64,000 bases of DNA from Blastococcus saxobsidens (GTDB lineage Bacteria; Actinomycetota; Actinomycetes; Mycobacteriales; Geodermatophilaceae): positions 248,001 to 312,000 of the forward strand of contig NZ_JAAGWG010000002.1 of NCBI RefSeq assembly GCF_010682065.1. The letters are read 5' to 3'. Both the position numbers and the translations under genes were made by a program. This document shows positions 1 through 64,000 of the stretch, piece after piece (within the stretch, counting starts at the first letter, position 1; each line of letters opens with the position of its first letter). The notes below the pieces were generated by a model. The model searched no databases. It was not told the origin of the DNA and saw only the letters and a list, made by a program, of their open reading frames with translations.

Positions 1-707
1 GCCGCCACGTCCTTGAGCCAGTGCCGGACGACCGCCTCGCAGTCGGCATCCGCGCGACCGACGACCAGGCTCCGGGTCACCCACAGCACCTCGCCGAACA
101 GTCCCGCGCCGTCGCCCGGCCGGGCGGCGGGGGCCAGGACGTCGTCGCCCCGGTCGGCCTCGCGCAGCAGGGCGAGCACCGGGTCGAGGTAGCGGTGGAC
201 CGCCTCGCGCGCGACCGCGGCCCCCAGGGCGACGGCCGCGTCCTGGAGCAGGTCGAGGCACTCCTCGAGCGGTTCCTCGCGGCCGGCCAGCCACGCGTCG
301 ACGTCCACCAGCAGCTCCACCAGCAGGATGCCGTGGTCGTGCAGCCGCAGCGTGATCTCGCGGACGCCGCCGCACAGGGCCGGGTCCCGGCCGGCGAAGG
401 CCTCGGGGAGGTGCTCCGGGCGCAGCGAGCCCGTCAGCACGTGCACCGGAAGGTCGACGGCGAGGTCGCTGATCACCCGGTACCGGTTCGCCGCGCTCGC
501 CGGCCGGACGTGCTCCAGCCGGACGACCGGCGGTGCCGGCTCGGTCCCGGGCTGTCCCGCCGGTGCCGGGGCGAGCCGGTGGAGCAGCCGGTCGACCGGC
601 TCCTGCTGGGACGTCCAGAACCGGGCGTACCGCTCGGGCTCCCGGACCGCCGCTCCGGGCACGGTCGTATGGTCGACGACGGTGGGCGCCAGGACGCGCA
701 GCTGCAT
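1..707 (-). CDS. Unrecognised protein, C-terminal end cut off by window edge
   Basis: The frame opens at an ATG that shares an ATGA overlap with the stop of the upstream solute-binding-like gene and stays open to the left edge, giving at least 235 residues. The visible part is acidic and leucine-rich with no signal peptide or membrane segment. It begins MQLRVLAPTVVDHTTV and is predicted mostly helical after residue 100. I do not recognise the family. The overlap implies translational coupling with the upstream gene, so the two products probably act together. Codon use matches the neighbours. The coding call rests on the overlap and third-position GC; the function is unknown. Confidence 0.7.
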   Translation of the reverse strand, partial: MQLRVLAPTVVDHTTVPGAAVREPERYARFWTSQQEPVDRLLHRLAPAPAGQPGTEPAPPVVRLEHVRPASAANRYRVISDLAVDLPVHVLTGSLRPEHLPEAFAGRDPALCGGVREITLRLHDHGILLVELLVDVDAWLAGREEPLEECLDLLQDAAVALGAAVAREAVHRYLDPVLALLREADRGDDVLAPAARPGDGAGLFGEVLWVTRSLVVGRADADCEAVVRHWLKDVA

Positions 708-1789
708 CAGTCGCTCCCCGTCAGCGCCAGCGCGCGGGCGTCGACCTGGAACACCCGTCCCTGCGCCGGTCCGTTGAGCAGCTTCACCGGCACCAGCAGG
801 CCCTCGGTGGCCTCGCCCGCTGCCGACACGAAGGGCGCGGGCCAGGACAGCACCCGGGCCCGGGTGCCGCGGGGTGCGACCAGGGCCGGCGTCCCGTCGG
901 CGGCGAACAGCTCGACCAGGTCGGCGTCGTCGACCGGCTCGAGCAGCACCTCGACGTCCGCACCGCCCTCGGTCAGCCCCGTGACGATGCGGGTGTAGGT
1001 GTCGGTCCCCTTGAGCGCAGCCAGCCCCGCGTCGAAGTCGCGCATCACCGCGGCCGCCTCGGCCGTCCGCGGCATCACGAAGTACAGGCCCTCGGTGGAC
1101 CGCACCAGCGGGTCGTCGCCGGGGAGGTGGCCGAAGCGGGCCGGATCGGGGTCGAACCGGGGGTCGTCCAGGACCGCGCGCCCGGACAGCAGGCCCTCGG
1201 GCAGCAGGTCGATCTCCCCGTCGGCCAGGGCGCGGAACGCGGCCGTGCTCGTGGGGTACTCCACGAACCCGGGCACGGCGTCCTCCAGCTCGGACCAGTA
1301 GTCGTAGCCGGCGATCCGCCCGACCCGCAGGCCGGCCAGGTCGTCCGGCGTGCGGACCAGCGGTTCGCCGCGCGAGCGGTCGTAGAACAGCACGTACTGG
1401 AACTCGACCAGCGGCTCGGAGAGCAGCAGGGACGACCGCCGGGACTCGCTGCCCACCAGCGGGAAGGCGCCGATGGTCTCCCCCGTGGCCGCACGCTTCT
1501 CCGCCAGCGACCAGGAGGTGAAGTCGACCTGGGGGGTGTACCCCTGCGCGCGCAGCACCTCGGTGACCAGCTCGGTCAGCGGCCCACCCTCGGGCAGGTC
1601 CGGGCCGACGAACGGCGCCCAGGGCCCGCTGGACACGAGCACGGGCCGGGGCGTCGTCGCGGAGGTCCGGCCGAGCTGGATCGCGACGTACCCGAAGACC
1701 GCGGTGAGCAGCACGGTGACCAGCACCGTGGGGACGACGACCCGGAGCACCGGCCACCGCCGGAGGAGTCGACCGAACCGTAGGCGCAC
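707..1789 (-). CDS. Membrane-anchored family 3 solute-binding-like protein
   Basis: A 360-residue protein with one N-terminal membrane segment (about residues 14-38) followed by an extracytoplasmic domain resembling SBP_bac_3 periplasmic binding proteins (about 48-265), including the GLRVGRIAGYDYWSELE-type lobe. The last 90 residues form a separate beta-rich tail. It has an uncleaved-looking anchor rather than a lipobox, and no ABC permease lies beside it, so it may be a sensor or binding subunit rather than a standard importer. The start is GTG with no Shine-Dalgarno; a TACGGT -10 box ends 8 bases upstream, suggesting a leaderless mRNA. The stop overlaps the next gene. The family is clear; the ligand is unknown. 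Confidence 0.75.
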   Translation of the reverse strand: MRLRFGRLLRRWPVLRVVVPTVLVTVLLTAVFGYVAIQLGRTSATTPRPVLVSSGPWAPFVGPDLPEGGPLTELVTEVLRAQGYTPQVDFTSWSLAEKRAATGETIGAFPLVGSESRRSSLLLSEPLVEFQYVLFYDRSRGEPLVRTPDDLAGLRVGRIAGYDYWSELEDAVPGFVEYPTSTAAFRALADGEIDLLPEGLLSGRAVLDDPRFDPDPARFGHLPGDDPLVRSTEGLYFVMPRTAEAAAVMRDFDAGLAALKGTDTYTRIVTGLTEGGADVEVLLEPVDDADLVELFAADGTPALVAPRGTRARVLSWPAPFVSAAGEATEGLLVPVKLLNGPAQGRVFQVDARALALTGSD

Positions 1790-1797
1790 AGTGACCC

Positions 1798-1803
1798 ACC
1801 GTA
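1798..1803 (-). promoter_or_regulatory. Putative -10 box, leaderless start of the solute-binding-like gene
   Basis: TACGGT on the minus strand fits the actinobacterial TANNNT -10 consensus and ends 8 bases before the GTG start, which lacks a Shine-Dalgarno. This spacing puts transcription start at or beside the start codon. Confidence 0.45.
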
Positions 1804-1882
1804 TCGGCGCGCGCGAGCATCAGGAACGAACGCCGCTCCGACACGTCGGACGGCGCGGCCCCCCAACCCCCAGGAGGGCCGA

Positions 1883-2422
1883 TCAGGTGCGGAAGGACCC
1901 GGCGTCCTGCGTCGTGGAGCCGGTCAGCGCACCGACGACCCGCTCGGCCGCGCCGTAGACCAGCAGGGCGACGGCGATGAGGACGGCGGGGGGCACGACG
2001 ACCGGCCCCGCGAGCAGCGAGATGGCGAGGACCCCGGGGGCGCTGCGCCACCAGCCCTCCCCGCGCACCGGGTCGCCGAACGCGCCCCAGCGCACGCCGC
2101 ACCACATCAGCCAGCGCCGGACCACCGGCACGCCGCTCTCCCGCATGACCCGCCGGAAGACGCCGTCGGCCTGGCGGGCGTTCACCGCGCCGCCGGCGAT
2201 CCCCTCCGTGCACAGCCAGTCGTGCAGGATCGCCGCGGCGGTGTACCGGCCGAAGCGCGGCACCAGCCACACGACCACCCGCGGCACGGTCGCGAAGTCG
2301 GTCGGGAAGCCGGCGGGCACCACGAAGCGGTCCCGCTTGCCCCGGTAGACCAGCGGCTCCACGACCGCCCAGTGCTCGTCGTCCAGCCGCCGGACGACGA
2401 CGTCCCCCACCTCGAACGGCAC
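1883..2422 (-). CDS. DUF1353 family protein
   Basis: About 179 residues. The N-terminal 125 residues match DUF1353 (the phage-related family with a VPAGFPTDFATVPR motif and a conserved ILHDWLC segment), followed by two hydrophobic segments near the C terminus that look like membrane anchors. Function is unknown. The chosen GTG start begins VPFEVGD and has GGGGGAG just upstream; a longer open frame to 2497 would overlap the upstream membrane-protein gene. It lies 22 bases downstream of that gene, so the two are probably co-transcribed. The fusion to membrane segments is a variation on the phage-type family. Confidence 0.75.
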   Translation of the reverse strand: MPFEVGDVVVRRLDDEHWAVVEPLVYRGKRDRFVVPAGFPTDFATVPRVVVWLVPRFGRYTAAAILHDWLCTEGIAGGAVNARQADGVFRRVMRESGVPVVRRWLMWCGVRWGAFGDPVRGEGWWRSAPGVLAISLLAGPVVVPPAVLIAVALLVYGAAERVVGALTGSTTQDAGSFRT

Positions 2423-2444
2423 GCGTCTCCCCCGGTCCTCGTGC

Positions 2445-3143
2445 TCAGCGGAGCGCCGCGGCGCCCCGGCCCCCGTCGCCGACCCGCTCCGGTGCACCGG
2501 TGGCGGCCAGCCGCCGGTCGACGAACCGGAACAGCAGCAGGAACGCCAGGGCGAGCAGGACGACGAAGGCCAGGTTGCGCAGGGCGATCGCGTAGCCCTG
2601 CGCGGCGACGTCCATGAAGTCGTACGGGTACCAGTCGGTGACGGTGCCCTGCGCCAGGATCCAGGCGATCCAGGCCACCGGCCACAGGAGCGCCCTCGCC
2701 ACCACGCCCGAGGTGATCCGCGGGCGGGGGCCGAACAGCAGCCAGCCCAGCACGGTCATCACCGGGGAGACGTAGTGCTCACCGGCGTTGGTCCAGGCGT
2801 TCACGCCCTCCGGGTCGTACAGCGGTGCCAGCACCACCGCGTACACGATGCCGGTGATCGTGATGCCGAGCAGCGACGCCAGGCGGACGACGCGCCACCA
2901 CCGCCCGTCGTGGTCGGCGTCGCGGACGAGCGGCAGCACGGCGGCCAGCACGAGCAGGTTGCTCTGCACCGTGAAGTAGCTGAAGAAGCGCACCACGCGC
3001 TCGACCACGCCGAGGGAGGCGTCCTCGGGGTCGACCAGGTGCAGCACGAACTCGGTCGCGACCGAGACCAGCACGACCGCGGCGAGCACCGCCCACCACG
3101 CGCGGGCGACGGTTCGGGGGGCACCGGGCGTCGGGGTCGTCAC
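2445..3143 (-). CDS. Pr6Pr family membrane protein
   Basis: A 232-residue integral membrane protein with about six hydrophobic segments, matching the Pr6Pr/FAR-17a-like family of actinobacteria (motifs FFSYFTVQSNLLV and TDWYPYDFMD). Biochemical function is not established; related eukaryotic proteins include androgen-induced hydrolases of lipid esters, but that activity cannot be transferred by sight. The GTG start has no Shine-Dalgarno, and CATGAT 8 bases upstream could serve as the -10 of a leaderless transcript. The DUF1353 gene follows directly. Confidence 0.8.
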   Translation of the reverse strand: MTTPTPGAPRTVARAWWAVLAAVVLVSVATEFVLHLVDPEDASLGVVERVVRFFSYFTVQSNLLVLAAVLPLVRDADHDGRWWRVVRLASLLGITITGIVYAVVLAPLYDPEGVNAWTNAGEHYVSPVMTVLGWLLFGPRPRITSGVVARALLWPVAWIAWILAQGTVTDWYPYDFMDVAAQGYAIALRNLAFVVLLALAFLLLFRFVDRRLAATGAPERVGDGGRGAAALR

Positions 3144-3355
3144 GGGCGCCGATCATGCCGTGCCCGTGCGTGCCCGCCGGGAGGTGGTGAGCAGGCCGAG
3201 GTCAGCAGCCGCACGAGGCGGGGGCAGGCGGCTGCGTGAGCAACGCGGTGGTGGGCGTGCTGCAGCCCTGCGCTCGGGCCGGGCCCTCCTCCGACCGGAG
3301 GACATCACACCCGGCCGGCGCATCCTTTCCCGCGGCGTTGGGCATGGAGACGATC

Positions 3356-4369
3356 ATGCGCCTGCCCGAGCCGAGGGGTCCGCTGACCGACGCCCTGACC
3401 CGTGACCTCCTCACCCGCTCGCCGTTGCCGGCGAGCACGCACGAGATCGCCGACCAGCTGGTGGCGCGGGTGGACGACGCGCTCACCGACGACGACCTCC
3501 AGCTCGCGCTGGCGATCTGCTACGAGCTGCACTACCGCGGTTTCGAGGGCGTGTCCGACGACTGGGAGTGGGACACCGGGCTGCTCGGCCTGCGGGCCGG
3601 TCTGGAGCGGGCGCACCTGGCGGCGCTGCGCGGGCTGGTCGGCCCGGTCACCGCCACCGACGAGTCGATCGACCGGCAGATCACCGCGCTGATCGACGCC
3701 GACGAGAGCCCGTCGCTGTCGTCCTACATGTCCAAGCACGGCACGGCCGAGCAGTGGCGCGAGTACCTGACCCTCCGGTCGGTCTACCACCTCAAGGAGG
3801 CCGACCCGCACACCTTCGCCATCCCCCGGCTCTCCGGCCGGGCCAAGGCGGCGATGGTGGAGATCCAGGCCGACGAGTACGGCGGCGGGTCAGCCGCGCG
3901 GATGCACAGCGAGCTGTTCGCCGGGCTGCTCCGCGACCTCGACCTGGACGCCGGCTACGGCGCGCTGTGGGACGAGGCGCCGGCCGCGGCGTTCGCCTCG
4001 GTGAACACCATGTCCCTGTTCGGCCTGCACCGCCGCTGGCGCGGTGCGGCCCTGGGCCACCTGACCGCGGTGGAGATGACCTCCTCCGAGCCCAGCCGCC
4101 GCTACTCCGCCGGCCTGCGCCGGCTCGGCCACGACGAGCGCACCACGGTCTTCTACGACGAGCACGTCGAGGCCGACGCCGTGCACGAGCAGATCGCCTC
4201 GGTGGACATGTGCGGCTCGCTGGTCGCCGAGGAGCCCGAGCTCGCCGCCGACGTCCTCTTCGGCGCCGCCTGCTCGCTGGCCATGGACGGGCTGGCCGCC
4301 TCCCACCTGCTCGGCGCGTGGGAGGCCGGCAGCTCCGCGCTCTACCGGGAGCGGGCGCTCGCCGCCTGA
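3356..4369 (+). CDS. Iron-containing redox enzyme family protein (haem-oxygenase-like fold)
   Basis: A 337-residue soluble protein of the iron-containing redox enzyme family, a haem-oxygenase/TenA-like helical fold that often holds a di-iron site. Visible family features are the [14 protein letters not shown] start of the fold, the [18 protein letters not shown] segment with His and Glu ligands, and the [11 protein letters not shown] segment late in the protein. Substrates in this family are diverse and mostly unknown. ATG 3356 is preferred because GGAG lies six bases upstream; a possible ATG at 3344 is less well placed. Its 3' end overlaps the convergent BASS transporter gene by 28 bases. 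Confidence 0.8.
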
Positions 4370-5235
4370 TCGGCCGGGGCACCGGCCCCCCGGCTGATCA
4401 GCCACCCGAACGCCGCGGCCAGCGGGAACATCAGCACCCCGTAGACGGCGGCCGGCACGGCCAGCTCGACGTTGCCCAGCACGCTGAGGGCCACCGTGAT
4501 GGCCAGCGTGCTGTTGTGGACGCCGATCTCGAACGCGCAGGCGATCGCCTGGCCGCGTGCCACCCCGAGCAGCCGCGGCACGGCGAACCCCACGCCCAGG
4601 CTCAGCAGGCAGAACAGGACCGCCGGCAGGCCCACCTGGCGGAGGTACTCCCCCACCCGGTCCTGCTCGGCCACGATCGTCCCGACGATCACCAGCGCGA
4701 GCACCACGGCCGACATGATCCGGACCGGCTTGTCCATCCGGTCGGCGAAGCCCGGGGCCCGGTTGCGCACGAGCATGCCCAGCAGCACCGGCACCAGCAC
4801 GATCGCGAACACCTGCAGCGTCTTGCCGAACTGCAGCCCCAGGCTGCCGGCGTCGGCCGGGTCGAACCAGCCGATCGCCAGGTTGGTGACCAGCGGCAGC
4901 GTGACGACGGCGACCACCGAGTTGATCGCGGTGAGGCTGATGTTGAGCGCGACGTCGCCCCGGAAGAGGTGGCTGAACAGGTTCGCGGTCGTGCCGCCCG
5001 GCGAGGCGGCCAGCAGCAGCATGCCGACGGCCAGCAGCGGCGGGAGGTCGAAGGCCAGCACCAGCCCGAAGCACAGCACGGGCAGGACGAGCAGCTGCAG
5101 CCCCAGTGCCAGGAGGACGACCTTCGGCCGGCGACCCACCTCGGCGAAGTCCTGGGTGGTCAGGGACAGGCCGAGGCCGAACATGACGACGGCGAGCGCC
5201 AGGGGCAGGGCGACGGTGACGAGCGCGGAACTCAT
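4342..5235 (-). CDS. Bile acid:sodium symporter (BASS) family transporter
   Basis: A 297-residue membrane protein with nine to ten hydrophobic segments and the BASS/SBF hallmarks: an [18 protein letters not shown] segment and the paired crossover region containing [13 protein letters not shown]. The family carries out Na+-coupled uptake of organic anions; bacterial substrates include bile acids, pantothenate and keto acids. The start is ATG 5235, with GGAGG four bases upstream; an in-frame ATG at 5295 lacks one. It converges with and overlaps the iron redox gene by 28 bases. The family call is firm; the substrate is unknown. Confidence 0.88.
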
Positions 5236-5454
5236 CGGACCTCCGATTCGGGAGCCGCCGGCGGCGGTAGGGGCATCATGAGGGACGAAGGTCACATCCC
5301 GGCACGCGGGCTCCCCGGTCCGCCCGACCGGGTGGCGCGCAACCGAGTGGCGCGCCGATCCGGCTCAACATCGACCGGTGCAGTCCGAAACCATCCCGGG
5401 AACGTCGACCGGGCTCCCGTGCGATGCCCGGCCCCGGGGGCAGGGAGAGCTTTG

Positions 5455-6999
5455 ATGCGCAGGCGCGAGTCGGGTCGGGCATCGGTTGCGGCCGAGCAGC
5501 CGAGGGACGTGGAGGCGCTCGAGCGCGTGATCGAGGGGCTCGACGCCTCGGTGACCAGTGAGCTCGAGGCGCACCAGCGGATCATGTCGGTGCTGGTCGA
5601 CGCGTTGGGCCTCTCCTACGGCGCGGCCTGGCTGCCCGACGGGCGGGGCGGCTTCGTGCTCCGCGTGACCGAGGGCCAGGCCGCCGACGCCATGGCGGCG
5701 CGGTGGAAGCCGGGCGAGGCGATGGTCGAGGGCGCCGGCTACGGCGGCGAGGCACTGCGCCGACGGACGACCGTGCTCATGGACGACACCACCACGGGCG
5801 ACACCTGCCTGCGCTGGGCCGCCGCACGGGCGGCCGGCGCCCACCAGGGCTGCTTCCTGCCCGTCGTGGAGGACGGCCGGGTCACCGCCGTCCTCGAGTA
5901 CTACAGCCGGAGCCCGCTCCCGTTCTTCGGCGGCCGCGCCCAGAAGTGGGCGGCCCTGGGCCGGCTCATCGCGCACGCCCGCCGGAGCGCGCTGACCGCC
6001 GCCGCCCTGCGCGAGAGCCTGGACGACCGCAACGCCGTCACCACCGTCGTGAGCCGCGTCGGTGACGCCCGGGACGAGGACTCCGCGCTGCGGGTCGCCC
6101 TGGACGCCGTCCGCGAGGCCTTCGGCTGGGCGTACGGCTCGTTCTGGGCGCTGGACCCGGAGGACAACGTGCTCCGGTTCGCGGTCGAGTCCGGCTCGGC
6201 CGGCGACGAGTTCCGCAAGGTCACGCTGGAGGCCAGCTTCGCCGAGGGCGTGGGCCTCTCCGGCCGCGCCTGGCGCGCCCGCGACCTCGTCTTCGTCTCC
6301 GACCTGGGCGACGTCACCGACTGCGTGCGCCGGCCCGCGGCGATGCGGGCCGGGGTCAAGTCGGGCGTGTGCTTCCCGATCGTGTCCGACGGCCACGTCG
6401 TGGGGACCATGGACTTCTTCGTCACCGAGACGATCGAGCTGAGCGAGTCGCGGGCGTCGGCCCTGCGCAACGTGCAGCAGCTGGTCTCCCAGCGCCTGGA
6501 CATCCTCCGGCGGGCGCAGGCCGACGCGGTCAACTCGCGCGCGCTGCTGGAGACGGTGTCCCGGCTCCGTGACGCGGCCGACGACGCCGGCCGGGTCGCC
6601 GACAGCGCCGTGGGCAAGGCGTCGTCGATGACCACCGAGGTGGCGGCGCTGGCCACCGCGTCCGGGGCGGTCGGCGACGTGATCCGGATCATCTCCTCGA
6701 TCGCCGACCAGACGAACCTGCTGGCGCTCAACGCGACGATCGAGGCGGCCCGGGCGGGCGAGTCGGGCAAGGGCTTCGCCGTCGTCGCCAACGAGGTCAA
6801 GGAGCTGGCCCGCGAGACCGCCGCGGCGACGAACAAGGTGTCGGAGCAGATCGCCGGCATCCAGGCGAGCACGGACTCCGTCTCCACCGGCATCCACGCG
6901 ACCAGCGAGGTGATCGGCCAGCTCGACGCCGTCCAGGCCCGCATCGGGGAGATCCTCGAGGAGCAGGTGCGGATGGCCCGGGCGTTCGAGACGGCCTGA
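5455..6999 (+). CDS. Soluble GAF-GAF methyl-accepting chemotaxis protein
   Basis: 514 residues in this order: a short N-terminus, GAF domain 1 (about 20-165), GAF domain 2 (about 190-335), and a cytoplasmic MCP signalling domain (about 360-514). The signalling hairpin tip is intact, with [20 protein letters not shown] followed by [15 protein letters not shown]. There is no membrane segment, so it senses a cytoplasmic signal, perhaps redox, light or a small molecule through GAF, and passes it to CheA/CheW. No che genes are in the window. ATG 5455 is chosen because GGGAGAG precedes it. The signalling domain is short and stops soon after the hairpin, as in other actinobacterial GAF-MCPs. Confidence 0.85.
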
Positions 7000-7011
7000 C
7001 CCGCCGGGGGT

Positions 7012-7036
7012 CCGCGCAGCGCACCGACCTGCGCGG
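7012..7036. terminator. Bidirectional hairpin between MCP and CDGSH genes
   Basis: CCGCGCAG and CTGCGCGG pair over 8 bp around a 9-base loop between two convergent genes. There is no U-tract, as is usual for high-GC actinobacteria. Confidence 0.45.
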
Positions 7037-7059
7037 CGCGGGCCCCGCCCCGTGGGCGG

Positions 7060-7374
7060 TCAGTCCTCCCGGCGGAGCTGCGCGGCCGGCCGTGGCCGGC
7101 TGGGGGCGCTGGGTGCGGAGAAGCCGGACCGCTTGTGCGAGCCGTCGCAGAACGGCTTGATGCCGGACTTCCCGCACCGGCACAGCGCGATCGTCTCGCG
7201 GCCGGGGTCGATCTCGGTGCCGTCCTGGTCGACCAGCCGGAAGTTCCCGCGGACGATCAGCGGCCCGTCGCGGTAGGGCGTGATGGTCGCGGCATCGGGC
7301 CCGTCGCCGGGCGGCGGGCCCGCGGCGTCGACGTCCTCGGGCAGGTCCGGCTGGGCCGGCAGCGTTCGTGACAC
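7060..7374 (-). CDS. CDGSH iron-sulfur domain protein
   Basis: A 104-residue cytoplasmic protein with a single CDGSH motif, CRCGKSGIKPFCDGSHKRSG, whose three Cys and one His bind a redox-active 2Fe-2S cluster as in mitoNEET-type proteins. The segment before it (YRDGPLIVRGNFRLVDQDG) is the usual beta-rich lead-in. The role in bacteria is unclear; electron transfer or cluster donation is likely. The start is taken as the GTG at 7374 after GAGGAC, because the longer frame upstream runs into the lipoprotein gene on the same strand. Confidence 0.88.
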   Translation of the reverse strand: MSRTLPAQPDLPEDVDAAGPPPGDGPDAATITPYRDGPLIVRGNFRLVDQDGTEIDPGRETIALCRCGKSGIKPFCDGSHKRSGFSAPSAPSRPRPAAQLRRED

Positions 7375-7426
7375 GTCCTCAGCATGCCCTGCCGACGGCG
7401 GCACCCTCCGCGTGTCCCCCGGCCGG

Positions 7427-8500
7427 TCAGGGGTCGCCGAAACTGAGCGTCTCGACCATGCGGTCGAGCACCCCGACGTTGCGCGCGTAGTCGAACTGCG
7501 GCAGACCCACCGTGTCGACCACCAGGGTCCGTGGTGCCTCCGCTCCCCCACCGAGGTCGACCACGTAGCTGGTGGCCCGCACTCCCGCGGGCCAGAGACC
7601 CTCACCGACGGAGACCCGTTCGACGCGCACCGCCGAGCGACCGCCGACCGTGGTCGCGCGACGGCTGAGCTCGTCCCCCGGACCAGGGCCGGCCACCTGC
7701 TGGAACGGGGCCTGCTCCACCCGGGCGGTCACGGCACCGACCCGGGCATCGGTGTTCGGGGGCACCGTGAAGGGGTCCGGGGCGAACCGGGTGCACGCGG
7801 CGACCGTCTCCCCCGGGTTCGCCGACCACCCCTGCGGATACGCCAGCGAGAACCCGGCCGGGCTCTCGCAGCGCTGGGTGAGCGCCGCGGGGGTCGCGGG
7901 ATCCTCCGCGAGGACATCGACCACGATCCGCTGCGGGGAGTTCGCCGTCCCGACCGCGAACGGCCGCCGCCGGTCGGTCCCGGCGAAGAAGCTGTACGCG
8001 CCCTCGAAGAGGGTGTCCGCCACGAGCTCCTCCAGCACGGTGGCGTCGGCGATCCCCTGCCGCTCCGGCCCCTGCCAGCGCACCGCGCCGGCCTCCTCGT
8101 CGCCCGGCAGCGCGACGTTGGTCAGTGTGATGCCGAGGAACGCCTGCCCGGGCACCTCGACGGGGGCGCCCGACCCCTGGGCCCGCGGCTCGTCGACCCA
8201 GCCGACCTGCCAGCCGGCCGATCCCTCACCGGCGACCTCGAAGACGATCCGGTCGAAGCCGTCGTGCGCCCCGAGCCGCACGTCGGTGAGGGTCACCGGG
8301 CGACCGGCCCCGGCCGCGGCGGAGTCGGCGGTGGTCCCGTCGCCCACCGGTCGCAGCTCGTCGGGGTCGTCCCTCCCGGGGGCCGGGGACTGGCTCCCCG
8401 GGGTCCCGGTCGGGTCGGGCGCCGCGGCCGGTCCGCCGTCGCCGCCGCACGCGGTGAGGAGCAGAGCCGCACACACCCCTGCGGGGAAGAGACGCCACAC
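7427..8500 (-). CDS. Secreted lipoprotein with AMIN-like domain
   Basis: A 357-residue lipoprotein. The N terminus is a short signal peptide with lipobox LLLTACGG (lipidated Cys near residue 18), followed by a low-complexity Ala/Pro/Gly linker. An AMIN-like beta domain follows (about 65-215, containing GFDRIVFEV and QRIVVDV), then a second beta-rich domain to the end. AMIN domains target proteins to the cell wall or envelope, so this is probably a wall-associated protein of the outer membrane face. No enzymatic motif is visible. GTG start with AGGA upstream. Confidence 0.75.
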   Translation of the reverse strand: MWRLFPAGVCAALLLTACGGDGGPAAAPDPTGTPGSQSPAPGRDDPDELRPVGDGTTADSAAAGAGRPVTLTDVRLGAHDGFDRIVFEVAGEGSAGWQVGWVDEPRAQGSGAPVEVPGQAFLGITLTNVALPGDEEAGAVRWQGPERQGIADATVLEELVADTLFEGAYSFFAGTDRRRPFAVGTANSPQRIVVDVLAEDPATPAALTQRCESPAGFSLAYPQGWSANPGETVAACTRFAPDPFTVPPNTDARVGAVTARVEQAPFQQVAGPGPGDELSRRATTVGGRSAVRVERVSVGEGLWPAGVRATSYVVDLGGGAEAPRTLVVDTVGLPQFDYARNVGVLDRMVETLSFGDP

Positions 8501-8599
8501 GGTTCCTGCCTCGGTGTCGGGGTCCGGTCGTCCCCGTCCCCTAGCCCGTGCCCGACCCGTCCGAACCCGGGCGGGCCCGATGCCACCGGATCGTCACAC

Positions 8600-8613
8600 G
8601 GCCCGCGAGGGCC
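8600..8613 (-). terminator. Hairpin just after glnE stop
   Basis: GGCCC and GGGCC flank a 4-base loop directly beyond the glnE stop codon on the minus strand. It is short but very GC-rich and well placed. Confidence 0.4.
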
Positions 8614-8614
8614 C

Positions 8615-11600
8615 TCAGCCCTGGCCCGGCGGCGGCTGCCCGTAGAAGACCTGCTCCACGACCGACCGCGCGTGCCGGGTGGTGCGGCGGTAGTCGTCGA
8701 CGAACTGGCCCGGGTCCTGGTCCGGGCCGTACCCGCACGCCCGGGCCACGCCGGCCAGCTCCAGCCCCGGGCGCGGCAGCTGGTCGCTGGGGCGTCCCCG
8801 GACCAGGAAGATCGCGTTCCGGGCCGTGGTCGCCAGCGCCCAGGCCTCGCGGAGGGAGGCCGCCTGCTCCGCGTCGAGGTGCCCGGCCGCCGCCAGCGCG
8901 TCCAGCGCCGGGGCCGTGGCGGGCACCTGCAGCGCCTCGGACCCGGCGGCGTGCTGCAGCTGCAGCAGCTGGACGGTCCACTCGACGTCGGACAACCCAC
9001 CCCTGCCGAGCTTGGTGTGCGTCGCCGGGTCCGCCCCGCGGGGCAGCCGCTCCCGTTCCACCCGGGCCTTGATCCGGCGGATCTCGGCGACCTGGTCGGC
9101 GCTGAGCCCGGCAGCCGGGTACCGGATCGGGTCCACCAGCGAGACGAAGTCGGCGCCGAGCTGCTCGTCGCCGGCCACCGGCACCGCGCGCAGCAGCGCC
9201 TGCACCTCCCACACCGACACCCAGCGCTCGTAGTACTCCCGGAACGCCGAGAGGCTGCGCACCAGCGCACCCTGCCGGCCCTCGGGACGCAGGTCGGCGT
9301 CCACCTCGAAGGCGGGGTCCGGCCCGGGCTCGCCGAGCACCCGGCGCAGCGCATGGGCGACGGCGTTGGCCGCGGCCGCGGCCTTCGTCTCGTCCGCCCC
9401 CGGCCGGGCGCGGTGCACGAACAGCACGTCGGCGTCGGAGCCGAAGCCCATCTCCCCGCCACCCAGCCGGCCCATGCCGATGACCGCGAGGTCCATCGGC
9501 AGGTCGGCGACGTCGATCCGGGCCTCCCGCGCGTGCGCCCGCACGGCCACGTCCAACCCGGCCTGCAACGTGGCGACCGCGACGTCGGTGAGGGCGCGGC
9601 CGACCCGGTGCACGTCGAGCCGGCCGAGGAGGTCGGCCGCCGCGATCCGGAGCAGCTCCTGCCGCCGCAGGCCCCGGACCACGCGGATGCCCGCCTCCGG
9701 GTCCGGCGCGCGCCCGGCCGCCTGGCGCCACGCCTTGGCCAGTACCGCGGCCTCGCGCGGCTCGAGCTCGGCGTCGTCGGCGAGGATGCGCAGCGCCTCC
9801 GGAGTGCGGGTGAGCAGCGCGGCCACGTACTGGCTGGAGCCGAGCAGCTGGGCGAGCCGCTCGACCACCTGCCCCTCGTCGCGGAGCAGCCGCAGGTACC
9901 ACTGGTTGCCGCCGAGGGCCTCGCTGACCTGCCGGTAGGCGAGCAGGCCGGCATCCGGGTTCGGGCAGGAGGCGAAGGTCTGGAGCAGGACCGGCAGCAG
10001 GTACTTCTGCATCGACGCCGACCGCGACAGCCCGCCGGTCAGCGCGGTCATGTGCCGCAGCGCGCCGTCGGGGTCGGCGAACCCGAGGGCGCGCAGCCAG
10101 TCGCCGGCCGCCTTGGAGCCGAGCTGGAGCTGCTCCCCCGGCACCCGCGCGACCGCGGACAGCAGGGGCCGGTAGAAGAGCTTCTCGTGCAGCCTGCGCA
10201 CCTCGCGGGTGTGCAGCGCCAGCTCCGCGCGGAGCACGTCGACGGCGTCGCCGCGGTGGTCGGGCTTGTAGCCCAGCGAGCGGGCCAGCCAGCGCAACTG
10301 CTGCTCGTCGGTGGGCAGCAGGTGCGTGCGACGCAGCCGGAGCAGCTGGAGCCGGTGCTCCACGGTGCGCAGGAAGCGGTAGGAGGCGACCAGGGTCGCG
10401 GCGTCCTCGCGGCCGACGTAGCCCCCGGCCGACAGCGCCTGCAGCGCCGGCACGGTGCCGCCCAGCCGCAGGTTCGGGTCCACCCGCCCGTGCACCATCT
10501 GGAGCAGCTGCACGGCGAACTCGACGTCGCGCAGGCCGCCGCGTCCGAGCTTGAGCTCCCGCTCGGCCTGGGCCGGGGGGATGTTGGCCTCGACCCGGCG
10601 GCGCATGGCCTGCACCTGGCCGACGAAGCCGGGCCGGTCGCCGGCCTTCCACACCAGCGGCCACAGCGCCTCGACGTAGGACCGGCCCAGATCGGGGTCA
10701 CCGGCGACCGGTCGCATCTTCAGCAGCGCCTGGAACTCCCAGGTGTCGGCCCACTGCTCGTAGTACGCGGTGTGTCCGGCGACGGTGCGCACCAGCGCCC
10801 CGCGCTTGCCCTCCGGGCGCAGCGCCGCGTCGACCTCCCACGCCGCCTCGTGGCAGATCCGCATGAGGGCTGCGGCCACGCGCGTGGCGCTGCTCAGCGC
10901 GGCGCCCTCGGCGTCCGTGGGGTCGACCGCCTCGGCCACGAACACGACGTCGACGTCGCTGACGTAGTTCAGCTCCCGGCCGCCGGTCTTGCCCAGGGCG
11001 ATGACGCTGAGCCGGCAGGCGGCTGCGTCGGCCGGCTGCTCGGCGACGGCGACGGCCAGGCCGGCGGTGAGCACGGCACCGGCGATGTCGGCCAGCTCGA
11101 CGGCGACCTCCTCCGCCGGCACGCCCTCGCCCAGGTCGCGCCCGGCGAGCGACAGGATCGCCCGGCGGTAGGCCAGCCGGAGCGCGGCCACGCGTTCGGG
11201 CCCGGCGTCCGGCGCCCCCTTGCCGAGCCGCACGCCCCACGGCGGGTCGTCCGGATCCGCGCCCACCGCCGCCAGCATCTGCCGCTCCAGCGCGTTCGGC
11301 GTCGGCCGCCAGATGCCGTGCCGGTCGTCGTCGAGCACCTGCCAGTCGAGCGGGTGCGCGGCCAGGTGGTCGGCCAGGCCGGAGCTGGCACCCAGGACCG
11401 ACACGAGCCGTCCGCGCAGGTGGCCGGGCCCGCGGAGCCTGGCGAGCAGCGCCGCCGCGGCGCCGCCGTCCGGGTCCTCGGCGTCCAGCGCCTCGACCAG
11501 CCGGTGCAGCGAGCGGACGGCGAGGTCCGGGTCACCGGCGCGGGCGAGCGCCGCCACGACCGGGCCGGCCTCCGGGTCGGCGGGCTCGTTGCGCTCCAGG

Positions 11601-11719
11601 TCCCACAGGCCCAGGGCGGGGTCCGACAGCAGCCGGGCCGCCCGCTCGCCGTCCCCGAAGCCGAACCGGACCAGCCGGACGACGGCGCGCCGGGGCACCT
11701 CCGGCAGCGCAGCGGTCAC
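8615..11719 (-). CDS. glnE: Bifunctional glutamine synthetase adenylyltransferase/adenylyl-removing enzyme
   Basis: GlnE adds AMP to, and removes it from, a tyrosine of type I-beta glutamine synthetase, tuning nitrogen assimilation. The 1034-residue protein has both nucleotidyltransferase halves: the N-terminal one with GKTGGRELNYVSDVDVVFV and the C-terminal one with GRLGGGEMGFGSDADVLFVH, each keeping its paired metal-binding aspartates. Helical GlnD_UR_UTase-type domains follow each half. The GTG start overlaps the amidotransferase stop as GTGA; a longer frame would run through that gene. The glnE-glnA2 neighbourhood matches other actinobacteria, but the usual substrate GlnA1 is not in this window. 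Confidence 0.95.
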   Translation of the reverse strand: MTAALPEVPRRAVVRLVRFGFGDGERAARLLSDPALGLWDLERNEPADPEAGPVVAALARAGDPDLAVRSLHRLVEALDAEDPDGGAAAALLARLRGPGHLRGRLVSVLGASSGLADHLAAHPLDWQVLDDDRHGIWRPTPNALERQMLAAVGADPDDPPWGVRLGKGAPDAGPERVAALRLAYRRAILSLAGRDLGEGVPAEEVAVELADIAGAVLTAGLAVAVAEQPADAAACRLSVIALGKTGGRELNYVSDVDVVFVAEAVDPTDAEGAALSSATRVAAALMRICHEAAWEVDAALRPEGKRGALVRTVAGHTAYYEQWADTWEFQALLKMRPVAGDPDLGRSYVEALWPLVWKAGDRPGFVGQVQAMRRRVEANIPPAQAERELKLGRGGLRDVEFAVQLLQMVHGRVDPNLRLGGTVPALQALSAGGYVGREDAATLVASYRFLRTVEHRLQLLRLRRTHLLPTDEQQLRWLARSLGYKPDHRGDAVDVLRAELALHTREVRRLHEKLFYRPLLSAVARVPGEQLQLGSKAAGDWLRALGFADPDGALRHMTALTGGLSRSASMQKYLLPVLLQTFASCPNPDAGLLAYRQVSEALGGNQWYLRLLRDEGQVVERLAQLLGSSQYVAALLTRTPEALRILADDAELEPREAAVLAKAWRQAAGRAPDPEAGIRVVRGLRRQELLRIAAADLLGRLDVHRVGRALTDVAVATLQAGLDVAVRAHAREARIDVADLPMDLAVIGMGRLGGGEMGFGSDADVLFVHRARPGADETKAAAAANAVAHALRRVLGEPGPDPAFEVDADLRPEGRQGALVRSLSAFREYYERWVSVWEVQALLRAVPVAGDEQLGADFVSLVDPIRYPAAGLSADQVAEIRRIKARVERERLPRGADPATHTKLGRGGLSDVEWTVQLLQLQHAAGSEALQVPATAPALDALAAAGHLDAEQAASLREAWALATTARNAIFLVRGRPSDQLPRPGLELAGVARACGYGPDQDPGQFVDDYRRTTRHARSVVEQVFYGQPPPGQG

Positions 11720-12453
11720 GCCCGGGCCCCGGCGGAGGCGCTCACCAGCGCGGCGAAGCGGGCCGCGAAGGGCTGCCAGGCGTCGGCGACGTCGTCGTGC
11801 GCGGCGGTGGCGCGCAGGCACAGCGTCTCGAGGTCCAGCGGGCTCGCGGCCACGCCCACCGGATCGCTCTCGGCCCAGGCGCGCACCATCTCGGGCGTCG
11901 TCTCGATGTGGAACTGCAGGGCGTAGACGTGCCGGCCCACCCGGAAGGCCTGATGCGGGTAGTGCGGGTTGCTCGCCAGCAGCTGGGCGTCGCGCGGCAG
12001 CTCGGAGATCTCGTCGTGGTGCCACTGGATGACGTCGGGCGAGAGCGGGACGGGGCCGAACACCGGATCGGCGTCGGCGGCGTCGCGCTTGGCCACCAGT
12101 GTGGCGCCGACCTCGGGCCCGTCGACGCCCACCCGGGTGCGGCCACCGCCCACCTGCGCCACCAGCTGGGCGCCCAGGCAGATGGCGAGCGTGGGCAGGT
12201 CGCGGTCGATCGCCTGGCGCAGCAGCGCCCGGACACCGACGAGCTCGGGGCTGGTCTCCTCGTCGTCCATCGAGGACTGCGGCCCGCCCAGGACGAGCAG
12301 CCCGTCGACGCCGTCGAGGTTCTCCGGCAGCGCGTCACCGAGCCGCAGGTGCCGCTCGTCGAGCTCCAGCCCGGCGGCACGCAGCCACTCCCCCAGCCGC
12401 GCGGGCGGGTCGGTCTCGCTCGGGACGACGACGAGCAGGCGCGCGGCGGTCAC
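11716..12453 (-). CDS. Class I glutamine amidotransferase-like protein
   Basis: A 245-residue stand-alone GATase1 domain, close to the GMP-synthase-type amidotransferase group. It has the nucleophile elbow AICLGAQLV (Cys about 92), the oxyanion segment VLGGPQSSMDD, and the HxE part of the triad in QFHIETTPEM. It should hydrolyse a gamma-glutamyl amide, but the acceptor is unknown. It lies between glnA2 and glnE and overlaps glnE by 4 bases, so a link to glutamine or gamma-glutamyl compounds is likely. The GTG start has no Shine-Dalgarno and sits 7 bases after a TAATCT box, consistent with a leaderless mRNA. Confidence 0.82.
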   Translation of the reverse strand: MTAARLLVVVPSETDPPARLGEWLRAAGLELDERHLRLGDALPENLDGVDGLLVLGGPQSSMDDEETSPELVGVRALLRQAIDRDLPTLAICLGAQLVAQVGGGRTRVGVDGPEVGATLVAKRDAADADPVFGPVPLSPDVIQWHHDEISELPRDAQLLASNPHYPHQAFRVGRHVYALQFHIETTPEMVRAWAESDPVGVAASPLDLETLCLRATAAHDDVADAWQPFAARFAALVSASAGARA

Positions 12454-12460
12454 GCCGTCG

Positions 12461-12466
12461 AGATTA
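12461..12466 (-). promoter_or_regulatory. Putative -10 box for amidotransferase-glnE transcript
   Basis: TAATCT on the minus strand, 7 bases before the GTG start of the amidotransferase, fits a leaderless promoter. It would let the amidotransferase and glnE be expressed independently of glnA2. Confidence 0.5.
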
Positions 12467-12500
12467 GTGGCCCGCCCCCTGCACGCCGTCCGACCATGCT

Positions 12501-12512
12501 TTTCCGCGGAAA
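12501..12512. promoter_or_regulatory. 12-bp perfect palindrome, candidate operator
   Basis: TTTCCGCGGAAA is a perfect palindrome in the 65-base gap between glnA2 and the amidotransferase, upstream of the putative leaderless promoter. AT-rich ends are rare in this DNA, which makes chance less likely. The cognate regulator is unknown. Confidence 0.4.
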
Positions 12513-12518
12513 CTCAGC

Positions 12519-13868
12519 TCACAGGCCGGGCAGGTAGCGCTGGAGCTCGAAGGGCGTCACGTTCTGCCGGTAGGAGTTGAACTCCTCCCACTTGTTGCGG
12601 AGGAAGAACTCGAACACGTGCTCGCCCAGCGTCTCCGCGACGAGCTCGCTGCCCTGCATCGCGGTCAGCGCCTCGCCGAGGGAGACCGGGAGGTCCTCGT
12701 AGCCGGCGGCGCGGCGCTCGGTGTCGGTCAGCGACCACACGTCGTCCTCGGCCTCGGGCGGGAGCTCGTAGCCCTTCTCGATGCCCCGCAGCCCGGCGGC
12801 CAGGATGACGGCGAAGGTGAGGTAGGGGTTGCAGGCGGAGTCCGGCGACCGCACCTCCACCCGGGCCGACTGCGCCTTGCTCGGCTTGTAGGAGGGCAGC
12901 CGGACCAGCGCCGACCGGTTCGCCCGGCCCCAGGTCGCCGCCGTCGGCGCCTCGGTGCCGGCCAGCAGCCGCCGGTAGGAGTTCACGGTCTGGTTGGTGA
13001 TGGCCGTCATCTCCCGGGCGTGGACCAGCAGCCCGGCGATGAACTGCTTGCCGGTGGTGGACAGCCGCATCGGGTCGGCCGGGTCGTGGAAGGCGTTGCG
13101 GTCGCCCTCGAACAGCGACACGTGGGTGTGCATCGCCGAGCCGGCCAGCTCGGTGAACGGCTTGGGCATGAAGGTGGCGTGCACCTGCTGGGCCAGCGCG
13201 ACCTCACGGACGACGTGCCGCAGCGTCATGATGTTGTCGGCCATGGAGAGCGCGTCGGCGTAGCGCAGGTCGATCTCCTGCTGGCCGGGCGCCACCTCGT
13301 GGTGGCTGAACTCCACCGAGATGCCCATCGCCTCCAGCGCGAAGACGGCCTCGCGACGGAAGTCGTGCGCCACGTTGTGCGTGGACAGGTCGAAGTAGCC
13401 GCCGGTGTCGGCCGGCGTCGGGGCACTGCCGTCGGTCGGCAGGTCCTTGAGCAGGAAGAACTCGATCTCGGGGTGGGTGTAGAAGGTGAACCCCATGTCG
13501 GCGGCCTTGGCCAGCGCCCGGCGCAGCACGTGCCGGGGGTCCGCCCACGCCGGTGAGCCGTCGGGCAGCGTGATGTCGCAGAACATCCGCGCGGTGTCGC
13601 TGGGCCGGCCCTCGCGCGCGGGCATCACCTGGAAGGTGCCCGGGTCGGGCTTGGCGAGCATGTCGGACTCGTAGACGCGGGCGAAGCCCTCGACCGCCGA
13701 GCCGTCGAAGCCGATGCCCTCGGCGAACGCCGCCTCGATCTCGGCCGGGGCCACCGCGACGGCCTTGAGGTAGCCGCTGACGTCGGTGAACCACAGCCGC
13801 ACGAAGCGGATGTCGCGCTCTTCCAGGGTTCGCAGGACGAACTCCTGCTGTCGGTCCATGCCCGCCAT
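12519..13868 (-). CDS. glnA2: Type I glutamine synthetase, GlnA2 class
   Basis: A 449-residue glutamine synthetase family protein closely resembling M. tuberculosis GlnA2 (shared start DRQxEFVLRTLEERDIRFVR). Conserved elements include the beta-grasp GIGFDGSAVEGFARV, the metal and glutamate-site motifs HPEIEFFLL and GQQEIDLR, GSAMHTHVSLFEG, and RVEVRSPDSACNPYLTFA. It is the shorter alpha type without the inserted loop and normal adenylylation site of GlnA1. GlnA2-type proteins can make glutamine poorly or ligate glutamate to other amines, as reported for polyamines in Streptomyces. The start is ATG 13868, eight bases after AGGGGA. It is divergent from nadE. Confidence 0.92.
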   Translation of the reverse strand: MAGMDRQQEFVLRTLEERDIRFVRLWFTDVSGYLKAVAVAPAEIEAAFAEGIGFDGSAVEGFARVYESDMLAKPDPGTFQVMPAREGRPSDTARMFCDITLPDGSPAWADPRHVLRRALAKAADMGFTFYTHPEIEFFLLKDLPTDGSAPTPADTGGYFDLSTHNVAHDFRREAVFALEAMGISVEFSHHEVAPGQQEIDLRYADALSMADNIMTLRHVVREVALAQQVHATFMPKPFTELAGSAMHTHVSLFEGDRNAFHDPADPMRLSTTGKQFIAGLLVHAREMTAITNQTVNSYRRLLAGTEAPTAATWGRANRSALVRLPSYKPSKAQSARVEVRSPDSACNPYLTFAVILAAGLRGIEKGYELPPEAEDDVWSLTDTERRAAGYEDLPVSLGEALTAMQGSELVAETLGEHVFEFFLRNKWEEFNSYRQNVTPFELQRYLPGL

Positions 13869-14008
13869 GATCCGGTCCCCTCGTTTCCGGGATGTGAACT
13901 GGGCGCCAGCCTGCCCTGTCCGGGCGATTCGCACACGCTGCCGCGCTGCCGCGGCTCAGCGGCGCCCCACCTGGCCGTTCCCCGCGGCGAGCGGCGAGAC
14001 TGTGCGGC

Positions 14009-15838
14009 GTGAACGAGCAGCCGGTGCAGTTGCGGGTGGCCATGGCCCAGGTCGACACCCGCGTCGGTGACCTGGCGGGCAACAGCGACCTGGTGCTCCG
14101 CTGGGCGGTGCGGGCTGCCGAGGCCGGCGCGCACCTGGTCGTCTTCCCGGAGATGACGCTGACCGGCTACCCGCCGGAGGACCTGGTGCTGCGGGAGTCC
14201 TTCGCCCGCGCGAGCGAGCAGGCGCTGGTCGACCTGGGCGCCCGGCTCGCCGCCGAGGGGCTCGGGGACCTCGCCGTCGTCGTCGGGTACCTGGCGCACA
14301 CGCGAGGCGCAGGGCCGGCGCCGGTCGACCACCCCGACGACGACGACCGCCCGAGGGACGCCAACCCGCGCCGCGGGGCACCGCGCAACGCCGCGGCCCT
14401 GCTGCACGGGGGCGACGTCGTCGTCCGCTACTACAAGCGGCACCTGCCCAACTACGGGGTCTTCGACGAGGCCCGCTACTTCGTGCCCGGCACAGAGCTG
14501 CCGGTGGTGCGGCTGCACGGCGTGGACGTCGCGCTGACCGTCTGCGAGGACCTGTGGGTCGAGGGCGGTCCGTGCGGCGTGGCCGGGCAGGCCGGCGTCG
14601 ACCTCGTCGTCTCCCCCAACGCCTCCCCCTACGAGCGGGCGAAGGACGACCTGCGCCTCCCGCTGGTGCGCCGCCGGGCGGCCGAGGCGGGAGCGGCGAT
14701 CCTCTACTGCAACCAGGTCGGCGGCCAGGACGAGCTGGTCTTCGACGGCGACTCGATGGCGGTCTCCCCCACCGGCGAGCTGCTCGCGCGGGCGCCGCAG
14801 TTCGTCGAGCACCTGCTGACCGTCGACCTCGAGCTCGACCCCGCGGCGACCCCCGAGCGGCGCGAGGGCCGGCTCGGCCCGATGACCGTCACCCGCCACG
14901 TGCTGTCCGACGAGCCGGTCGCGGCCTACGAGGCGCAGCCGGCTCCGATCGCCGAGCCGCTGGAGGAGTGCGAGGAGGTGTGGCGGGCCCTCGTCCTGGG
15001 GCTGCGCGACTTCGTCGACAAGAACGGCATGCCCTCGGTCGTGCTGGGTCTCTCCGGCGGCATCGACTCCGCCGTCGTCGCCGCCCTGGCCGTCGACGCG
15101 CTGGGTGCGGACCGGGTGCACGGCGTGGGCCTGCCCTCGAAGTGGTCCAGCGAGCACTCCCTCGCCGATGCCGAGGACCTCGCCCGCCGCACCGGGCTGC
15201 ACTACTCCGTCGTGCCGATCGCCCCGATGGTCGACGCCTACGAGTCCTCCGTCGAGCTGTCCGGGGTGGCCGCGGAGAACCTGCAGGCCCGGGTGCGCGG
15301 CACGCTGCTCATGGGGCTGTCCAACCAGCACGGGCACCTGCTGCTCACGACGGGCAACAAGAGCGAGGTCGCCGTCGGCTACTCGACGCTCTACGGCGAC
15401 TCCGCCGGTGGGTTCGCCCCGATCAAGGACGTGCTCAAGACCCTGGTGTGGGAGCTCGCCCGCTGGCGCAACGCCGCCGCCCGGGAGCGCGGCGAGACCG
15501 AGCCCATCCCGGTGAACTCCATCGAGAAGCCACCCTCGGCGGAGCTCGCCCCCGGCCAGGTGGACAGCGACTCGCTGCCCTCCTACGACGAGCTGGACGC
15601 GGTGATCGCCGACTACGTCGACCGCGACCTCGGCATGGCGCAGCTGCTCGAGCGGGGCCACGACCCGGAGGTGGTCGCCCGCGTCCTCCGGTTGGTGGAC
15701 ACCGCCGAGTTCAAGCGCCGCCAGTCCGCTCCCGGTACCAAGATCAGCCTCAAGGCGTTCGGCCGCGACCGGCGGCTGCCCGTCACCAACCGGTGGCGCG
15801 AGACGCTGCCCACCGTGCGCGAAGGAGCCAGGGCATGA
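14009..15838 (+). CDS. nadE: Glutamine-dependent NAD+ synthetase
   Basis: A 609-residue fusion. The N-terminal nitrilase-type glutaminase (about 1-275) has the Glu-Lys-Cys triad visible in [31 protein letters not shown] and LTVCEDLW. The C-terminal NAD synthetase (about 320-609) has the ATP pyrophosphatase loop [12 protein letters not shown]. It converts deamido-NAD+, ATP and glutamine to NAD+, with ammonia channelled between domains. Length is slightly below the roughly 680-residue mycobacterial form. Starts at GTG 14009 with a weak GAG-containing ribosome site. The stop overlaps panB as ATGA. Confidence 0.95.
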
Positions 15839-16665
15839 GCGAGTCGGTCCTCTACGGCGGGCAGTCGACGTCGCGGGTGCGGATCCACCACCTGCAGCAG
15901 GCCAAGGAGCGTGGCGAGAAGTGGGCGATGCTCACCGCCTACGACACCTACAGCGCGGCCGTCTTCGAGGAGGCCGGCATCCCGGTGATGCTGGTGGGTG
16001 ACTCGGCGGGCAACGTCGTCCTCGGGCACACCAGCACCGTGCCGGTGACGGTCGAGGACCTGCTGCTGATGACCAAGGCGGTGACCCGCTCCACGAAGCG
16101 GGCGCTGATCGTGGCCGACCTGCCGTTCGGCAGCTACGAGTCCGGCCCTCAGCAGGCGTTCGACACCGCCGTCCGGTTCATGAAGGAGGGCGGCGCCCAG
16201 GCGGTCAAGCTCGAGGGCGGCGTGCGCGTGGCCCCGCAGATCGCGCTCCTCACCGACGCCGGGATCCCGGTGATGGCGCACATCGGCTTCACGCCGCAGA
16301 GCGAGCACGCCCTCGGCGGCTTCCGGGTGCAGGGCCGGGGTGCGGGCGCCGAGCAGCTGCTCGAAGACGCGCGCGCGGTGCAGGAGGCCGGCGCGTTCGC
16401 CGTCGTCCTGGAGATGGTGCCGGCCGGGATCGCCCGCCAGGTGAGCGAGGAGCTGTCCATCCCGACGGTCGGCATCGGCGCCGGCGTGGACTGCGACGCG
16501 CAGGTGCTGGTGTGGCCGGACATGGCCGGTCTCAACGGCGGCCGGGTGCCGAAGTTCGTGAAGAAGTACGCCGACCTGCGCGGTGAGCTGCTGCGGGCGG
16601 CGAAGGAGTACGCCGACGAGGTGCGCAGCGGCGTCTTCCCCGGCCCGGAGCACTCCTTCGACTGA
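15835..16665 (+). CDS. panB: 3-methyl-2-oxobutanoate hydroxymethyltransferase
   Basis: A 276-residue TIM-barrel PanB, the first step of pantothenate and CoA synthesis: it transfers a hydroxymethyl group from 5,10-methylene-THF to alpha-ketoisovalerate. Visible motifs are the metal-binding [27 protein letters not shown], and the catalytic-base region VVLEMVP followed by PTVGIGAG. Full length for the family. It begins inside the nadE stop (ATGA) with GGAG upstream, so it is translationally coupled to nadE; the pair makes two cofactors. panC and panD are not in the window. Confidence 0.96.
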
Positions 16666-16754
16666 CCGTCCTCCGCTCTGGGGGTCGTGCACCTGCTCCA
16701 CGACCCGTGCAGGACTTCCAGAGCGGATGAAGAACCCCCAGAGCAGCGACGGTC
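16664..16754. repeat. Complex inverted-repeat element after panB
   Basis: The 91-base stretch between convergent genes holds overlapping inverted repeats: GACCGTC (16664-16670) with GACGGTC (16748-16754); GCTCTGGGGGT (16675-16685) with ACCCCCAGAGC (16734-16744); CCGCTCTGG (16673-16681) with CCAGAGCGG (16718-16726); and GGGTCGTG (16682-16689) with CACGACCC (16699-16706). Several arms overlap, so the folds compete. It may be a bidirectional terminator or one copy of a dispersed palindromic repeat. Confidence 0.65.
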
Positions 16755-16761
16755 GGAGAAC

Positions 16762-17520
16762 TCAGCCGGCGAGCTGGGCGACCAGCACGGTGGGCGCATC
16801 GACCAGCGAGGGGCCGTACCAGGTGAGGAGCCGGCCGCTGACGAACACCGGTCGAGCCTGCGGCCACGCCTCCGGGCCGTCGGCCGGGGTGAACGCGTAG
16901 GGCTCGTCCGGGAACACCACCAGCTCGGCCGGGACGCCGACCGGATCGTCCCGGCCCAGCTCCGGATACCGCTCGGCGTGCCCGGCGAAGACGTTGCACA
17001 CCCCGAGCCGGGCCAGCACGTCGCCGGCGAAGGTGTCCCGGCCCAGCACCATCCACGGCCGACGCCAGATGGGCACGACGGCGCGGACGTCGGGCAGCCG
17101 CGGCGGGTCGGTCCACACGCTGCGGGCCCGGACCAGCCAGTCGGGGTCGGGCCGGTCGAGCACCTGGAGCAGGCGCCCGAGGGAGTCCAGCGCTCCGTCC
17201 ACGGTCGCCGGCGCGGTCACCCACACCGGGACGCCGGCCGCGCGCAACGCGTCGACGTCGGAGTCCCGGTTCTCCTCGGCGTTGGCGACCACCAGGTCCG
17301 GCGCCAGGGCGAGCACCCGCGCGAGGTCGGGCCACTTCGTGCCGCCCACCCGCGGCACGTCGAGCCCGGCCGGGTGGGTGCACCAGTCGGTGACCCCGGC
17401 CAGCAGGGTCGCGTCGGTGACGGCGATCGCCTCGGTCAGCGACGGGACGAGGGACACCACCCGGCGCGGCGCCGCCCCGCCGTACGGCGTGCCGCGGTCG
17501 TCGAGGCGGGCCGGTGTCAC
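16762..17520 (-). CDS. Helical-backbone metal receptor, cobalamin-binding-like
   Basis: A 252-residue protein of the BtuF/FhuD-type helical-backbone receptor superfamily, with RVVSLVPSLTEAIA at the start, the PDLVVANAEEN segment, and the SGRLLTWYGP region near the end. Such proteins normally bind vitamin B12 or siderophores outside the cell, but this one lacks any signal peptide or lipobox and no permease is adjacent. It may therefore act in the cytoplasm, in cobamide salvage or sensing. The start is a GTG overlapping the DivIVA-like gene stop as GTGA. Confidence 0.8.
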   Translation of the reverse strand: MTPARLDDRGTPYGGAAPRRVVSLVPSLTEAIAVTDATLLAGVTDWCTHPAGLDVPRVGGTKWPDLARVLALAPDLVVANAEENRDSDVDALRAAGVPVWVTAPATVDGALDSLGRLLQVLDRPDPDWLVRARSVWTDPPRLPDVRAVVPIWRRPWMVLGRDTFAGDVLARLGVCNVFAGHAERYPELGRDDPVGVPAELVVFPDEPYAFTPADGPEAWPQARPVFVSGRLLTWYGPSLVDAPTVLVAQLAG

Positions 17521-17792
17521 GCCGCGGCGGCGCGCAGGGTGTGCTCGATCCGGTCGAGCAGCTCGTCGACCTGGTCCTCGTCGTATCCCCGTCCGCGGCC
17601 GAGTCCCGGCTTCCGGAACACGATGGAGCGCACCTCGTCGGCGGTCAGCTGCGGAGGGCGCCGGAGCGCCAGCGCCGTCAGCGCCTCGGCGGCACGGGCC
17701 AGGAAGGCGTCGACCTCGTCGGGGGCGTACCCGCGCCTGCCCAGGGGCGGCCGGCCCAGCTGCGCCGCCCGCAGCTCGTCCGCGGTGATCAC
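17517..17792 (-). CDS. Small DivIVA-domain protein with duplicated motif
   Basis: A 91-residue protein containing two copies of the short DivIVA-type motif: an N-terminal one (GRRGYAPDEVDAFLARAAEAL) and a second around GRGRGYDEDQVDELLDRIEHT. In DivIVA and Wag31 this motif precedes a coiled coil and supports membrane-curvature targeting; here the long coiled coil is missing. The real polar scaffold must be elsewhere. It may be an accessory of cell-pole or septum machinery. GTG start; 5 bases after the F420 reductase gene and overlapping the cobalamin-type receptor gene, so the three are probably one transcript. Confidence 0.75.
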   Translation of the reverse strand: MITADELRAAQLGRPPLGRRGYAPDEVDAFLARAAEALTALALRRPPQLTADEVRSIVFRKPGLGRGRGYDEDQVDELLDRIEHTLRAAAA

Positions 17793-17797
17793 GGGCG

Positions 17798-18493
17798 TCA
17801 GACGTCGGTGATGCGGACGCCGGCGTGCACCTTGTACCGCCGGTTGACCGAGACCAGGTTGATGGTCAGGGCCTCGACCTGGCGGGCGTTGCGCAGCCGG
17901 CCGGCGTAGATGCCGCGCATGCCCGGCAGCCGCCCGGCCAGCGCCTGCACGGTGTCCATGGACGCGCGGTCGTCGCCGACGACCATCACGTCGCCGTCGA
18001 GGGTGGGCTTGGACAGGTCCTCGAGCAGCTTGGCCGACAGGTGGTGGAACGCGCCGACCACGTGCGAGTCGGGCAGCAGGGCGGCGGCCTGCTGGGCGGC
18101 GCTGCCCTCCTCGACGTCCAGCACGTAGGCGCCGAGCTCGTCGAAGCCCATGGGCACCACGCAGTCGACGACGATCTTCCCGGCCAGCGGGGTGGCCAGC
18201 TCGGCCAGGGTCGCGGCGTGCCCGGCGAAGGGGACGGCGACGATCACCAGGTCGGCGGCGCCGGCGACGTCGACGTTCGAGCCACCGGTCACCGACACCT
18301 CCGCGTCGCCCGCGACGGTGGCGGCGCGCTCGGCGACCTCGGCGGCCACCTCGGCGGCGCGCTCGGCGTCCCGGGAGCCGAGCAGCACGCGCTGCCCCTG
18401 GGCGGCCAGCCGGACGGCGAGCCCCCGCCCCTGCGGGCCGGTGCCCCCCAGCACCCCGATGACCAGTTCCTCGACCGCGCGACCGTCCGACAC
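17798..18493 (-). CDS. npdG: NADPH-dependent F420 reductase
   Basis: A 231-residue Rossmann protein of the F420H2:NADP oxidoreductase family. The dinucleotide loop is IGVLGGTGPQGRGLAVRLA at the N terminus, followed by LLGSRD, which fits NADP preference. ADLVIVAVPF, VVDCVVPMGF and GAFHHLSAKLLEDL are typical of NpdG/Fno. It exchanges hydride between cofactor F420 and NADP(H), linking the F420 pool to central redox metabolism. Full length. GTG start with GGGAGGAG four bases upstream. First gene of a likely three-gene transcript. Confidence 0.92.
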   Translation of the reverse strand: MSDGRAVEELVIGVLGGTGPQGRGLAVRLAAQGQRVLLGSRDAERAAEVAAEVAERAATVAGDAEVSVTGGSNVDVAGAADLVIVAVPFAGHAATLAELATPLAGKIVVDCVVPMGFDELGAYVLDVEEGSAAQQAAALLPDSHVVGAFHHLSAKLLEDLSKPTLDGDVMVVGDDRASMDTVQALAGRLPGMRGIYAGRLRNARQVEALTINLVSVNRRYKVHAGVRITDV

Positions 18494-18552
18494 GTCACTC
18501 CTCCCGGGGAGCCGGGTTCTCCGGCTGCTCGGCTCCGATCATGCCCGCCCGA

Positions 18553-18747
18553 TCAGGACGGCGGCGGGTCACCCCGCCACTCGCGGTCCTCGGCGTCGAG
18601 CTCCTCGTTCCGCTCGGCCACCGCGTCGAGCGCGTGCTCCGCCTCGTCCCGGGTCTCGTACGGCCCGAGCCGGTGCCGCTCGGCGCACCCCTCCACGGGT
18701 TCGACGGTGTGGTGCTTCAGACAGAAGAACCAGGGCCCTCCGGCCAT
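18553..18747 (-). CDS. Small conserved actinobacterial protein of unknown function
   Basis: A 64-residue acidic protein starting MAGGPWFFCLKHHTVEP. The C-terminal half is a charged helix (ETRDEAEHALDAVAERNEEL) reminiscent of SPOR-like or short regulatory proteins. Similar small proteins recur in actinobacteria; their function is not known to me. ATG 18747 is chosen over an upstream ATG because GGAGG lies eight bases before it. A GGGTAG motif at 18815-18820 upstream resembles that before three other small genes in this window. Confidence 0.65.
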   Translation of the reverse strand: MAGGPWFFCLKHHTVEPVEGCAERHRLGPYETRDEAEHALDAVAERNEELDAEDREWRGDPPPS

Positions 18748-18814
18748 GTGCGCAGCCTCCTTCGCTCGACGTCGTCCCCACCCTTCCACCCGGGCCCGTT
18801 CCTCGCCGTGGGCG

Positions 18815-18820
18815 CTACCC
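18815..18820 (-). promoter_or_regulatory. GGGTAG motif, candidate stress-type -10
   Basis: GGGTAG read on the minus strand lies 67 bases before the start of the 64-residue gene. It is embedded in CGGGCGGGGTAG, the same context as at the ChaB-like gene. No convincing -35 is visible here. Confidence 0.35.
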
Positions 18821-18887
18821 CGCCCGGTCGGTTATCGGTCGCGCACAATTTGCCCCGGAATCGCCGATCGTGCGGCATCCTGCTGCC

Positions 18888-20009
18888 GTGACCAGCCCGG
18901 AGCCCGCGCCCACGCCCGCCGGGCCGATGCCGCAGGTGACCCCGGTGCTGAGCGGCCCCGACGGTGGTCTGGCCGCCCTGGCGGTGGCCGCGCTGCTGAT
19001 CACCGGCGGGCTCATGGGCTCGCTCAACCTGCTCGTGGAGGGCGTCCTGCGCGAGGGCGCCGGCCGGTGGGCCTACGGCGCCACGATGCTGCTGCTCCTG
19101 TCACTCGGGGTCTCCATCGCCGTGCGCGGCCGGATCAGCCCCCGGCACACCTTCGTGCTCGTCCTCGTCGGCGACCTCGTCTACCTGGTCGTCGTCCTCT
19201 GCATCCACGACCCGCTGCGCTACGCCACGCCGCTCATGCTGCTGTTCCCGGCGCTGATCGCGGCCTGGTTCCTCGAACTGCGGCAGCTGTGGGTGCACAT
19301 GCTCGTCACGGCCGCCGTCTGCCTGATGGCGCTGTGGCCTAGCTACGACAACGCCATCGGGCTGGGCGTCCAGGTGGGGGTCAGCGCGGGCATGCTGAAC
19401 GCCGCCGCGCTCGGGGTCTTCCTGCTGCGGCGACGGGTGCAGCGGCTGCTGGTGGCCACCGAGAACCTCACCCGCCTGGACCCGCTGACCGGCCTGTTCA
19501 ACCGCAGGTACCTGGTGGAGCAGGCGCCCCGGTTGTGGCGGCAGGCCCGGCGCGAGGGCACCCGGGTGTGCGCCATGGTCCTCGACCTCGACCACTTCAA
19601 GCGGCTCAACGACCAGTTCGGGCACGGCGCGGGCGACCAGCTCCTGACCGCGGTGGCGCGCTCGCTGGCCGCCACGGTCCGCCCGGCCGACGTGCTGGCC
19701 CGCACCGGTGGCGAGGAGCTCGTCGTCGTGGGCTCGGTGTCCGACGCGGCGGAGGGCCGCCGGCTGGCGGAGCGGCTGCGCGCGGCGGTCGCCGCGGCCC
19801 GGACGCCGGACGGGTACGGGGTGACCGCCTCCGTCGGCCTGGCGGTGGCCCGGCCGGTGGACGGCGAGGACCCGGTGGCCGCCCTCTGGCGACTGGTCGA
19901 CCTGGCCGACGCGGCTATGTACGAGGCGAAGCGCCGTGGCCGCAACCGCGTGGCCACCGCCGCGGCTCCCCGCGCACGTTCCCCGCGCCCGGAGGAGACC
20001 CCCGCCTGA
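18888..20009 (+). CDS. Membrane GGDEF diguanylate cyclase
   Basis: A 373-residue protein with five to six N-terminal hydrophobic segments (about 25-185) and a C-terminal GGDEF domain (about 200-360). The domain begins LTRLDPLTGLFNRRYL, holds DLDHFKRLND, and has active-site GGEEL within ARTGGEELVVVG, a form compatible with activity. It should make c-di-GMP from two GTP. No RxxD inhibitory site is obvious five residues before the active site. The start is taken as GTG 18888, which keeps a short cytoplasmic tail; there is no clear Shine-Dalgarno. Confidence 0.88.
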   Translation: MTSPEPAPTPAGPMPQVTPVLSGPDGGLAALAVAALLITGGLMGSLNLLVEGVLREGAGRWAYGATMLLLLSLGVSIAVRGRISPRHTFVLVLVGDLVYLVVVLCIHDPLRYATPLMLLFPALIAAWFLELRQLWVHMLVTAAVCLMALWPSYDNAIGLGVQVGVSAGMLNAAALGVFLLRRRVQRLLVATENLTRLDPLTGLFNRRYLVEQAPRLWRQARREGTRVCAMVLDLDHFKRLNDQFGHGAGDQLLTAVARSLAATVRPADVLARTGGEELVVVGSVSDAAEGRRLAERLRAAVAAARTPDGYGVTASVGLAVARPVDGEDPVAALWRLVDLADAAMYEAKRRGRNRVATAAAPRARSPRPEETPA

Positions 20010-20075
20010 GGGAACGCACACCCCGCTCCCCGGCCTCGACCGGTGAGTTCGCCGGTTCTCTGCTTCCCTTGATCC

Positions 20076-21380
20076 ATGTCGCTCGTCCTGCCGGACCCGA
20101 CGCGGACGGTGCCGCTGCCGCTGCGCGAGCAGGCCGACGTGCGCGACCGCTGGCTCACCCAGCGCCTCCTGGACGTCCTGCCCGCTCTCATGGACCGCTG
20201 CGGCATCGACCTGTGGATCGTGGCCGGCCGCGAGTGCAACGAGGACCCGGTGCTGCGCACGCTGCTGCCGGCCACGTGGTTGTCGGCGCGCCGCCGCACG
20301 ATCCTGGTGCTGCACCGCAGCGACGACGGGGTCACGCCCGCAGCGATCTCCCGCTACCCGGTGGGCCAGTTCCTCGCGGCCTGGACACCGGGGTCCTCGG
20401 GGGCCGGCGCCGACGGCGAGCAGCAGTGGGCCGAGGTCCGCCGGTTCGTGGAGCAGGCCGACCCGCTGCGGATCGGCATCGACGTCTCGCCGGACTTCGC
20501 GCACGCCGACGGGCTCTCCCACACCGAGCACCGGCTGCTGACCGAGGCCCTCGGCCCGTGGGCCGACCGGGTGGTGTCGGCCGAGGAGCTCGCCGTCGGC
20601 TGGCTGGAGACGCGGCTGCCCGAGGAGATCGCCGCGTTGCACGCGCTCAACCGCCTGGCCCACGACGTCATCACCGAGGCCTTCTCCCCCGCCGTGGTGC
20701 GCCCGGGGTCGACGACGGCGCTGGACGTGGCGTGGTGGATCCGGCAGCGGCTGCACGACCTCGGTGTCGAGCCGTGGTTCCAGCCGTCGGTGCTGATCCA
20801 GCGGGCGGGGGTGCCACTGGCCGAGGAGCGGGGGGCGCTGCTGCCCGCGGTGCCCTTCGACGCGGTGATCGAGCCGGGCGACCTGCTGCACTGCGACGTG
20901 GGGCTCACCAGCCTGGGGCTGCGCACGGACAACCAGCGCAACGCCTACGTCCTGGGGAGCGGTGAGAGCGCGGCGCCGACGGGGCTGCGCGAGGCCATGC
21001 GGGCGGCCAACCGGCTACAGGAGCTCACCGTGGCCGCCCTCGTCCCCGGGCGCACCGGCAACGAGGTGCTCGCGGCGACCCGCGCCGCCGCGGCTGCCGA
21101 GGGCATCGACGGCGAGGTGTACTCCCACCCCATCGGCTACCACGGGCATGGCGCCGGGCCCGCCGTCGGGCAGTGGGACGAGCAGCGGCGCATCCCCGGC
21201 GCCGGGGACTACCCGGTCCGCCCCGACACCGTCCTCGCGCTGGAGCTGGCCGTCAGCCGGCCGGTGGCCGAGTGGGGCGGCCAGTGCGTGCGGCTGGGGC
21301 TGGAGGAAGGTCTGGCGCTGACCGGCGGCGGAGCCGAGTTCCTGGGCCGGCGGCAGACCGAGTTCCTCATGATCGGCTGA
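20076..21380 (+). CDS. M24 family metallopeptidase (Xaa-Pro peptidase-like)
   Basis: A 434-residue protein with a creatinase-type N-terminal domain and a C-terminal pita-bread M24 domain. All five metal ligands appear present: Asp in LLHCDVGLTS, Asp in LRTDNQRN, His in IGYHGHGAGP, Glu in LALELAV and Glu in LGLEEGL. It should be a dinuclear metal aminopeptidase or related hydrolase acting on a peptide or peptide-like substrate in the cytoplasm. The ATG start lies 66 bases after the GGDEF gene; the pair may share a transcript but have no obvious functional link. Confidence 0.85.
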   Translation: MSLVLPDPTRTVPLPLREQADVRDRWLTQRLLDVLPALMDRCGIDLWIVAGRECNEDPVLRTLLPATWLSARRRTILVLHRSDDGVTPAAISRYPVGQFLAAWTPGSSGAGADGEQQWAEVRRFVEQADPLRIGIDVSPDFAHADGLSHTEHRLLTEALGPWADRVVSAEELAVGWLETRLPEEIAALHALNRLAHDVITEAFSPAVVRPGSTTALDVAWWIRQRLHDLGVEPWFQPSVLIQRAGVPLAEERGALLPAVPFDAVIEPGDLLHCDVGLTSLGLRTDNQRNAYVLGSGESAAPTGLREAMRAANRLQELTVAALVPGRTGNEVLAATRAAAAAEGIDGEVYSHPIGYHGHGAGPAVGQWDEQRRIPGAGDYPVRPDTVLALELAVSRPVAEWGGQCVRLGLEEGLALTGGGAEFLGRRQTEFLMIG

Positions 21381-21381
21381 A

Positions 21382-21412
21382 CCGCCGGCGACCGCTGGGC
21401 GGCCGCCGGCGG
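21382..21412. terminator. Hairpin between M24 and ChaB-like genes
   Basis: CCGCCGGCG pairs with CGCCGGCGG over 9 bp around a 13-base loop between two convergent genes, fitting a bidirectional terminator. Confidence 0.5.
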
Positions 21413-21418
21413 AGGAGC

Positions 21419-21847
21419 CTACTTCTTCCGCGCCGCGGCGGTCTTCGTGTCGTTCGCCTTCTGGATGGCGTCGACCAGGTCCTTCTTCTTCATCCGGGAC
21501 CGGCCCGAGATGTCGAGCTTCTTGGCCACGTCGAGCAGGTGCTCCTTGGTGGCGTTGGCGTCGACCCCGCCCGACGTCTGCTTCGCGGTGCCGCGGCCGC
21601 CCTCGGCCTGCGCGTCGGAGGGGCCCTTCTTCCCGCCGGGCTTCTTCTCCCAGTGGTCGCCGACCTTCTCGTAGGAGTGCTTGACCGCGGCCCAGGCCGT
21701 CCGGTTGGCGCGCTCCTCGTCGTCGTACTCCTCGACGGCGGAGTCGTAGGCCTTGGTGAACGTGCGCTGGGCCTTCTTCTCCGACCGGCGCAGCGTGCTC
21801 GGCAGTTCCGACTGCTTCGCCTCGCCCTTCTTGCTGGTCTTCGGCAT
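21419..21847 (-). CDS. ChaB-like protein with Rho N-terminal/SAP-type domain
   Basis: A 142-residue basic protein in two parts: a ChaB-like N terminus (SELPSTLRRSEKKAQRTFTK then AYDSAVEEY) that includes the GDHWEKK segment, and a C-terminal SAP/Rho_N-type helix pair (TKEHLLDVAKKLDISGRSRM) joined by a Lys/Gly-rich linker. ChaB is historically linked to cation transport regulation, but in this architecture a nucleic-acid-associated stress role is plausible. ATG 21847 is preferred, six bases after GAGGAG; an ATG at 21853 abuts it. A GGGTAG motif lies 30 bases upstream. Confidence 0.82.
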   Translation of the reverse strand: MPKTSKKGEAKQSELPSTLRRSEKKAQRTFTKAYDSAVEEYDDEERANRTAWAAVKHSYEKVGDHWEKKPGGKKGPSDAQAEGGRGTAKQTSGGVDANATKEHLLDVAKKLDISGRSRMKKKDLVDAIQKANDTKTAAARKK

Positions 21848-21877
21848 GACCATCTCCTCTCGGGTCCGGCCGTGCCC

Positions 21878-21883
21878 CTACCC
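21878..21883 (-). promoter_or_regulatory. GGGTAG motif, candidate stress-type -10
   Basis: Minus-strand GGGTAG in the context GGGCGGGGTAGGGGCACGG, 30 bases before the ChaB-like start. The bases that follow (ACCCGAGAGG) also resemble those downstream of the motif at 27585. Confidence 0.4.
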
Positions 21884-21899
21884 CGCCCGGCGATCATGA

Positions 21900-22790
21900 T
21901 CACATCGCGAGGAACGGGACCAGTGCGGCGGCCAGCGCCTCGGGTGCCTCCTCCGCCATGTGGTGGCCGCTGTCGATCGGCCCGCCGCCACGCAGATCGG
22001 AGGTCCAGGCAGCCCAGATCTCCCGCGGGTCGCCGTGGAGCTCCTCCAGGTCGTCCCGGGCCGACCAGAGCACCAGGGTCGGGCACCCCACCCGCCGTCC
22101 GGCCGACCGGTCCGCCTCCTCGGCCAGCCGGTCGACGCCGAGCCCGGCCCGGTAGTCCTCGAGCATGGCCAGGCGGGTCGCCGGATCCCGGATCGCGGCG
22201 AGGAAGTCGGCGTGGTTCTCCTCCCCCATCTCCACGGCCCTGCCGGGCGCCAGCGCGTCGTACCAGGCCTCGGGGTCGGCAGCGATGGCCCGCTCGGGCT
22301 TGCCCGGCTGGGCGAAGAAGAACCAGTGCCACCAGGCCGCGGCGAAGCGGGCGTCGGCCCGCTCCAGGTGCTCGACCAGCGGGATGCAGTCGAGGACGGC
22401 CAGGTGGGTGACGGCCTCCGGGTGGTCCAGCGCCGTCCGCAGGGCGACGTAGCTCCCCCGGTCGTGCCCGACGAGGGCGAAGCGCTCTTGGCCGAGCGCG
22501 CGCATGAGCGTGACGACGTCGCCGGCCAGCGCCCGCTTCGAGTAGGGGGCGTGGTCGGCGGTGGTGGCCGGCTTCGACGAGCGGCCGTAACCCCGCAGGT
22601 CGGGGCAGACCACGGTGTGTCCCGCCGCCACGAGCAGCGGCGCGACCCGGTGCCAGGTCGTGTGCGTGCGCGGATGCCCGTGCAGCAGCACGACCGGCGG
22701 CCCTTCCCCGCCGACCCGGAACCGTAGGACGACCCCGTCGCCCACCTCGGCGCGACGCTCCTCGAAGCCGTCGAAGAATGCGCCCCTCAC
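21900..22790 (-). CDS. Alpha/beta hydrolase resembling haloacetate dehalogenases
   Basis: A 296-residue alpha/beta hydrolase whose motifs match fluoroacetate/haloacetate dehalogenases: HGHPRTHTTWH at the oxyanion region, DLRGYG, nucleophile elbow VGHDRGSYVA with Asp then Arg, and AWWHWFFFAQPGKPE, the halide-pocket region with His and Trp. The late His is in DSGHHMAEE. Related epoxide hydrolases share the fold, but the paired Arg residues and WHWFF favour carbon-halogen cleavage. GTG start without Shine-Dalgarno; CAGGAT 7 bases upstream suggests a leaderless transcript. Substrate not proven. Confidence 0.82.
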   Translation of the reverse strand: MRGAFFDGFEERRAEVGDGVVLRFRVGGEGPPVVLLHGHPRTHTTWHRVAPLLVAAGHTVVCPDLRGYGRSSKPATTADHAPYSKRALAGDVVTLMRALGQERFALVGHDRGSYVALRTALDHPEAVTHLAVLDCIPLVEHLERADARFAAAWWHWFFFAQPGKPERAIAADPEAWYDALAPGRAVEMGEENHADFLAAIRDPATRLAMLEDYRAGLGVDRLAEEADRSAGRRVGCPTLVLWSARDDLEELHGDPREIWAAWTSDLRGGGPIDSGHHMAEEAPEALAAALVPFLAM

Positions 22791-22824
22791 GCCCCCGATC
22801 CTGCTGCACGGGTGCGCGGACGAC

Positions 22825-22864
22825 GAATCCCCCCGACCGGCCGGACGGCTGGTCGGGGGGATTC
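22825..22864. terminator. Strong hairpin terminator downstream of xylanase gene
   Basis: GAATCCCCCCGACC (22825-22838) pairs perfectly with GGTCGGGGGGATTC (22851-22864), a 14-bp stem with a 12-base loop, 12 bases beyond the xylanase stop. Confidence 0.75.
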
Positions 22865-22875
22865 GGGTGCGGGAG

Positions 22876-24081
22876 TCAGTCCTGGGCGGCCGCGAGGGTC
22901 TCGTGCAGCGCCCAGTACGCGGGCTTGCGCTCGTAGTCCTCGAACATCACCGTCGCCGCCCCCTGGCCCGGCGAGAAGCTCGGGACCCACGAGTACTTGT
23001 CGGTGAAGCCCCAGATCGTGAAGGAGTTGCAGTCCTCGACCGACAGGCAGGCCTCGAGGACCCCCTGGTAGGTGTCGGCCTGCTCGGCCAGCTGCTCCGC
23101 CGTCGGCACCCCGCTCGCGGGCAGGGTGAACCGGACGTCGAGCTCGGTGATCGCGGTCTCCAGGCCCAGGTCGTCGAAGCGCTGCATGTTCTCGTCCAGG
23201 GTCGACGGGAAGGGGTACTGCAGGTCCAGGTGGGCCTGGAACGCGAACCCGTGCAGCGGAACTCCCTGCTCGAGCAGGTCCTGCGACAGTTCGTGGTAGG
23301 CGGTGCTCTTGGTGTTCCAGTCCTCGACGGCGTAGTCGTTGAGGAAGAGCTCGGCCTCCGGGTCGGCCTCGTGGGCCCAGTGGAAGGCCTTGCCGATGAT
23401 CTCGGGGCCGAGCCGCTGGATGAAGATGTTGGCGGTCGCGAGCTCGGGGTCGTCCCGCAGCCGGACGCCGCCCTTGTCCCACTCGTCGGCGAAGATCTCG
23501 TTGGCGACGTCCCACTGCTGGATGCGGCCCTTGAAGTGGCCGACCACCGTCTGGATGTGCGACTTGAGGATGGCCTCGAGCTCCGCGTCGGTGTGGTCGC
23601 CCTCGGTGACCCACGCCGGCAGCTGGCTGTGCCACAGCAGGGTGTGGCCGCGGACGACCTGACCGTTGGCCTCGGCGAAGTCCACGATGGCGTCCGCCGG
23701 CCCGAAGTCGTAGACGCCGGGCTCGGGATGGATGAAGTCCCACTTCATCTGGTTCTCGGGCGAGACCGAGCTGAACTCGGCGGCGAGGATCTTCCGGTAC
23801 TTCTTGTCGTAGGTGAACGGGTCCGGGTAGTCCTCGTTCATGTGATGGCCGCCGCCGGCGGCCGCAGTCCCGATGACGAGGTCGTCGGGAGCGACCGTGC
23901 GCAGGCCGTTCTTCTTGGCCTGGCCGTAGGACTGGTCCTCCTGCGCCTGGACCGGCGGGGCCGCCTTGTCCTTGGGCGCTGCGGTGGCGGGCAGGACGGT
24001 GGCGGCCAGGACGACGGGCAGCACGCCCAGACCCACCGCGCAGCGCGTGACCGCGCCGGAACCGAACCTCGATGTGCGCAT
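22876..24081 (-). CDS. Secreted GH10 endo-1,4-beta-xylanase
   Basis: A 401-residue secreted glycoside hydrolase family 10 enzyme. Residues 1-35 are a Sec signal peptide ending near ATAAPKD; a short linker follows, then the GH10 barrel. The acid/base Glu (about 195) is in WDVANEIF and the nucleophile Glu (about 313) in TAITELDVRF; HTLLWHSQLPAW marks the -1 subsite. It should cut the xylan backbone outside the cell. There is no carbohydrate-binding module. The start is ATG 24081 after GAGGA. It is divergent from a LacI-type regulator, and a palindrome lies between them, suggesting sugar-induced expression. Confidence 0.93.
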   Translation of the reverse strand: MRTSRFGSGAVTRCAVGLGVLPVVLAATVLPATAAPKDKAAPPVQAQEDQSYGQAKKNGLRTVAPDDLVIGTAAAGGGHHMNEDYPDPFTYDKKYRKILAAEFSSVSPENQMKWDFIHPEPGVYDFGPADAIVDFAEANGQVVRGHTLLWHSQLPAWVTEGDHTDAELEAILKSHIQTVVGHFKGRIQQWDVANEIFADEWDKGGVRLRDDPELATANIFIQRLGPEIIGKAFHWAHEADPEAELFLNDYAVEDWNTKSTAYHELSQDLLEQGVPLHGFAFQAHLDLQYPFPSTLDENMQRFDDLGLETAITELDVRFTLPASGVPTAEQLAEQADTYQGVLEACLSVEDCNSFTIWGFTDKYSWVPSFSPGQGAATVMFEDYERKPAYWALHETLAAAQD

Positions 24082-24313
24082 TCCTCGACCTCTCGTCGGC
24101 GTCGTTGCCGTCTCCCGATAACTTCCGGAAGGTTGCCGGAACGTTACGAAGGTCACATCTGGGGCGTCAAGGGCGACCTGCGTCGTGCCTCGTCGCGCCG
24201 CGTGTCCCCGTCCGGCGGAGGCCCGCCGACTGCCCCGGTGGGGTGGTCCCCCACGGGCGGCAACGGTCCCCCGGGGCGTCCGGCCGTAGGCTGGCCGCCC
24301 GACGAGGAGGGGC
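24082..24313. promoter_or_regulatory. Divergent promoter region, xylanase/LacI
   Basis: The 232-base spacer separates the xylanase and LacI-type genes. Its clearest signal is CTTCCGGAAG, a perfect 10-bp palindrome at 24122-24131 with a central CG as in many LacI-family operators, followed by the partly related GCCGGAACGTTA. It lies nearer the xylanase start, where a repressor could block it. Confidence 0.5.
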
Positions 24314-25360
24314 ATGTTGGCCGACCACCAGGCACGCACGGTGACGATCGCGGACATCGCCGCGGAAGCCGGCGTCTCCGTCCCGACCGTCTCGCGGGTG
24401 CTCAACGGGCGCTCCGACGTCGCGCCGCGGACGCGCCAGCGCGTCGAGCAGCTGCTGCGCGACCACGGCTACCAGCGGCGCGGGGTGCGACCGCAGCGCC
24501 GGGCCCGGCTGATCGACCTGGTGTTCAACGACCTCGACAGCCCCTGGGCGGTCGAGATCATCCGCGGTGTCGAGGACGCGGCGCACGCCGCCGGCGTCGG
24601 CACCGTGGTCACCGCGATCCACCGGCGGGCCAGCGCCGCCCGGGAATGGCTGGAGAACCTGAGCGCGCGGGCCAGCGACGGCGCGATCCTGGTGACCGGC
24701 GACCTCGACCCCGAGCTGCACTCCGAGCTGCGCAACCTGCAGGTACCCGCGGTCGTGGTCGACCCGGCCGGGGTGCCCGGCCTCGACGTGCCGACGATCG
24801 GCGTCACCAACTGGGCCGGCGGGCTGAGCGCCACCGAGCACCTGACCGGCCTGGGGCACCGGCGCATCGCCTTCGTCGCCGGGACGCCGACGCTCTGGTC
24901 GGCCCGGGCCCGGCTGGACGGCTACCGCGCCGGCCTGGAGAGCGCCGGCCTGCCGTTCGACCCGGAGCTGCTCGTGGCCGGCGACTTCGACTACGCCTCC
25001 GGCGCCCGGGCCGCCGACGTGCTCCTGGCCCTGGACGACCCGCCCACCGCCGTCTTCGCGGCCAACGACCAGATGGCCCTCGGGGTCTACGAGGGGGCCC
25101 GCCGCAAGGGCGTGCGGGTGCCCGACGACCTCAGCGTCGTCGGGTTCGACGACCTGCCCCAGGCCCGGTGGTCCTCCCCGCCCCTGACGACGGTGCACCA
25201 GCCGCTCGCGGAGATGGGGATGATGGCGGCCCGGACGGTGCTGCGCATGGTCGACGGCGAGACCATCGAGAGCCCGCGGGTGGAGCTCGCCACGCGGCTG
25301 GTCGTCCGGGACAGCACCGCGCCCTCGCGTCTGCTGGCAGCCGGCCCGGTCCCGTCCTAG
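24314..25360 (+). CDS. LacI family transcriptional regulator
   Basis: A 348-residue repressor: the N-terminal helix-turn-helix TIADIAAEAGVSVPTVSRVL with the hinge that follows (about 9-65), and a periplasmic-binding-type sugar-sensing domain (about 68-335) with FAANDQMALG and VVGFDDLPQARW. ATG 24314 has a strong GAGGAGG five bases upstream. It faces the GH10 xylanase gene across 232 bases and probably controls it and itself in response to xylo-oligosaccharide; the GH1/ABC cluster 35 kb away could be another target, but no matching operator was seen there. Confidence 0.92.
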   Translation: MLADHQARTVTIADIAAEAGVSVPTVSRVLNGRSDVAPRTRQRVEQLLRDHGYQRRGVRPQRRARLIDLVFNDLDSPWAVEIIRGVEDAAHAAGVGTVVTAIHRRASAAREWLENLSARASDGAILVTGDLDPELHSELRNLQVPAVVVDPAGVPGLDVPTIGVTNWAGGLSATEHLTGLGHRRIAFVAGTPTLWSARARLDGYRAGLESAGLPFDPELLVAGDFDYASGARAADVLLALDDPPTAVFAANDQMALGVYEGARRKGVRVPDDLSVVGFDDLPQARWSSPPLTTVHQPLAEMGMMAARTVLRMVDGETIESPRVELATRLVVRDSTAPSRLLAAGPVPS

Positions 25361-25392
25361 CCGGCGACCACCCGCAGCCCCCGCCCGGCGGG

Positions 25393-25776
25393 TCAGGGCT
25401 CCAGGTAGGTGCTCCAGTGCTCGCGCTCGTCGTCGGTCATGGGCCGGCTGGTGCTCGCGGTGAAGTCGAAGACGACGAGGACCAGGTCGGCCCGGATGGC
25501 GACCTCGCCGTCCTGCACGAGCTCCTGGCGGACGCCGAACGACTTCGTGCCCAGCCGCGTCACCCAGCTGGACACGGTCAGCGACTCGTTCACCCGGTAG
25601 TAGAGCTGCCGCAGGTAGTCGGCCTCCAGGCGCGCCAGGATCAGCTCCCCGCCCGGCCGGCCGTCCATCATGGCCAGCCGGGCGTCCTCCAGGAGGCTCA
25701 GCGCCCGGGCGTGGTTGACGTGCCCGAGCATGTCGGGGTCGGACCAGCGCAGCTGGACCCGGTGCTCGTGCCGCAC
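25393..25776 (-). CDS. Acyl-CoA thioesterase, hotdog fold
   Basis: A 127-residue single hotdog domain of the 4-hydroxybenzoyl-CoA thioesterase/YbgC group, with RWSDPDMLGHVNHARALSLL carrying the catalytic Asp and the motif following it. These enzymes hydrolyse acyl-CoA or aryl-CoA thioesters in the cytoplasm. The GTG start sits two bases after the stop of the 76-residue gene upstream, so it ends a three-gene transcript with that gene and the DUF2795 gene. Substrate unknown. Confidence 0.87.
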   Translation of the reverse strand: MRHEHRVQLRWSDPDMLGHVNHARALSLLEDARLAMMDGRPGGELILARLEADYLRQLYYRVNESLTVSSWVTRLGTKSFGVRQELVQDGEVAIRADLVLVVFDFTASTSRPMTDDEREHWSTYLEP

Positions 25777-25777
25777 G

Positions 25778-26008
25778 TCAGGGCTGGTCGGCGGTCTCGG
25801 CCGACTGGCGGTGGGCCCCCTGCGCGTCGTCGGCGTCGGGGTGCACGGTCCGCTCCTCGGACTCGGCCAGGATGATCTCCGCCGCCACCTCCTCCATGCC
25901 GCTGCCCTTCATCCCGTCCTCCTCGGGCAGCAGGTGCGACCGCGTCTCGACGTTGTGCTCGGTGACGTTGTCCAGTGCCTCGGGGCTCGGCTTCTTCTGC
26001 GTCGTCAC
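25778..26008 (-). CDS. Small acidic protein of unknown function
   Basis: A 76-residue, strongly acidic, probably disordered protein (TEHNVETRSHLLPEEDGMKG is the most distinctive part). No family recognised. The GTG start follows the DUF2795 stop by one base and its stop is two bases from the thioesterase start. Its coding status rests on this tight packing and on codon use. Acidic disordered proteins next to DUF2795 are common in actinobacterial stress loci, which is only an inference here. Confidence 0.6.
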   Translation of the reverse strand: MTTQKKPSPEALDNVTEHNVETRSHLLPEEDGMKGSGMEEVAAEIILAESEERTVHPDADDAQGAHRQSAETADQP

Positions 26009-26009
26009 C

Positions 26010-26267
26010 TCAGAACCGCTGCTGCTCGGTGCCGAGCCCGAGTGCCTGCGCGACCTCCTGGACGTTCTCGAACTGCTGGCCGGCGGGCAGCCGCCGCAGG
26101 TCGGCGAGGACCCGGTCGGCGGGGTTCCTCTCCTGCGCCTTGGCGACGAGCTGGTCGCGGTCGGCCGGCCACACCTCCTTGCCCAGTGCCTCGGCGATCG
26201 CGGCGCGGTGCTCGATGTCGCCCTGGTCGGTGCCGGGGCTGGTGGCGGGCTGGTGCGGGTCGGTCAC
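26010..26267 (-). CDS. DUF2795 domain protein
   Basis: An 85-residue soluble protein with a C-terminal DUF2795-like domain (ADLRRLPAGQQFENVQEVAQ and the leucine-rich end). DUF2795 proteins are small actinobacterial proteins of unknown function, often near stress genes. The chosen start is GTG 26267 after AAGGAGAA; the longer open frame to 26384 crosses the stop of the upstream baeRF2 gene and contains a pentanucleotide repeat. First gene of the DUF2795/76-residue/thioesterase transcript. Confidence 0.75.
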   Translation of the reverse strand: MTDPHQPATSPGTDQGDIEHRAAIAEALGKEVWPADRDQLVAKAQERNPADRVLADLRRLPAGQQFENVQEVAQALGLGTEQQRF

Positions 26268-26280
26268 GGGATCGTTCTCC

Positions 26281-26315
26281 TTCGGTTCGGTTCGGTGCGG
26301 TTCGGATGGGTTTCG
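26281..26315. repeat. TTCGG pentanucleotide repeat in a leader region
   Basis: TTCGG occurs three times in tandem (26281-26295) followed by TGCGG, TTCGG and degenerate copies. It lies between the baeRF2 stop and the DUF2795 ribosome site. The plus strand is shown; the DUF2795 mRNA would carry the complement. Confidence 0.6.
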
Positions 26316-26325
26316 GTTGAGGAGG

Positions 26326-27456
26326 TCAGTCGGACGACGTCGAGGCGTCGGTGTAGCGGAGGATCGCGGCCACCGGCTCGTCACCGGCGAGGGCCGCCTG
26401 GGGCACGACGAGCAGGCCGGCCGCGCCGGCGACCGCGGCCGCCACGAGAGCGGCAGCGGCGGGCTGGACCGAGCCGTGCACGCCGAGCGCGTCCATGTCC
26501 TGCTGCCCGACGCCCAGCTCGAGCGGGCCGTTGCCCACGAGCAACGTCGCGTCGTCCGGCCACTCGTCGGTCAGGATCAGCGTCTCCACCTGGCCCTTGC
26601 GCAGGGCCTCGACGACGGCCGACGTCCCGGTGACCGCGAGGCCGTGGGCCCCGGCGCTCTGCACCTGCTCGACCGCGGTGGCGATGTCCCGCGCCTCGTG
26701 CTCGGCGAGCAGCTCCGCGGTGCGCCGCGAGATCGGCTCGCGGTCGGCCCCGGCCGCGCGGCCACCCTCCTCCGTCGTGACGACGAGGTCGGACCACACG
26801 CCGCCGGCGCGGTCGCTGAGGATCTGGCGGGCGCGCACGTCGCCGGCGAGCAGGACGAAACGCGGCTGCACGCGGCGGGCGAGGGACGCGATGTCCTCGG
26901 CGACCTTGTCGGCGTTCTCGACCCACTGGTTCTCGGCCGTGTGCATGTAGGTGTTGTGCGCCCAGCCGCCGACCTTGACCTTGCGCATGGGGAAGGTGTC
27001 GCCCTCCACCTGCCGCTGCTCCTCCTCCTGGTCGGCGAGCCCCGCGACGGTGATGTCGGCACCCACGCGGTCGGCGACGACCACGACGTGCGGCACCCGA
27101 CCGGCCAGCTGGCGCAGCAGGGGCAGCAGGTCGGGCTGAGGCGTCCACCGGGCGGTCTCGCGGGCCGGCACGTCGGCCAGCACCTGGTCGAGCACCACGG
27201 TCCCGTCGGCGGCGACGACCACGGCACGGCCCTTCAGCGTCCCGGCCTCGCCGCCCTCGTTCCCCTCGAGCAGCCGGGCCCGGACGGCCTCGACCACCAC
27301 CTCGGGGGCGCCCTGCTCGGTCAGGTGCCCGGTCAGCGCGCGCACCCGCAGATCCAGCTCGGTGTCGGCGTTCTCGGTCGTGTGCGTGACGTCGGCGCAC
27401 ACCGTGGCGTAGGGCCCTGCGGCGGCGAACACCGGCTCCAGGAAGGACACGTCCAT
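26326..27456 (-). CDS. baeRF2/Rv2629-like (Vms1-related) stress protein
   Basis: A 376-residue protein of the bacterial archaeo-eukaryotic release factor family 2, like M. tuberculosis Rv2629 from the dormancy regulon. It has an eRF1-type middle domain (PHVVVVADRVGADITVAGL onward) and a C-terminal L7Ae-like part with TAVEQVQSAGAHGLAVTGTS and LILTDEWPDD. Such proteins are proposed to act on stalled ribosomes or in tRNA hydrolysis; function here is inferred. ATG 27456 is preferred, though GAGGAG is 12 bases away and a TTG sits right after it. A GGGTAG motif lies upstream. Confidence 0.82.
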   Translation of the reverse strand: MDVSFLEPVFAAAGPYATVCADVTHTTENADTELDLRVRALTGHLTEQGAPEVVVEAVRARLLEGNEGGEAGTLKGRAVVVAADGTVVLDQVLADVPARETARWTPQPDLLPLLRQLAGRVPHVVVVADRVGADITVAGLADQEEEQRQVEGDTFPMRKVKVGGWAHNTYMHTAENQWVENADKVAEDIASLARRVQPRFVLLAGDVRARQILSDRAGGVWSDLVVTTEEGGRAAGADREPISRRTAELLAEHEARDIATAVEQVQSAGAHGLAVTGTSAVVEALRKGQVETLILTDEWPDDATLLVGNGPLELGVGQQDMDALGVHGSVQPAAAALVAAAVAGAAGLLVVPQAALAGDEPVAAILRYTDASTSSD

Positions 27457-27536
27457 GTCGCGGGACAACTCCTCTGTCGATCGGGTGCTGGTCGGTCACG
27501 GGGGTCGCGGCTGCTCACGAACCCCGTCGTCGCCGC

Positions 27537-27542
27537 CTACCC
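27537..27542 (-). promoter_or_regulatory. GGGTAG promoter motif for baeRF2 gene
   Basis: Minus-strand GGGTAG with GTGT 15 bases upstream, within the spacer between baeRF2 and DUF8129 genes. It resembles the stress sigma factor (SigB/SigF type) consensus of GTTT-N15-GGGTAT. Confidence 0.5.
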
Positions 27543-27557
27543 AGGCCCCGCCACCTC

Positions 27558-27568
27558 ACACGCGGTGT
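27558..27568. promoter_or_regulatory. 11-bp palindrome formed by two facing -35-like elements
   Basis: ACACGCGGTGT is a perfect palindrome at the centre of the divergent baeRF2/DUF8129 promoter region. Each half supplies the GTGT -35-like element of one gene, so both promoters could be fired or blocked together. Confidence 0.45.
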
Positions 27569-27584
27569 CGATCCGCGGAGCCCG

Positions 27585-27590
27585 GGGTAG
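27585..27590 (+). promoter_or_regulatory. GGGTAG promoter motif for DUF8129 gene
   Basis: GGGTAG with GTGT 16 bases upstream (27565-27568), 38 bases before the DUF8129 start. It mirrors the baeRF2 motif on the other strand. Confidence 0.5.
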
Positions 27591-27628
27591 GCGGCACCGG
27601 ACCCGAGAACCTCTCGAGAGGATGAGCG

Positions 27629-27958
27629 ATGACCGTGCGCGACGATCTGCCGTTGCCCGACTACGACCACCTGCCCGTGGGTTCGCTGACGTCCCGGATC
27701 CGCACGCTGGGCTCCGATGACCTCAAGACGCTGCTGAGCTACGAGCGTTCCCACGCCAACCGCGTGCAGGTGGTGAGCGCGATGCAGCACCGGCTCAACG
27801 GTCTGGCAGAGGGCGCCCAGCCGTCCGGCGGCGACCCGGCCGCCCCGGCCCCCGAGGCACCGCCGGCGGCCGATGGCGGGTCCAAGGCGTCCGAGGCCAC
27901 CACCGGGCCGAAGATCAACCCTCCGTCCCAGGGCGACCCGACCAACCCCGCCCGCTGA
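27629..27958 (+). CDS. DUF8129 domain protein
   Basis: A 109-residue protein. The first 60 residues match DUF8129, a helical actinobacterial domain with LPLPDYDHLPVGSLTSRIRT and the LLSYERSHANRVQVV motif; the rest is a disordered Pro/Ala-rich tail. The family is found in small proteins thought to be associated with envelope or lipid bodies, but its role is unproven. The ATG start has GAGAGG seven bases upstream. It is divergent from the baeRF2 gene and shares a promoter motif with it. Confidence 0.85.
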   Translation: MTVRDDLPLPDYDHLPVGSLTSRIRTLGSDDLKTLLSYERSHANRVQVVSAMQHRLNGLAEGAQPSGGDPAAPAPEAPPAADGGSKASEATTGPKINPPSQGDPTNPAR

Positions 27959-27973
27959 CCCGCCTCACCGGCT

Positions 27974-27995
27974 GACAGGAGCCACCTTTCCTGTC
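27974..27995 (+). terminator. Hairpin after DUF8129 gene
   Basis: GACAGGA (27974-27980) pairs with TCCTGTC (27989-27995) around an 8-base loop, 16 bases past the stop. Confidence 0.5.
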
Positions 27996-28050
27996 GCGCC
28001 GAGTGGGGGGGACGCAGTCCCTCCGGGCAGGCGCGACGCAGCGGCTCATC

Positions 28051-28132
28051 GCGGCCAGGGGCACGGCTCCTGGCCGCGGTGTCGTCGGGAGGACGACCGT
28101 GTCACGGGCCGCGGTGTCGTCCGGAGGACGAC
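28051..28132 (-). terminator. Three consecutive hairpins downstream of the Tad operon
   Basis: GCGGCCAGG pairs with CCTGGCCGC (28051-28059/28069-28077). Two further stems of GTCGTC and GACGAC with 5-base loops follow at 28081-28097 and 28116-28132. All lie between the last Tad gene (tadC) and the convergent DUF8129 gene. Confidence 0.6.
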
Positions 28133-28136
28133 GGTG
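28074..28136. repeat. Tandem 28-nt direct repeat, 35-nt period
   Basis: Two copies, 28074-28101 and 28109-28136, differ at two positions. Each contains CCGCGGTGTCGTC followed by the complementary GACGAC, so each unit is itself a hairpin. It looks like a duplicated terminator. Confidence 0.65.
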
Positions 28137-28144
28137 CAACAGCG

Positions 28145-29044
28145 TCACTGCCCGCTGAAGGCCGCGACGATGTCCATGACCGCGGGACCGAGCAGCACGA
28201 TGAACAGCGTGGGCAGGATGCAGAGGATCAGCGGGAAGATCACCTTCACCGGGATCTGCATCGCCTTCTCCTCGGCGCGCTGACGCCGCTTGAGCCGCAT
28301 CTCCGCCGCCTGCGTGCGCAGCACGTCGGCGATCGACACGCCGTACTGGTCGGCCTGCACGACGGCCCGGATGAACCGGCGCAGGTCGGCGACGCCCGTC
28401 CGCTCGGCCAGCGCCAGGTAGGCGTCCCGGCGCGGCTGACCGACGGCGATGTCCTGCAGCGTGCGCACCAGCTCCTCGGCCAGCGGGCCCTTGCCGTTGC
28501 TGCCGGCACGGGCCATGGCCGACTCGAACCCCAGCCCCGCCTCCACGGCGATCGTCATCTGGTCCAGGGTGTCGGCCAGCTCGAGCCCGATCGCCTCCTG
28601 CCGTTCCTGCCCGCGGCTGTGCAGCAGCAGTTCCGGGAGGAAGTAGGCGACGACGGTGCCGAGGATCGCCACACCTCCGGTCAGCGGACCCGGCGAGGAC
28701 GTGGCCAGCAGCAGCCCGAGAACGCCGGCGACCGGCCCCAGCACCAGCTTCGCCGCGACCAGCCGGGGCACCGGCCAGGCTGCGGGTCGTCCCGCGCGGC
28801 CGGCCAGCCGGTCGAGCCGGGCGACGGTGCCCCGCGGGGTGAGGCCACGGGCCAGACCGGCGAGGAGACCCGGCCCGCTCCGGCCGGGCGTGCCGGCCCC
28901 GGTGGGCTCTATCCCGCGGAGCAGGTTGTCGCGGACCTGGGCGTTCCCGCCGCCGGCGCCGGAGAGCAGCGACCAGCCCAGCACGGGGAGGGCCGCGCAC
29001 AGGGCGAGCGCGGCCACGATCACGGAGGCGGGGACGGTGGCCAT
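28145..29044 (-). CDS. tadC: Tad pilus assembly inner-membrane protein TadC
   Basis: A 299-residue type II secretion F-domain protein, the second inner-membrane platform subunit of the Flp/Tad pilus. It has an N-terminal membrane segment, a central pair around residues 95-135, the conserved cytoplasmic T2SF domain (LELADTLDQMTIAVEAGLGF and VQADQYGVSIADVLR), and a C-terminal pair ending in IVLLGPAVMDI. ATG 29044 overlaps the tadB stop as ATGA; a longer frame runs through tadB. Last gene of the operon. Confidence 0.9.
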   Translation of the reverse strand: MATVPASVIVAALALCAALPVLGWSLLSGAGGGNAQVRDNLLRGIEPTGAGTPGRSGPGLLAGLARGLTPRGTVARLDRLAGRAGRPAAWPVPRLVAAKLVLGPVAGVLGLLLATSSPGPLTGGVAILGTVVAYFLPELLLHSRGQERQEAIGLELADTLDQMTIAVEAGLGFESAMARAGSNGKGPLAEELVRTLQDIAVGQPRRDAYLALAERTGVADLRRFIRAVVQADQYGVSIADVLRTQAAEMRLKRRQRAEEKAMQIPVKVIFPLILCILPTLFIVLLGPAVMDIVAAFSGQ

Positions 29045-29985
29045 CAGAACGTGATCGCCACGGTCTTCTTGAGCCACAGGCCGCCCACCAGCAGCATCAG
29101 CCCCGCCCCGCCGAGCAGGCCGTAGCCGACGAGGCTCTCGGTGAACTTCGCCAGGTACTCCGGGTTGCTCACCGAGAGGAAGCCGGTCACGCCGAAGGGC
29201 AGGGCCATCAGCACGATCGCCGAGAGCTTGCCCTCGGCCGACAGCGCCTTGACCTGACGGCGGATGGCGTTGCGCTCGCGGATCGTGTTCCCGACGGCGT
29301 CGAGCACCTCGGCGAGATTGCCCCCGACCTCGCGGTGGATGGCGATGGCCTGCGCGACCCAGGTGAAGTCGTCGCTGCCCATGCGCTCGGCCACCTCGTC
29401 CAGGGCGTCGTTGAGGTCGCGCCCCACCCGGGTCTCGTTGACGATCCGGGCGAACTCCTCCGACGTCGGCGCCTCGGCCTCGTGGGACACGGAGTCCACG
29501 GCCCGCAGCAGGCTGTGGCCGGCCCGCAGGCTGCTGGCCATGAGCTGCAGCGAGTCGTCGAGCTGGTCGGCGAAGGCCGCCTGCCGACGGCCGGCGCGGA
29601 ACCCCAGCAGCAGCTTCGCGCCGACGGGCACCAGCACGACGAGGAGCAGGGCCAGCAGCGGGCCGCCCAGGAACCCGCCGAGCAGCGCGCCGGCGACGGT
29701 GCTCAGCCCGACGGCGAGGACGAAGTTCGGCAGCGTCATGGACATCCCGGCGCGCTCGAGGGCGGCCGCCCCGGAGGCGAGCCGGCCGCGGCCCCGCAGC
29801 ACCTTCTCCACGGCGGCCTCGGCCGCCGCGCCCGCACCGGCCAGAGCCGACGTCGGGGGCGCCAGCGACGGGTCGAGCCGGCTCAGCGGCACCCGGGCCG
29901 GGCCGGACGGCAGTACGACGAGGGCGACGACCAGCAGCGCCGCGGTGATCGCGGCGACGCCGAGGACGAGGAGTGCGACCGGCAC
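29044..29985 (-). CDS. tadB: Tad pilus assembly inner-membrane protein TadB
   Basis: A 313-residue type II secretion F-domain protein and partner of TadC in the Tad pilus platform. It has an N-terminal membrane helix, a central hydrophobic pair near residues 85-120, the T2SF domain with QLDDSLQLMASSLRAGHSLL and AIHREVGGNLAEVLD, and C-terminal helices. GTG 29985 is eight bases after GGAGG; an alternative GTG at 29991 overlaps the tadA stop directly. Translationally coupled to tadA and tadC. Confidence 0.9.
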   Translation of the reverse strand: MPVALLVLGVAAITAALLVVALVVLPSGPARVPLSRLDPSLAPPTSALAGAGAAAEAAVEKVLRGRGRLASGAAALERAGMSMTLPNFVLAVGLSTVAGALLGGFLGGPLLALLLVVLVPVGAKLLLGFRAGRRQAAFADQLDDSLQLMASSLRAGHSLLRAVDSVSHEAEAPTSEEFARIVNETRVGRDLNDALDEVAERMGSDDFTWVAQAIAIHREVGGNLAEVLDAVGNTIRERNAIRRQVKALSAEGKLSAIVLMALPFGVTGFLSVSNPEYLAKFTESLVGYGLLGGAGLMLLVGGLWLKKTVAITF

Positions 29986-29987
29986 GG

Positions 29988-31451
29988 TCACCACCTCCGG
30001 GGCGCGGCCGGCTCGACGGCGCCGAACACGCGCGGCGAGAGGGTGATGCCGAGGTCGTCGAACTTGTCGGTGAAGCGCGGCCGCACACCGGTCGGCACCG
30101 GCTTGCCGAGGAACGTGCCGTGCGCGTCGACGCCGGCGGAGTAGTCGAAGAGGAAGGCGTCCTGGAGGGTGACGGTCTCCCCCTCCATGCCCTGCACCTC
30201 GGTCACGTGGGTGACGCGGCGGCTGCCGTCCCGCAGCCGGGTGATCTGGACGACGAGGTCGACGGCGGAGGCGATCTGCTCCCGGATGGCCCGCAGCGGC
30301 AGGTCCATGCCGGCCATGAGCACCAGCGTCTCCAGCCGGGCGATGGCGTCGCGCGGGGTGTTGGCGTGGACGGTGGACAGCGAGCCGTCGTGGCCGGTGT
30401 TCATCGCCTGGAGCATGTCCAGGGACTCCCCACCACGGCACTCCCCGACCACGATCCGGTCGGGGCGCATCCGCAGGGAGTTGCGCACCAGGTCGCGGAT
30501 GCTGATCGCGCCCTTGCCCTCGATGTTGGGCGGCCGGGACTCCAGCCGGACGACGTGGTCCTGCTGGAGCTGCAGCTCGACGGCGTCCTCGATGGTGACG
30601 ATCCGCTCGCCCTCGGGGATGAAGGAGGACAGCACGTTCAGCAGCGTCGTCTCACCGGTGCCGGTACCGCCGGAGACGATCACGTTCAGCCGGGCCTGGA
30701 CGCAGGCGTCGAGCAGCTCGGCCATCTCCGGGGAGAGCGTGCCGAAGTCGATCAGGTCCTCGACGGTGAACGGGTCCTTGGAGAACTTCCGGATGGTGAG
30801 GGTCGAGCCGCTGAAGGCCAGCGGCGGGATGACGGCGTTCACGCGCGAGCCGTCGGCCAGCCGGGCGTCGACCAGCGGGGAGGACTCGTCGATCCGCCGT
30901 CCCACCCGGGAGACGATGCGGTCGATGACCCGGCGCAGGTGTTCCTCGGAGGTGAACCGCGTGGCGGTGCGCTCCAGCCGGCCGCTGCGCTCCACGTAGA
31001 TGGCGTCCGGCCCGTTGACCATGATCTCGCTGACCGCAGGGTCGTCGAGCAGCCGCTGGAGGGGGCCGTACCCGAGCACGTCGTCGGCCAGTTCGGCGGT
31101 CAGCCGCTGCCGCTCGTCGGTGCTGAGCGGGACGTTCTCCTCCTCGACGACCTCGTCGAGCTCCTTGAGGACCACCGCCCGCAGTGCGTCCTCGGCCATC
31201 GAGGGGTCGTTCATGCGGCTGCCCATGCGCTCGAACAGGGCCTTGCCGACCCGGTCCTTGAGCCGGGCCAGGGCGTCGGTCGGCGGCGCGGGGGCGGCCA
31301 CCGGCCGGGGCCTGGGCAGGGTCCGGACGGACGTCGTCGCGGGCGTGCCGGCTCGCGCCGGCGCCAGGTCGACGGCGGGGGCCGGCTGGTCGGTCGCCGG
31401 TGGCGCCGCTCCCCCACCGCGCGCGGCCTCCAGCCGCGGGGCGAGGTTCAC
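29988..31451 (-). CDS. tadA: Tad pilus ATPase TadA/CpaF with altered Walker A
   Basis: A 487-residue secretion ATPase of the CpaF/TadA family, which powers Flp pilus assembly. After a Pro-rich N terminus it has the N-domain and the RecA-like core. The Asp box VTIEDAVELQ, Walker B region VVGECRGGESLDML and His box GSLSTVHANTP are present. The Walker A motif reads SGGTGTGETTLLN: the invariant Lys is Glu (residue 267, GAG at 30651-30653), one base from Lys. This would normally abolish ATP hydrolysis. The rest of the frame is intact. GTGA overlap with tadZ. Confidence 0.92.
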   Translation of the reverse strand: MNLAPRLEAARGGGAAPPATDQPAPAVDLAPARAGTPATTSVRTLPRPRPVAAPAPPTDALARLKDRVGKALFERMGSRMNDPSMAEDALRAVVLKELDEVVEEENVPLSTDERQRLTAELADDVLGYGPLQRLLDDPAVSEIMVNGPDAIYVERSGRLERTATRFTSEEHLRRVIDRIVSRVGRRIDESSPLVDARLADGSRVNAVIPPLAFSGSTLTIRKFSKDPFTVEDLIDFGTLSPEMAELLDACVQARLNVIVSGGTGTGETTLLNVLSSFIPEGERIVTIEDAVELQLQQDHVVRLESRPPNIEGKGAISIRDLVRNSLRMRPDRIVVGECRGGESLDMLQAMNTGHDGSLSTVHANTPRDAIARLETLVLMAGMDLPLRAIREQIASAVDLVVQITRLRDGSRRVTHVTEVQGMEGETVTLQDAFLFDYSAGVDAHGTFLGKPVPTGVRPRFTDKFDDLGITLSPRVFGAVEPAAPRRW

Positions 31452-32641
31452 GACGCCGCCCGGTGCTTGGCCCGGTACTTGCCGGACTTCATCAGCGGGG
31501 TCGCCGCGAAGCGGGACACCAGGCGGCGCAGTTCGCGCACCATCGGGTCCCGGCGGCCGCCGCTGCTCAGGATCGGGACGCCCTGGTTGGTGGTGGCCGG
31601 CACCGACTTCGACCGGGGCAGGACGACGTCGACGCCGGTGCCGATCGTGGTCTCGACGTCCCGCACCGTCAGCCCGCCCTTGGGCTCGGCGAAGTTCATG
31701 ACGACGTGCCGGCCGGCCGGGATCATGGCCAGCTCGCGCAGCACGTCGAGCTCCTTGCGCAGCCCGCGCACCCCGGGCACGTCCATGCTGGTCAGCATGA
31801 TCACGTCGGAGGCGCGGTCGAGCGCCGCCAGCGTCTGCTCCGACAGACCCGGCGCGGTGTCGACGACGACGTAGCGGAACTCGCGGGCCAGGGAGGCCAG
31901 CAGCCGGGTGACGTCCTCACCGGTGACCGTGTCCCCGGCCGCCGGGGACTCCGCACCGCACACGGCGAACAGCCCGCTCGGGTGCTGGGTGAGGAAGGTC
32001 TTGAGGACCATGGTGTCCTCGGCCGCCGGACCGTGCACGGCGTCGGGGAGCGTGTACTCGGGAACGAGCCCCAGCGCGGAGGCGACGTCGCCGAACTGCA
32101 CGTCGAGGTCGACCAGGACGGTCGACTGGGGCGCGGCCTCGGTGAGCCCGATGGCCAGGTTCGTCGAGACGGTGGTCTTGCCGACGCCGCCCTTCGGGGA
32201 GGCGACGGTGATGACGCGGCCGGCGTAGCGATCGGTCTCGCTCGTCGGTCGCAGCACCCGACGCCGGCCGGCGGCCGCGCGCCCCGCCCGCTCGACCGCG
32301 GCACCGATCTCCGCCACGTCGGCGTCCGGCGGCAGCAGGTCGCGGATGCCGGCCCGCATCGCCGCCTGCCACATCTCCGGCGAGGGCTCGGCCATGAGCA
32401 CGACCGTGATGCCGGGCGACTGCACGTCGAGCCGGGCGGCCAGGCTCAGCACCTCGTCCGCGGGCGCGTACGGGCCGACCAGCAGCACGTCGGGCAGCTC
32501 GCCGTCGACCAGCTGCTCGAACAGGCGGGCCAGGTCGCTGGGGAGCCGGCCCGGCGGCAGGACGTGGAGGTCGCCGTCGGTGGCCTGCTTGACCCGCAGG
32601 ATCAGCTCCTCACCGGCACCGGCCAGGACGACGCGGCTCAT
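31448..32641 (-). CDS. tadZ: Tad pilus localisation ATPase TadZ/CpaE
   Basis: A 397-residue ParA/MinD-type protein. The N-terminal receiver-like domain (about 1-125) lacks the phospho-Asp pattern of a true receiver. The ATPase domain has the deviant Walker A SPKGGVGKTTVSTNLA with both lysines, Walker A' LVDLDVQFGD and VVVDTAPGLSE. TadZ/CpaE places the pilus machine in the cell, often at the pole. It begins at an ATG overlapping the cpaB stop and ends overlapping tadA. This intact ATPase contrasts with the altered TadA. Confidence 0.9.
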   Translation of the reverse strand: MSRVVLAGAGEELILRVKQATDGDLHVLPPGRLPSDLARLFEQLVDGELPDVLLVGPYAPADEVLSLAARLDVQSPGITVVLMAEPSPEMWQAAMRAGIRDLLPPDADVAEIGAAVERAGRAAAGRRRVLRPTSETDRYAGRVITVASPKGGVGKTTVSTNLAIGLTEAAPQSTVLVDLDVQFGDVASALGLVPEYTLPDAVHGPAAEDTMVLKTFLTQHPSGLFAVCGAESPAAGDTVTGEDVTRLLASLAREFRYVVVDTAPGLSEQTLAALDRASDVIMLTSMDVPGVRGLRKELDVLRELAMIPAGRHVVMNFAEPKGGLTVRDVETTIGTGVDVVLPRSKSVPATTNQGVPILSSGGRRDPMVRELRRLVSRFAATPLMKSGKYRAKHRAAS

Positions 32642-33378
32642 GAGTAGGCCTTTCCGTAGATGGTGTCCGGCGTCAGCACCTGCGTGCGGGAGACGTCGGG
32701 GTCCGCGGGCTCGAGGGTCAGCCAGATGCTGGCGTGCTCGGCGCCGAAGACGATCGCCTCGGCCTGGGCGGCCGTGACGGCGAACGTGATCATGAGACTG
32801 CCGGAGGGCGCGGGACCCGCGACCGGTGCCGCCGCGCCCTCCGCGGGCGGGGCGGGAGGCGCCGGGGCACCCTGCACCTGGGTGACCAGCACCTCGTGCA
32901 GGACGGAGTGGGTGGTCCCCGGATCGGCCATGGAGACGACCAGCCCCACCCGGTCGCCGGCGGCCAGCCGCCCGCCCACGGCGCGCTGCGGCTCCAGGAC
33001 GATGCTGACCTCCTGAAGGCCGTCGGGCACCGGCACGGTCCCCGGCGTCTGCAGCGCGTCGGGCCGCACGAAGCGGCTGTCGAGGAGCTGCTCCCCGGCC
33101 TGCAGGTCGACGGTGGCGACGCGGTCGGCCAGGATGGCCAGGTCGGTGACCCGGCCGGCCAGCGCCGCCTTGGCCGGCAGCACCTCGATGCGCACGAGAT
33201 CGCCCAGCGCGCTGCCGGCGGTCCCGGCCGGGATCAGTGCATCGGCGACCAGCACCTGCACGGTGCTCGCACCGGCGAAGGCGCGGGCTTCCGCGCCCCG
33301 GACGTAGCTCACCAGGACGACGGTGCCCACGGCGATGAGGACGAGGGCCGCCGCGGCGGCCAGGAGTCGACGTCTCAC
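32638..33378 (-). CDS. cpaB: Flp pilus assembly protein CpaB/RcpC
   Basis: A 246-residue protein with one N-terminal membrane helix (about 5-27) and an extracytoplasmic SAF-type domain (TVQVLVADALIPAGTAGSAL) followed by an RcpC/CpaB-like beta region (GDRVGLVVSM) and a Pro/Ala linker. In Gram-negatives CpaB works with an outer-membrane secretin; this bacterium has none, so here it probably supports the pilus in the wall. GTG start with AGGGG eight bases upstream; overlaps tadZ by 4 bases. Confidence 0.85.
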   Translation of the reverse strand: MRRRLLAAAAALVLIAVGTVVLVSYVRGAEARAFAGASTVQVLVADALIPAGTAGSALGDLVRIEVLPAKAALAGRVTDLAILADRVATVDLQAGEQLLDSRFVRPDALQTPGTVPVPDGLQEVSIVLEPQRAVGGRLAAGDRVGLVVSMADPGTTHSVLHEVLVTQVQGAPAPPAPPAEGAAAPVAGPAPSGSLMITFAVTAAQAEAIVFGAEHASIWLTLEPADPDVSRTQVLTPDTIYGKAYS

Positions 33379-33388
33379 GAGGGTGCCC

Positions 33389-34348
33389 CTATCGGATCAG
33401 TCGGAGGATGGAGGCGCCCAGCTGAGGGGCGTCGGGGCTGTACTCCCAGTCGTCGGACAGCTCGACGAAGCGGGTGAAGTGGCCGGTGATGCAGCGGACG
33501 TTGCCGTTGCACGGCGCCGGGGAGGACCTGAACTGGCCGGTGAAGGAGTAGCCGGTCAGCCGGAAGGCCGCGTAACCGTGGACGCGGTACCAGCCGCCAC
33601 TGCCCGTTCCGCCGGCCTCGTCGTAGATCGGCAGCAGCACCGTCTGACCCAGGTAGGAGGCGAAGTCCGCCGGCGTGCAGCCACCGGACGGTGACTGGCC
33701 GGGGTCTGACTGGAGGATGCCGTCGATCTGGCTGGCGGTCCCGCAGCCGGCCGAGCCGGTCCGCACGAATCCGAAGCCACCGGGGATGTCGTTGCCCGAC
33801 TGCGGGTGGCACTCCGGGGCGTCGTCGGTCTTGGTCAGCCTGAGGAACTGCGGCTTCTCGTCGTTCGGGATGCCCCCGCCGGTCTGCTTCTCGAACGCGC
33901 ACCAGGAGAAGGCGAGCGGCAGCACCGCGGTCCCCTGGCTGGGCGCCCCCCAGCCGACGGTGGCCGTGGCGGTGACCTGGCTGGAGTCGTGCCCGATCAC
34001 GGGGGCGAACCAGTGCTCCTTGGGCGCGCCACCGGTGACGGTGACGCTGAGCGGGTCGCTGCTGAGGACCGGCTGGCCGGCCGTGCCGGTGGGGTCGTTG
34101 AGGGTGATCAGCTGCTGCGCCGTCGCCAGCATGTCGCCGCAGTTGCCACGCGAGCAGTCCTGGGCGACGGCGATGGCAGCGGCATCGGCCGCCACCTGGA
34201 GTCGGGCCCGTTCGGCGTAGAGGGCACCGAGGTCGACGGCGATGGCCGCGAACCCCAGCATGGGGACCATCAGCAGCGCGAGGACGACCGCGGAGGCGCC
34301 GCGCTCCCCGGCCAGCCGCGCTCGGACGCCGGCGGTCAGCCGTTGCAT
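33389..34348 (-). CDS. tadG: TadG-like pilus-associated protein
   Basis: A 319-residue protein with an N-terminal pilin-like hydrophobic helix preceded by RGASAVVLALLM, as in TadE/TadG pseudopilins and Tad_N domains. A long extracellular part of about 270 residues has eight or so cysteines (CSRGNCGD, FSWCAFE, APCNGNVRCITG) that probably form disulfides. It is thought to be a minor pilin or wall-linked part of the pilus. ATG start; overlaps tadE by 13 bases. Confidence 0.82.
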   Translation of the reverse strand: MQRLTAGVRARLAGERGASAVVLALLMVPMLGFAAIAVDLGALYAERARLQVAADAAAIAVAQDCSRGNCGDMLATAQQLITLNDPTGTAGQPVLSSDPLSVTVTGGAPKEHWFAPVIGHDSSQVTATATVGWGAPSQGTAVLPLAFSWCAFEKQTGGGIPNDEKPQFLRLTKTDDAPECHPQSGNDIPGGFGFVRTGSAGCGTASQIDGILQSDPGQSPSGGCTPADFASYLGQTVLLPIYDEAGGTGSGGWYRVHGYAAFRLTGYSFTGQFRSSPAPCNGNVRCITGHFTRFVELSDDWEYSPDAPQLGASILRLIR

Positions 34349-34746
34349 CGCATGACCCCCGAACCGGTGAGTTCGATCCCTGTGCCGAAGAAGCCGGTCA
34401 GGTACGGCTTGGAATAGGTGATGGTGAGGCGGACGGCGGTGTCGCCGGCGCCGGTGGTGGGGCAGGTCTCCGCGGTGCCGCCGACGATGACGATGTCGAT
34501 CTGGGCGTCGGTGATCGCCGGATTCAGCGAGGCTGCGGCCTGGCGGACGACGGCTCGCGCGTCCGCCGGGTCGTTGCGCAGGGCCATCGCCCGCACCCCC
34601 TCACGGGCGGCGGCGGAGAGCGTGCCCTGGACCTGGAAGGCGTGGCCGAACTCGACGATGCCGATGACCAGCGTGATCAGCAGCGGCACGATGAAGGCGA
34701 ACTCGACCGCCGTCGCCCCCCGCTGGTCGCGCAGACGTCTCCTCAT
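34336..34746 (-). CDS. tadE: TadE-like minor pilin
   Basis: A 136-residue TadE family protein: a short basic leader, then RGATAVEFAFIVPLLITLVI, the TadE helix with a type IV-like glutamate, then an extracellular tail with two cysteines. TadE proteins are processed pseudopilins of the Tad system. First gene of the assembly operon; the ATG follows a modest AGGG. It is separated from the flp pilin gene by a 15-bp stem terminator. Confidence 0.88.
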   Translation of the reverse strand: MRRRLRDQRGATAVEFAFIVPLLITLVIGIVEFGHAFQVQGTLSAAAREGVRAMALRNDPADARAVVRQAAASLNPAITDAQIDIVIVGGTAETCPTTGAGDTAVRLTITYSKPYLTGFFGTGIELTGSGVMRCNG

Positions 34747-34772
34747 CCCTGGTCACCGCCCCTCCTCGTGCA

Positions 34773-34809
34773 GCGGCGCAGCGGCCCGGGAGGAGGGCCG
34801 CTGCGCCGC
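34773..34809 (-). terminator. 15-bp hairpin between flp pilin gene and Tad operon
   Basis: GCGGCGCAGCGGCCC (34773-34787) pairs perfectly with GGGCCGCTGCGCCGC (34795-34809) around a 7-base loop. Its position lets a pilin-only transcript end here while some read-through feeds tadE onward. Confidence 0.7.
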
Positions 34810-34838
34810 ATCGCCACGTCGTACGCAGCAGCGAGTGA

Positions 34839-35075
34839 TCAGCCGCCGGTGGTCGTGGTGGTGGTGGTGCCACCGACGGCCGGCAGCTTGCCCTCGACGT
34901 CGGAGAAGAGGTCGCTCAGCCCGCCACCGAGGGTGGTCACGGCGACGATGATGGCGACGGCGATCAGGCCGACCATGAGGCCGTACTCGACGGCGGTCGC
35001 GCCCTTCTCGTCACGGCGCAGGCGGTCCTGGGCGAACGCGACGAAGCTGGCGATGGTGGCGTAGGCGTTGATCAC
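34839..35075 (-). CDS. flp: Flp family type IVb pilin
   Basis: A 78-residue major pilin. A short basic leader (DRLRRDEKG) ends at the prepilin peptidase site after Gly 25; the mature protein begins ATAVEYGLM with Glu at position 5 and a Tyr next to it, the Flp signature. One hydrophobic helix follows, then a tail of consecutive Thr residues before a final GG. The start is GTG 35075, with AGGGAG six bases upstream; the longer frame has no support. It stands alone upstream of the assembly operon and should be highly expressed. Confidence 0.9.
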   Translation of the reverse strand: MINAYATIASFVAFAQDRLRRDEKGATAVEYGLMVGLIAVAIIVAVTTLGGGLSDLFSDVEGKLPAVGGTTTTTTTGG

Positions 35076-35261
35076 GTGTACTCCCTGAGATGTCGGCCGT
35101 CGGGCAGGATCGGGTGATCCGGCCTCTGCGGCTGCTGGGGGAGGTTGTGAGGGCCGGCTCTGGGCTGCTTGAGGCTTCTTCACCCGGTTCACGGACACGG
35201 GCCCGCCGTTCAGGTGACGCTGCACAGCCCGATGTGACTGCGCGTGAGCAGATCGGCCGGA

Positions 35262-36014
35262 TCAGCCGGGTCCGGCACTGCTCCAGGCGACCGCCACGGC
35301 GGCCCCGAGCAGCATCGCCGGGCCGAACGGGAGCTGCGAGCGCAGGCCGATGCGGCGCGCGGCGAGCAGGAGCAGGGCCAGGACCGCCTGCACGACGAAG
35401 CCGGCCGCGGCCCCGAGCAGCACCGCGCCCCAGCCGAGCCACCCCAGCGGCAGACCGATGAGGCCGGCCAACTTGACGTCCCCCATGCCCAGGGAGCGCG
35501 GGGAGATCAGCGCCATGACCAGGAAGACGGCGAAGAGCAGCGCCGCACCGAGCACGGCGCGCAGCAGCTGCTCCCCCGACCCCTCGGCCACCGCGGCCAG
35601 GACGAGCAGAGCGGCGGTGATCCCGGCAGCCGGCGCGATGACGCGGTTGGGCAGCAGCCGGTGCCGGAGGTCGATGACGGTCAGGAGCACACCGGCGCCG
35701 GTGACGGCGAGGAAGGGGGGCAGCTCCCACGCCGCGCCGAAGCGGAGCGCGACGAGGGCGAACAGCGCCGCCGTCGCCAGTTCCAGGAACGGGGTCGGCA
35801 CCGCCCAGCGGGCGCGGGGCGTGTCGGTGCCGTCCCACGGGAACGCCCCGGCGGCCCGGTTGACCGCGGCGCCGACCAGCAGGCCGAGCACGGCGGCGAG
35901 CGCGACGGCGAGGGCGGCGGCTGCCGTCACCGGTGGCCCCGCGGACCGACGTGCCTCACGGCGCACACCCTCGCACAGCGGGTCACCGCTGCCGGGCAGC
36001 GCGGCGCCGGCCAT
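35262..36014 (-). CDS. cpaA: Prepilin peptidase CpaA/TadV
   Basis: An A24 family aspartic prepilin peptidase of 250 residues (or 222 from GTG 35930) with six or seven membrane segments. The two catalytic aspartates are in TVIDLRHRLLPNR and GMGDVKLAG. It cleaves the leader of Flp and TadE/G pilins at the cytoplasmic face. The N-terminal Cys-rich methyltransferase domain of PilD is absent, as expected in the Tad type. ATG 36014 has GGAG ten bases upstream, while GTG 35930 gives the tighter family N terminus; the start is uncertain. Confidence 0.88.
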   Translation of the reverse strand: MAGAALPGSGDPLCEGVRREARRSAGPPVTAAAALAVALAAVLGLLVGAAVNRAAGAFPWDGTDTPRARWAVPTPFLELATAALFALVALRFGAAWELPPFLAVTGAGVLLTVIDLRHRLLPNRVIAPAAGITAALLVLAAVAEGSGEQLLRAVLGAALLFAVFLVMALISPRSLGMGDVKLAGLIGLPLGWLGWGAVLLGAAAGFVVQAVLALLLLAARRIGLRSQLPFGPAMLLGAAVAVAWSSAGPG

Positions 36015-36381
36015 CCGGGCCCGTCTCCGGGGTTGTCACCGATCTCGCGGCCACGACGGCCTCTCGGGCCGTCCGACCAGGCGACGACCCGTTCCCGGAG
36101 CGGCTCGCGTCGGGCTACCGGATCGAACGCGCCGCCGGCGACGCCGCCGGTCCGGCCGTCTCCGCAGGGCTCCGCTCGCAGACCGGTGGCCTGGCAGGCG
36201 GCGGTCCGCAACGGACGGCCATGCTCGCTCGGTCGAACCAGTCGGCGCGCGGCGTCCTGGCGCTGCCGGACCGGCCTCGGGGCTGCGGCGCCGGACCGGC
36301 CGTCGGAGTGGGAGCGCGGGTCGGACGGCCGTCCGGCCAGGTCCGCGCACCGGCCGGGGTCACGGGCCGGTGCGCGGACGC
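36015..36381. other. Gene-free spacer upstream of cpaA
   Basis: About 370 bases with open frames in several phases but no ribosome site, family match or conserved start. I see nothing functional except the possible cpaA promoter. Confidence 0.4.
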
Positions 36382-36421
36382 GGAAGCGCCGGGCAGGAGC
36401 GAACCCCTGCCCGGCGCTTCC
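36382..36421 (-). terminator. 16-bp hairpin after surface protein gene
   Basis: GGAAGCGCCGGGCAGG (36382-36397) pairs perfectly with CCTGCCCGGCGCTTCC (36406-36421), loop 8 bases, 15 bases past the stop. One of the strongest terminators in the window. Confidence 0.75.
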
Positions 36422-36436
36422 GTGCGTACGCCTCGA

Positions 36437-37210
36437 TCAGGCCTGGTCGGCCTGACGACGGCGGTAGGCGACGGCACCGGCGGCAGCGGCACCGACCGCA
36501 GCCAGGGCGCCGACGCCGATCGCGGCCTGGTTCTCCGTGCCACTGGTGGCACCGGCACCGGTCTCGGCACCGCCGGCGGGCATGGTGCCCATCTGGGCGG
36601 CCTTCAGCGGGCCACAGGCGGCGGGGGCGGTGGCCTCCATGGGCAGCGACGGGTCGAGGTCGCTCTTGATGTCGCCGTCGTAGGCGCCCGAGCCGTCCTT
36701 GTCGATGCCGTGCACGACGAGCACAGCGGTGCCGGCGGCGAAGGCCTTCTGCACGTCCTCGGTCACCGAGAAGGTGCGCTCGTAGGTGTACGAGCCGCCC
36801 TCGGCGGTCGGGAAGCGGTCGACGGCCAGGCCGCTGTCCGGGCTGGTGTCGCCCTCGGTGGTCAGCGACGTGCCGATGGCGCCGTAGTACTTGGCGGCCT
36901 CGGTGACGCTGACGAAGCCGTCCTTGTCCGCGTCGTCGGCCAGGTCGTTGGTCGGGCAGGTGCCCATGGCGCCGATGTGGAAGTGCTGCGCGTGCGGGGA
37001 GCCGGCCAGCAGGCCCGAGGCCTTCACCGTGACGGTGGCCTGGTCGCCCTTGAGGGTCACCATGCCGGTGCCGCTGACGCCGGAGGAGTTCACCGCCCCG
37101 AGGGAGGCCTGGTAGCTGCCGTCGTGGTCGGCGAGTGCGGTCCCCATGGTGAGCAGCGGGAACGCCGCGGCTGCGATGGCGACGGTCGGAAGGGCGAATG
37201 CCTTGCGCAT
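36437..37210 (-). CDS. Surface-anchored CHRD-like protein with EF-hand-type loop
   Basis: A 257-residue exported protein: signal peptide (about 1-28, ending GTALADHDG), a beta-rich domain like CHRD/superoxide-type folds with HFHIGAMGTCP, an EF-hand-like loop DDADKDGFVSVTEA, and a second acidic loop GIDKDGSGAYDGD. The C terminus has a membrane helix after a Gly/Ala linker and ends in RRRQADQA, so it stays on the cell surface, without an LPXTG. The role is unknown; calcium binding is an inference. ATG 37210 has AGGAG five bases upstream. Confidence 0.75.
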   Translation of the reverse strand: MRKAFALPTVAIAAAAFPLLTMGTALADHDGSYQASLGAVNSSGVSGTGMVTLKGDQATVTVKASGLLAGSPHAQHFHIGAMGTCPTNDLADDADKDGFVSVTEAAKYYGAIGTSLTTEGDTSPDSGLAVDRFPTAEGGSYTYERTFSVTEDVQKAFAAGTAVLVVHGIDKDGSGAYDGDIKSDLDPSLPMEATAPAACGPLKAAQMGTMPAGGAETGAGATSGTENQAAIGVGALAAVGAAAAGAVAYRRRQADQA

Positions 37211-37496
37211 GTGAACTCCTGTGTCTGGGAGGTTGTCCTCCCGGGCGGGAGGGGTCTTCGGGAGCCCGGTCGGTTGCGGCTCCCGTTGGGGCCCGGCGCA
37301 GTGCTCGCGCCGGTCGCGCAGCGGGTCGGGGAGGACCCTGCGTAGCGGCGCGGACCCGAACCGTCGGTCCGGGGTGCGCCAGGCCACATCAGGCCTTCGC
37401 ATCCGATGCCCGTGTCGGTTCATTTCGAACGCGTACAACCTGATCGCGTCCATGACGATTTGATGACACGCCGCCCCGACCTGCGACGCGGGAGCA
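37211..37496. other. Spacer upstream of the surface protein gene
   Basis: 286 bases with no credible gene. The surface-protein promoter should lie here. The spacer ends at the left copy of the rnpB 3' repeat. Confidence 0.4.
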
Positions 37497-37526
37497 GGCG
37501 ACGGACGAGTCGGCCTGCACGCCGGG
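37497..37526. repeat. Left copy of rnpB 3'-end direct repeat (att-like)
   Basis: 30 bases match 39405-39434, the 3' end of the RNase P RNA gene, at 29 of 30 positions in the same orientation; the first 21 are identical and the one mismatch is at 37518. Identity ends beyond both sides. The two copies are 1,908 bp apart. Confidence 0.8.
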
Positions 37527-37584
37527 CACGGTTCACCGGCGCCGGAGCCGACCGGGAGCTGCCCAGCAAGGATGCCCGAGTTCC

Positions 37585-37594
37585 CTTATATAAG
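37585..37594. promoter_or_regulatory. CTTATATAAG palindrome, candidate ArsR-type operator
   Basis: A perfect 10-bp AT-rich palindrome, very unusual in this GC content, overlapping the expected -35 region of the ArsR-type gene. It is well placed for autorepression. Confidence 0.55.
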
Positions 37595-37604
37595 CGGGAG
37601 CCGA

Positions 37605-37610
37605 TAGGAT
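37605..37610 (+). promoter_or_regulatory. TAGGAT -10 box of the arsR-type operon
   Basis: TAGGAT matches TANNNT and ends 7 bases before the TTG start, which has no well-placed Shine-Dalgarno, suggesting a leaderless message. Confidence 0.55.
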
Positions 37611-37617
37611 CCCGGAC

Positions 37618-38025
37618 TTGTCCGCGTTCGACATCCTCGGCGATCCGGTGCGCCGGCGAATACTGGAGCTGCTGGTCGACGGCGAGCAGAGCTCCGGCGC
37701 GATCACGGACGTGATCCGGGCCGAGTTCGGACTCTCCCAGCCGGGTGTCTCACAGCATCTGCGCGTGCTGCGAGACAGCGGGTTCACGTCGGTGCGACCC
37801 GAGGGTGCTCGCCGGTTCTACGCCGTCGAGCCCGGGCCGCTGAGCGAGGTCGACGCCTGGTTGGACCGGTTTCGCCGGTTGTGGCAACAGCGCCTCGACG
37901 CCCTGGAGACCGAACTGGCCCGGGGCAGGCGTGCAGCTCGGACACCGGCTGGCGGGGAGCCCACTCGACCGACCGACCCCGGCAGCGATGCGGACGAGAC
38001 CGATCCAGCAGCGAAGGGACCCTGA
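37618..38025 (+). CDS. ArsR family transcriptional regulator
   Basis: A 135-residue winged-helix repressor, with DILGDPVRRRILELL at the start and recognition region LSQPGVSQHLRVLRDSGF, then a helical dimer part and a disordered C-terminal tail. No metal-binding cysteines are visible, as is usual for ArsR proteins paired with SRPBCC proteins. The TTG start fits the family N terminus, has no in-frame upstream alternative, and lies 7 bases after a -10 box. The next gene starts one base after its stop. It probably represses this operon through the palindrome upstream. Confidence 0.88.
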   Translation: MSAFDILGDPVRRRILELLVDGEQSSGAITDVIRAEFGLSQPGVSQHLRVLRDSGFTSVRPEGARRFYAVEPGPLSEVDAWLDRFRRLWQQRLDALETELARGRRAARTPAGGEPTRPTDPGSDADETDPAAKGP

Positions 38026-38026
38026 C

Positions 38027-38671
38027 GTGAAGGACCTACTGGACGAACTGGCCGCCGCGCACCGGGCGATGGGAAAGGGCAGCGTGCCCGCCGGCGAGGC
38101 CTACACCATCGAGCTGCGGCGGCGATACGAAGCGCAGATCGACGACGTCTGGGACGCCGTCACCATCCCCGAGCGGCTGCAGCGCTGGTTGAGCCCGGTC
38201 ACCGGGGATCTGCGGCTCGGCGGGACGTTCGAGCTGGGCAGTGGCGAGCACGGCGAGATCCTCCGGTGCGAGCCGCCGCGCCTGCTGAAGGTGTCCTGGC
38301 TCTACGGGCCGGACGCCGATGCCTGGGCCGGCACGAGCGAGGTGGAGGTGCGCCTGTTCCCGGGCCCGACCGGCGGCACCGACGTCGACCTGATCCACGC
38401 AGCGGTCCTCGGCGAGCCCCTCTTCCCGACCTACGGCCCCGGTGCCGGCGGCGTCGGCTGGGACCTGTTCCTCCTCGCCCTGGCCCAGCTGTTGGCCGGT
38501 GGCGAGACGGCCGAGCACGAGGAGGTCCAGAAGTCGCCCGAGGGGCAGGAGTTCATCCGGCGCAGCGCCGCGGCCTGGGGCAGGGCTCACCTGGCCGCCG
38601 GTGGCGAACCGGAGCACGTCGCGGCCGCAGTCGAGGCCACCACCAGGTTCTACGCGCCCGACCCGACCTGA
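38027..38671 (+). CDS. SRPBCC (AHSA1-type) protein paired with ArsR
   Basis: A 214-residue START/Bet v1-like domain protein of the AHSA1 group: RRRYEAQIDDVWDAVTIPER, LRLGGTFELGSG and LLKVSWLYG form the lipid/ligand-binding fold (about 25-150), followed by a helical C terminus. Such proteins bind hydrophobic ligands and, when paired with ArsR regulators, are often stress- or toxin-linked; the substrate is unknown. GTG start with AGGGA upstream, one base after the arsR-type stop. Confidence 0.85.
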   Translation: MKDLLDELAAAHRAMGKGSVPAGEAYTIELRRRYEAQIDDVWDAVTIPERLQRWLSPVTGDLRLGGTFELGSGEHGEILRCEPPRLLKVSWLYGPDADAWAGTSEVEVRLFPGPTGGTDVDLIHAAVLGEPLFPTYGPGAGGVGWDLFLLALAQLLAGGETAEHEEVQKSPEGQEFIRRSAAAWGRAHLAAGGEPEHVAAAVEATTRFYAPDPT

Positions 38672-38756
38672 ATCACCGCTGCGGTCGGCCTCCGTCGCGG
38701 AGCAGGACGAGAAGCACGACAGGCGAGTTGTCCCCCAGCCAGGAGGAATGCGCGTC

Positions 38757-39248
38757 ATGAGGTTCACCAACTCGATCGAGATCGCCCTGGCGCGAGAGGG
38801 AGTGGCCCAGCTGCTCGCCGACCCCGCACACCTGCCGAAGTGGCTGCGAGGAATGGTGCTGCACGAGCCCGTGGACGGGATGCACGGACATCTCGGCACC
38901 AGGTCGCGTGTCGTGATGCAGTCGGGGAAGCAGACGATGGAGTGCACCGAGACGATCACACGCCGGGATCCGGCCGACCTGCAGACGATCCCCACAGAGG
39001 TCGTCGTTCACTTCGACCGAGAGATCGTCGGCCCGGGCATGTGGAGCGTCGTGCGCGATCGGCTGACCGAAGCCGATCCAGGAACGACGCTCTGGGAGAG
39101 CGAGAGCGAGTACCGGTTCACCGGTCTGCTGATGCGGCTGGTGGGGCTGCTCATGCCCAGCGCCTTCCGCAAGCAGTCGCAACAGCACATGCGGGATTTC
39201 AAGGCGTTCGCCGAGCAGGGGAAGGATGTCCGCGACGTGAGGGGGTGA
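38757..39248 (+). CDS. SRPBCC family protein
   Basis: A 163-residue polyketide cyclase/dehydrase-like SRPBCC protein (FTNSIEIALAREGVAQLLAD, with EVVVHFDREIVGPGMWSVV in the barrel). A ligand-binding or coenzyme-Q-like role is possible but unproven. ATG 38757 lies ten bases after AGGAGG; ATG 38748 directly abuts it and is less likely. The 85-base gap after the previous gene leaves operon membership open. It is the last gene before rnpB, inside the repeat-bounded segment. Confidence 0.8.
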   Translation: MRFTNSIEIALAREGVAQLLADPAHLPKWLRGMVLHEPVDGMHGHLGTRSRVVMQSGKQTMECTETITRRDPADLQTIPTEVVVHFDREIVGPGMWSVVRDRLTEADPGTTLWESESEYRFTGLLMRLVGLLMPSAFRKQSQQHMRDFKAFAEQGKDVRDVRG

Positions 39249-39403
39249 TCTGCCGCGATCCGCAACGAGGGACTCGACCTGCAGCCATCCCTGGCCTGGC
39301 TCCGACGACCGGACGAGGGTCGCCGTGGACTCCGTTCTCGGCCGAGTGGTGAACCCTGTGCGGACCGACGCCGCCCTCTGAGCGCAATCCCCGGGTCACA
39401 GGC

Positions 39404-39819
39404 GGGCGACGGACGAGTCGGCCTGTACGCCGGGTTCTGTCCACGGGTGCCTTGCGGCCTCCCGATGGGCGGTCATCCATCTAGGCCTGCCGTTGCCGGC
39501 AGGCTCGAGCGGTCTACCCGCAGGCTCGGGCGGGCCGCCCTCGAACGCCTGCGCGGGACGACGGCGAACCGCCGTCCCTTCTTGACCTAGCTCCGGGTGG
39601 GGTTTACCGAGCCACACCGGTCACCCGGTGTGCGGTGGTCTCTTACACCGCCGTTTCACCCTTACCAGTGCGAGCACTGGCGGTCTGTTCTCTGTGGCAC
39701 TGTCCCGCGGGTCGCCCCGGGTCGCTGTTGACGACCACCCTGCCCTGTGGAGCCCGGACGTTCCTCGGCGGCGAGGTCTCCCCCGCCGACGCGACCGCCC
39801 AGCCGACTCGTCCGTCGTG
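39404..39819 (-). ncRNA. rnpB: RNase P RNA (type A)
   Basis: The catalytic RNA of RNase P, which matures tRNA 5' ends. Minus-strand landmarks are GAGGAACGTCCGGGCTCC (P4 5' strand), GAACAGA and CCAGTGC, GGGTGAAA, GGTAAACCC, GGCCTAGATGGATGACC, and ACAGAACCCGGCGTACAGG (P4 3' strand and end). The ends pair as P1: GACGGACGAGTCGGC with GCCGACTCGTCCGTC. Its 3' end is duplicated at 37497-37526. Confidence 0.95.
39405..39434. repeat. Right copy of rnpB 3'-end direct repeat (within rnpB)
   Basis: The 3' strand of P1 and adjacent bases of rnpB, repeated 1,908 bp away with one mismatch. Confidence 0.8.
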
Positions 39820-39825
39820 CCGGTG

Positions 39826-39831
39826 AGTCTA
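39826..39831 (-). promoter_or_regulatory. rnpB -10 box
   Basis: TAGACT on the minus strand, 6 bases before the RNA 5' end, fits TANNNT. The -35 is weak. Confidence 0.55.
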
Positions 39832-39958
39832 GGGGTTCACGGCGACGGCCCGGACACTCGTCGTCCGCCGGGTCCGGCCGGCCGGGACCGCTGCCCCCAT
39901 GGGGTGAGCACCCCGCCCCCGGGTTCACCGCCGGCCCGCCACGGCCGATCACGACGAC

Positions 39959-42223
39959 ATGCAGGCTGCCCTGCGCACCCGGCTGCTGCCCGGCGCGCCC
40001 GTGATCACGACAACGATCGTCGTCGTGGCGGCAGCTCTTCTGCTCGCTGCCGGCCAGGGACGGGTCGACGCCGTGTCCGCCACCCCGACCACCGGGCCGT
40101 GGCGGCTGCTGCTGATGGGCGCCCTGCACGGCGGCCTGCTCACCGTCCTGTTCTGGCGGGCCCGCCAGGTCGCCCACGAGCGCACGGTGTGGAGCCGGAT
40201 CGCCGCGGGGGCCGCGATCATCGCCGGCGCCGTGCCGCTGGCCGTCCTGCTGGGCCTGTCGCCGGACACCCGCGACGCGGCCGTCGCGCTCACGCTGTGG
40301 GCGCCGGTCGCAGCCTTCCCGCTGGTCTACGGCGGCCTGGTCCGCTGGAACCGGTTCAGCACGAACCTCGCCGACCCCAACGACACCCTCAACGGCGCGT
40401 CCGCCGTCCTGGCCGTCGTCGCGCTGGTCACCCTCGTCCTCCAGCTCGACAGCGGCTCCGCGCTGCCGACGTCACCGACGGGGCCGCTGCCGGTGGTCGC
40501 CGGCTTCGCGGTCGAGTTCGTCATCCTTGGCACCGTCGCCACCCTCCCCTTCCTGGGGAACATGGGGCGCGATCCCCGCACCTGGCTGGTCCTCGGGTCC
40601 TTCGGCGTCTCCTTCGCCGGTGACACGGCCACCCTGGTGTCCGGCGCCCGGCCCGGCACCTGGGCCTGGGTCGTCGAGCCGATCGCGGTGGCCTGCCTCG
40701 CCCTCGCCGCCGTCCTGCGGCCGGGTCGCGCCGAGCCCCAGCCGGCCGACCCGACGGCCTCCACCATCGGCGCCTTCGTCGTCATCCTCGCCTCCACCGG
40801 CGTCCTCCTCGTGGCCGCCCTGCACGGCGTCGGTGGGCCCACCACCTGGTGCGCGGCGCTGGCCGCGACCGGTTCCGGCGTGCGGCTGCTGGTCAACGTC
40901 CGGGAGCTGGCCGTCCTCGCGGTCACCCGCCGGGAGGCGCTGACCGACGAGCTGACCGGTCTGGCCAACCGCCGCGCCATGCTGCGCCGGATGGACGAGC
41001 TGGCGGGCGAGGGCACACCGCTGGCCCTGGCGCTCCTCGACCTGGACAAGTTCAAGGACGTCAACGACGCCCTCGGGCACGCCGCCGGTGACCACCTGCT
41101 GCGCATGGTGGCCACCCGCCTGGAGACCGTCCTGCGGCCCGGTGACCTGCTGGCCCGCCTGGGCGGCGACGAGTTCGCCGTCCTCGCGCCGCTGGACTCC
41201 CCGCTCGGCGACTCCGCCCTCGCACTGGGCCGCCGGCTCCACGACCGGCTGGCCGAGCCGTTCCCCATCGAGGGGATGGTCATCCACTCGGCGGCCAGCG
41301 TCGGGCTCACCGTGTCCCCCGGGGGCGAGGGATCGGCGTCACCGACCCAGCTGCTCCGTGAGGCCGACGTCGCCATGTACGACGCCAAGCGCACCGCGTC
41401 CGGCCCCGCCCTGTACGACAGCGCCCGGCACGCCGGCAGCAGCGGGAACCTGGCGCTGGTGGCCGACCTGCGGGCGGCCCTGACCGGCGACGAGCTCGTG
41501 CTGCACCACCAGCCGCAGCTCGACGTCACCACCGGACGTCCCGTCGGCGTCGAGGCCCTGGTCCGGTGGCAGCACCCCGTCCGCGGGCTGCTCGGTCCCG
41601 GCGAGTTCCTCCCGCTGGCCGAGGTGCACGGCCTGATGGGCACCCTGACCGAGGTGGTCCTCGGCCGGGCCGTCGCCCAGGCGGCGGAGTGGCACCGGCG
41701 GGGCCTGGACCTGCGGATGTCGGTCAACCTGTCGGCCAGCAACCTGCTGGACGCCGGGCTGCCGGGCCGCGTCGCGGAGCTGCTTGCCGCGCACGGGCTG
41801 CCGGCCGAGCGCCTGATCCTCGAGGTGACCGAGAGCGTTCTGCTGACCGATCCCGACCGCAGCATCGCCGTCGTGCGCCGGCTGGCCGACCTCGGCGCGG
41901 GCGTCAGCATCGACGACTTCGGCACCGGCTACTCGTCGCTGGCCTACCTCCGCGACCTGCCGGTGGCCGAGCTCAAGCTCGACCGCTCCTTCACCGCCGA
42001 CCTGCTGACCGACGAGCGCACCGAGGCGATCGTGTCCAGCACCGTGGAGCTCGCCCACCGTCTCGGCCTGCGGGTGGTGGCCGAGGGCGTCGAGCAGCCG
42101 GAGACGTTCTCCTACCTCCAGGCGCTCGGCTGCGACCTCAGCCAGGGCTTCCTGCACTCCCGCCCGCTGCCGGCCGAGCAGTTCGAGGAATGGCTCACCC
42201 GCTCCCCCGCCGTCGCCCGCTGA
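39959..42223 (+). CDS. Membrane GGDEF-EAL c-di-GMP protein
   Basis: 754 residues: about nine N-terminal hydrophobic segments (about 12-310), a GGDEF domain (about 325-485) with LTDELTGLANRRAML and intact GGDEF in LARLGGDEFAVL, and an EAL domain (about 500-745) with VGVEALVRWQHP, MSVNLSASNL, IDDFGTGYSSLAYL and VVAEGVE. Both the synthase and phosphodiesterase motifs appear complete, so it may do either, depending on its membrane sensor. The ATG start lies 140 bases beyond rnpB; the Shine-Dalgarno is weak. Confidence 0.92.
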   Translation: MQAALRTRLLPGAPVITTTIVVVAAALLLAAGQGRVDAVSATPTTGPWRLLLMGALHGGLLTVLFWRARQVAHERTVWSRIAAGAAIIAGAVPLAVLLGLSPDTRDAAVALTLWAPVAAFPLVYGGLVRWNRFSTNLADPNDTLNGASAVLAVVALVTLVLQLDSGSALPTSPTGPLPVVAGFAVEFVILGTVATLPFLGNMGRDPRTWLVLGSFGVSFAGDTATLVSGARPGTWAWVVEPIAVACLALAAVLRPGRAEPQPADPTASTIGAFVVILASTGVLLVAALHGVGGPTTWCAALAATGSGVRLLVNVRELAVLAVTRREALTDELTGLANRRAMLRRMDELAGEGTPLALALLDLDKFKDVNDALGHAAGDHLLRMVATRLETVLRPGDLLARLGGDEFAVLAPLDSPLGDSALALGRRLHDRLAEPFPIEGMVIHSAASVGLTVSPGGEGSASPTQLLREADVAMYDAKRTASGPALYDSARHAGSSGNLALVADLRAALTGDELVLHHQPQLDVTTGRPVGVEALVRWQHPVRGLLGPGEFLPLAEVHGLMGTLTEVVLGRAVAQAAEWHRRGLDLRMSVNLSASNLLDAGLPGRVAELLAAHGLPAERLILEVTESVLLTDPDRSIAVVRRLADLGAGVSIDDFGTGYSSLAYLRDLPVAELKLDRSFTADLLTDERTEAIVSSTVELAHRLGLRVVAEGVEQPETFSYLQALGCDLSQGFLHSRPLPAEQFEEWLTRSPAVAR

Positions 42224-42240
42224 CCCCCGCCGGCGTCAGC
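42219..42240. terminator. Hairpin between GGDEF-EAL and PIG-L genes
   Basis: GCTGAC and GTCAGC pair over 6 bp around a 10-base loop spanning the two convergent stops. Modest but well placed. Confidence 0.4.
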
Positions 42241-42955
42241 CCCAGAAGAGCCGGAAGCCGACCCGCCGCCGGCCGTCGTCGGTGACGGTCGACATGTCCA
42301 CCACCTGCCGCGCCTGGTCCTCGACCGGCTCGTCCGACAGCAGCTCCAGGTATCGGCGGTGCTCGACCAGCGACGCGACGGCCGCCTCGACGGCGTCGCT
42401 CACGTCGACCTCGTGCGGCGGGTCGACCAGCTCGCTCACCGCGATGTACTGCACGCCGCGCCACGGCTCCTCGGCCAGGTCCGGGAAGATCCACTCGTTC
42501 GACGCGTCGGCCACGGCGTCGACGACCGACTGGCCCAGGGCGCGGTGGTCGGCGGAGTTGACGTGGGCCGGGGAGACGCCCGGCGGGGTCCAGGTCGCGC
42601 CGAAGTAGCCGGTGACCACCAGTTCCGGGCGGTGCCGCCGGATCGCCCCCGCGAGGTCGCGCCGCAGCTCCGGTCCGGCCACCAGGGTGCCGTCCCGGTG
42701 GTCGAGGAACTCCACCTCGGTGACACCGACGACGGCGGCCGAGCGGCGCTCCTCCTCCTCGCGGATCGGGCCGGCCTCGGCCGGTGGCACGCCCGCCATC
42801 CCGGCTTCGCCGCGGGTGGCGAGCAGGTAGTGCACCTCCTTGCCGGCGGCGGTCCAGACCGCGACGGCGGCCGCGAGGCCGTACTCGATGTCGTCGGGGT
42901 GGGCCGCCACGACCAGGGCGCGCTGCCAGTCGTCGGGCATGGGGGTGGGAGGCAT
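42236..42955 (-). CDS. PIG-L family deacetylase
   Basis: A 239-residue LmbE/PIG-L zinc hydrolase with AHPDDIEYGLAAAV holding the metal-binding His-Asp-Asp, LATRGEAGMAG, HRDGTL and the His of VNSADHRALG. The family deacetylates N-acetyl sugars, for example in mycothiol synthesis and detoxification (MshB, Mca), but also in natural-product pathways. It lacks Mca's length and no mycothiol gene is adjacent. ATG 42955 has a weak -10 (CAGACT) 8 bases upstream and no Shine-Dalgarno. Confidence 0.88.
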   Translation of the reverse strand: MPPTPMPDDWQRALVVAAHPDDIEYGLAAAVAVWTAAGKEVHYLLATRGEAGMAGVPPAEAGPIREEEERRSAAVVGVTEVEFLDHRDGTLVAGPELRRDLAGAIRRHRPELVVTGYFGATWTPPGVSPAHVNSADHRALGQSVVDAVADASNEWIFPDLAEEPWRGVQYIAVSELVDPPHEVDVSDAVEAAVASLVEHRRYLELLSDEPVEDQARQVVDMSTVTDDGRRRVGFRLFWG

Positions 42956-42992
42956 GACCGGAGTCTGCCGCCGATCCCGTCCGCGCAGGAGG

Positions 42993-43352
42993 TCAGCGCC
43001 CGCGGGCCACCCGCAGCGCGGCCGCGATCATCGGCACCTGGAGCGGCAGCCGCGCCGCGGCGATCGCCAGCGGTACCGGCTTGCCACGCACGACCCGGAA
43101 CATGTGCAGGTGCGCCGGCACGAAGGCCAGCAGCAGGGCGACCGTGCCCCAGCCGCCCGCCCGGCGGGTGGCCGGCGCGGCCAGCAGGGCCGCGGTGCCG
43201 ATCTCGGCCACCCCGCTGGCCAGCACCCAGGTCCGTGCGTCGCCCAGCTCCGGCGGCACCAGCCACTCGTAGGTGCGCGGCCGCACCAGGTGCAGGACAC
43301 CGGAGCCGCCCAGGAGCGCCCCCAGCCACGTCGCGTTCGCCGGCTTCCGCAT
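42993..43352 (-). CDS. DoxX-like small membrane protein
   Basis: A 119-residue protein with four hydrophobic segments of the DoxX/YphA type (GSGVLHLVRPRTYEWLVP, ASGVAEIGTAALLAAP, and a later HLHMFRVV). Family members include quinone-linked and unknown membrane proteins; function is not known. The ATG start is preceded by TACGGT 6 bases upstream and no Shine-Dalgarno, consistent with a leaderless transcript. It may share a transcript with the PIG-L gene 37 bases downstream. Confidence 0.78.
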   Translation of the reverse strand: MRKPANATWLGALLGGSGVLHLVRPRTYEWLVPPELGDARTWVLASGVAEIGTAALLAAPATRRAGGWGTVALLLAFVPAHLHMFRVVRGKPVPLAIAAARLPLQVPMIAAALRVARGR

Positions 43353-43433
43353 GCGCCCACCGTAGGCCGGGACGGACGGCGTTCCCGCCGCCCGCCCCGG
43401 CTGCCACCGACGCGGCCCCGTGAGCGGGCCCGG

Positions 43434-43934
43434 CTACCAGCTGTAGCGGCCGTCCGGCTTGAGGGTGACCTTGATGCTGTGCCAGCTCCACCCACTGCAG
43501 AACCAGCCGATGCTGCCCGTGGCGCAGTTGCGGCTCTGGAACCAGCCGTACACCGTCGCCTGGTTGGCGTACCGCAGCGACGAGGAGATCGGAACCTGCG
43601 ACGAGTTGGTCGGCCCGGTCGCATTCGCGACCTGCCAGGTCAGGTTCGCGTCGGCACTGCCGGAACCGGTGATGTTGTACACGGTGCCCCCGGACGTCCA
43701 GCACCAGCGCACGTTGAGCCGGTAGCTGTAGGTCGTGACGCCCGCACCTCCCCACGTCTGGCGGAAGTAGTCGGACTTGCAGCCCGCGACGGCCGCCGAG
43801 GCGGACGGCACGGAGGTGAGCAGCGCGGCGAGGACGAGCGCCATGGTCACGAGGACCCGCACGGCGATGCCACGACGGGCGGCCGGGCGAACCGGAGCGG
43901 GGACGGGACGCTCCGGAGTGGTGGTGAGGGACAA
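43434..43934 (-). CDS. Small secreted Trp/Cys-rich protein, family not recognised
   Basis: A 166-residue exported protein: basic N terminus, signal helix VLVTMALVLAALLTSVPSAS, then a 120-residue beta-rich domain with several aromatics and five cysteines (VAGCKSDYFRQTWGG, RWCWTSGG, SRNCATG, GWFCSGWSWH). The Cys and Trp content suggests an extracellular disulfide-stabilised domain, perhaps binding sugar or wall. The TTG start is used because GAGGAG lies five bases upstream; the frame above it extends toward the divergent TSUP gene without support. Confidence 0.7.
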   Translation of the reverse strand: MSLTTTPERPVPAPVRPAARRGIAVRVLVTMALVLAALLTSVPSASAAVAGCKSDYFRQTWGGAGVTTYSYRLNVRWCWTSGGTVYNITGSGSADANLTWQVANATGPTNSSQVPISSSLRYANQATVYGWFQSRNCATGSIGWFCSGWSWHSIKVTLKPDGRYSW

Positions 43935-44048
43935 TTCGACTCCTCGGGGTTCTGGAATGGTGCGCGGAACGTATGGGCGGAGCCACGCTGCGTCAATACG
44001 CAACTGCACGGTTCCGCGGGTCCGCCGCTGCACGCTCCGGGCGGACCG

Positions 44049-44054
44049 TAGGGT
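44049..44054 (+). promoter_or_regulatory. TAGGGT -10 box of TSUP gene
   Basis: TAGGGT fits TANNNT and ends 8 bases before the GTG start, with no Shine-Dalgarno between, so the mRNA is probably leaderless. Confidence 0.5.
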
Positions 44055-44062
44055 GACCCGCC

Positions 44063-44818
44063 GTGTCCCCGGTCGACCTGCTCGTCGCGGCCGGCGTCGC
44101 ACTGGTGGCCGGTGTCATCAACTCCATCGCCGGTGGCGGCTCGCTGATCCTCTTCCCCACCCTGGTGGGGCTCGGCCTGCCCACCGTGGCGGCCAACGTG
44201 ACCAACTCGGTGGCCCAGTGGCCGGGCTACCTCGGCGGCGTCGCCGGCTTCCGGGCCGAGTACGCGGGACAGCGCGGCCGGCTGCTGCGCTTCGGGGCGG
44301 TGGCGGTGCTGGGCGGCCTCACCGGCAGCATCCTGCTGCTCACCACGCCGTCGGAGGCCTTCGACGGGATCGTCCCGGTGCTCGTGCTGCTGGCCAGCCT
44401 GCTGCTCGCGGTGCAGCCGCTGCTCACCCGGCGGCTCGCCGGCCGGGAGGCGCGACCCGGCGGCGGGGACCCGGTCTGGCTGCACGTCGCGCTGTTCCTC
44501 GCCACCGTCTACGGCGGCTACTTCGGCGGCGCGCTCGGGGTGATCCTCGTCGGCGTCCTGGGCATCGGGCTGCATCGGCTGAAGCTCGCCAACGCGCTGA
44601 AGTCGGCCCTGTCAGCGGTCACGGCCACCGTCACGCTGGTGGTGTTCGGGCTCTTCGGGCCGATCGACTGGGCGGTGGTCGGCGTCGCGGCACCGGCGAG
44701 CCTGGTGGGCGGCTTCGTCGGGGCCCGCATCGCCACGCGGATCCCGGCCACGCCGCTGCGCGGGCTCATCGTGGTCTTCGGCGTGGCCGTCTCGGCCTAC
44801 CTGTTCGCCCGGGCCTGA
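44063..44818 (+). CDS. TSUP (TauE/SafE) family permease
   Basis: A 251-residue membrane protein with seven to eight segments and the TauE/SafE hallmarks: SIAGGGSLILFPTLVGLGL and NVTNSVAQWPGYLGG at the N-terminal repeat, GGYFGGALGV and NALKSALS in the second. The family exports or imports sulfite, sulfoacetate or related anions. No sulfur gene is adjacent. GTG 44063 with a -10 box 8 bases upstream. Confidence 0.88.
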   Translation: MSPVDLLVAAGVALVAGVINSIAGGGSLILFPTLVGLGLPTVAANVTNSVAQWPGYLGGVAGFRAEYAGQRGRLLRFGAVAVLGGLTGSILLLTTPSEAFDGIVPVLVLLASLLLAVQPLLTRRLAGREARPGGGDPVWLHVALFLATVYGGYFGGALGVILVGVLGIGLHRLKLANALKSALSAVTATVTLVVFGLFGPIDWAVVGVAAPASLVGGFVGARIATRIPATPLRGLIVVFGVAVSAYLFARA

Positions 44819-44830
44819 CCGGCGCGGTGG

Positions 44831-45925
44831 TCAGCGCAGGTGGGCGGTGTCGTTCACCAGCCGGACGGCGGAGCGCCCGTCGGACGACCACGCGACCGTG
44901 CACAGCGACGCCGCCTCCAGGAACACCCGGTGGACGACGTCGGGCCCGGTGCCCAGCCCCGCGGCCAGCAGCAGCTTGATCGGCGTCACGTGGCTGACGA
45001 CGAGGACGGTCCTCCCCGCGTGACGGGTGAGGATCCGCTGCCGGGCCCGCTCGACCCGGCCGGCGACGTCGGCGATCGACTCGCCGCCGGGTGCGGCGAC
45101 CGTCACGTCGGTCATGAACCGGCGCACCGCCAGCGGGTGCCGCGACCGCGCCTCGTCGGAGGTGAGCCCCTCCAGCGTGCCGAAGTCCAGCTCCACCAAG
45201 TCGTCGTCGAACTCGACCGCCAGGCCCAGCCGCGCCGCGACGGTCTCGGCCGTCTCCCGGGTGCGGCGCAGCGGCGAGGCGACGACGACCTCGATCCCGA
45301 GCTGCGCGGCCCGCTCCCCCGCCGCCTCGGCCTCGGCCCGGCCGGTCCGGGACAGGGGCAGCTCGTTGCGGCCGCTGAACCGCCGCTCCGGGGTGTGCTC
45401 GGTCTGCCCGTGGCGCAGCAGGTGCGTGACGGTGGTGACCACGGGTGCCGGCTCGGCGGTGGGCTGGACGTCGTCCTCGGCGACGCTTGGCTCAGCGGCG
45501 GCGTCCCGGTGGATCGGCCGGCCGTCCATGGCGCTGTTGGCCAGCGCGTCGGCGGCCCCGTTCTGCGCGCGCGGCACCCAGGTGTAGCGGACCTCGCCGA
45601 GCTTGCGGGCGATCGCCCGGGCCTGCAGCGCGAGCTGCTGCATGTCCGGGTGCTTGATCTTCCAGCGGCCCGACATCTGCTCGACGACCAGCTTGGAGTC
45701 CATCCGGACCTCGACCTCGGCGGAGGCGTCGAGGTCCAGCGCCGCCTGCAGGCCGGCCACCAGGCCGCCGTACTCGGCCACGTTGTTGGTCGCCCGCCCG
45801 ACCGAGGCCGCGCGCTCGGCGAGCACCCGGCCGGTCCCGGCGTCGCGGACCAGGGCGCCGTACCCGGCCGGTCCGGGGTTGCCGCGCGATCCGCCGTCGG
45901 CCTCGACGATGAACCGTCGGGTCAC
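44831..45925 (-). CDS. Bifunctional RNase H/acid phosphatase (Rv2228c-like)
   Basis: A 364-residue fusion. The N-terminal RNase HI domain (about 1-140) has VEADGGSRGNPGPAGYGAL, NNVAEYGGL and RMDSKLVVEQM, keeping the acidic site; it cuts RNA in RNA-DNA hybrids. The C-terminal histidine phosphatase domain (about 165-360) has LLRHGQTEHT, SPLRRTRETAE and VVSHVTPIK, as in CobC/PhoE-type enzymes. The same fusion is known as Rv2228c in M. tuberculosis. GTG start with GGAGGGGG upstream. A hairpin separates it from the zinc-ribbon gene. Confidence 0.94.
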   Translation of the reverse strand: MTRRFIVEADGGSRGNPGPAGYGALVRDAGTGRVLAERAASVGRATNNVAEYGGLVAGLQAALDLDASAEVEVRMDSKLVVEQMSGRWKIKHPDMQQLALQARAIARKLGEVRYTWVPRAQNGAADALANSAMDGRPIHRDAAAEPSVAEDDVQPTAEPAPVVTTVTHLLRHGQTEHTPERRFSGRNELPLSRTGRAEAEAAGERAAQLGIEVVVASPLRRTRETAETVAARLGLAVEFDDDLVELDFGTLEGLTSDEARSRHPLAVRRFMTDVTVAAPGGESIADVAGRVERARQRILTRHAGRTVLVVSHVTPIKLLLAAGLGTGPDVVHRVFLEAASLCTVAWSSDGRSAVRLVNDTAHLR

Positions 45926-45935
45926 GCAACCCCCT

Positions 45936-45965
45936 CCAGGGCCGAAGTGGCGATATTGGCCCTGG
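45936..45965 (-). terminator. Hairpin between zinc-ribbon and RNase H genes
   Basis: CCAGGGCC pairs with GGCCCTGG over 8 bp around a 14-base loop filling the 40-base gap. It may reduce read-through into the RNase H gene rather than end it. Confidence 0.45.
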
Positions 45966-46706
45966 TCACAGGCCGGACTCGGCGGTGCGCACCAGGATCC
46001 GGCCGCAGTTCTCGCACCGGACGACCTCGTGCGGGTCGGTGTTGCGCACGGCGGCGAGCTCGCGCCCGTTCAGCTCGATCCGGCAGCCCTGGCACTGGCG
46101 CGCCTTGAGCATCGCCGCCCCGGTGGTGCCGGTCTGCGTGCGGATCCGGTCGTAGAGCGCCAGCAGCGGCGCGGAGATGCCCCCGGCGACGGCGGCCCGG
46201 GCCGCCTCGTGCCGGTTGGTGCCGTCGGTGATGTCGGCCAGCGCGTCGTCGCGCAGCTGCTCGGCCCGCTCCAGCGCGGCCCGCGCCTCGTCCCGGCCGG
46301 CCTGGGCCTCCCGGAGCGCCGCCTCGGCCGTCTCCAGGCTCTCCATCAGCTCGAGCTCCTGGTCCTCCAGGTCCGACTGGCGGCGGGCCAGGGACTGGAG
46401 CTCGTGCTGCAGGTCGGTCATCTGCTTGGCCGAGACGCTGCCGGAATCGAGCAGCTTCTGGTCCTTGGTGGCGCGTGCCCGCACGGTCTCGACGTCGGTC
46501 TCCAGCCGCTTGACCTCGCGCTGCAGGTCCCGCGCCGCGGTCTCGGCCCGCACGACGTCGTCGGCCAGCGTGCGCTCGGCCTCGGCGGCCGCCTCGACGG
46601 CGACTCCCTCCGGCAGGGTGCGCCGGCGGTGGGCGAGCTGGGTGAGCGCGACGTCCTCCGCGGCCAGGTCCAGGAGCTTCTGCTGCTCGAAATGGTCGGC
46701 CTTCAC
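45966..46706 (-). CDS. C4 zinc-ribbon coiled-coil protein (Rv2229c-like)
   Basis: A 246-residue protein with a long antiparallel coiled coil (about 35-165) and a C-terminal zinc ribbon with CQGCR and CENCGRILV supplying four cysteines, as in CT398/HP0958-type proteins. HP0958 works in flagellar regulation in Helicobacter; in actinobacteria the function is unknown, perhaps nucleic-acid binding. It occupies the position of Rv2229c between the NIF3 and RNase H genes. Confidence 0.88.
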   Translation of the reverse strand: MKADHFEQQKLLDLAAEDVALTQLAHRRRTLPEGVAVEAAAEAERTLADDVVRAETAARDLQREVKRLETDVETVRARATKDQKLLDSGSVSAKQMTDLQHELQSLARRQSDLEDQELELMESLETAEAALREAQAGRDEARAALERAEQLRDDALADITDGTNRHEAARAAVAGGISAPLLALYDRIRTQTGTTGAAMLKARQCQGCRIELNGRELAAVRNTDPHEVVRCENCGRILVRTAESGL

Positions 46707-46729
46707 GCGCTCAACCTACCTGCGCCCGG

Positions 46730-46748
46730 GCTCCCGTCCCCCGGGAGC
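46730..46748 (-). terminator. Hairpin after NIF3-like gene
   Basis: GCTCCCG pairs with CGGGAGC, 7 bp with a 5-base loop, downstream of the NIF3 stop and ahead of the zinc-ribbon gene. Confidence 0.4.
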
Positions 46749-46777
46749 GGTGCGTGCCGTCGCCCGGGACCTCCGCC

Positions 46778-47623
46778 TCAGTCGGCGGCGTGCCGGCCGG
46801 CACCGGTGCCCTGCCCGGATCCGCAGGTCCAGGGATCGGTGGGCCAGGTGGAGACGGCGACCTCCAGCCGGCCGCCCAGGTCCTCGCGCAGGGTCTCGGC
46901 AGCGACCGGGAGCCACGGCCACTCGGAGGCGAAGTGCGCCACGTCGCACAGTGCGGGACCGGGGACTTCGAGGGCCTCGGACACGAGGTGGTGCTTCAGG
47001 TCGCTGGTGAGCAGCACGTCGGCCCCGGCCGCCGCCGCCGCACCGAGCAGCGAGCCGCCGCTCCCTCCGCAGACGGCCACCGTGCTCACCACCCGGTCGG
47101 GGTCGCCGGCCGCCCGGACGCCACCGACCGTGGCGGGCAGCGCCGCCGCGGCGTGCTCGGCGAAGCGGCGCAGCGGGAGCGGCTCGGCCAGCCGGCCCAC
47201 CCGGCCGAGGCCCGCCCGCGGGTCGCTGCCCGCCGGCTCCAGGGGTACCGCGTCCAGCAACCCGAGCGCCGCGGCCAGGGCGTCGTTGACCCCGTGGTCC
47301 GGCGCACGGTCGGCGTTGGTGTGAGCCACGAACAGCGCGGCGCCGGCCCGGACGAGGCGGTGCACCAGTCGCCCCTTCGGGTCGTCGGCCGGCACGCCGT
47401 GCACGGGGGTGAGGAACAGCGGGTGGTGGGTGACGAGGAGGTCGGCGCCGGTCGCCAGCACCTCGTCGACGACGGCGGCGGTGGGGTCGACGGCGAACAG
47501 CACCTTCCGCACCGGCTCGTCGCGGTCGCCGCACACCAGCCCGACGGCGTCCCACTCCTCGGCCAGCGCCGGGTCGTAGCGGGCGTCGAGAGCGGCGAGG
47601 ACCTCACCGAGCAGCACGGTCAC
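46778..47623 (-). CDS. NIF3-like dinuclear metal protein, short form (Rv2230c-like)
   Basis: A 281-residue NIF3/DUF34 protein. Metal-binding elements are VTHHPLFLTPVHG and HTNADRAPDHGVNDALA at the N terminus, and LTSDLKHHLVSEA with DVAHFASEWPW at the C terminus. It lacks the roughly 100-residue PII-like insert of the mycobacterial protein. NIF3 proteins are metal-dependent hydrolase candidates of unknown substrate. GTG 47623 matches the M. tuberculosis start in alignment; GTG 47617 has better Shine-Dalgarno spacing. First of the conserved NIF3/zinc-ribbon/RNase H series. Confidence 0.9.
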   Translation of the reverse strand: MTVLLGEVLAALDARYDPALAEEWDAVGLVCGDRDEPVRKVLFAVDPTAAVVDEVLATGADLLVTHHPLFLTPVHGVPADDPKGRLVHRLVRAGAALFVAHTNADRAPDHGVNDALAAALGLLDAVPLEPAGSDPRAGLGRVGRLAEPLPLRRFAEHAAAALPATVGGVRAAGDPDRVVSTVAVCGGSGGSLLGAAAAAGADVLLTSDLKHHLVSEALEVPGPALCDVAHFASEWPWLPVAAETLREDLGGRLEVAVSTWPTDPWTCGSGQGTGAGRHAAD

Positions 47624-47686
47624 GGCTCCGCAGCGTAGGCGCCGCCGACGGCGCGGCCACCGCGACGGAATGACAAGCTCGTCGTC

Positions 47687-49651
47687 GTGGCGGAGCGGTG
47701 GCATCGGGACCGGGGCTTCCGGGCACCCGCGTGGCTCGAGGATCTGCTGCGCACCACCCCGCCACGGGTGCCGTGGCGCGACGTCGTCCGCTTCGGCGTG
47801 ACCATCCCGGCGCCCCTCGCCCTGGCGATCTGGGTGGGTGGCGGGGTCGAGGCCGGGGCCGTCCTCGGCGCCGGGGTCTTCGGGACCATGGGGGCGCTCG
47901 CGGCCTGCCTGGCGCCGCAGCCGGGCCCGCTGCGGGACCGCCTGCGCCGCACCGCCGCCGCCACCGCCTTCGGCACGCTGGGCCTGCTGGCCGGGCAGTA
48001 CGCCACCGGTGGTGGCTGGGAGCCGGTCCTGGTGATCGCGCTGCTGTCGGCCGCCGCGGCGCTGATCAGCGCGGTCAACGCGGCGCTCTCCCTCGGCGCC
48101 CTCCAGCTGCTCGTCTACACCGCCCTGGCCTCGGGGCTGATCACGCCGCTCTCGGCCGCCGAGGAGGTCGGGTTCTTCCTCTGCGGAGCGGCCTTCGCGA
48201 CGCTCGGCACGCTGGTCCAGATCCGCACCGAGGCGGTCGACCCCGACCGCTCGGCGGTCGCCGCGGTCTTCACGCGCATCGCCGACCTGCTCGGGTCCGC
48301 CGGCACCGACGGGGCGCCGGCAGCCCGGCGGGCCCTGACCACGGCGCTGAACGCGGCCTACGACCGGGTCATCCGCAGCCGCAGCCGGTCCTCCGGCCGG
48401 ACCAGGGAGCTCTCGGAGCTGGCCGGCGTGCTCAACGCCGCGGCGCCGCTGGTGGAGGGCGCCGTGGCCGCCGCCCGCGCCGGGGTGCCGGCCGATCCCC
48501 AGGACATCGCCGCGGCGCACGCGCTGGCCGCGGCGGTGGCGGGCAGCCGGCCGTTGGCGGAGGACCGGCCGCCGGCCCTGGAACAGGGACCCCCCGCGGT
48601 GCGCGCGGTGCGGCACGGCGTCCGGCTGGCGTGGAACGTCGTCGGCGATCCGGAGGAACGGGCCAGCGCCGCGGCGCTCCCGGCCGTGGAGACGACGCGG
48701 GCGCGGCTGCGCGCCGTCGCCGAGCGCACGCTGTCCAGCGCCGACGCCCGCGCCTTCGCCGTCCGGCTGGCGCTGTGCATGTCGGTCGCGGAGGTGGCGC
48801 GGCAGTACCTGCCGTTCGAGCGCCCCTACTGGGTGCTGCTGACCGTGGCGATCGTGCTCAAGCCCGACTTCGGATCGGTCTTCACGCGGGCGATCCAGCG
48901 GGGCGCGGGCACGCTCCTCGGCGTCCTGCTGGGGTCGGCGCTGCTGGCGGTGCTGCCGCGCAACGGCTGGGTGGTCGTGGCGCTCGCCGCCTCGGCCGCC
49001 GTGCTGCCCTGGGCCCGCGACACCAACTTCGGCCTGTTCTCGGTCTTCCAGACGCCGCTGATCATCCTGATGCTCGACCTGGCGCTGCCCGGCGGACCGG
49101 GGCTGGTCGGCGCCCGGCTGCTCGACACCCTGGTCGGCTGCGCCATCGTGCTGGTGTTCGGCTACCTGCTGTGGCCGCAGACCTGGCGGGCGCCGCTGGA
49201 CCAGGCGCTGCGCGACGCCGCCGTGACCTTGGACGAGTTCGTCGACGCCGCCTTCACCGGCAGCCCGGCCGAACGGCGCCGTGCCCGGCGGCGCAACTAC
49301 CGCGCGCTCACCGAGCTCCAGACGCAGTTGCAGCGCCGCCTGGCCGAACCGCCCCCGATCAGCACCCGCGCCGCCGCCTGGTGGCCGGTCATCGTCCAGC
49401 TGGAGCGCACCTCCGACGCCGTCACCGAGGCGGTGATCGCCACCCGCGGCGGGGAGCCGGCACCCGACCTCGCGCAGGTGGCCACGCTGCGCCGGGCGAT
49501 CCGCAGGCTGGAGGACGACGTCCGGGCCCACCGGGCCCCCGACGACGCGGAGCTGCACGCCGACGGCGTCCTCGCCCCGGTCGCCCGCGAGGTGGACGCG
49601 GTCCGCCGGCTGATGCGGGAGTCCGCGCCCTCCTGGCGCGCCCCGCGCTGA
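47687..49651 (+). CDS. FUSC family membrane protein
   Basis: A 654-residue protein of the fusaric acid resistance/aromatic efflux (FUSC, PF13515-type) family: two sets of about five to six membrane helices (about 35-185 and 355-500), each followed by a cytoplasmic helical domain. The second set contains YWVLLTVAIVLKPDFGSVF and RAIQRGAGTLLGVLLG, the FUSC signature. It probably exports organic acids or aromatic compounds, or modifies the envelope. The GTG start is divergent from the NIF3 gene by 63 bases. Confidence 0.88.
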   Translation: MAERWHRDRGFRAPAWLEDLLRTTPPRVPWRDVVRFGVTIPAPLALAIWVGGGVEAGAVLGAGVFGTMGALAACLAPQPGPLRDRLRRTAAATAFGTLGLLAGQYATGGGWEPVLVIALLSAAAALISAVNAALSLGALQLLVYTALASGLITPLSAAEEVGFFLCGAAFATLGTLVQIRTEAVDPDRSAVAAVFTRIADLLGSAGTDGAPAARRALTTALNAAYDRVIRSRSRSSGRTRELSELAGVLNAAAPLVEGAVAAARAGVPADPQDIAAAHALAAAVAGSRPLAEDRPPALEQGPPAVRAVRHGVRLAWNVVGDPEERASAAALPAVETTRARLRAVAERTLSSADARAFAVRLALCMSVAEVARQYLPFERPYWVLLTVAIVLKPDFGSVFTRAIQRGAGTLLGVLLGSALLAVLPRNGWVVVALAASAAVLPWARDTNFGLFSVFQTPLIILMLDLALPGGPGLVGARLLDTLVGCAIVLVFGYLLWPQTWRAPLDQALRDAAVTLDEFVDAAFTGSPAERRRARRRNYRALTELQTQLQRRLAEPPPISTRAAAWWPVIVQLERTSDAVTEAVIATRGGEPAPDLAQVATLRRAIRRLEDDVRAHRAPDDAELHADGVLAPVAREVDAVRRLMRESAPSWRAPR

Positions 49652-49694
49652 TCCTCCGGTTGCGCCGCCCGCCGCGGGGCCCTGGGATGGCGCG

Positions 49695-50690
49695 GTGCCG
49701 AGCGATCCGCCCCTGCTGACCCTGCCCCCGCTCGACGTGCCGCCCCCGCCGGGGTCGCGCGTCGTCAGGACCGACGACGGCGTCGACCTGCACGTGGAGT
49801 TCGACGGGCCGGATGGGGGCGGTGGGGCGGGTGACGGCCCGCAGGCGCCGCTGACGGTGGTGTTCTGCCACGGGTTCACCGCCCGCCTGGCGGAGTGGGA
49901 GCTGCAGCGGCGGGCGCTGCGCGACCGGGCCCGGCTGGTGTTCTGGGACCAGCGCGGGCACGGCCGGTCGGCCGCCACGCCCCTGCCGGACGCCACCATC
50001 GACCGCACCGGCCGCGACCTGGCCCAGGTGCTCGACGCCGTCGTGCCCTCCGGCCCGGTCGTGCTGGTCGGCCACTCGATGGGCGGCATGAGCATCATGG
50101 CGCTGGCCCGCCGGCGCCCGGAGCTGTTCGGCCCCCGGGTGGTGGGCGCCTTCCTGCTGGCGACCTCCGCCGGCGGCCTGGTGGAGACCGGCATCCTCGG
50201 GCGGGCGGTCAAGGTGGTCCGGTGGCTGCGGCTGCTGCCCGTCTACCTCTGGGGCCTGCAGCTGGTGGCCCCGCTGCTCGAGCGGTTCCGGCGTCGCGGC
50301 AGCGTCTTCGGCCGCTGGTTCACCCGCCGGCTGCTCTTCGGCACCCGGGCCGACGCCGACCCGACGAGCGTCCGGCTCGTCCAGAACCTGCTGGAGGAGA
50401 CGCCGTTCCCCGTCACCGCCGCCTTCTACGCGACCTTCCTCGACCACGAGGAGTACGCCGCGCTGCCGGTGCTGAGCCGGATCCCGGTCACCGTCGTCGC
50501 CGCCACGCACGACCGGCTCACCCCCGTCGAGCACGGCCGGCGGCTGGCCGCGGGGATCGGCGCGGACGCCGAGCTGGTGGTCGTGCAGGGGGCCGGGCAC
50601 AGCGTCAACCTCACCCGGACCGACGTGGTGGACCGGGCACTGCTGGAGCTGCTCGACCGGGTGGAGGCCGGACAGCGCCGGGCCGGTTGA
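49695..50690 (+). CDS. Alpha/beta hydrolase
   Basis: A 331-residue alpha/beta hydrolase with nucleophile elbow VGHSMGGMSIM, HGFTARLAEW at the oxyanion hole, WDQRGHGRS, late Asp in ATHDRLTP and His in GAGHSVNL. A broad esterase/lipase-like group; substrate unknown. GTG start. It lies 43 bases after the FUSC gene and upstream of WS/DGAT, so a lipid-ester role is plausible by context. Confidence 0.85.
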   Translation: MPSDPPLLTLPPLDVPPPPGSRVVRTDDGVDLHVEFDGPDGGGGAGDGPQAPLTVVFCHGFTARLAEWELQRRALRDRARLVFWDQRGHGRSAATPLPDATIDRTGRDLAQVLDAVVPSGPVVLVGHSMGGMSIMALARRRPELFGPRVVGAFLLATSAGGLVETGILGRAVKVVRWLRLLPVYLWGLQLVAPLLERFRRRGSVFGRWFTRRLLFGTRADADPTSVRLVQNLLEETPFPVTAAFYATFLDHEEYAALPVLSRIPVTVVAATHDRLTPVEHGRRLAAGIGADAELVVVQGAGHSVNLTRTDVVDRALLELLDRVEAGQRRAG

Positions 50691-50740
50691 CCAGCGGAGC
50701 AGCGGGGCATGCAGAGTGTGTCCGCCGCCACATGCTCAGG

Positions 50741-50769
50741 TTGCGCGTACTCCGCGACACACCTAACTT
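50741..50769 (+). promoter_or_regulatory. Putative housekeeping promoter of the WS/DGAT gene
   Basis: TTGCGC at 50741-50746, a 17-base spacer and TAACTT at 50764-50769 make a good -35/-10 pair, 64 bases before the start codon. GTGTGTC (50716-50722) and GACACAC (50756-50762) form an inverted repeat overlapping it. Confidence 0.6.
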
Positions 50770-50833
50770 CGGCGGCCAACCGAGACCGTGCGACGGCCCG
50801 ACCGAGACCAGGTGGGGCGGCTAGGAGCGAGAC

Positions 50834-52291
50834 GTGGATCGCATGAGCGCCCTCGACAGCGGGTTCTACTTCGCGGAGAGCGAGAACACACCCATGCACG
50901 TGGGCTCGGTCGCCGTGTTCGAGGGCCCCGCCCCGACCTACGGCGACGTCGTCCGGCTGCTGCTGAGCAAGCTGCCGCGGGTCCCCCGGTACCGGCAGCG
51001 CGTGCGCGAGGTGCCGCTGCAGCTGGGCCGCCCGATGTGGGTGGACGACCCCCACTTCCAGATCCTCTACCACGTCCGGCACACCGCGGTGCCCTCGCCG
51101 GGCAGTGACGAGCAGCTGCGCAACCTGGCCGGCCGGGTGCTCGGCCAGCGTCTCGACATGGCCAAGCCGCTGTGGGAGCTGTGGCTGGTGGAGGGCCTCG
51201 CCGAGGGCCGCTGGGCGATCATCTCCAAGGTCCACCACTGCATGGTCGACGGCGTCGCCGGCACCGACCTCATGCAGCTGATGTTCGACCTCTCCCCCGA
51301 CGCCGAGCACGACGAGCCGCGGGACTGGACACCCCGCCGCGACCCCTCCGGCGTCGCGCTCGTGGCCGGCGCGGTCACCGAGGCGGTGACCCAGCCGCTG
51401 CGCACGCTGACCAGCCTGCCCACCGTGGGCAGCGCCGTCCGCACCGCCAAGAGCGTGGCCGACTCCGGCCGCACGCTGGCCCAGACCATCCCCTCGCTGG
51501 CCAAGCAGGCCGCGACGCCCACCGCCCGCTCGCTCAACGGGCCCATCGGCCCCCACCGGCGCTGGGCGTGGACCGCCGGCAACTTCGACGAGTTCAAGGA
51601 GGTCCGCACCGCGCTGGGCGGCACCGTCAACGACGTCGTGCTGGCCGCCATCACCAAGGGCTTCCGCGACCTGCTCAAGGGCCGCGGCGAGCTCTCCTCG
51701 GAGAACCTGGTGGTCCGCTCGATGGTGCCGGTGTCGGTCCGGTCGGAGAACCAGAAGGGCAGCCTGGACAACCGGGTCTCGGCGGTGTTCGTCGACCTCC
51801 CCGTGGGCGATCCGGACCCGGTGTCCCGTCTGCGGACCGTCCGCGGCCAGATGGACGAGTACAAGAAGGCGATGCAGGCCGTCGACGTCCCGTCGATCAT
51901 CTCGATGGGTGACTTCGTGGCGCCCTCACTGCTCTCCCTCGGCGTCCGGGCCGCGGTGCAGGCCGGCCAGATGTGGTGCCAGGCGGTCACCACGAACGTG
52001 CCGGGCCCGCGGGTGCCGCTCTACGTGCTCGGCCGGCGGATGTCCACCGCCCACGCGTACGTGCCCATCGCCGGTGGCACCCGGTGCTCGATCGGGATCT
52101 TCAGCTACCTGAAGACGATGACCTTCGGCATCAACGCCGACTTCGACGCCTTCCCCGACGTGGACGTGCTCTCCGGCGGCATCCGGTCGGGCATCGAGGA
52201 GCTGCTGGAGTACGCGCGGGCGGAGAAGGCGACCCCCGAGGTCACGCAGCCGGCGGGCGCGAAGCCCGCGGCGCGGGCAGCCGCCCGGTGA
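50834..52291 (+). CDS. Wax ester synthase/diacylglycerol acyltransferase (WS/DGAT)
   Basis: A 485-residue acyltransferase of the WS/DGAT (Tgs) family. The active-site motif is KVHHCMVDGVAGTDLM (HHxxxDG), and the second conserved motif is GTVNDVVLAAI; VPGPRVPLYVLG is also present. It transfers acyl groups from acyl-CoA to diacylglycerol or fatty alcohol, making storage triglyceride or wax. Full length for the family. GTG start with GGAGCGAGAC upstream. It is followed by an SDR gene overlapped as GTGA, suggesting a lipid operon. Confidence 0.93.
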   Translation: MDRMSALDSGFYFAESENTPMHVGSVAVFEGPAPTYGDVVRLLLSKLPRVPRYRQRVREVPLQLGRPMWVDDPHFQILYHVRHTAVPSPGSDEQLRNLAGRVLGQRLDMAKPLWELWLVEGLAEGRWAIISKVHHCMVDGVAGTDLMQLMFDLSPDAEHDEPRDWTPRRDPSGVALVAGAVTEAVTQPLRTLTSLPTVGSAVRTAKSVADSGRTLAQTIPSLAKQAATPTARSLNGPIGPHRRWAWTAGNFDEFKEVRTALGGTVNDVVLAAITKGFRDLLKGRGELSSENLVVRSMVPVSVRSENQKGSLDNRVSAVFVDLPVGDPDPVSRLRTVRGQMDEYKKAMQAVDVPSIISMGDFVAPSLLSLGVRAAVQAGQMWCQAVTTNVPGPRVPLYVLGRRMSTAHAYVPIAGGTRCSIGIFSYLKTMTFGINADFDAFPDVDVLSGGIRSGIEELLEYARAEKATPEVTQPAGAKPAARAAAR

Positions 52292-53343
52292 GCCCGGGCA
52301 GGCAGCGGGCCGGCGGCGCGGCGGGCAGGCGGGGAAGGTCGGGCGACGCGAAGAAGCTGACGGTGGCCGTCACCGGGCCGACCGGCACCTTCGGGGCCGG
52401 CCTGGTGCCGCTGCTCCAGGACGACGACCGGATCGGGCGGGTCATCGGCATCGCCCGGCGACCCTTCGACCCGGCCGAGCGCGGCTGGACGAAGATGCAT
52501 TACCGCCAGGGCGACGTGCGCGACCCCGAGACGCTGCGGGAGGCCTTCGAGGGCGCCGACGTCGTGGTGCACCTGGCCTTCCTGATCACCGGCAACGCCT
52601 CCCGCGAGACGACCCGCGCGATCAACGTCGACGGCACGCTGAACGTCTTCCGGGCGGCGGCGGCCGTGGGCGCGAAGCGTTTCGTCTACTCCTCGTCGGT
52701 CGCGGCGTACGGCTTCCACCGCGACAACCCCGACCGGATCAGCGAGGAGTGGCCGGTCCGCCCGGCGGCCCGGTTGTTCTACGCCCAGGAGAAGGCCGAG
52801 CTCGAGCACCTGCTGGCGGACGAATCCGCCGCCGCGCCCGAGCTGGACCTGTACCTGCTGCGTCCGCCGGTGGTGCTGGGGCCGCACGCGATCGGCGCCA
52901 AGGACGTGCTCCCCGGGCCGCTGGCCCCGCTGGGCCGCAAGCTCTTCGGCCGCCCGCGGCGGCTGCCGGTCCCGGTCCCCCTGCTGGTGCCCACGCACCC
53001 GCTGCAGTTCGTCCACCAGGACGACGTCGGCCAGGCACTGCTGCTGTGCGTGGTCGGGGCAGGCCCGGCCGGGGCATACAACATCGCCGGCGACGGGGTC
53101 CTGACCGCCGCGGACGTGGCCCGGGAGTTCGGCGCCATCCCGATCCCGCTGCCGGCCGCGCCGGCCCAGGCGGCCGCCCGCGCGGTCTCCCGGCTGCCGT
53201 TCCTGCCGCCGGTCGCCGAGTGGATCGAGGCGGCCAGCCGGCCGGCGATCATGGACACCACCCGGGCCCGCGAGGAGCTCGGCTGGCAGCCGCGCTACAC
53301 CGGGCTGGAGGCGCTGCGCGACACCCTGCGCGAGGACCGCTGA
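52288..53343 (+). CDS. NAD-dependent epimerase/SDR family protein
   Basis: A 351-residue extended SDR. After a basic leader, the Rossmann loop is VAVTGPTGTFGAGLVP; VVHLAFLI, YSSSVAAYGF and the YAQEK form of the YxxxK motif follow. It probably acts on a sugar-nucleotide or steroid-like substrate; the reaction is not readable by eye. GTG 52288 overlaps the WS/DGAT stop as GTGA, which supports the start and coupling; a shorter start just before the Rossmann loop is also possible. Confidence 0.85.
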   Translation: MSPGRQRAGGAAGRRGRSGDAKKLTVAVTGPTGTFGAGLVPLLQDDDRIGRVIGIARRPFDPAERGWTKMHYRQGDVRDPETLREAFEGADVVVHLAFLITGNASRETTRAINVDGTLNVFRAAAAVGAKRFVYSSSVAAYGFHRDNPDRISEEWPVRPAARLFYAQEKAELEHLLADESAAAPELDLYLLRPPVVLGPHAIGAKDVLPGPLAPLGRKLFGRPRRLPVPVPLLVPTHPLQFVHQDDVGQALLLCVVGAGPAGAYNIAGDGVLTAADVAREFGAIPIPLPAAPAQAAARAVSRLPFLPPVAEWIEAASRPAIMDTTRAREELGWQPRYTGLEALRDTLREDR

Positions 53344-53351
53344 GGGCGGGC

Positions 53352-53382
53352 GGCGCCGGTACCCCGTTCGGGGTCCGGCGCC
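53352..53382. terminator. Strong hairpin between SDR and hydrolase genes
   Basis: GGCGCCGGTACCCC and GGGGTCCGGCGCC pair over 13 bp with one bulged T, loop GTTC, between two convergent genes. Confidence 0.7.
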
Positions 53383-53391
53383 GTCGCCGGC

Positions 53392-54303
53392 TCAGGCCTG
53401 CGAGCCGGTGAGCGCCTCCTGCCGCATCCAGCCGAGCACCTCACCGGCGACCCGGTCGGGCTCCTGCAGCTGCGGGACGTGCCCCACGCCGGACATCTCG
53501 ACGTACCGCCAGGCCGGGTGCCGGCGGGCGATGTCCCTGGCCGCGGCCACCGGCACCAGCCGGTCGCGCTCGCCGTGGACGAGCAGCACGGGCGCCCCGA
53601 TCGACGCCATCGCCGAGCGGTAGCGCCGCGGGTCGGCGAGCACCTTCAGCAGCGAGCGGGCCGCGGCGAGGAAGGCGCGGTCCATGCCCTCGACGTCCTT
53701 GCGCTCCTCGAGCAGGCCGACCGACCGGTCGATGACCTGCGAGGGCACCTGGTCGGGATCCACCCCGCACAGCTGCAGCATCTCCCGGACCCGGGCGAGC
53801 GCGGACTGGCGCTGGCGGCGCCACCCCAGGAACCGCTCGCCGACGAACGGGAGCGCGTAGAGGGCGAACGTGATCGCCACGAGCGGGTCCAGCGCCCGCC
53901 GCGGGCCGGGCACCGCCGGGTCCAGCAGCACCAGGCCGCGCACGGCCGCGGGGTGCTCCCCGGTCTCCAGGATCGAGATCATCCCGCCCATGGAGTTGCC
54001 GACCAGCACCGCGGGCTCGCCCACCACCTCGGTGAGGAAGCGGTGCAGGACGGCCACGTTCGCCGAGACGCTGGCCGTGCGGCCGCCGGGCTCGCTGCGC
54101 CCGAAGCCCGGCAGGTCGAGGGCAAACAGGCGGGCGTGCTCCCGGACGAGCGGGGCGAAGAGGTCCCAGTTGAGGTGCGAGCCGCCCAGGCCGTGCACCA
54201 GGACCAGCACCGGGCCGTCCGCCGGCCCGCCGAAGTCCACGTAGTGCACCGGACCGCCGAGGTCGACAGTGCGGCTGTCCCCCGGCATACCGTTCCCGCC
54301 CAT
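53392..54303 (-). CDS. Alpha/beta hydrolase
   Basis: A 303-residue alpha/beta hydrolase with oxyanion HGLGGSHLNW, LDLPGFGRSEP, nucleophile elbow VGNSMGGMISI, Asp in HGERDRLVP and His in GVGHVPQL. Similar to esterase/epoxide-hydrolase-like proteins near lipid genes. ATG 54303 has GAGGGGAG three bases upstream. It converges on the SDR gene and is divergent from the lipase-like gene. Confidence 0.86.
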   Translation of the reverse strand: MGGNGMPGDSRTVDLGGPVHYVDFGGPADGPVLVLVHGLGGSHLNWDLFAPLVREHARLFALDLPGFGRSEPGGRTASVSANVAVLHRFLTEVVGEPAVLVGNSMGGMISILETGEHPAAVRGLVLLDPAVPGPRRALDPLVAITFALYALPFVGERFLGWRRQRQSALARVREMLQLCGVDPDQVPSQVIDRSVGLLEERKDVEGMDRAFLAAARSLLKVLADPRRYRSAMASIGAPVLLVHGERDRLVPVAAARDIARRHPAWRYVEMSGVGHVPQLQEPDRVAGEVLGWMRQEALTGSQA

Positions 54304-54520
54304 TCGCGCTCCCCTCGCCGTTCCGGAGCCCGTACCGTGGCACGTCCTGCCAGGCGCCGCAGTGGCCGGGGGCCCCCGCAACCACGCGGAACGCCGACGT
54401 CCGATATGGCGTAGGCCACAATTCGGCAACATCTGCCCGCGTGGTTGTCTATCGCAAGTGTGAGCCAGGCCCCATCTTGGTACAGCCCTTCCACGAACGA
54501 ACGGCAGCCAGGAGGACGAC

Positions 54521-55333
54521 GTGGCACGACAGCAGGGCGACGGCCCGGCACTCCCGCTCTACCTCACCGAGCCCGGGCGGGCGGTCGCCGACTACGGCCT
54601 CTACCTGGCTGCGCGGCCGCTCGCGACCCGGCTGCCCAAGGGTGACGGCCACCCCGTGCTCGTCCTCCCCGGCCTGCTCGCCGACGACAACTCCACCCGC
54701 GTCCTCCGTGCGACGCTCCGGCGGCTCGGCTACCGGGTGCACGGCTGGGGGCTGGGCCGCAACATCGGCCCGACCGCCCTCTGCGTCAACGGCCTGCGCG
54801 ACAAGCTGGACTACCTCCACGGCCGCTACCGCCGTGAGGTGACCGTCATCGGCTGGAGCCTGGGCGGCATCTTCGCCCGCGACCTCGCCCGGCAGCGCCC
54901 CGACCAGGTGCGCCAGGTGATCACCCTCGGCAGCCCGTTCCGCATCGAGCGGCACAGCCAGACCCGGGCCGGCAAGGCGTTCGACCGCTTCGCCCACCTG
55001 CACGTGGAGCAGCGTCAGTACCCGCTGGAGTCCGAGGGCTGCCCGCTCCCCGTGCCGGCCACCTCGATCTACTCGCACTTCGACGGCATCGTGCACTGGC
55101 AGACCTGCCTCAACGTGCCCGGCGAGCGCTGCGAGAACATCGCCGTGACGGCCAGCCACCTGGGCATCGGCCACCACCCGGCGGCCATCTGGGCGGTCGC
55201 CGACCGGCTCGCCCAGCCCGAGGGGAGCTGGCAGCCGTTCAAGGCCCCGGCGTTCCTGCGCCCGGCCTTCCCGAAGCCCGCGACGCCCGCGGCCCCCGGC
55301 CCGGTCGACATCTCCGCCGCATCCGCCGCCTGA
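54521..55333 (+). CDS. Lipase-like alpha/beta hydrolase
   Basis: A 270-residue PGAP1/lipase-class alpha/beta hydrolase with LVLPGLLADDNSTRVLR, GWGLGRNIGP, nucleophile elbow VIGWSLGGIFA, Asp in SIYSHFDGIVHW and His in VTASHLGIGHHP. It has no signal peptide. A role in lipid or acyl-ester turnover fits the neighbours. GTG start with AGGAGG six bases upstream. Ends just before a dispersed palindromic repeat. Confidence 0.86.
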   Translation: MARQQGDGPALPLYLTEPGRAVADYGLYLAARPLATRLPKGDGHPVLVLPGLLADDNSTRVLRATLRRLGYRVHGWGLGRNIGPTALCVNGLRDKLDYLHGRYRREVTVIGWSLGGIFARDLARQRPDQVRQVITLGSPFRIERHSQTRAGKAFDRFAHLHVEQRQYPLESEGCPLPVPATSIYSHFDGIVHWQTCLNVPGERCENIAVTASHLGIGHHPAAIWAVADRLAQPEGSWQPFKAPAFLRPAFPKPATPAAPGPVDISAASAA

Positions 55334-55334
55334 G

Positions 55335-55397
55335 GAAGGACCCTCCTCCTCCCCACCGCTCGCAAGCTCGCGGCGGGCCCCTGGAGGAGGGCCGTTC
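55335..55397 (+). repeat. Palindromic repeat copy A
   Basis: CCCTCCTCC (55341-55349) pairs with GGAGGAGGG (55383-55391), around a core CCGCTCGCAAGCTCGCGG. The same core recurs on the other strand at 61211-61265. It also serves as a terminator for the lipase-like gene. Confidence 0.7.
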
Positions 55398-55412
55398 CAG
55401 TACGTCACGGGG

Positions 55413-55484
55413 TGGGCGCGGAGGGGTTCGAACCCCCGACCACTCGCTTGTAAGGCGAGCGCTCTACCGCTGAGCTACGCGCCC
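55413..55484 (-). tRNA. tRNA-Val (anticodon UAC)
   Basis: A 72-nt cloverleaf on the minus strand: acceptor GGGCGCG pairs with CGCGCCC, D arm TAGCTCAGCGGTAGAGC, anticodon stem CTCGC/GCGAG with loop CTTACAA (anticodon TAC, codon GUA), and T arm GGGGGTTCGAACCCC. No CCA is encoded. Confidence 0.95.
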
Positions 55485-55528
55485 CGCGGGCCCAGGGTAG
55501 GTGCCCCGGGCCCTGTGGTCGGCCCGCC

Positions 55529-55990
55529 TCAGGCCGCGAGCTTCGCGACGGCGTCCTTCCAGCCGGACTGCTCGCGCGCGTCACCGGGCCCGTTCACCTC
55601 GGTGAAGGCGACGGCACCCTCGGCGTCGACGAGGAAGGTGCCGCGGACGGCCATGCCGGCCTTGTCGTTGAACACGCCGTAGGCCTTCGCGACCTCACCG
55701 TGCGGCCAGAAGTCCGACAGCAGCGGGAAGTCGAAGCCCTCCTGCTCCTTGAAGGCCTTGAGGCTGAACACCGGGTCGGTGCTGATGGCCAGCACCGTGA
55801 CGCCGGCGTCGGTGTAGGCGGCCAGCTCGTCGCGCAGCTGGCACAGCTCACCGGTGCAGATGCCGGAGAAGGCGAACGGGTAGAAGACCAGCAGCACGGG
55901 CGTGCCCCGCAGCTCGGTGAGGGACACGACCTGCTTGTCCTGGTCGCGAAGGCTGAACTCGGGGGCGCGATCGCCGACGGAGAGGCTCAT
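55529..55990 (-). CDS. Peroxiredoxin, AhpE/BCP type with two cysteines
   Basis: A 153-residue AhpC/TSA peroxiredoxin that reduces peroxides. The peroxidatic Cys (about 45) lies in FAFSGICTGELC; a second Cys (50), five residues on, matches the resolving Cys position of BCP-type enzymes. M. tuberculosis AhpE has one Cys in this stretch. ATG 55990 has no Shine-Dalgarno and CACGAT 7 bases upstream, suggesting a leaderless transcript. Its neighbours, DUF3052 and aceE, match the Rv2238c-Rv2241 order. Confidence 0.9.
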   Translation of the reverse strand: MSLSVGDRAPEFSLRDQDKQVVSLTELRGTPVLLVFYPFAFSGICTGELCQLRDELAAYTDAGVTVLAISTDPVFSLKAFKEQEGFDFPLLSDFWPHGEVAKAYGVFNDKAGMAVRGTFLVDAEGAVAFTEVNGPGDAREQSGWKDAVAKLAA

Positions 55991-56033
55991 GACGGCGATC
56001 GTGCCGCACCGGCGGAGCGCGCCGGTGAGCGGG

Positions 56034-56453
56034 TCAACGGCGGCTGCGCGCGGCCTTCGGCGTGACCAGGCGGATGCCCGACCAGTCCTTGGCCGCGGAG
56101 ACGCTGCTGGTCTGCGAGAGCCCCGCGGTGGGCGCCACCTCGGTGACGTCGCCGGGCTCCACGTGACCCGGCCGGCCCGTCTTGGGCACGAGCAGCCACA
56201 CCACACCCTCGTCGGCCAGCGAGGTCAGCGCGTCGGTGAGGGCGTCGAACAGGTCGCCGTCGTCCTCCCGCCACCAGAGGATCACGACGTCGGCCACCTC
56301 GTCGGTGTCCTCGTCGACCATCTCGCTGCCGGAGGCCCCGATGATGGAGTCGCGCAGGTCCTCGTCGGCGTCCTCGCTCCAGCCGAGCTCCTGCACGACC
56401 ATGCCCGGCTTGATGCCCAGCCGGGCCGCCATGCCGGCGCTGTCGACGCTCAT
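56034..56453 (-). CDS. DUF3052 domain protein (Rv2239c-like)
   Basis: A 139-residue acidic protein of the actinobacterial DUF3052 family (SAGMAARLGIKPGMVVQELG and VADVVILWWREDDGDLFDAL). No function is established; the fold resembles ligand-binding proteins, and some relatives have been tied to stress responses. It always lies near aceE and ahpE, which hints at a link to peroxide or pyruvate metabolism. ATG start with GGAGGAA upstream. Confidence 0.9.
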   Translation of the reverse strand: MSVDSAGMAARLGIKPGMVVQELGWSEDADEDLRDSIIGASGSEMVDEDTDEVADVVILWWREDDGDLFDALTDALTSLADEGVVWLLVPKTGRPGHVEPGDVTEVAPTAGLSQTSSVSAAKDWSGIRLVTPKAARSRR

Positions 56454-56875
56454 CCCTGCTGTTCCTCCATGCGTGCCGCTCCTGCTGATGATCCGGTGTG
56501 GTGTGGATGGTGCCCTGTCGGGACGGTGACCGCGCGGGGACGGGTCACGGGACGACCGTGCCGACGACGCGGAGGCGATGTGCGCCGAGCGACCGGGAGC
56601 CGTCGGAGGAGGACAGGACCAGCGCGAGGACCACCCGCACCCCGGTCATGTCACCCCTCTCGCTGCGCCGACGCGTTCGCCTCCCGGCGGTCGCCCGCCC
56701 GGGGGCGGTGCCGCTACGGAAGGCACCGCAGGTCGGAAGCGTAGGCCATGACGGGCACGGCGCAAGCCTGCACGCACGGGGCTCACCGTCCCGGGGCCGG
56801 TCCGGAGCGACACGACGACACCGAAGATCGGGACGAGACGTGACGGCGACTACTCCGGCGGTGGACGATGGGGGC
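56454..56875. other. Long leader/promoter region before aceE
   Basis: 422 bases with no gene I can support. Open frames here are shadows. It probably holds the divergent promoters of DUF3052 and aceE and may carry a long aceE leader. Confidence 0.45.
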
Positions 56876-59680
<2,805 letters not shown>

Positions 59681-59688
59681 CGGGTCGG

Positions 59689-59714
59689 CCCGCCTCCTCG
59701 TCCGGGGAGGCGGG
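59689..59714. terminator. Hairpin after aceE
   Basis: CCCGCCTCC pairs with GGAGGCGGG, 9 bp with an 8-base loop, 8 bases after the stop. Confidence 0.6.
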
Positions 59715-59728
59715 TCGAGCCGCTCGGA

Positions 59729-59766
59729 CGGACGTCCAGCCGCGTCACGGCACGGCTGGACGTCCG
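59729..59766. terminator. Second hairpin between aceE and beta-glucosidase genes
   Basis: CGGACGTCCAGCCG and CGGCTGGACGTCCG pair perfectly over 14 bp around a 10-base loop. With the first hairpin it forms a double bidirectional terminator. Confidence 0.7.
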
Positions 59767-59776
59767 CCGGGCCGGC

Positions 59777-61174
59777 TCAGCCCTGCTCGCGGTGCGCCCG
59801 CAACACCTCGGCGTAGGCGTGGGCGCTGTCCTTGAGGGTGCGCTGCTGCGTGGCGTAGTCGACGTGCACGAGCCCGAAGCGCTGCGCGTACCCCCGCGCC
59901 CACTCGTAGTTGTCCAGCAGCGACCACGCGAAGTACCCGCGGACGTCGGCACCGCCCTCGATCGCCTCGGTGACGGCCTCGAGGTGGCGCAGCAGGTAGT
60001 CGGTCCGCTCGGGGTCGTGCACCGCCCCGTCGTCGGACACCTCGTCCGGCCACGCCGAGCCGTTCTCGGTGATCACGAGCGGCAGGCCCGGCGCCTGGCT
60101 CGCGATCCTCAGCAGCAGCCGGGTGAAGGCGCCGGGGCTGATCCCCCAGCCCATCGTGGTGGTGGGCCCCTCCGGTTCGAGCTCGACGACGTCCTCGGCG
60201 CCGATGAACGACGTCGGCCGGCCGGCGGGCCGCTCCCCCACCGCCACCGTCGACTCGAAGTAGTAGTTGACGCCGAGCCAGTCCAGCGGCGCCGCGATCA
60301 CCGCCAGGTCGCCGTCCTCGACCGGCAGCGGCGCCCCGGCCGCCGCGAGGTCGGCCACGACGTCGGCCGGGTACTCCCCGGTCGCGATCGGCACCAGGAA
60401 CATCCGGTTCTGCTGGCCGTCCAGCCGCCGGGCGGCGTCGACGTCCTCGGGCCGGTCGGTGGCCGGCGTCATCGGCGTGAAGTTCAGCGTGACCCCCAGG
60501 CTGTCCGCGCCCCGCGACCGCAGGGCCTGGGTGGCCAGACCGTGGCCGAGCAGCAGGTGGTGGGTCGCCCGCGCGGCCGCGACCGGGTCCTGCTGCCCCG
60601 GCGCGTGCTGCCCGGACATGTGCCCCAGCAGCGCGCTGCACATCGGCTCGTTGAGCGTCGACCAGTGCCGCACCCGGTCCCCGAGCGCCCCGTGCACGAC
60701 CTCGGCGTAGTCGGCGAAGCGCGCCGCCGTGTCGCGGGCGGCCCATCCCCCGGCGTCCTGCAGGGCCTGCGGCAGGTCCCAGTGGTAGAGCGTCAGCCAC
60801 GGTTCGATCCCCTGGCCCAGGAGCTCGTCGACCAGCCGCCGGTAGAAGTCCAGCCCGCGCTGCTCCACCCGGCCGGCGCCCTCGGGCAGGACCCGCGACC
60901 AGGCGACCGAGAAGCGGTACGCCGAGAGGCCGAGGTCGGCCATCAGCCGCACGTCCTGCGGGTAGCGCGTGTAGTGCTCGACGGCGACGTCGCCGGTGTG
61001 CCCCAGGTAGGTGGCGCCCGGGGTGTGGCTGAAGGTGTCCCAGATCGAGGGGCCGCGGCCGTCGACGTCGACCGCACCCTCGATCTGGTAGGCGGCGGTG
61101 GCCGCGCCGAAGGTGAAGCCGGGCGGGAAGGCCAACCCGGGAGCGAGTTCCGGACGGACGTCGGTCGAGGTCAT
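59777..61174 (-). CDS. GH1 beta-glucosidase, cytoplasmic
   Basis: A 465-residue glycoside hydrolase family 1 enzyme with FTFGAATAAYQIEGA, the acid/base Glu in STLNEPMCS (about 176) and nucleophile Glu in VITENGSAW (about 370), plus SLLDNYEWARGY at the aglycone site. It has no signal peptide, so it splits imported cellobiose or xylobiose-type disaccharides. ATG 61174 has AGGAG ten bases upstream. It lies last in the sugar ABC cluster, after a dispersed repeat of 55 bases. Confidence 0.95.
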   Translation of the reverse strand: MTSTDVRPELAPGLAFPPGFTFGAATAAYQIEGAVDVDGRGPSIWDTFSHTPGATYLGHTGDVAVEHYTRYPQDVRLMADLGLSAYRFSVAWSRVLPEGAGRVEQRGLDFYRRLVDELLGQGIEPWLTLYHWDLPQALQDAGGWAARDTAARFADYAEVVHGALGDRVRHWSTLNEPMCSALLGHMSGQHAPGQQDPVAAARATHHLLLGHGLATQALRSRGADSLGVTLNFTPMTPATDRPEDVDAARRLDGQQNRMFLVPIATGEYPADVVADLAAAGAPLPVEDGDLAVIAAPLDWLGVNYYFESTVAVGERPAGRPTSFIGAEDVVELEPEGPTTTMGWGISPGAFTRLLLRIASQAPGLPLVITENGSAWPDEVSDDGAVHDPERTDYLLRHLEAVTEAIEGGADVRGYFAWSLLDNYEWARGYAQRFGLVHVDYATQQRTLKDSAHAYAEVLRAHREQG

Positions 61175-61210
61175 GGGCGCGTTTCTCCTTGTGGCGTGGG
61201 TGAGGTCCGT

Positions 61211-61265
61211 GGCCCCTGCAGAGACCCGCCGCGAGCGTGCGAGCGGCGGGGGCAGGGGGTCCTTC
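61211..61265 (-). repeat. Palindromic repeat copy B
   Basis: CCCCTGC with GCAGGGG outside and CCCGCCGC with GCGGCGGG inside form a two-part stem around a GAGCGTGCGA loop. Read on the minus strand it shares AAGGACCC, CCGCTCGCA and GCTCGCGGCGGG with copy A. It sits between the ABC ATPase and beta-glucosidase genes. Confidence 0.7.
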
Positions 61266-61266
61266 T

Positions 61267-62367
<1,101 letters not shown>

Positions 62368-62461
62368 GGGACGGGCCTCTTTCGGGAGGAAGGGGTGGGC
62401 TGGGGAGCGCACGGACGCGCTGCGGGACGGCGCCTCGCGGGGCGCCGCTGGAGGCCGGCCG

Positions 62462-63367
62462 TCATCCCTTGACCGCGCCCTGCATGATCCCGCCGACGAT
62501 CTGCTTGCCGAGGATCGTGAAGACGACGAGCACGGGCAGGGTGCCGAGCAGGGTGCCGGCCATGATCACCGACTGCTGCGGCACGTAACCGGAGCCGAGG
62601 CCGGCCAGCGCCACCTGCACCGTCGGGTTGGCGGTGGTCAGGGCGATGAGCGGCCAGAAGAACTCGTTCCAGGCGGTCAGGAACGTCAGCATCGCCAGGA
62701 CGGCCATCGCCGGCCGGGCGACCGGGACGACGATGGACCAGAAGATCCGGAACGTGGAGGCGCCGTCCACGCGCCCGGCCTCGAGCAGCTCGTTCGGCAG
62801 GGCGCTGATCAGGTACTGCCGCATGAAGAAGACGCCGAAGGCGCTGACCAGCGTCGGCAGGATGACCGCCTGCAGCTGGTTCACCCACTGCAGGTCGGCG
62901 ATCATCATGAACAGCGGGATCACCGACAGCTGGGTCGGCACCATCATCGTGCCGATGACCAGCGCGAGGAGCACTCCCCGGCCGCGGAACTGCAGCTTGG
63001 CGAAGGCGAAACCGGCCAGCGTGCAGAACAGCACGGTGCCGACGGTGATCGCCCCGGAGACCAGCACCGAGTTGAGGATCGCCTTGCCGATGGGCGCCTG
63101 CTCCAGCGCCGCGGCGAAGTTGTCGAAGAGGCTGGCGCTGGGCAGGAACGGCGGCGGCGTGGCGGCGAGCTCGGCGTTGGTGTGCGATCCGGCCACCACC
63201 GTCCAGTACAGCGGGAAGATCGACACCAGCGCGGTGAGGGTGAGCAGCGTGTAGGTCACCGGCCCGGCCTTGCCGGACCTGGTGCCCCTCCCCCTGCGGG
63301 GGCGGCCGCCGCGCGCGGTGACGGGCCGGACGTCGGTGGTGCGGGTGCCGGGCAGCGTGATGGTCAT
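62462..63367 (-). CDS. Carbohydrate ABC transporter permease (MalG/CebG type)
   Basis: A 301-residue permease with six membrane helices after a basic N terminus (KAGPVTYTLLTLTALVSIFP). The EAA loop is ALPNELLEAGRVDGASTFRI followed by VVPVARPA. It forms one half of the transmembrane channel of a CUT1 importer. The ATG start sits 9 bases after the stop of the other permease. A 95-base gap separates it from the ATPase gene. Confidence 0.94.
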   Translation of the reverse strand: MTITLPGTRTTDVRPVTARGGRPRRGRGTRSGKAGPVTYTLLTLTALVSIFPLYWTVVAGSHTNAELAATPPPFLPSASLFDNFAAALEQAPIGKAILNSVLVSGAITVGTVLFCTLAGFAFAKLQFRGRGVLLALVIGTMMVPTQLSVIPLFMMIADLQWVNQLQAVILPTLVSAFGVFFMRQYLISALPNELLEAGRVDGASTFRIFWSIVVPVARPAMAVLAMLTFLTAWNEFFWPLIALTTANPTVQVALAGLGSGYVPQQSVIMAGTLLGTLPVLVVFTILGKQIVGGIMQGAVKG

Positions 63368-63376
63368 GTCCGGCCC

Positions 63377-64000
63377 CTACCGGTCGGCCCGGGCGCGGAG
63401 GCGGCCGATGACGGCGTTCAGCCCCACGACGAGCAGGATGATCATGAACATCGCCCAGGCCGTGGTGGCCGCCTGACCGATGTGGAAGTTGCTCCAGCCC
63501 TGCTGGTACATCAGCAGGCCGAGCGTCTGGTACTGCCCCGAGGAGCCACCTGACGTCGTGCCGTTGCCGGCGAACAGCAGCGGCTCGCCGAACAGCTGCA
63601 CCGCCCCGATCGTCGAGACGACGATCGTGAACAGGATCGTGGGCCGCAGCGACGGGACCGTGACGTGGAGGAACTGCTTCCACCGGCTGGCCCCGTCGAT
63701 CTCGGCGGCCTCGTAGAGCTCACCGGGGATGGACTGCATGGCCGCCAGGTAGATCAGCGCGTTGTAGCCCGTCCAGCGCCAGGTGACGATCACCGCGATG
63801 GCGAACTGGCTGCTCCAGGTGCCGCTCTCCCAGTCGATCCGCTCCAGCCCCACCGCCTCCAGCGCGGTGTTGATCAGCCCGTAGTCCCGGCCGAAGAGCT
63901 GGGCGAACACCAGCGTCGCGGCGGCGATGCTCGTGGCGTAGGGCATGAGCATCACGGTCCGGAAGAAGGTCCGGCCGCGGAGCTTGTAGTTCAGCAGGTG
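63377..64000 (-). CDS. Carbohydrate ABC transporter permease (MalF/CebF type), 5' end missing
   Basis: The frame is open to the right edge and lacks its start; 207 residues are visible, about two-thirds of the usual length. The EAA loop is SIPGELYEAAEIDGASRWKQ followed by VTVPSLRPT. It pairs with the MalG-type permease downstream. The solute-binding protein expected for this CUT1 importer probably lies just right of the window. Confidence 0.92.
   Translation of the reverse strand, partial: HLLNYKLRGRTFFRTVMLMPYATSIAAATLVFAQLFGRDYGLINTALEAVGLERIDWESGTWSSQFAIAVIVTWRWTGYNALIYLAAMQSIPGELYEAAEIDGASRWKQFLHVTVPSLRPTILFTIVVSTIGAVQLFGEPLLFAGNGTTSGGSSGQYQTLGLLMYQQGWSNFHIGQAATTAWAMFMIILLVVGLNAVIGRLRARADR

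Follow-up and report, generated by a model that had tools for sequence, protein, structure and literature searches.

Among RNA genes, those for transfer RNA and tmRNA are the familiar landing sites of integrative elements. Islands in these genes have an intact RNA gene at one end and a displaced direct copy of its 3′ fragment at the other, with an integrase beside the RNA gene, and empty sites are known for them. For islands found by TIGER/Islander, the available text of one study gives shares of 33.8% in tRNA or tmRNA genes, 43.4% in protein-coding genes and 22.8% in intergenic sequence, and it does not name rnpB, the RNase P RNA gene (PMC12424338). The available part of a second source does not treat rnpB as an integration site (PMC12884075). 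Leads from streptococci, Mycoplasma and cyanophages were dropped, as rnpB serves there just as a marker, reference or promoter in the accessible portions of the papers (PMC8776855, PMC2705793, PMC3541175, PMC2516327, PMC5462765, PMC2824730). Landing at the 3′ end of an RNA gene is a known kind of event; rnpB as an integration site, with an integrase clade dedicated to it, was not found in the literature searched, which did not extend to the TIGER method paper and database, and an earlier description is possible.

The window analyzed here is a stretch of 64,000 nucleotides from Blastococcus saxobsidens, whose genome (4.09 Mb, 91% complete) falls into one genus group with two genomes designated G012 and G016. 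In this window, a small segment beside rnpB lies between two direct copies of the rnpB 3′ end. The segment (37500-39434) is very probably an eroded rnpB-site integrative element, which now survives as a probably immobile cargo operon next to an intact rnpB.

The direct repeat at the 3′ end of rnpB

The repeat and its surroundings comprise the following features:

36437..37210, minus strand: chromosomal neighbour gene, directly after rnpB in four empty-site relatives (locus comparison)
37500..37526, plus strand: displaced att core, far end, with one substitution, T to C (pattern search, repeat finder, locus comparison)
39408..39434, plus strand: att core, rnpB end, 27 nt (relatives with larger elements have this 27-mer both at rnpB and at the displaced end)
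39410..39810, minus strand: complete RNase P RNA gene (rnpB, class A), whose 3′ end is the integration target (Rfam RF00010, 277.5 bits, gathering score 100)

An earlier, sequence-only reading of this DNA had described a copy of the rnpB 3′ end at 37497-37526, in the same orientation as 39405-39434 and equal to it at 29 of 30 bases, and both the coordinates and the identity hold. A repeat finder returns the pair as 37494-37543 and 39402-39451, with 84% identity over 50 nt. The copies are 1.9 kb apart, and the displaced one lies downstream of rnpB. With up to three mismatches allowed, the 27-nt core matches just these two positions in the entire genome, and the reversed control matches none. 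The displaced core carries its T to C change near the centre of a CGGC-CTGTAC-GCCG dyad, possibly the region of strand exchange. The segment had also been described as richer in A+T than its surroundings, which is true but mild: G+C is 68-73% across 37500-39499 (500-base steps), compared to 71-79% in the rest of 34000-42999.

The empty site in relatives

The relatives were represented by one genome per species, and the window's species by one genome. It had been proposed that close relatives be checked for an empty site, and four of them (G004, G007, G008 and G009) have one. In these four genomes, the homologue of the neighbour gene lies about 290–310 bp from the rnpB-end core, and in the window the gene is 290 bp from the left copy. 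When the window is aligned with the four relatives, the chromosomal flank enters the core in all five sequences; beyond the core, the empty-site relatives continue into rnpB, whereas the window continues into other sequence. G008 is 85.6% identical to the window to the left of the copy, compared to 97.9% on the rnpB side. The neighbour gene is not directly downstream of rnpB in 15 of the 19 genus loci fetched, so gene order here is variable, and four genomes carry the evidence for the empty site.

The 1.9 kb has been inserted at the 3′ end of rnpB, with a complete RNA gene, a displaced direct 3′ fragment and an empty site in relatives, as in elements that use the 3′ ends of structural RNAs. 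Relatives that carry the same three genes without the left repeat had been named as a finding that would speak against mobility. The genes do occur in three relatives, but away from rnpB, which is the harmless form of this case.

The integrase relic and the arms

Next to the two cores, the segment retains traces of an element:

37527..37546, plus strand: left-arm remnant beside the displaced core (identical to G016 and G092 at 11 of the first 13 bases and at 15 of the first 20)
39277..39381, plus strand: 3′ end of a tyrosine integrase gene, 34 codons and stop, remainder missing (blastn to the G016 integrase end and core)
39391..39399, plus strand: arm site on the integrase side, degenerate, reading CCGGGTCAC where relatives have GCAGGTCAG; 8 bp separate it from the core (3 of 9 positions mismatched)

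The sequence-only reading had found no integrase in the segment. This is correct for intact genes, of which there are none, but the truncated 3′ end of such a gene stands at 39277-39381. By blastn, 39277-39440 matches the integrase end and core of G016 at 85% (E 5e-48), and G012, at 85% over the same positions, is among the two genomes nearest to the window in the integrase tail. The relic frame, with its stop at 39379-39381, ends in SHPWPGSDDRTRVAVDSVLGRVVNPVRTDAAL, and its G016 counterpart ends in SHLWPDSDDRTRVAVDSVLRRVADSVRTDASL. Since only this truncated end is present, the segment is filed as a remnant and not as a working member.

At the far end, 37497-37539 is 93% identical to the displaced end of G016. 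In the first 13 bases past the displaced core, the window shares 11 with G016 and G092, 10 with G012, and 4–9 with the other 15 of 18 arms; a random 13-mer agrees at 11 or more positions with a frequency of 4e-5. The left arm is recognizable over only about 20 nt. A second arm motif, CTGACCTGC, is absent from the window at offset 49, where the cargo cassette begins, and its best match, with 2 mismatches at offset 32, is of a quality found in about a quarter of random stretches. Of the features that mark the clade of P0001 (the G016 integrase, used as query for relatives), the window thus has the core and the integrase tail, with arm sites that are degenerate or missing.

Short direct repeats can in general have other origins, and the left copy could in principle have arisen without a mobile element, when the 3′ end of rnpB underwent a plain segmental duplication or gene conversion. 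The empty sites with both flanks conserved and the element-type sequence inside both copies, integrase relic included, argue against this, and its probability is close to nil. A chance repeat or simple duplication was likewise ruled out by the two-place pattern search, the empty site and the integrase tail.

Elements at rnpB within the family

The family survey covered 112 genomes, the window's included. The sequence-only reading had called rnpB a rare target and had suggested a search of other genomes for copies of its 3′ end. For this family, rarity does not hold. Two cores with at most one mismatch lie on one contig in 18 of the 112 genomes, again including the window's, on the same strand in all 18 and 1.9–76 kb apart, and an integrase tail is joined to a core in at least 32 of the 112. 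In G104, the same-strand pair of cores is not on the contig with the rnpB copy.

In the larger elements, the displaced copy is mostly followed by element sequence (CACAGT, AACGGT, GACGGA) and not by the body of rnpB. In a few genomes (G037; L216, L225 and the L220/L235 pair), the displaced copy runs on like rnpB for some bases beyond the core, so the core length varies. Many larger elements have a PF00589 integrase match just inside the rnpB-side copy. These integrases are mostly about 364 aa long and usually end 28–29 bp before the core, with 45 bp in G047 and 164 bp in G090. Of the 112 genomes, 12 have an unbroken P0001-like integrase no more than 250 bp from a core. An unbroken integrase in G046, about 1 kb from the core, is not counted among these 12.

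A tail was counted when its match started no later than base 73 of the 159-base query and reached base 159; by this count, 11 of the 12 genomes with an unbroken integrase fall within the 32 tail genomes, and G090 does not. At least 21 of the 112 genomes, the window's among them, have a tail on the core with no unbroken integrase within 250 bp, a group that includes large broken copies (G043, G054, G053, G059 and G111). Relics like that of the window are therefore common. The shorter DNA tail matches are those of G039, G050, G056 and G062, and a protein-level search of these four gave no P0001 match beside the core. The integrase tail in G047 and G060 stands at a copy that has no rnpB body after it.

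Arms were compared in ten unbroken elements with both ends, and the motif was derived from these same elements. Past the displaced core, CTGACCTGC stands at offset 49 with at most two mismatches in 8 of the 10; G047 has three mismatches there, and G090 has the motif at 60. On the integrase side, GCAGGTCAG lies 8–9 bp from the core (20 bp in G047) with at most two mismatches. Recognizable arms are also kept by the relics in G023, G048 and G111, which goes against a simple rule.

Elements beyond the family

Relatives of P0001 were also located at 79 loci in named genomes. At 48 of the 79, an rnpB-end motif follows the integrase match on its 3′ side by no more than 1.5 kb, usually by 37–50 bp, where the motif allows up to 5 of 27 mismatches and broken integrase copies are counted. 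The genera and species concerned include Blastococcus, Geodermatophilus, Modestobacter, Nocardioides, Pimelobacter, Aeromicrobium, Actinomycetospora, Mycobacterium aurum, Actinotalea and Microbacterium. At another 9 loci, the motif is on the other strand, about 200–330 bp before the integrase start, and the integrase points away from rnpB; it lies further 3′ at 7 loci, and 15 have neither arrangement. Rfam places a complete RNase P RNA gene at all 8 integrase loci given to it, 4.7 kb off in L099.

Among 16 carrier genomes, the rnpB 3′ end is present at least twice in 15 and once in the remaining one. The copies share contig and strand in 13 of the 16, at distances of 3–29 kb (15.7 kb in M. aurum), and the pattern search across the 16 genomes gave 34 matches compared to 3 for the reversed control. 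Ahead of rnpB, GCAGGTCAG is exact in 5 of 16 loci and has one or two changes in 5 more. A quick tree was built from 57 of the 79 loci, the others lacking a fitting open frame, together with one outgroup, and several of its long branches are unsure. In this tree, all rnpB-placed rows (31, 7 and 6) fall into one 52-row group (SH-aLRT 92), which also holds 8 rows without rnpB placement. One integrase clade targets the rnpB 3′ end in several families of Actinomycetota.

Gene content of full-size relatives

In G012, the element encodes a 937-aa protein that matches TrwC (E 6.7e-54) and MobF above cut-off. By ORF comparison only, G016, G029 and G110 have ORFs in the same place with N-termini similar to this relaxase, and the frame in G016 looks split. 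The ORF lists of the other 8 of 12 elements, that of G092 included, contain no relaxase-type ORF. No MobF relaxase was found among the window's three scanned proteins, which fill most of the segment. G016 has, in addition, a 77-aa HTH_17 protein near the integrase, which is Xis-like by position. A scan of 10 cargo proteins returned PDC-S39 in G012 and G110, AbiEii in G110, and a caspase-like match with a weak OloB match in G029; judging from these ten, some of the cargo of full-size elements looks defence-related.

Phage carriers of the integrase were sought and rejected, as the phage integrases are only distantly related (at most 37% identity among the matching records listed, 20 of 173) and the exact 27-mer is absent from viral_contigs. 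A search for plasmid carriers gave no match at E 1e-40. Two records labelled as phage, MT836823 and MT835553, have an rnpB-like end; they contain a complete RNase P RNA gene with no significant P0001 match within about 4 kb and were taken as bacterial DNA. A match to Gordonia phage Wojtek (85%, E 0.07) lies inside a hypothetical gene and was judged to be due to chance.

The segment could also be the remnant of a prophage and not of a mobilizable element. The distant phage integrases fit such an origin, as does the presence of a relaxase-type ORF in only 4 of the 12 listed elements, and some phages may use the rnpB site. However, G012, one of the two genomes nearest in the integrase tail, has a MobF relaxase, and this, together with the missing 27-mer in viral_contigs, makes a prophage very unlikely.

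The cargo operon

The genes of the segment are of the three kinds that the sequence-only reading had assigned to them:

37585..39258, plus strand: cargo cassette ArsR-SRPBCC-SRPBCC (same order, with DNA blocks 84–91% identical, in G007, G022 and G103)
37585..37594, no strand assigned: CTTATATAAG palindrome upstream of arsR, possible operator (comparison of arsR upstream rows)
37618..38025, plus strand: ArsR-type regulator with HTH, 135 aa (Pfam HTH_20 and HTH_5; NF033788 above cut-off)
38027..38671, plus strand: SRPBCC protein, AHSA1 type, 214 aa (PF08327, scanned with upstream start)
38757..39248, plus strand: SRPBCC protein, Polyketide_cyc2 type, 163 aa (PF10604)

The palindrome, exact or with at most two changes, precedes 11 of the 28 arsR rows compared, including that of the window, and may be the arsR operator. 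The regulator has matches to the ArsR fold; because its translation contains no cysteine, it is unlikely to act as a thiol metal sensor.

The trio lies away from rnpB in the three relatives that have it: G022 has it on another contig, G007 at a distance of 665 kb, and G103 at about 37 kb, on the side upstream of rnpB. The operon thus exists independently of the element, and it was therefore either carried by the element or came to lie in it. Mobility genes were sought in 9 ORFs around the G007 trio, where nothing beyond a GntR/FCD regulator and a single weak match to SnoaL came up. At E 1e-15, the window's genome has only the rnpB copy of the cargo, and none of the other rnpB elements examined contained the trio.

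Origin and present state of the segment

The sequence-only reading favoured site-specific insertion, and this is supported by the four empty sites, the larger integrase-bearing elements at the same site, and the integrase and left-arm relics inside the segment. The observed parts of the explanation are the duplicated core, the empty site of relatives, the integrase tail, and the larger elements with the same integrase at the same site. From the MobF relaxase of some relatives, we infer that the ancestor was mobile. Its tyrosine integrase would have recombined the 27-nt core with the rnpB 3′ end. The element, with the cargo presumably already in it, would have supplied a new rnpB 3′ end and displaced the original one to the far side, where it is now the left copy. 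The element DNA that separated the cargo operon from the 34 final integrase codons would then have largely disappeared, and all but about 20 nt of the left arm would have been replaced or lost, although the order of these losses is a reconstruction. The outcome would be an ArsR-SRPBCC-SRPBCC operon beside an intact rnpB, probably immobile. With integrase and relaxase lost and arm sites degenerate or missing, the window copy is most likely a dead relic with one cargo operon, and its sequence argues against an ability to excise or transfer.

Three origins had been offered for the segment: a remnant, cargo moved in trans, or a new class of small element. The first fits best. The other two are disfavoured because the arms are degenerate or missing, the candidate helper in the same genome is only 53% identical and lies beside what reads as another gene, and the cargo is unseen at the other rnpB loci examined. 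A non-autonomous mini-element, in which a cargo operon between two att cores moves by means of the integrases of other rnpB elements in trans, must be weighed against the same facts. Both cores are kept in the window, and related integrases are common in the family. Moreover, two other short rnpB segments retain an integrase tail and a displaced copy, namely those of G048 (about 1.0 kb, with both arm motifs at 1 mismatch each) and G059 (about 2.4 kb). However, the integrase-side arm of the window has 3 of 9 mismatches, its other arm is missing at offset 49, and its displaced core is substituted near the dyad centre, whose role is presumed. Other relics keep integrase ends of about 28 to more than 140 codons, some of them broken, as erosion would give. 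The best P0001 match found elsewhere in the window's 91%-complete genome is just 53% identical (contig C5; E limit 1e-60; 18 of 23 candidates scored). This C5 integrase was rejected as a helper, as the DNA after its stop, which we take to be a TadA/CpaF-like ATPase gene, points to a probable other target. A mini-element is thus highly improbable. If such mini-elements (two cores, an integrase-tail arm and one operon) did exist, single operons would gather by way of them at the RNase P RNA gene.

Comparison with known systems

An eroded rnpB-site element remains the preferred reading, and elements of this kind explain small odd segments beside rnpB such as that of the window. They also provide candidate integrase/att pairs aimed at a site that is generally retained in bacteria with RNase P RNA. 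The rnpB 3′ end, which belongs to an essential ribozyme RNA, is worth adding to the targets of island finders.

The cargo is of the same kind as ArsR-SRPBCC (AHSA1) operons. Relatives of the first SRPBCC protein occur in 35 of the 112 family genomes (E 1e-15), and an ArsR match is close by at 28 of the 30 such loci examined. What sets the window apart is the close three-gene version, found at only 3 of the 30 loci besides the window.

Integrative mobilizable elements of the MobF type are represented by G012, which combines a TrwC/MobF relaxase with an integrase of the P0001 clade, and the small HTH_17 protein near the G016 integrase, Xis-like by position, adds to the likeness. In contrast, the window copy lacks a relaxase, and of the integrase only the tail is left.

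There is also a resemblance to the tRNA and tmRNA islands of the Islander/TIGER type, which share the RNA-gene geometry, the adjoining tyrosine integrase in complete members, and the empty sites. The rnpB-site elements differ from these islands in their target, which is the RNase P RNA gene.

The segment and its candidate operator

The cargo of the rnpB segment begins with arsR, and a short palindrome lies upstream of this gene.

37585-37594, palindrome CTTATATAAG, upstream of arsR

Among the 28 arsR rows compared, this sequence precedes arsR in 11, either exactly or with no more than two changes, which makes it a possible ArsR operator.

Apart from the window's segment, the strongest candidate for a mini-element is a 1.0 kb segment at rnpB in another genome of the family.

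L062 (G048), about 7924-8936, 1.0 kb rnpB segment

It retains an integrase tail and both arm motifs, each with one mismatch, together with a displaced core (the second copy of the rnpB 3′ end) that has three mismatches, and it contains a 188-aa ORF.

Chromosomal surroundings

To the left of the segment, the neighbouring protein (window 36437-37210) has a GVDTG sorting domain (NF058571) at its C terminus. Further left, window 34336-36014 encodes a Peptidase_A24 prepilin peptidase, and the ORFs near it look like Tad/Flp pilus parts.

39959-42223, GGDEF-EAL protein gene, between rnpB and the PIG-L gene

The order rnpB, GGDEF-EAL, PIG-L is common to the window, G010, G012, G014, and G017. Because the GGDEF-EAL gene does not occupy this position in other genus loci (e.g., G001-G004), the upstream side of rnpB is variable too.

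Related integrases and other layouts

The window's own genome encodes a relative of the rnpB integrase elsewhere.

L189 (contig C5), 4233-5321, integrase, 53% identical to the rnpB integrase

The adjoining gene reads as a TadA/CpaF-type ATPase. Integrases 53–55% identical to the rnpB integrase occur in nine family genomes among the matches listed, and such an ATPase gene may be their common protein-coding target.

A different layout is found at rnpB itself in nine loci, where the integrase gene is directed away from rnpB and its start lies ~200–330 bp from the 3′ end of that RNA gene.

L108, L110, L113, L119, L120, L122, L123, L125, L133, away-pointing integrase near rnpB

Mycolicibacterium is represented among these loci.
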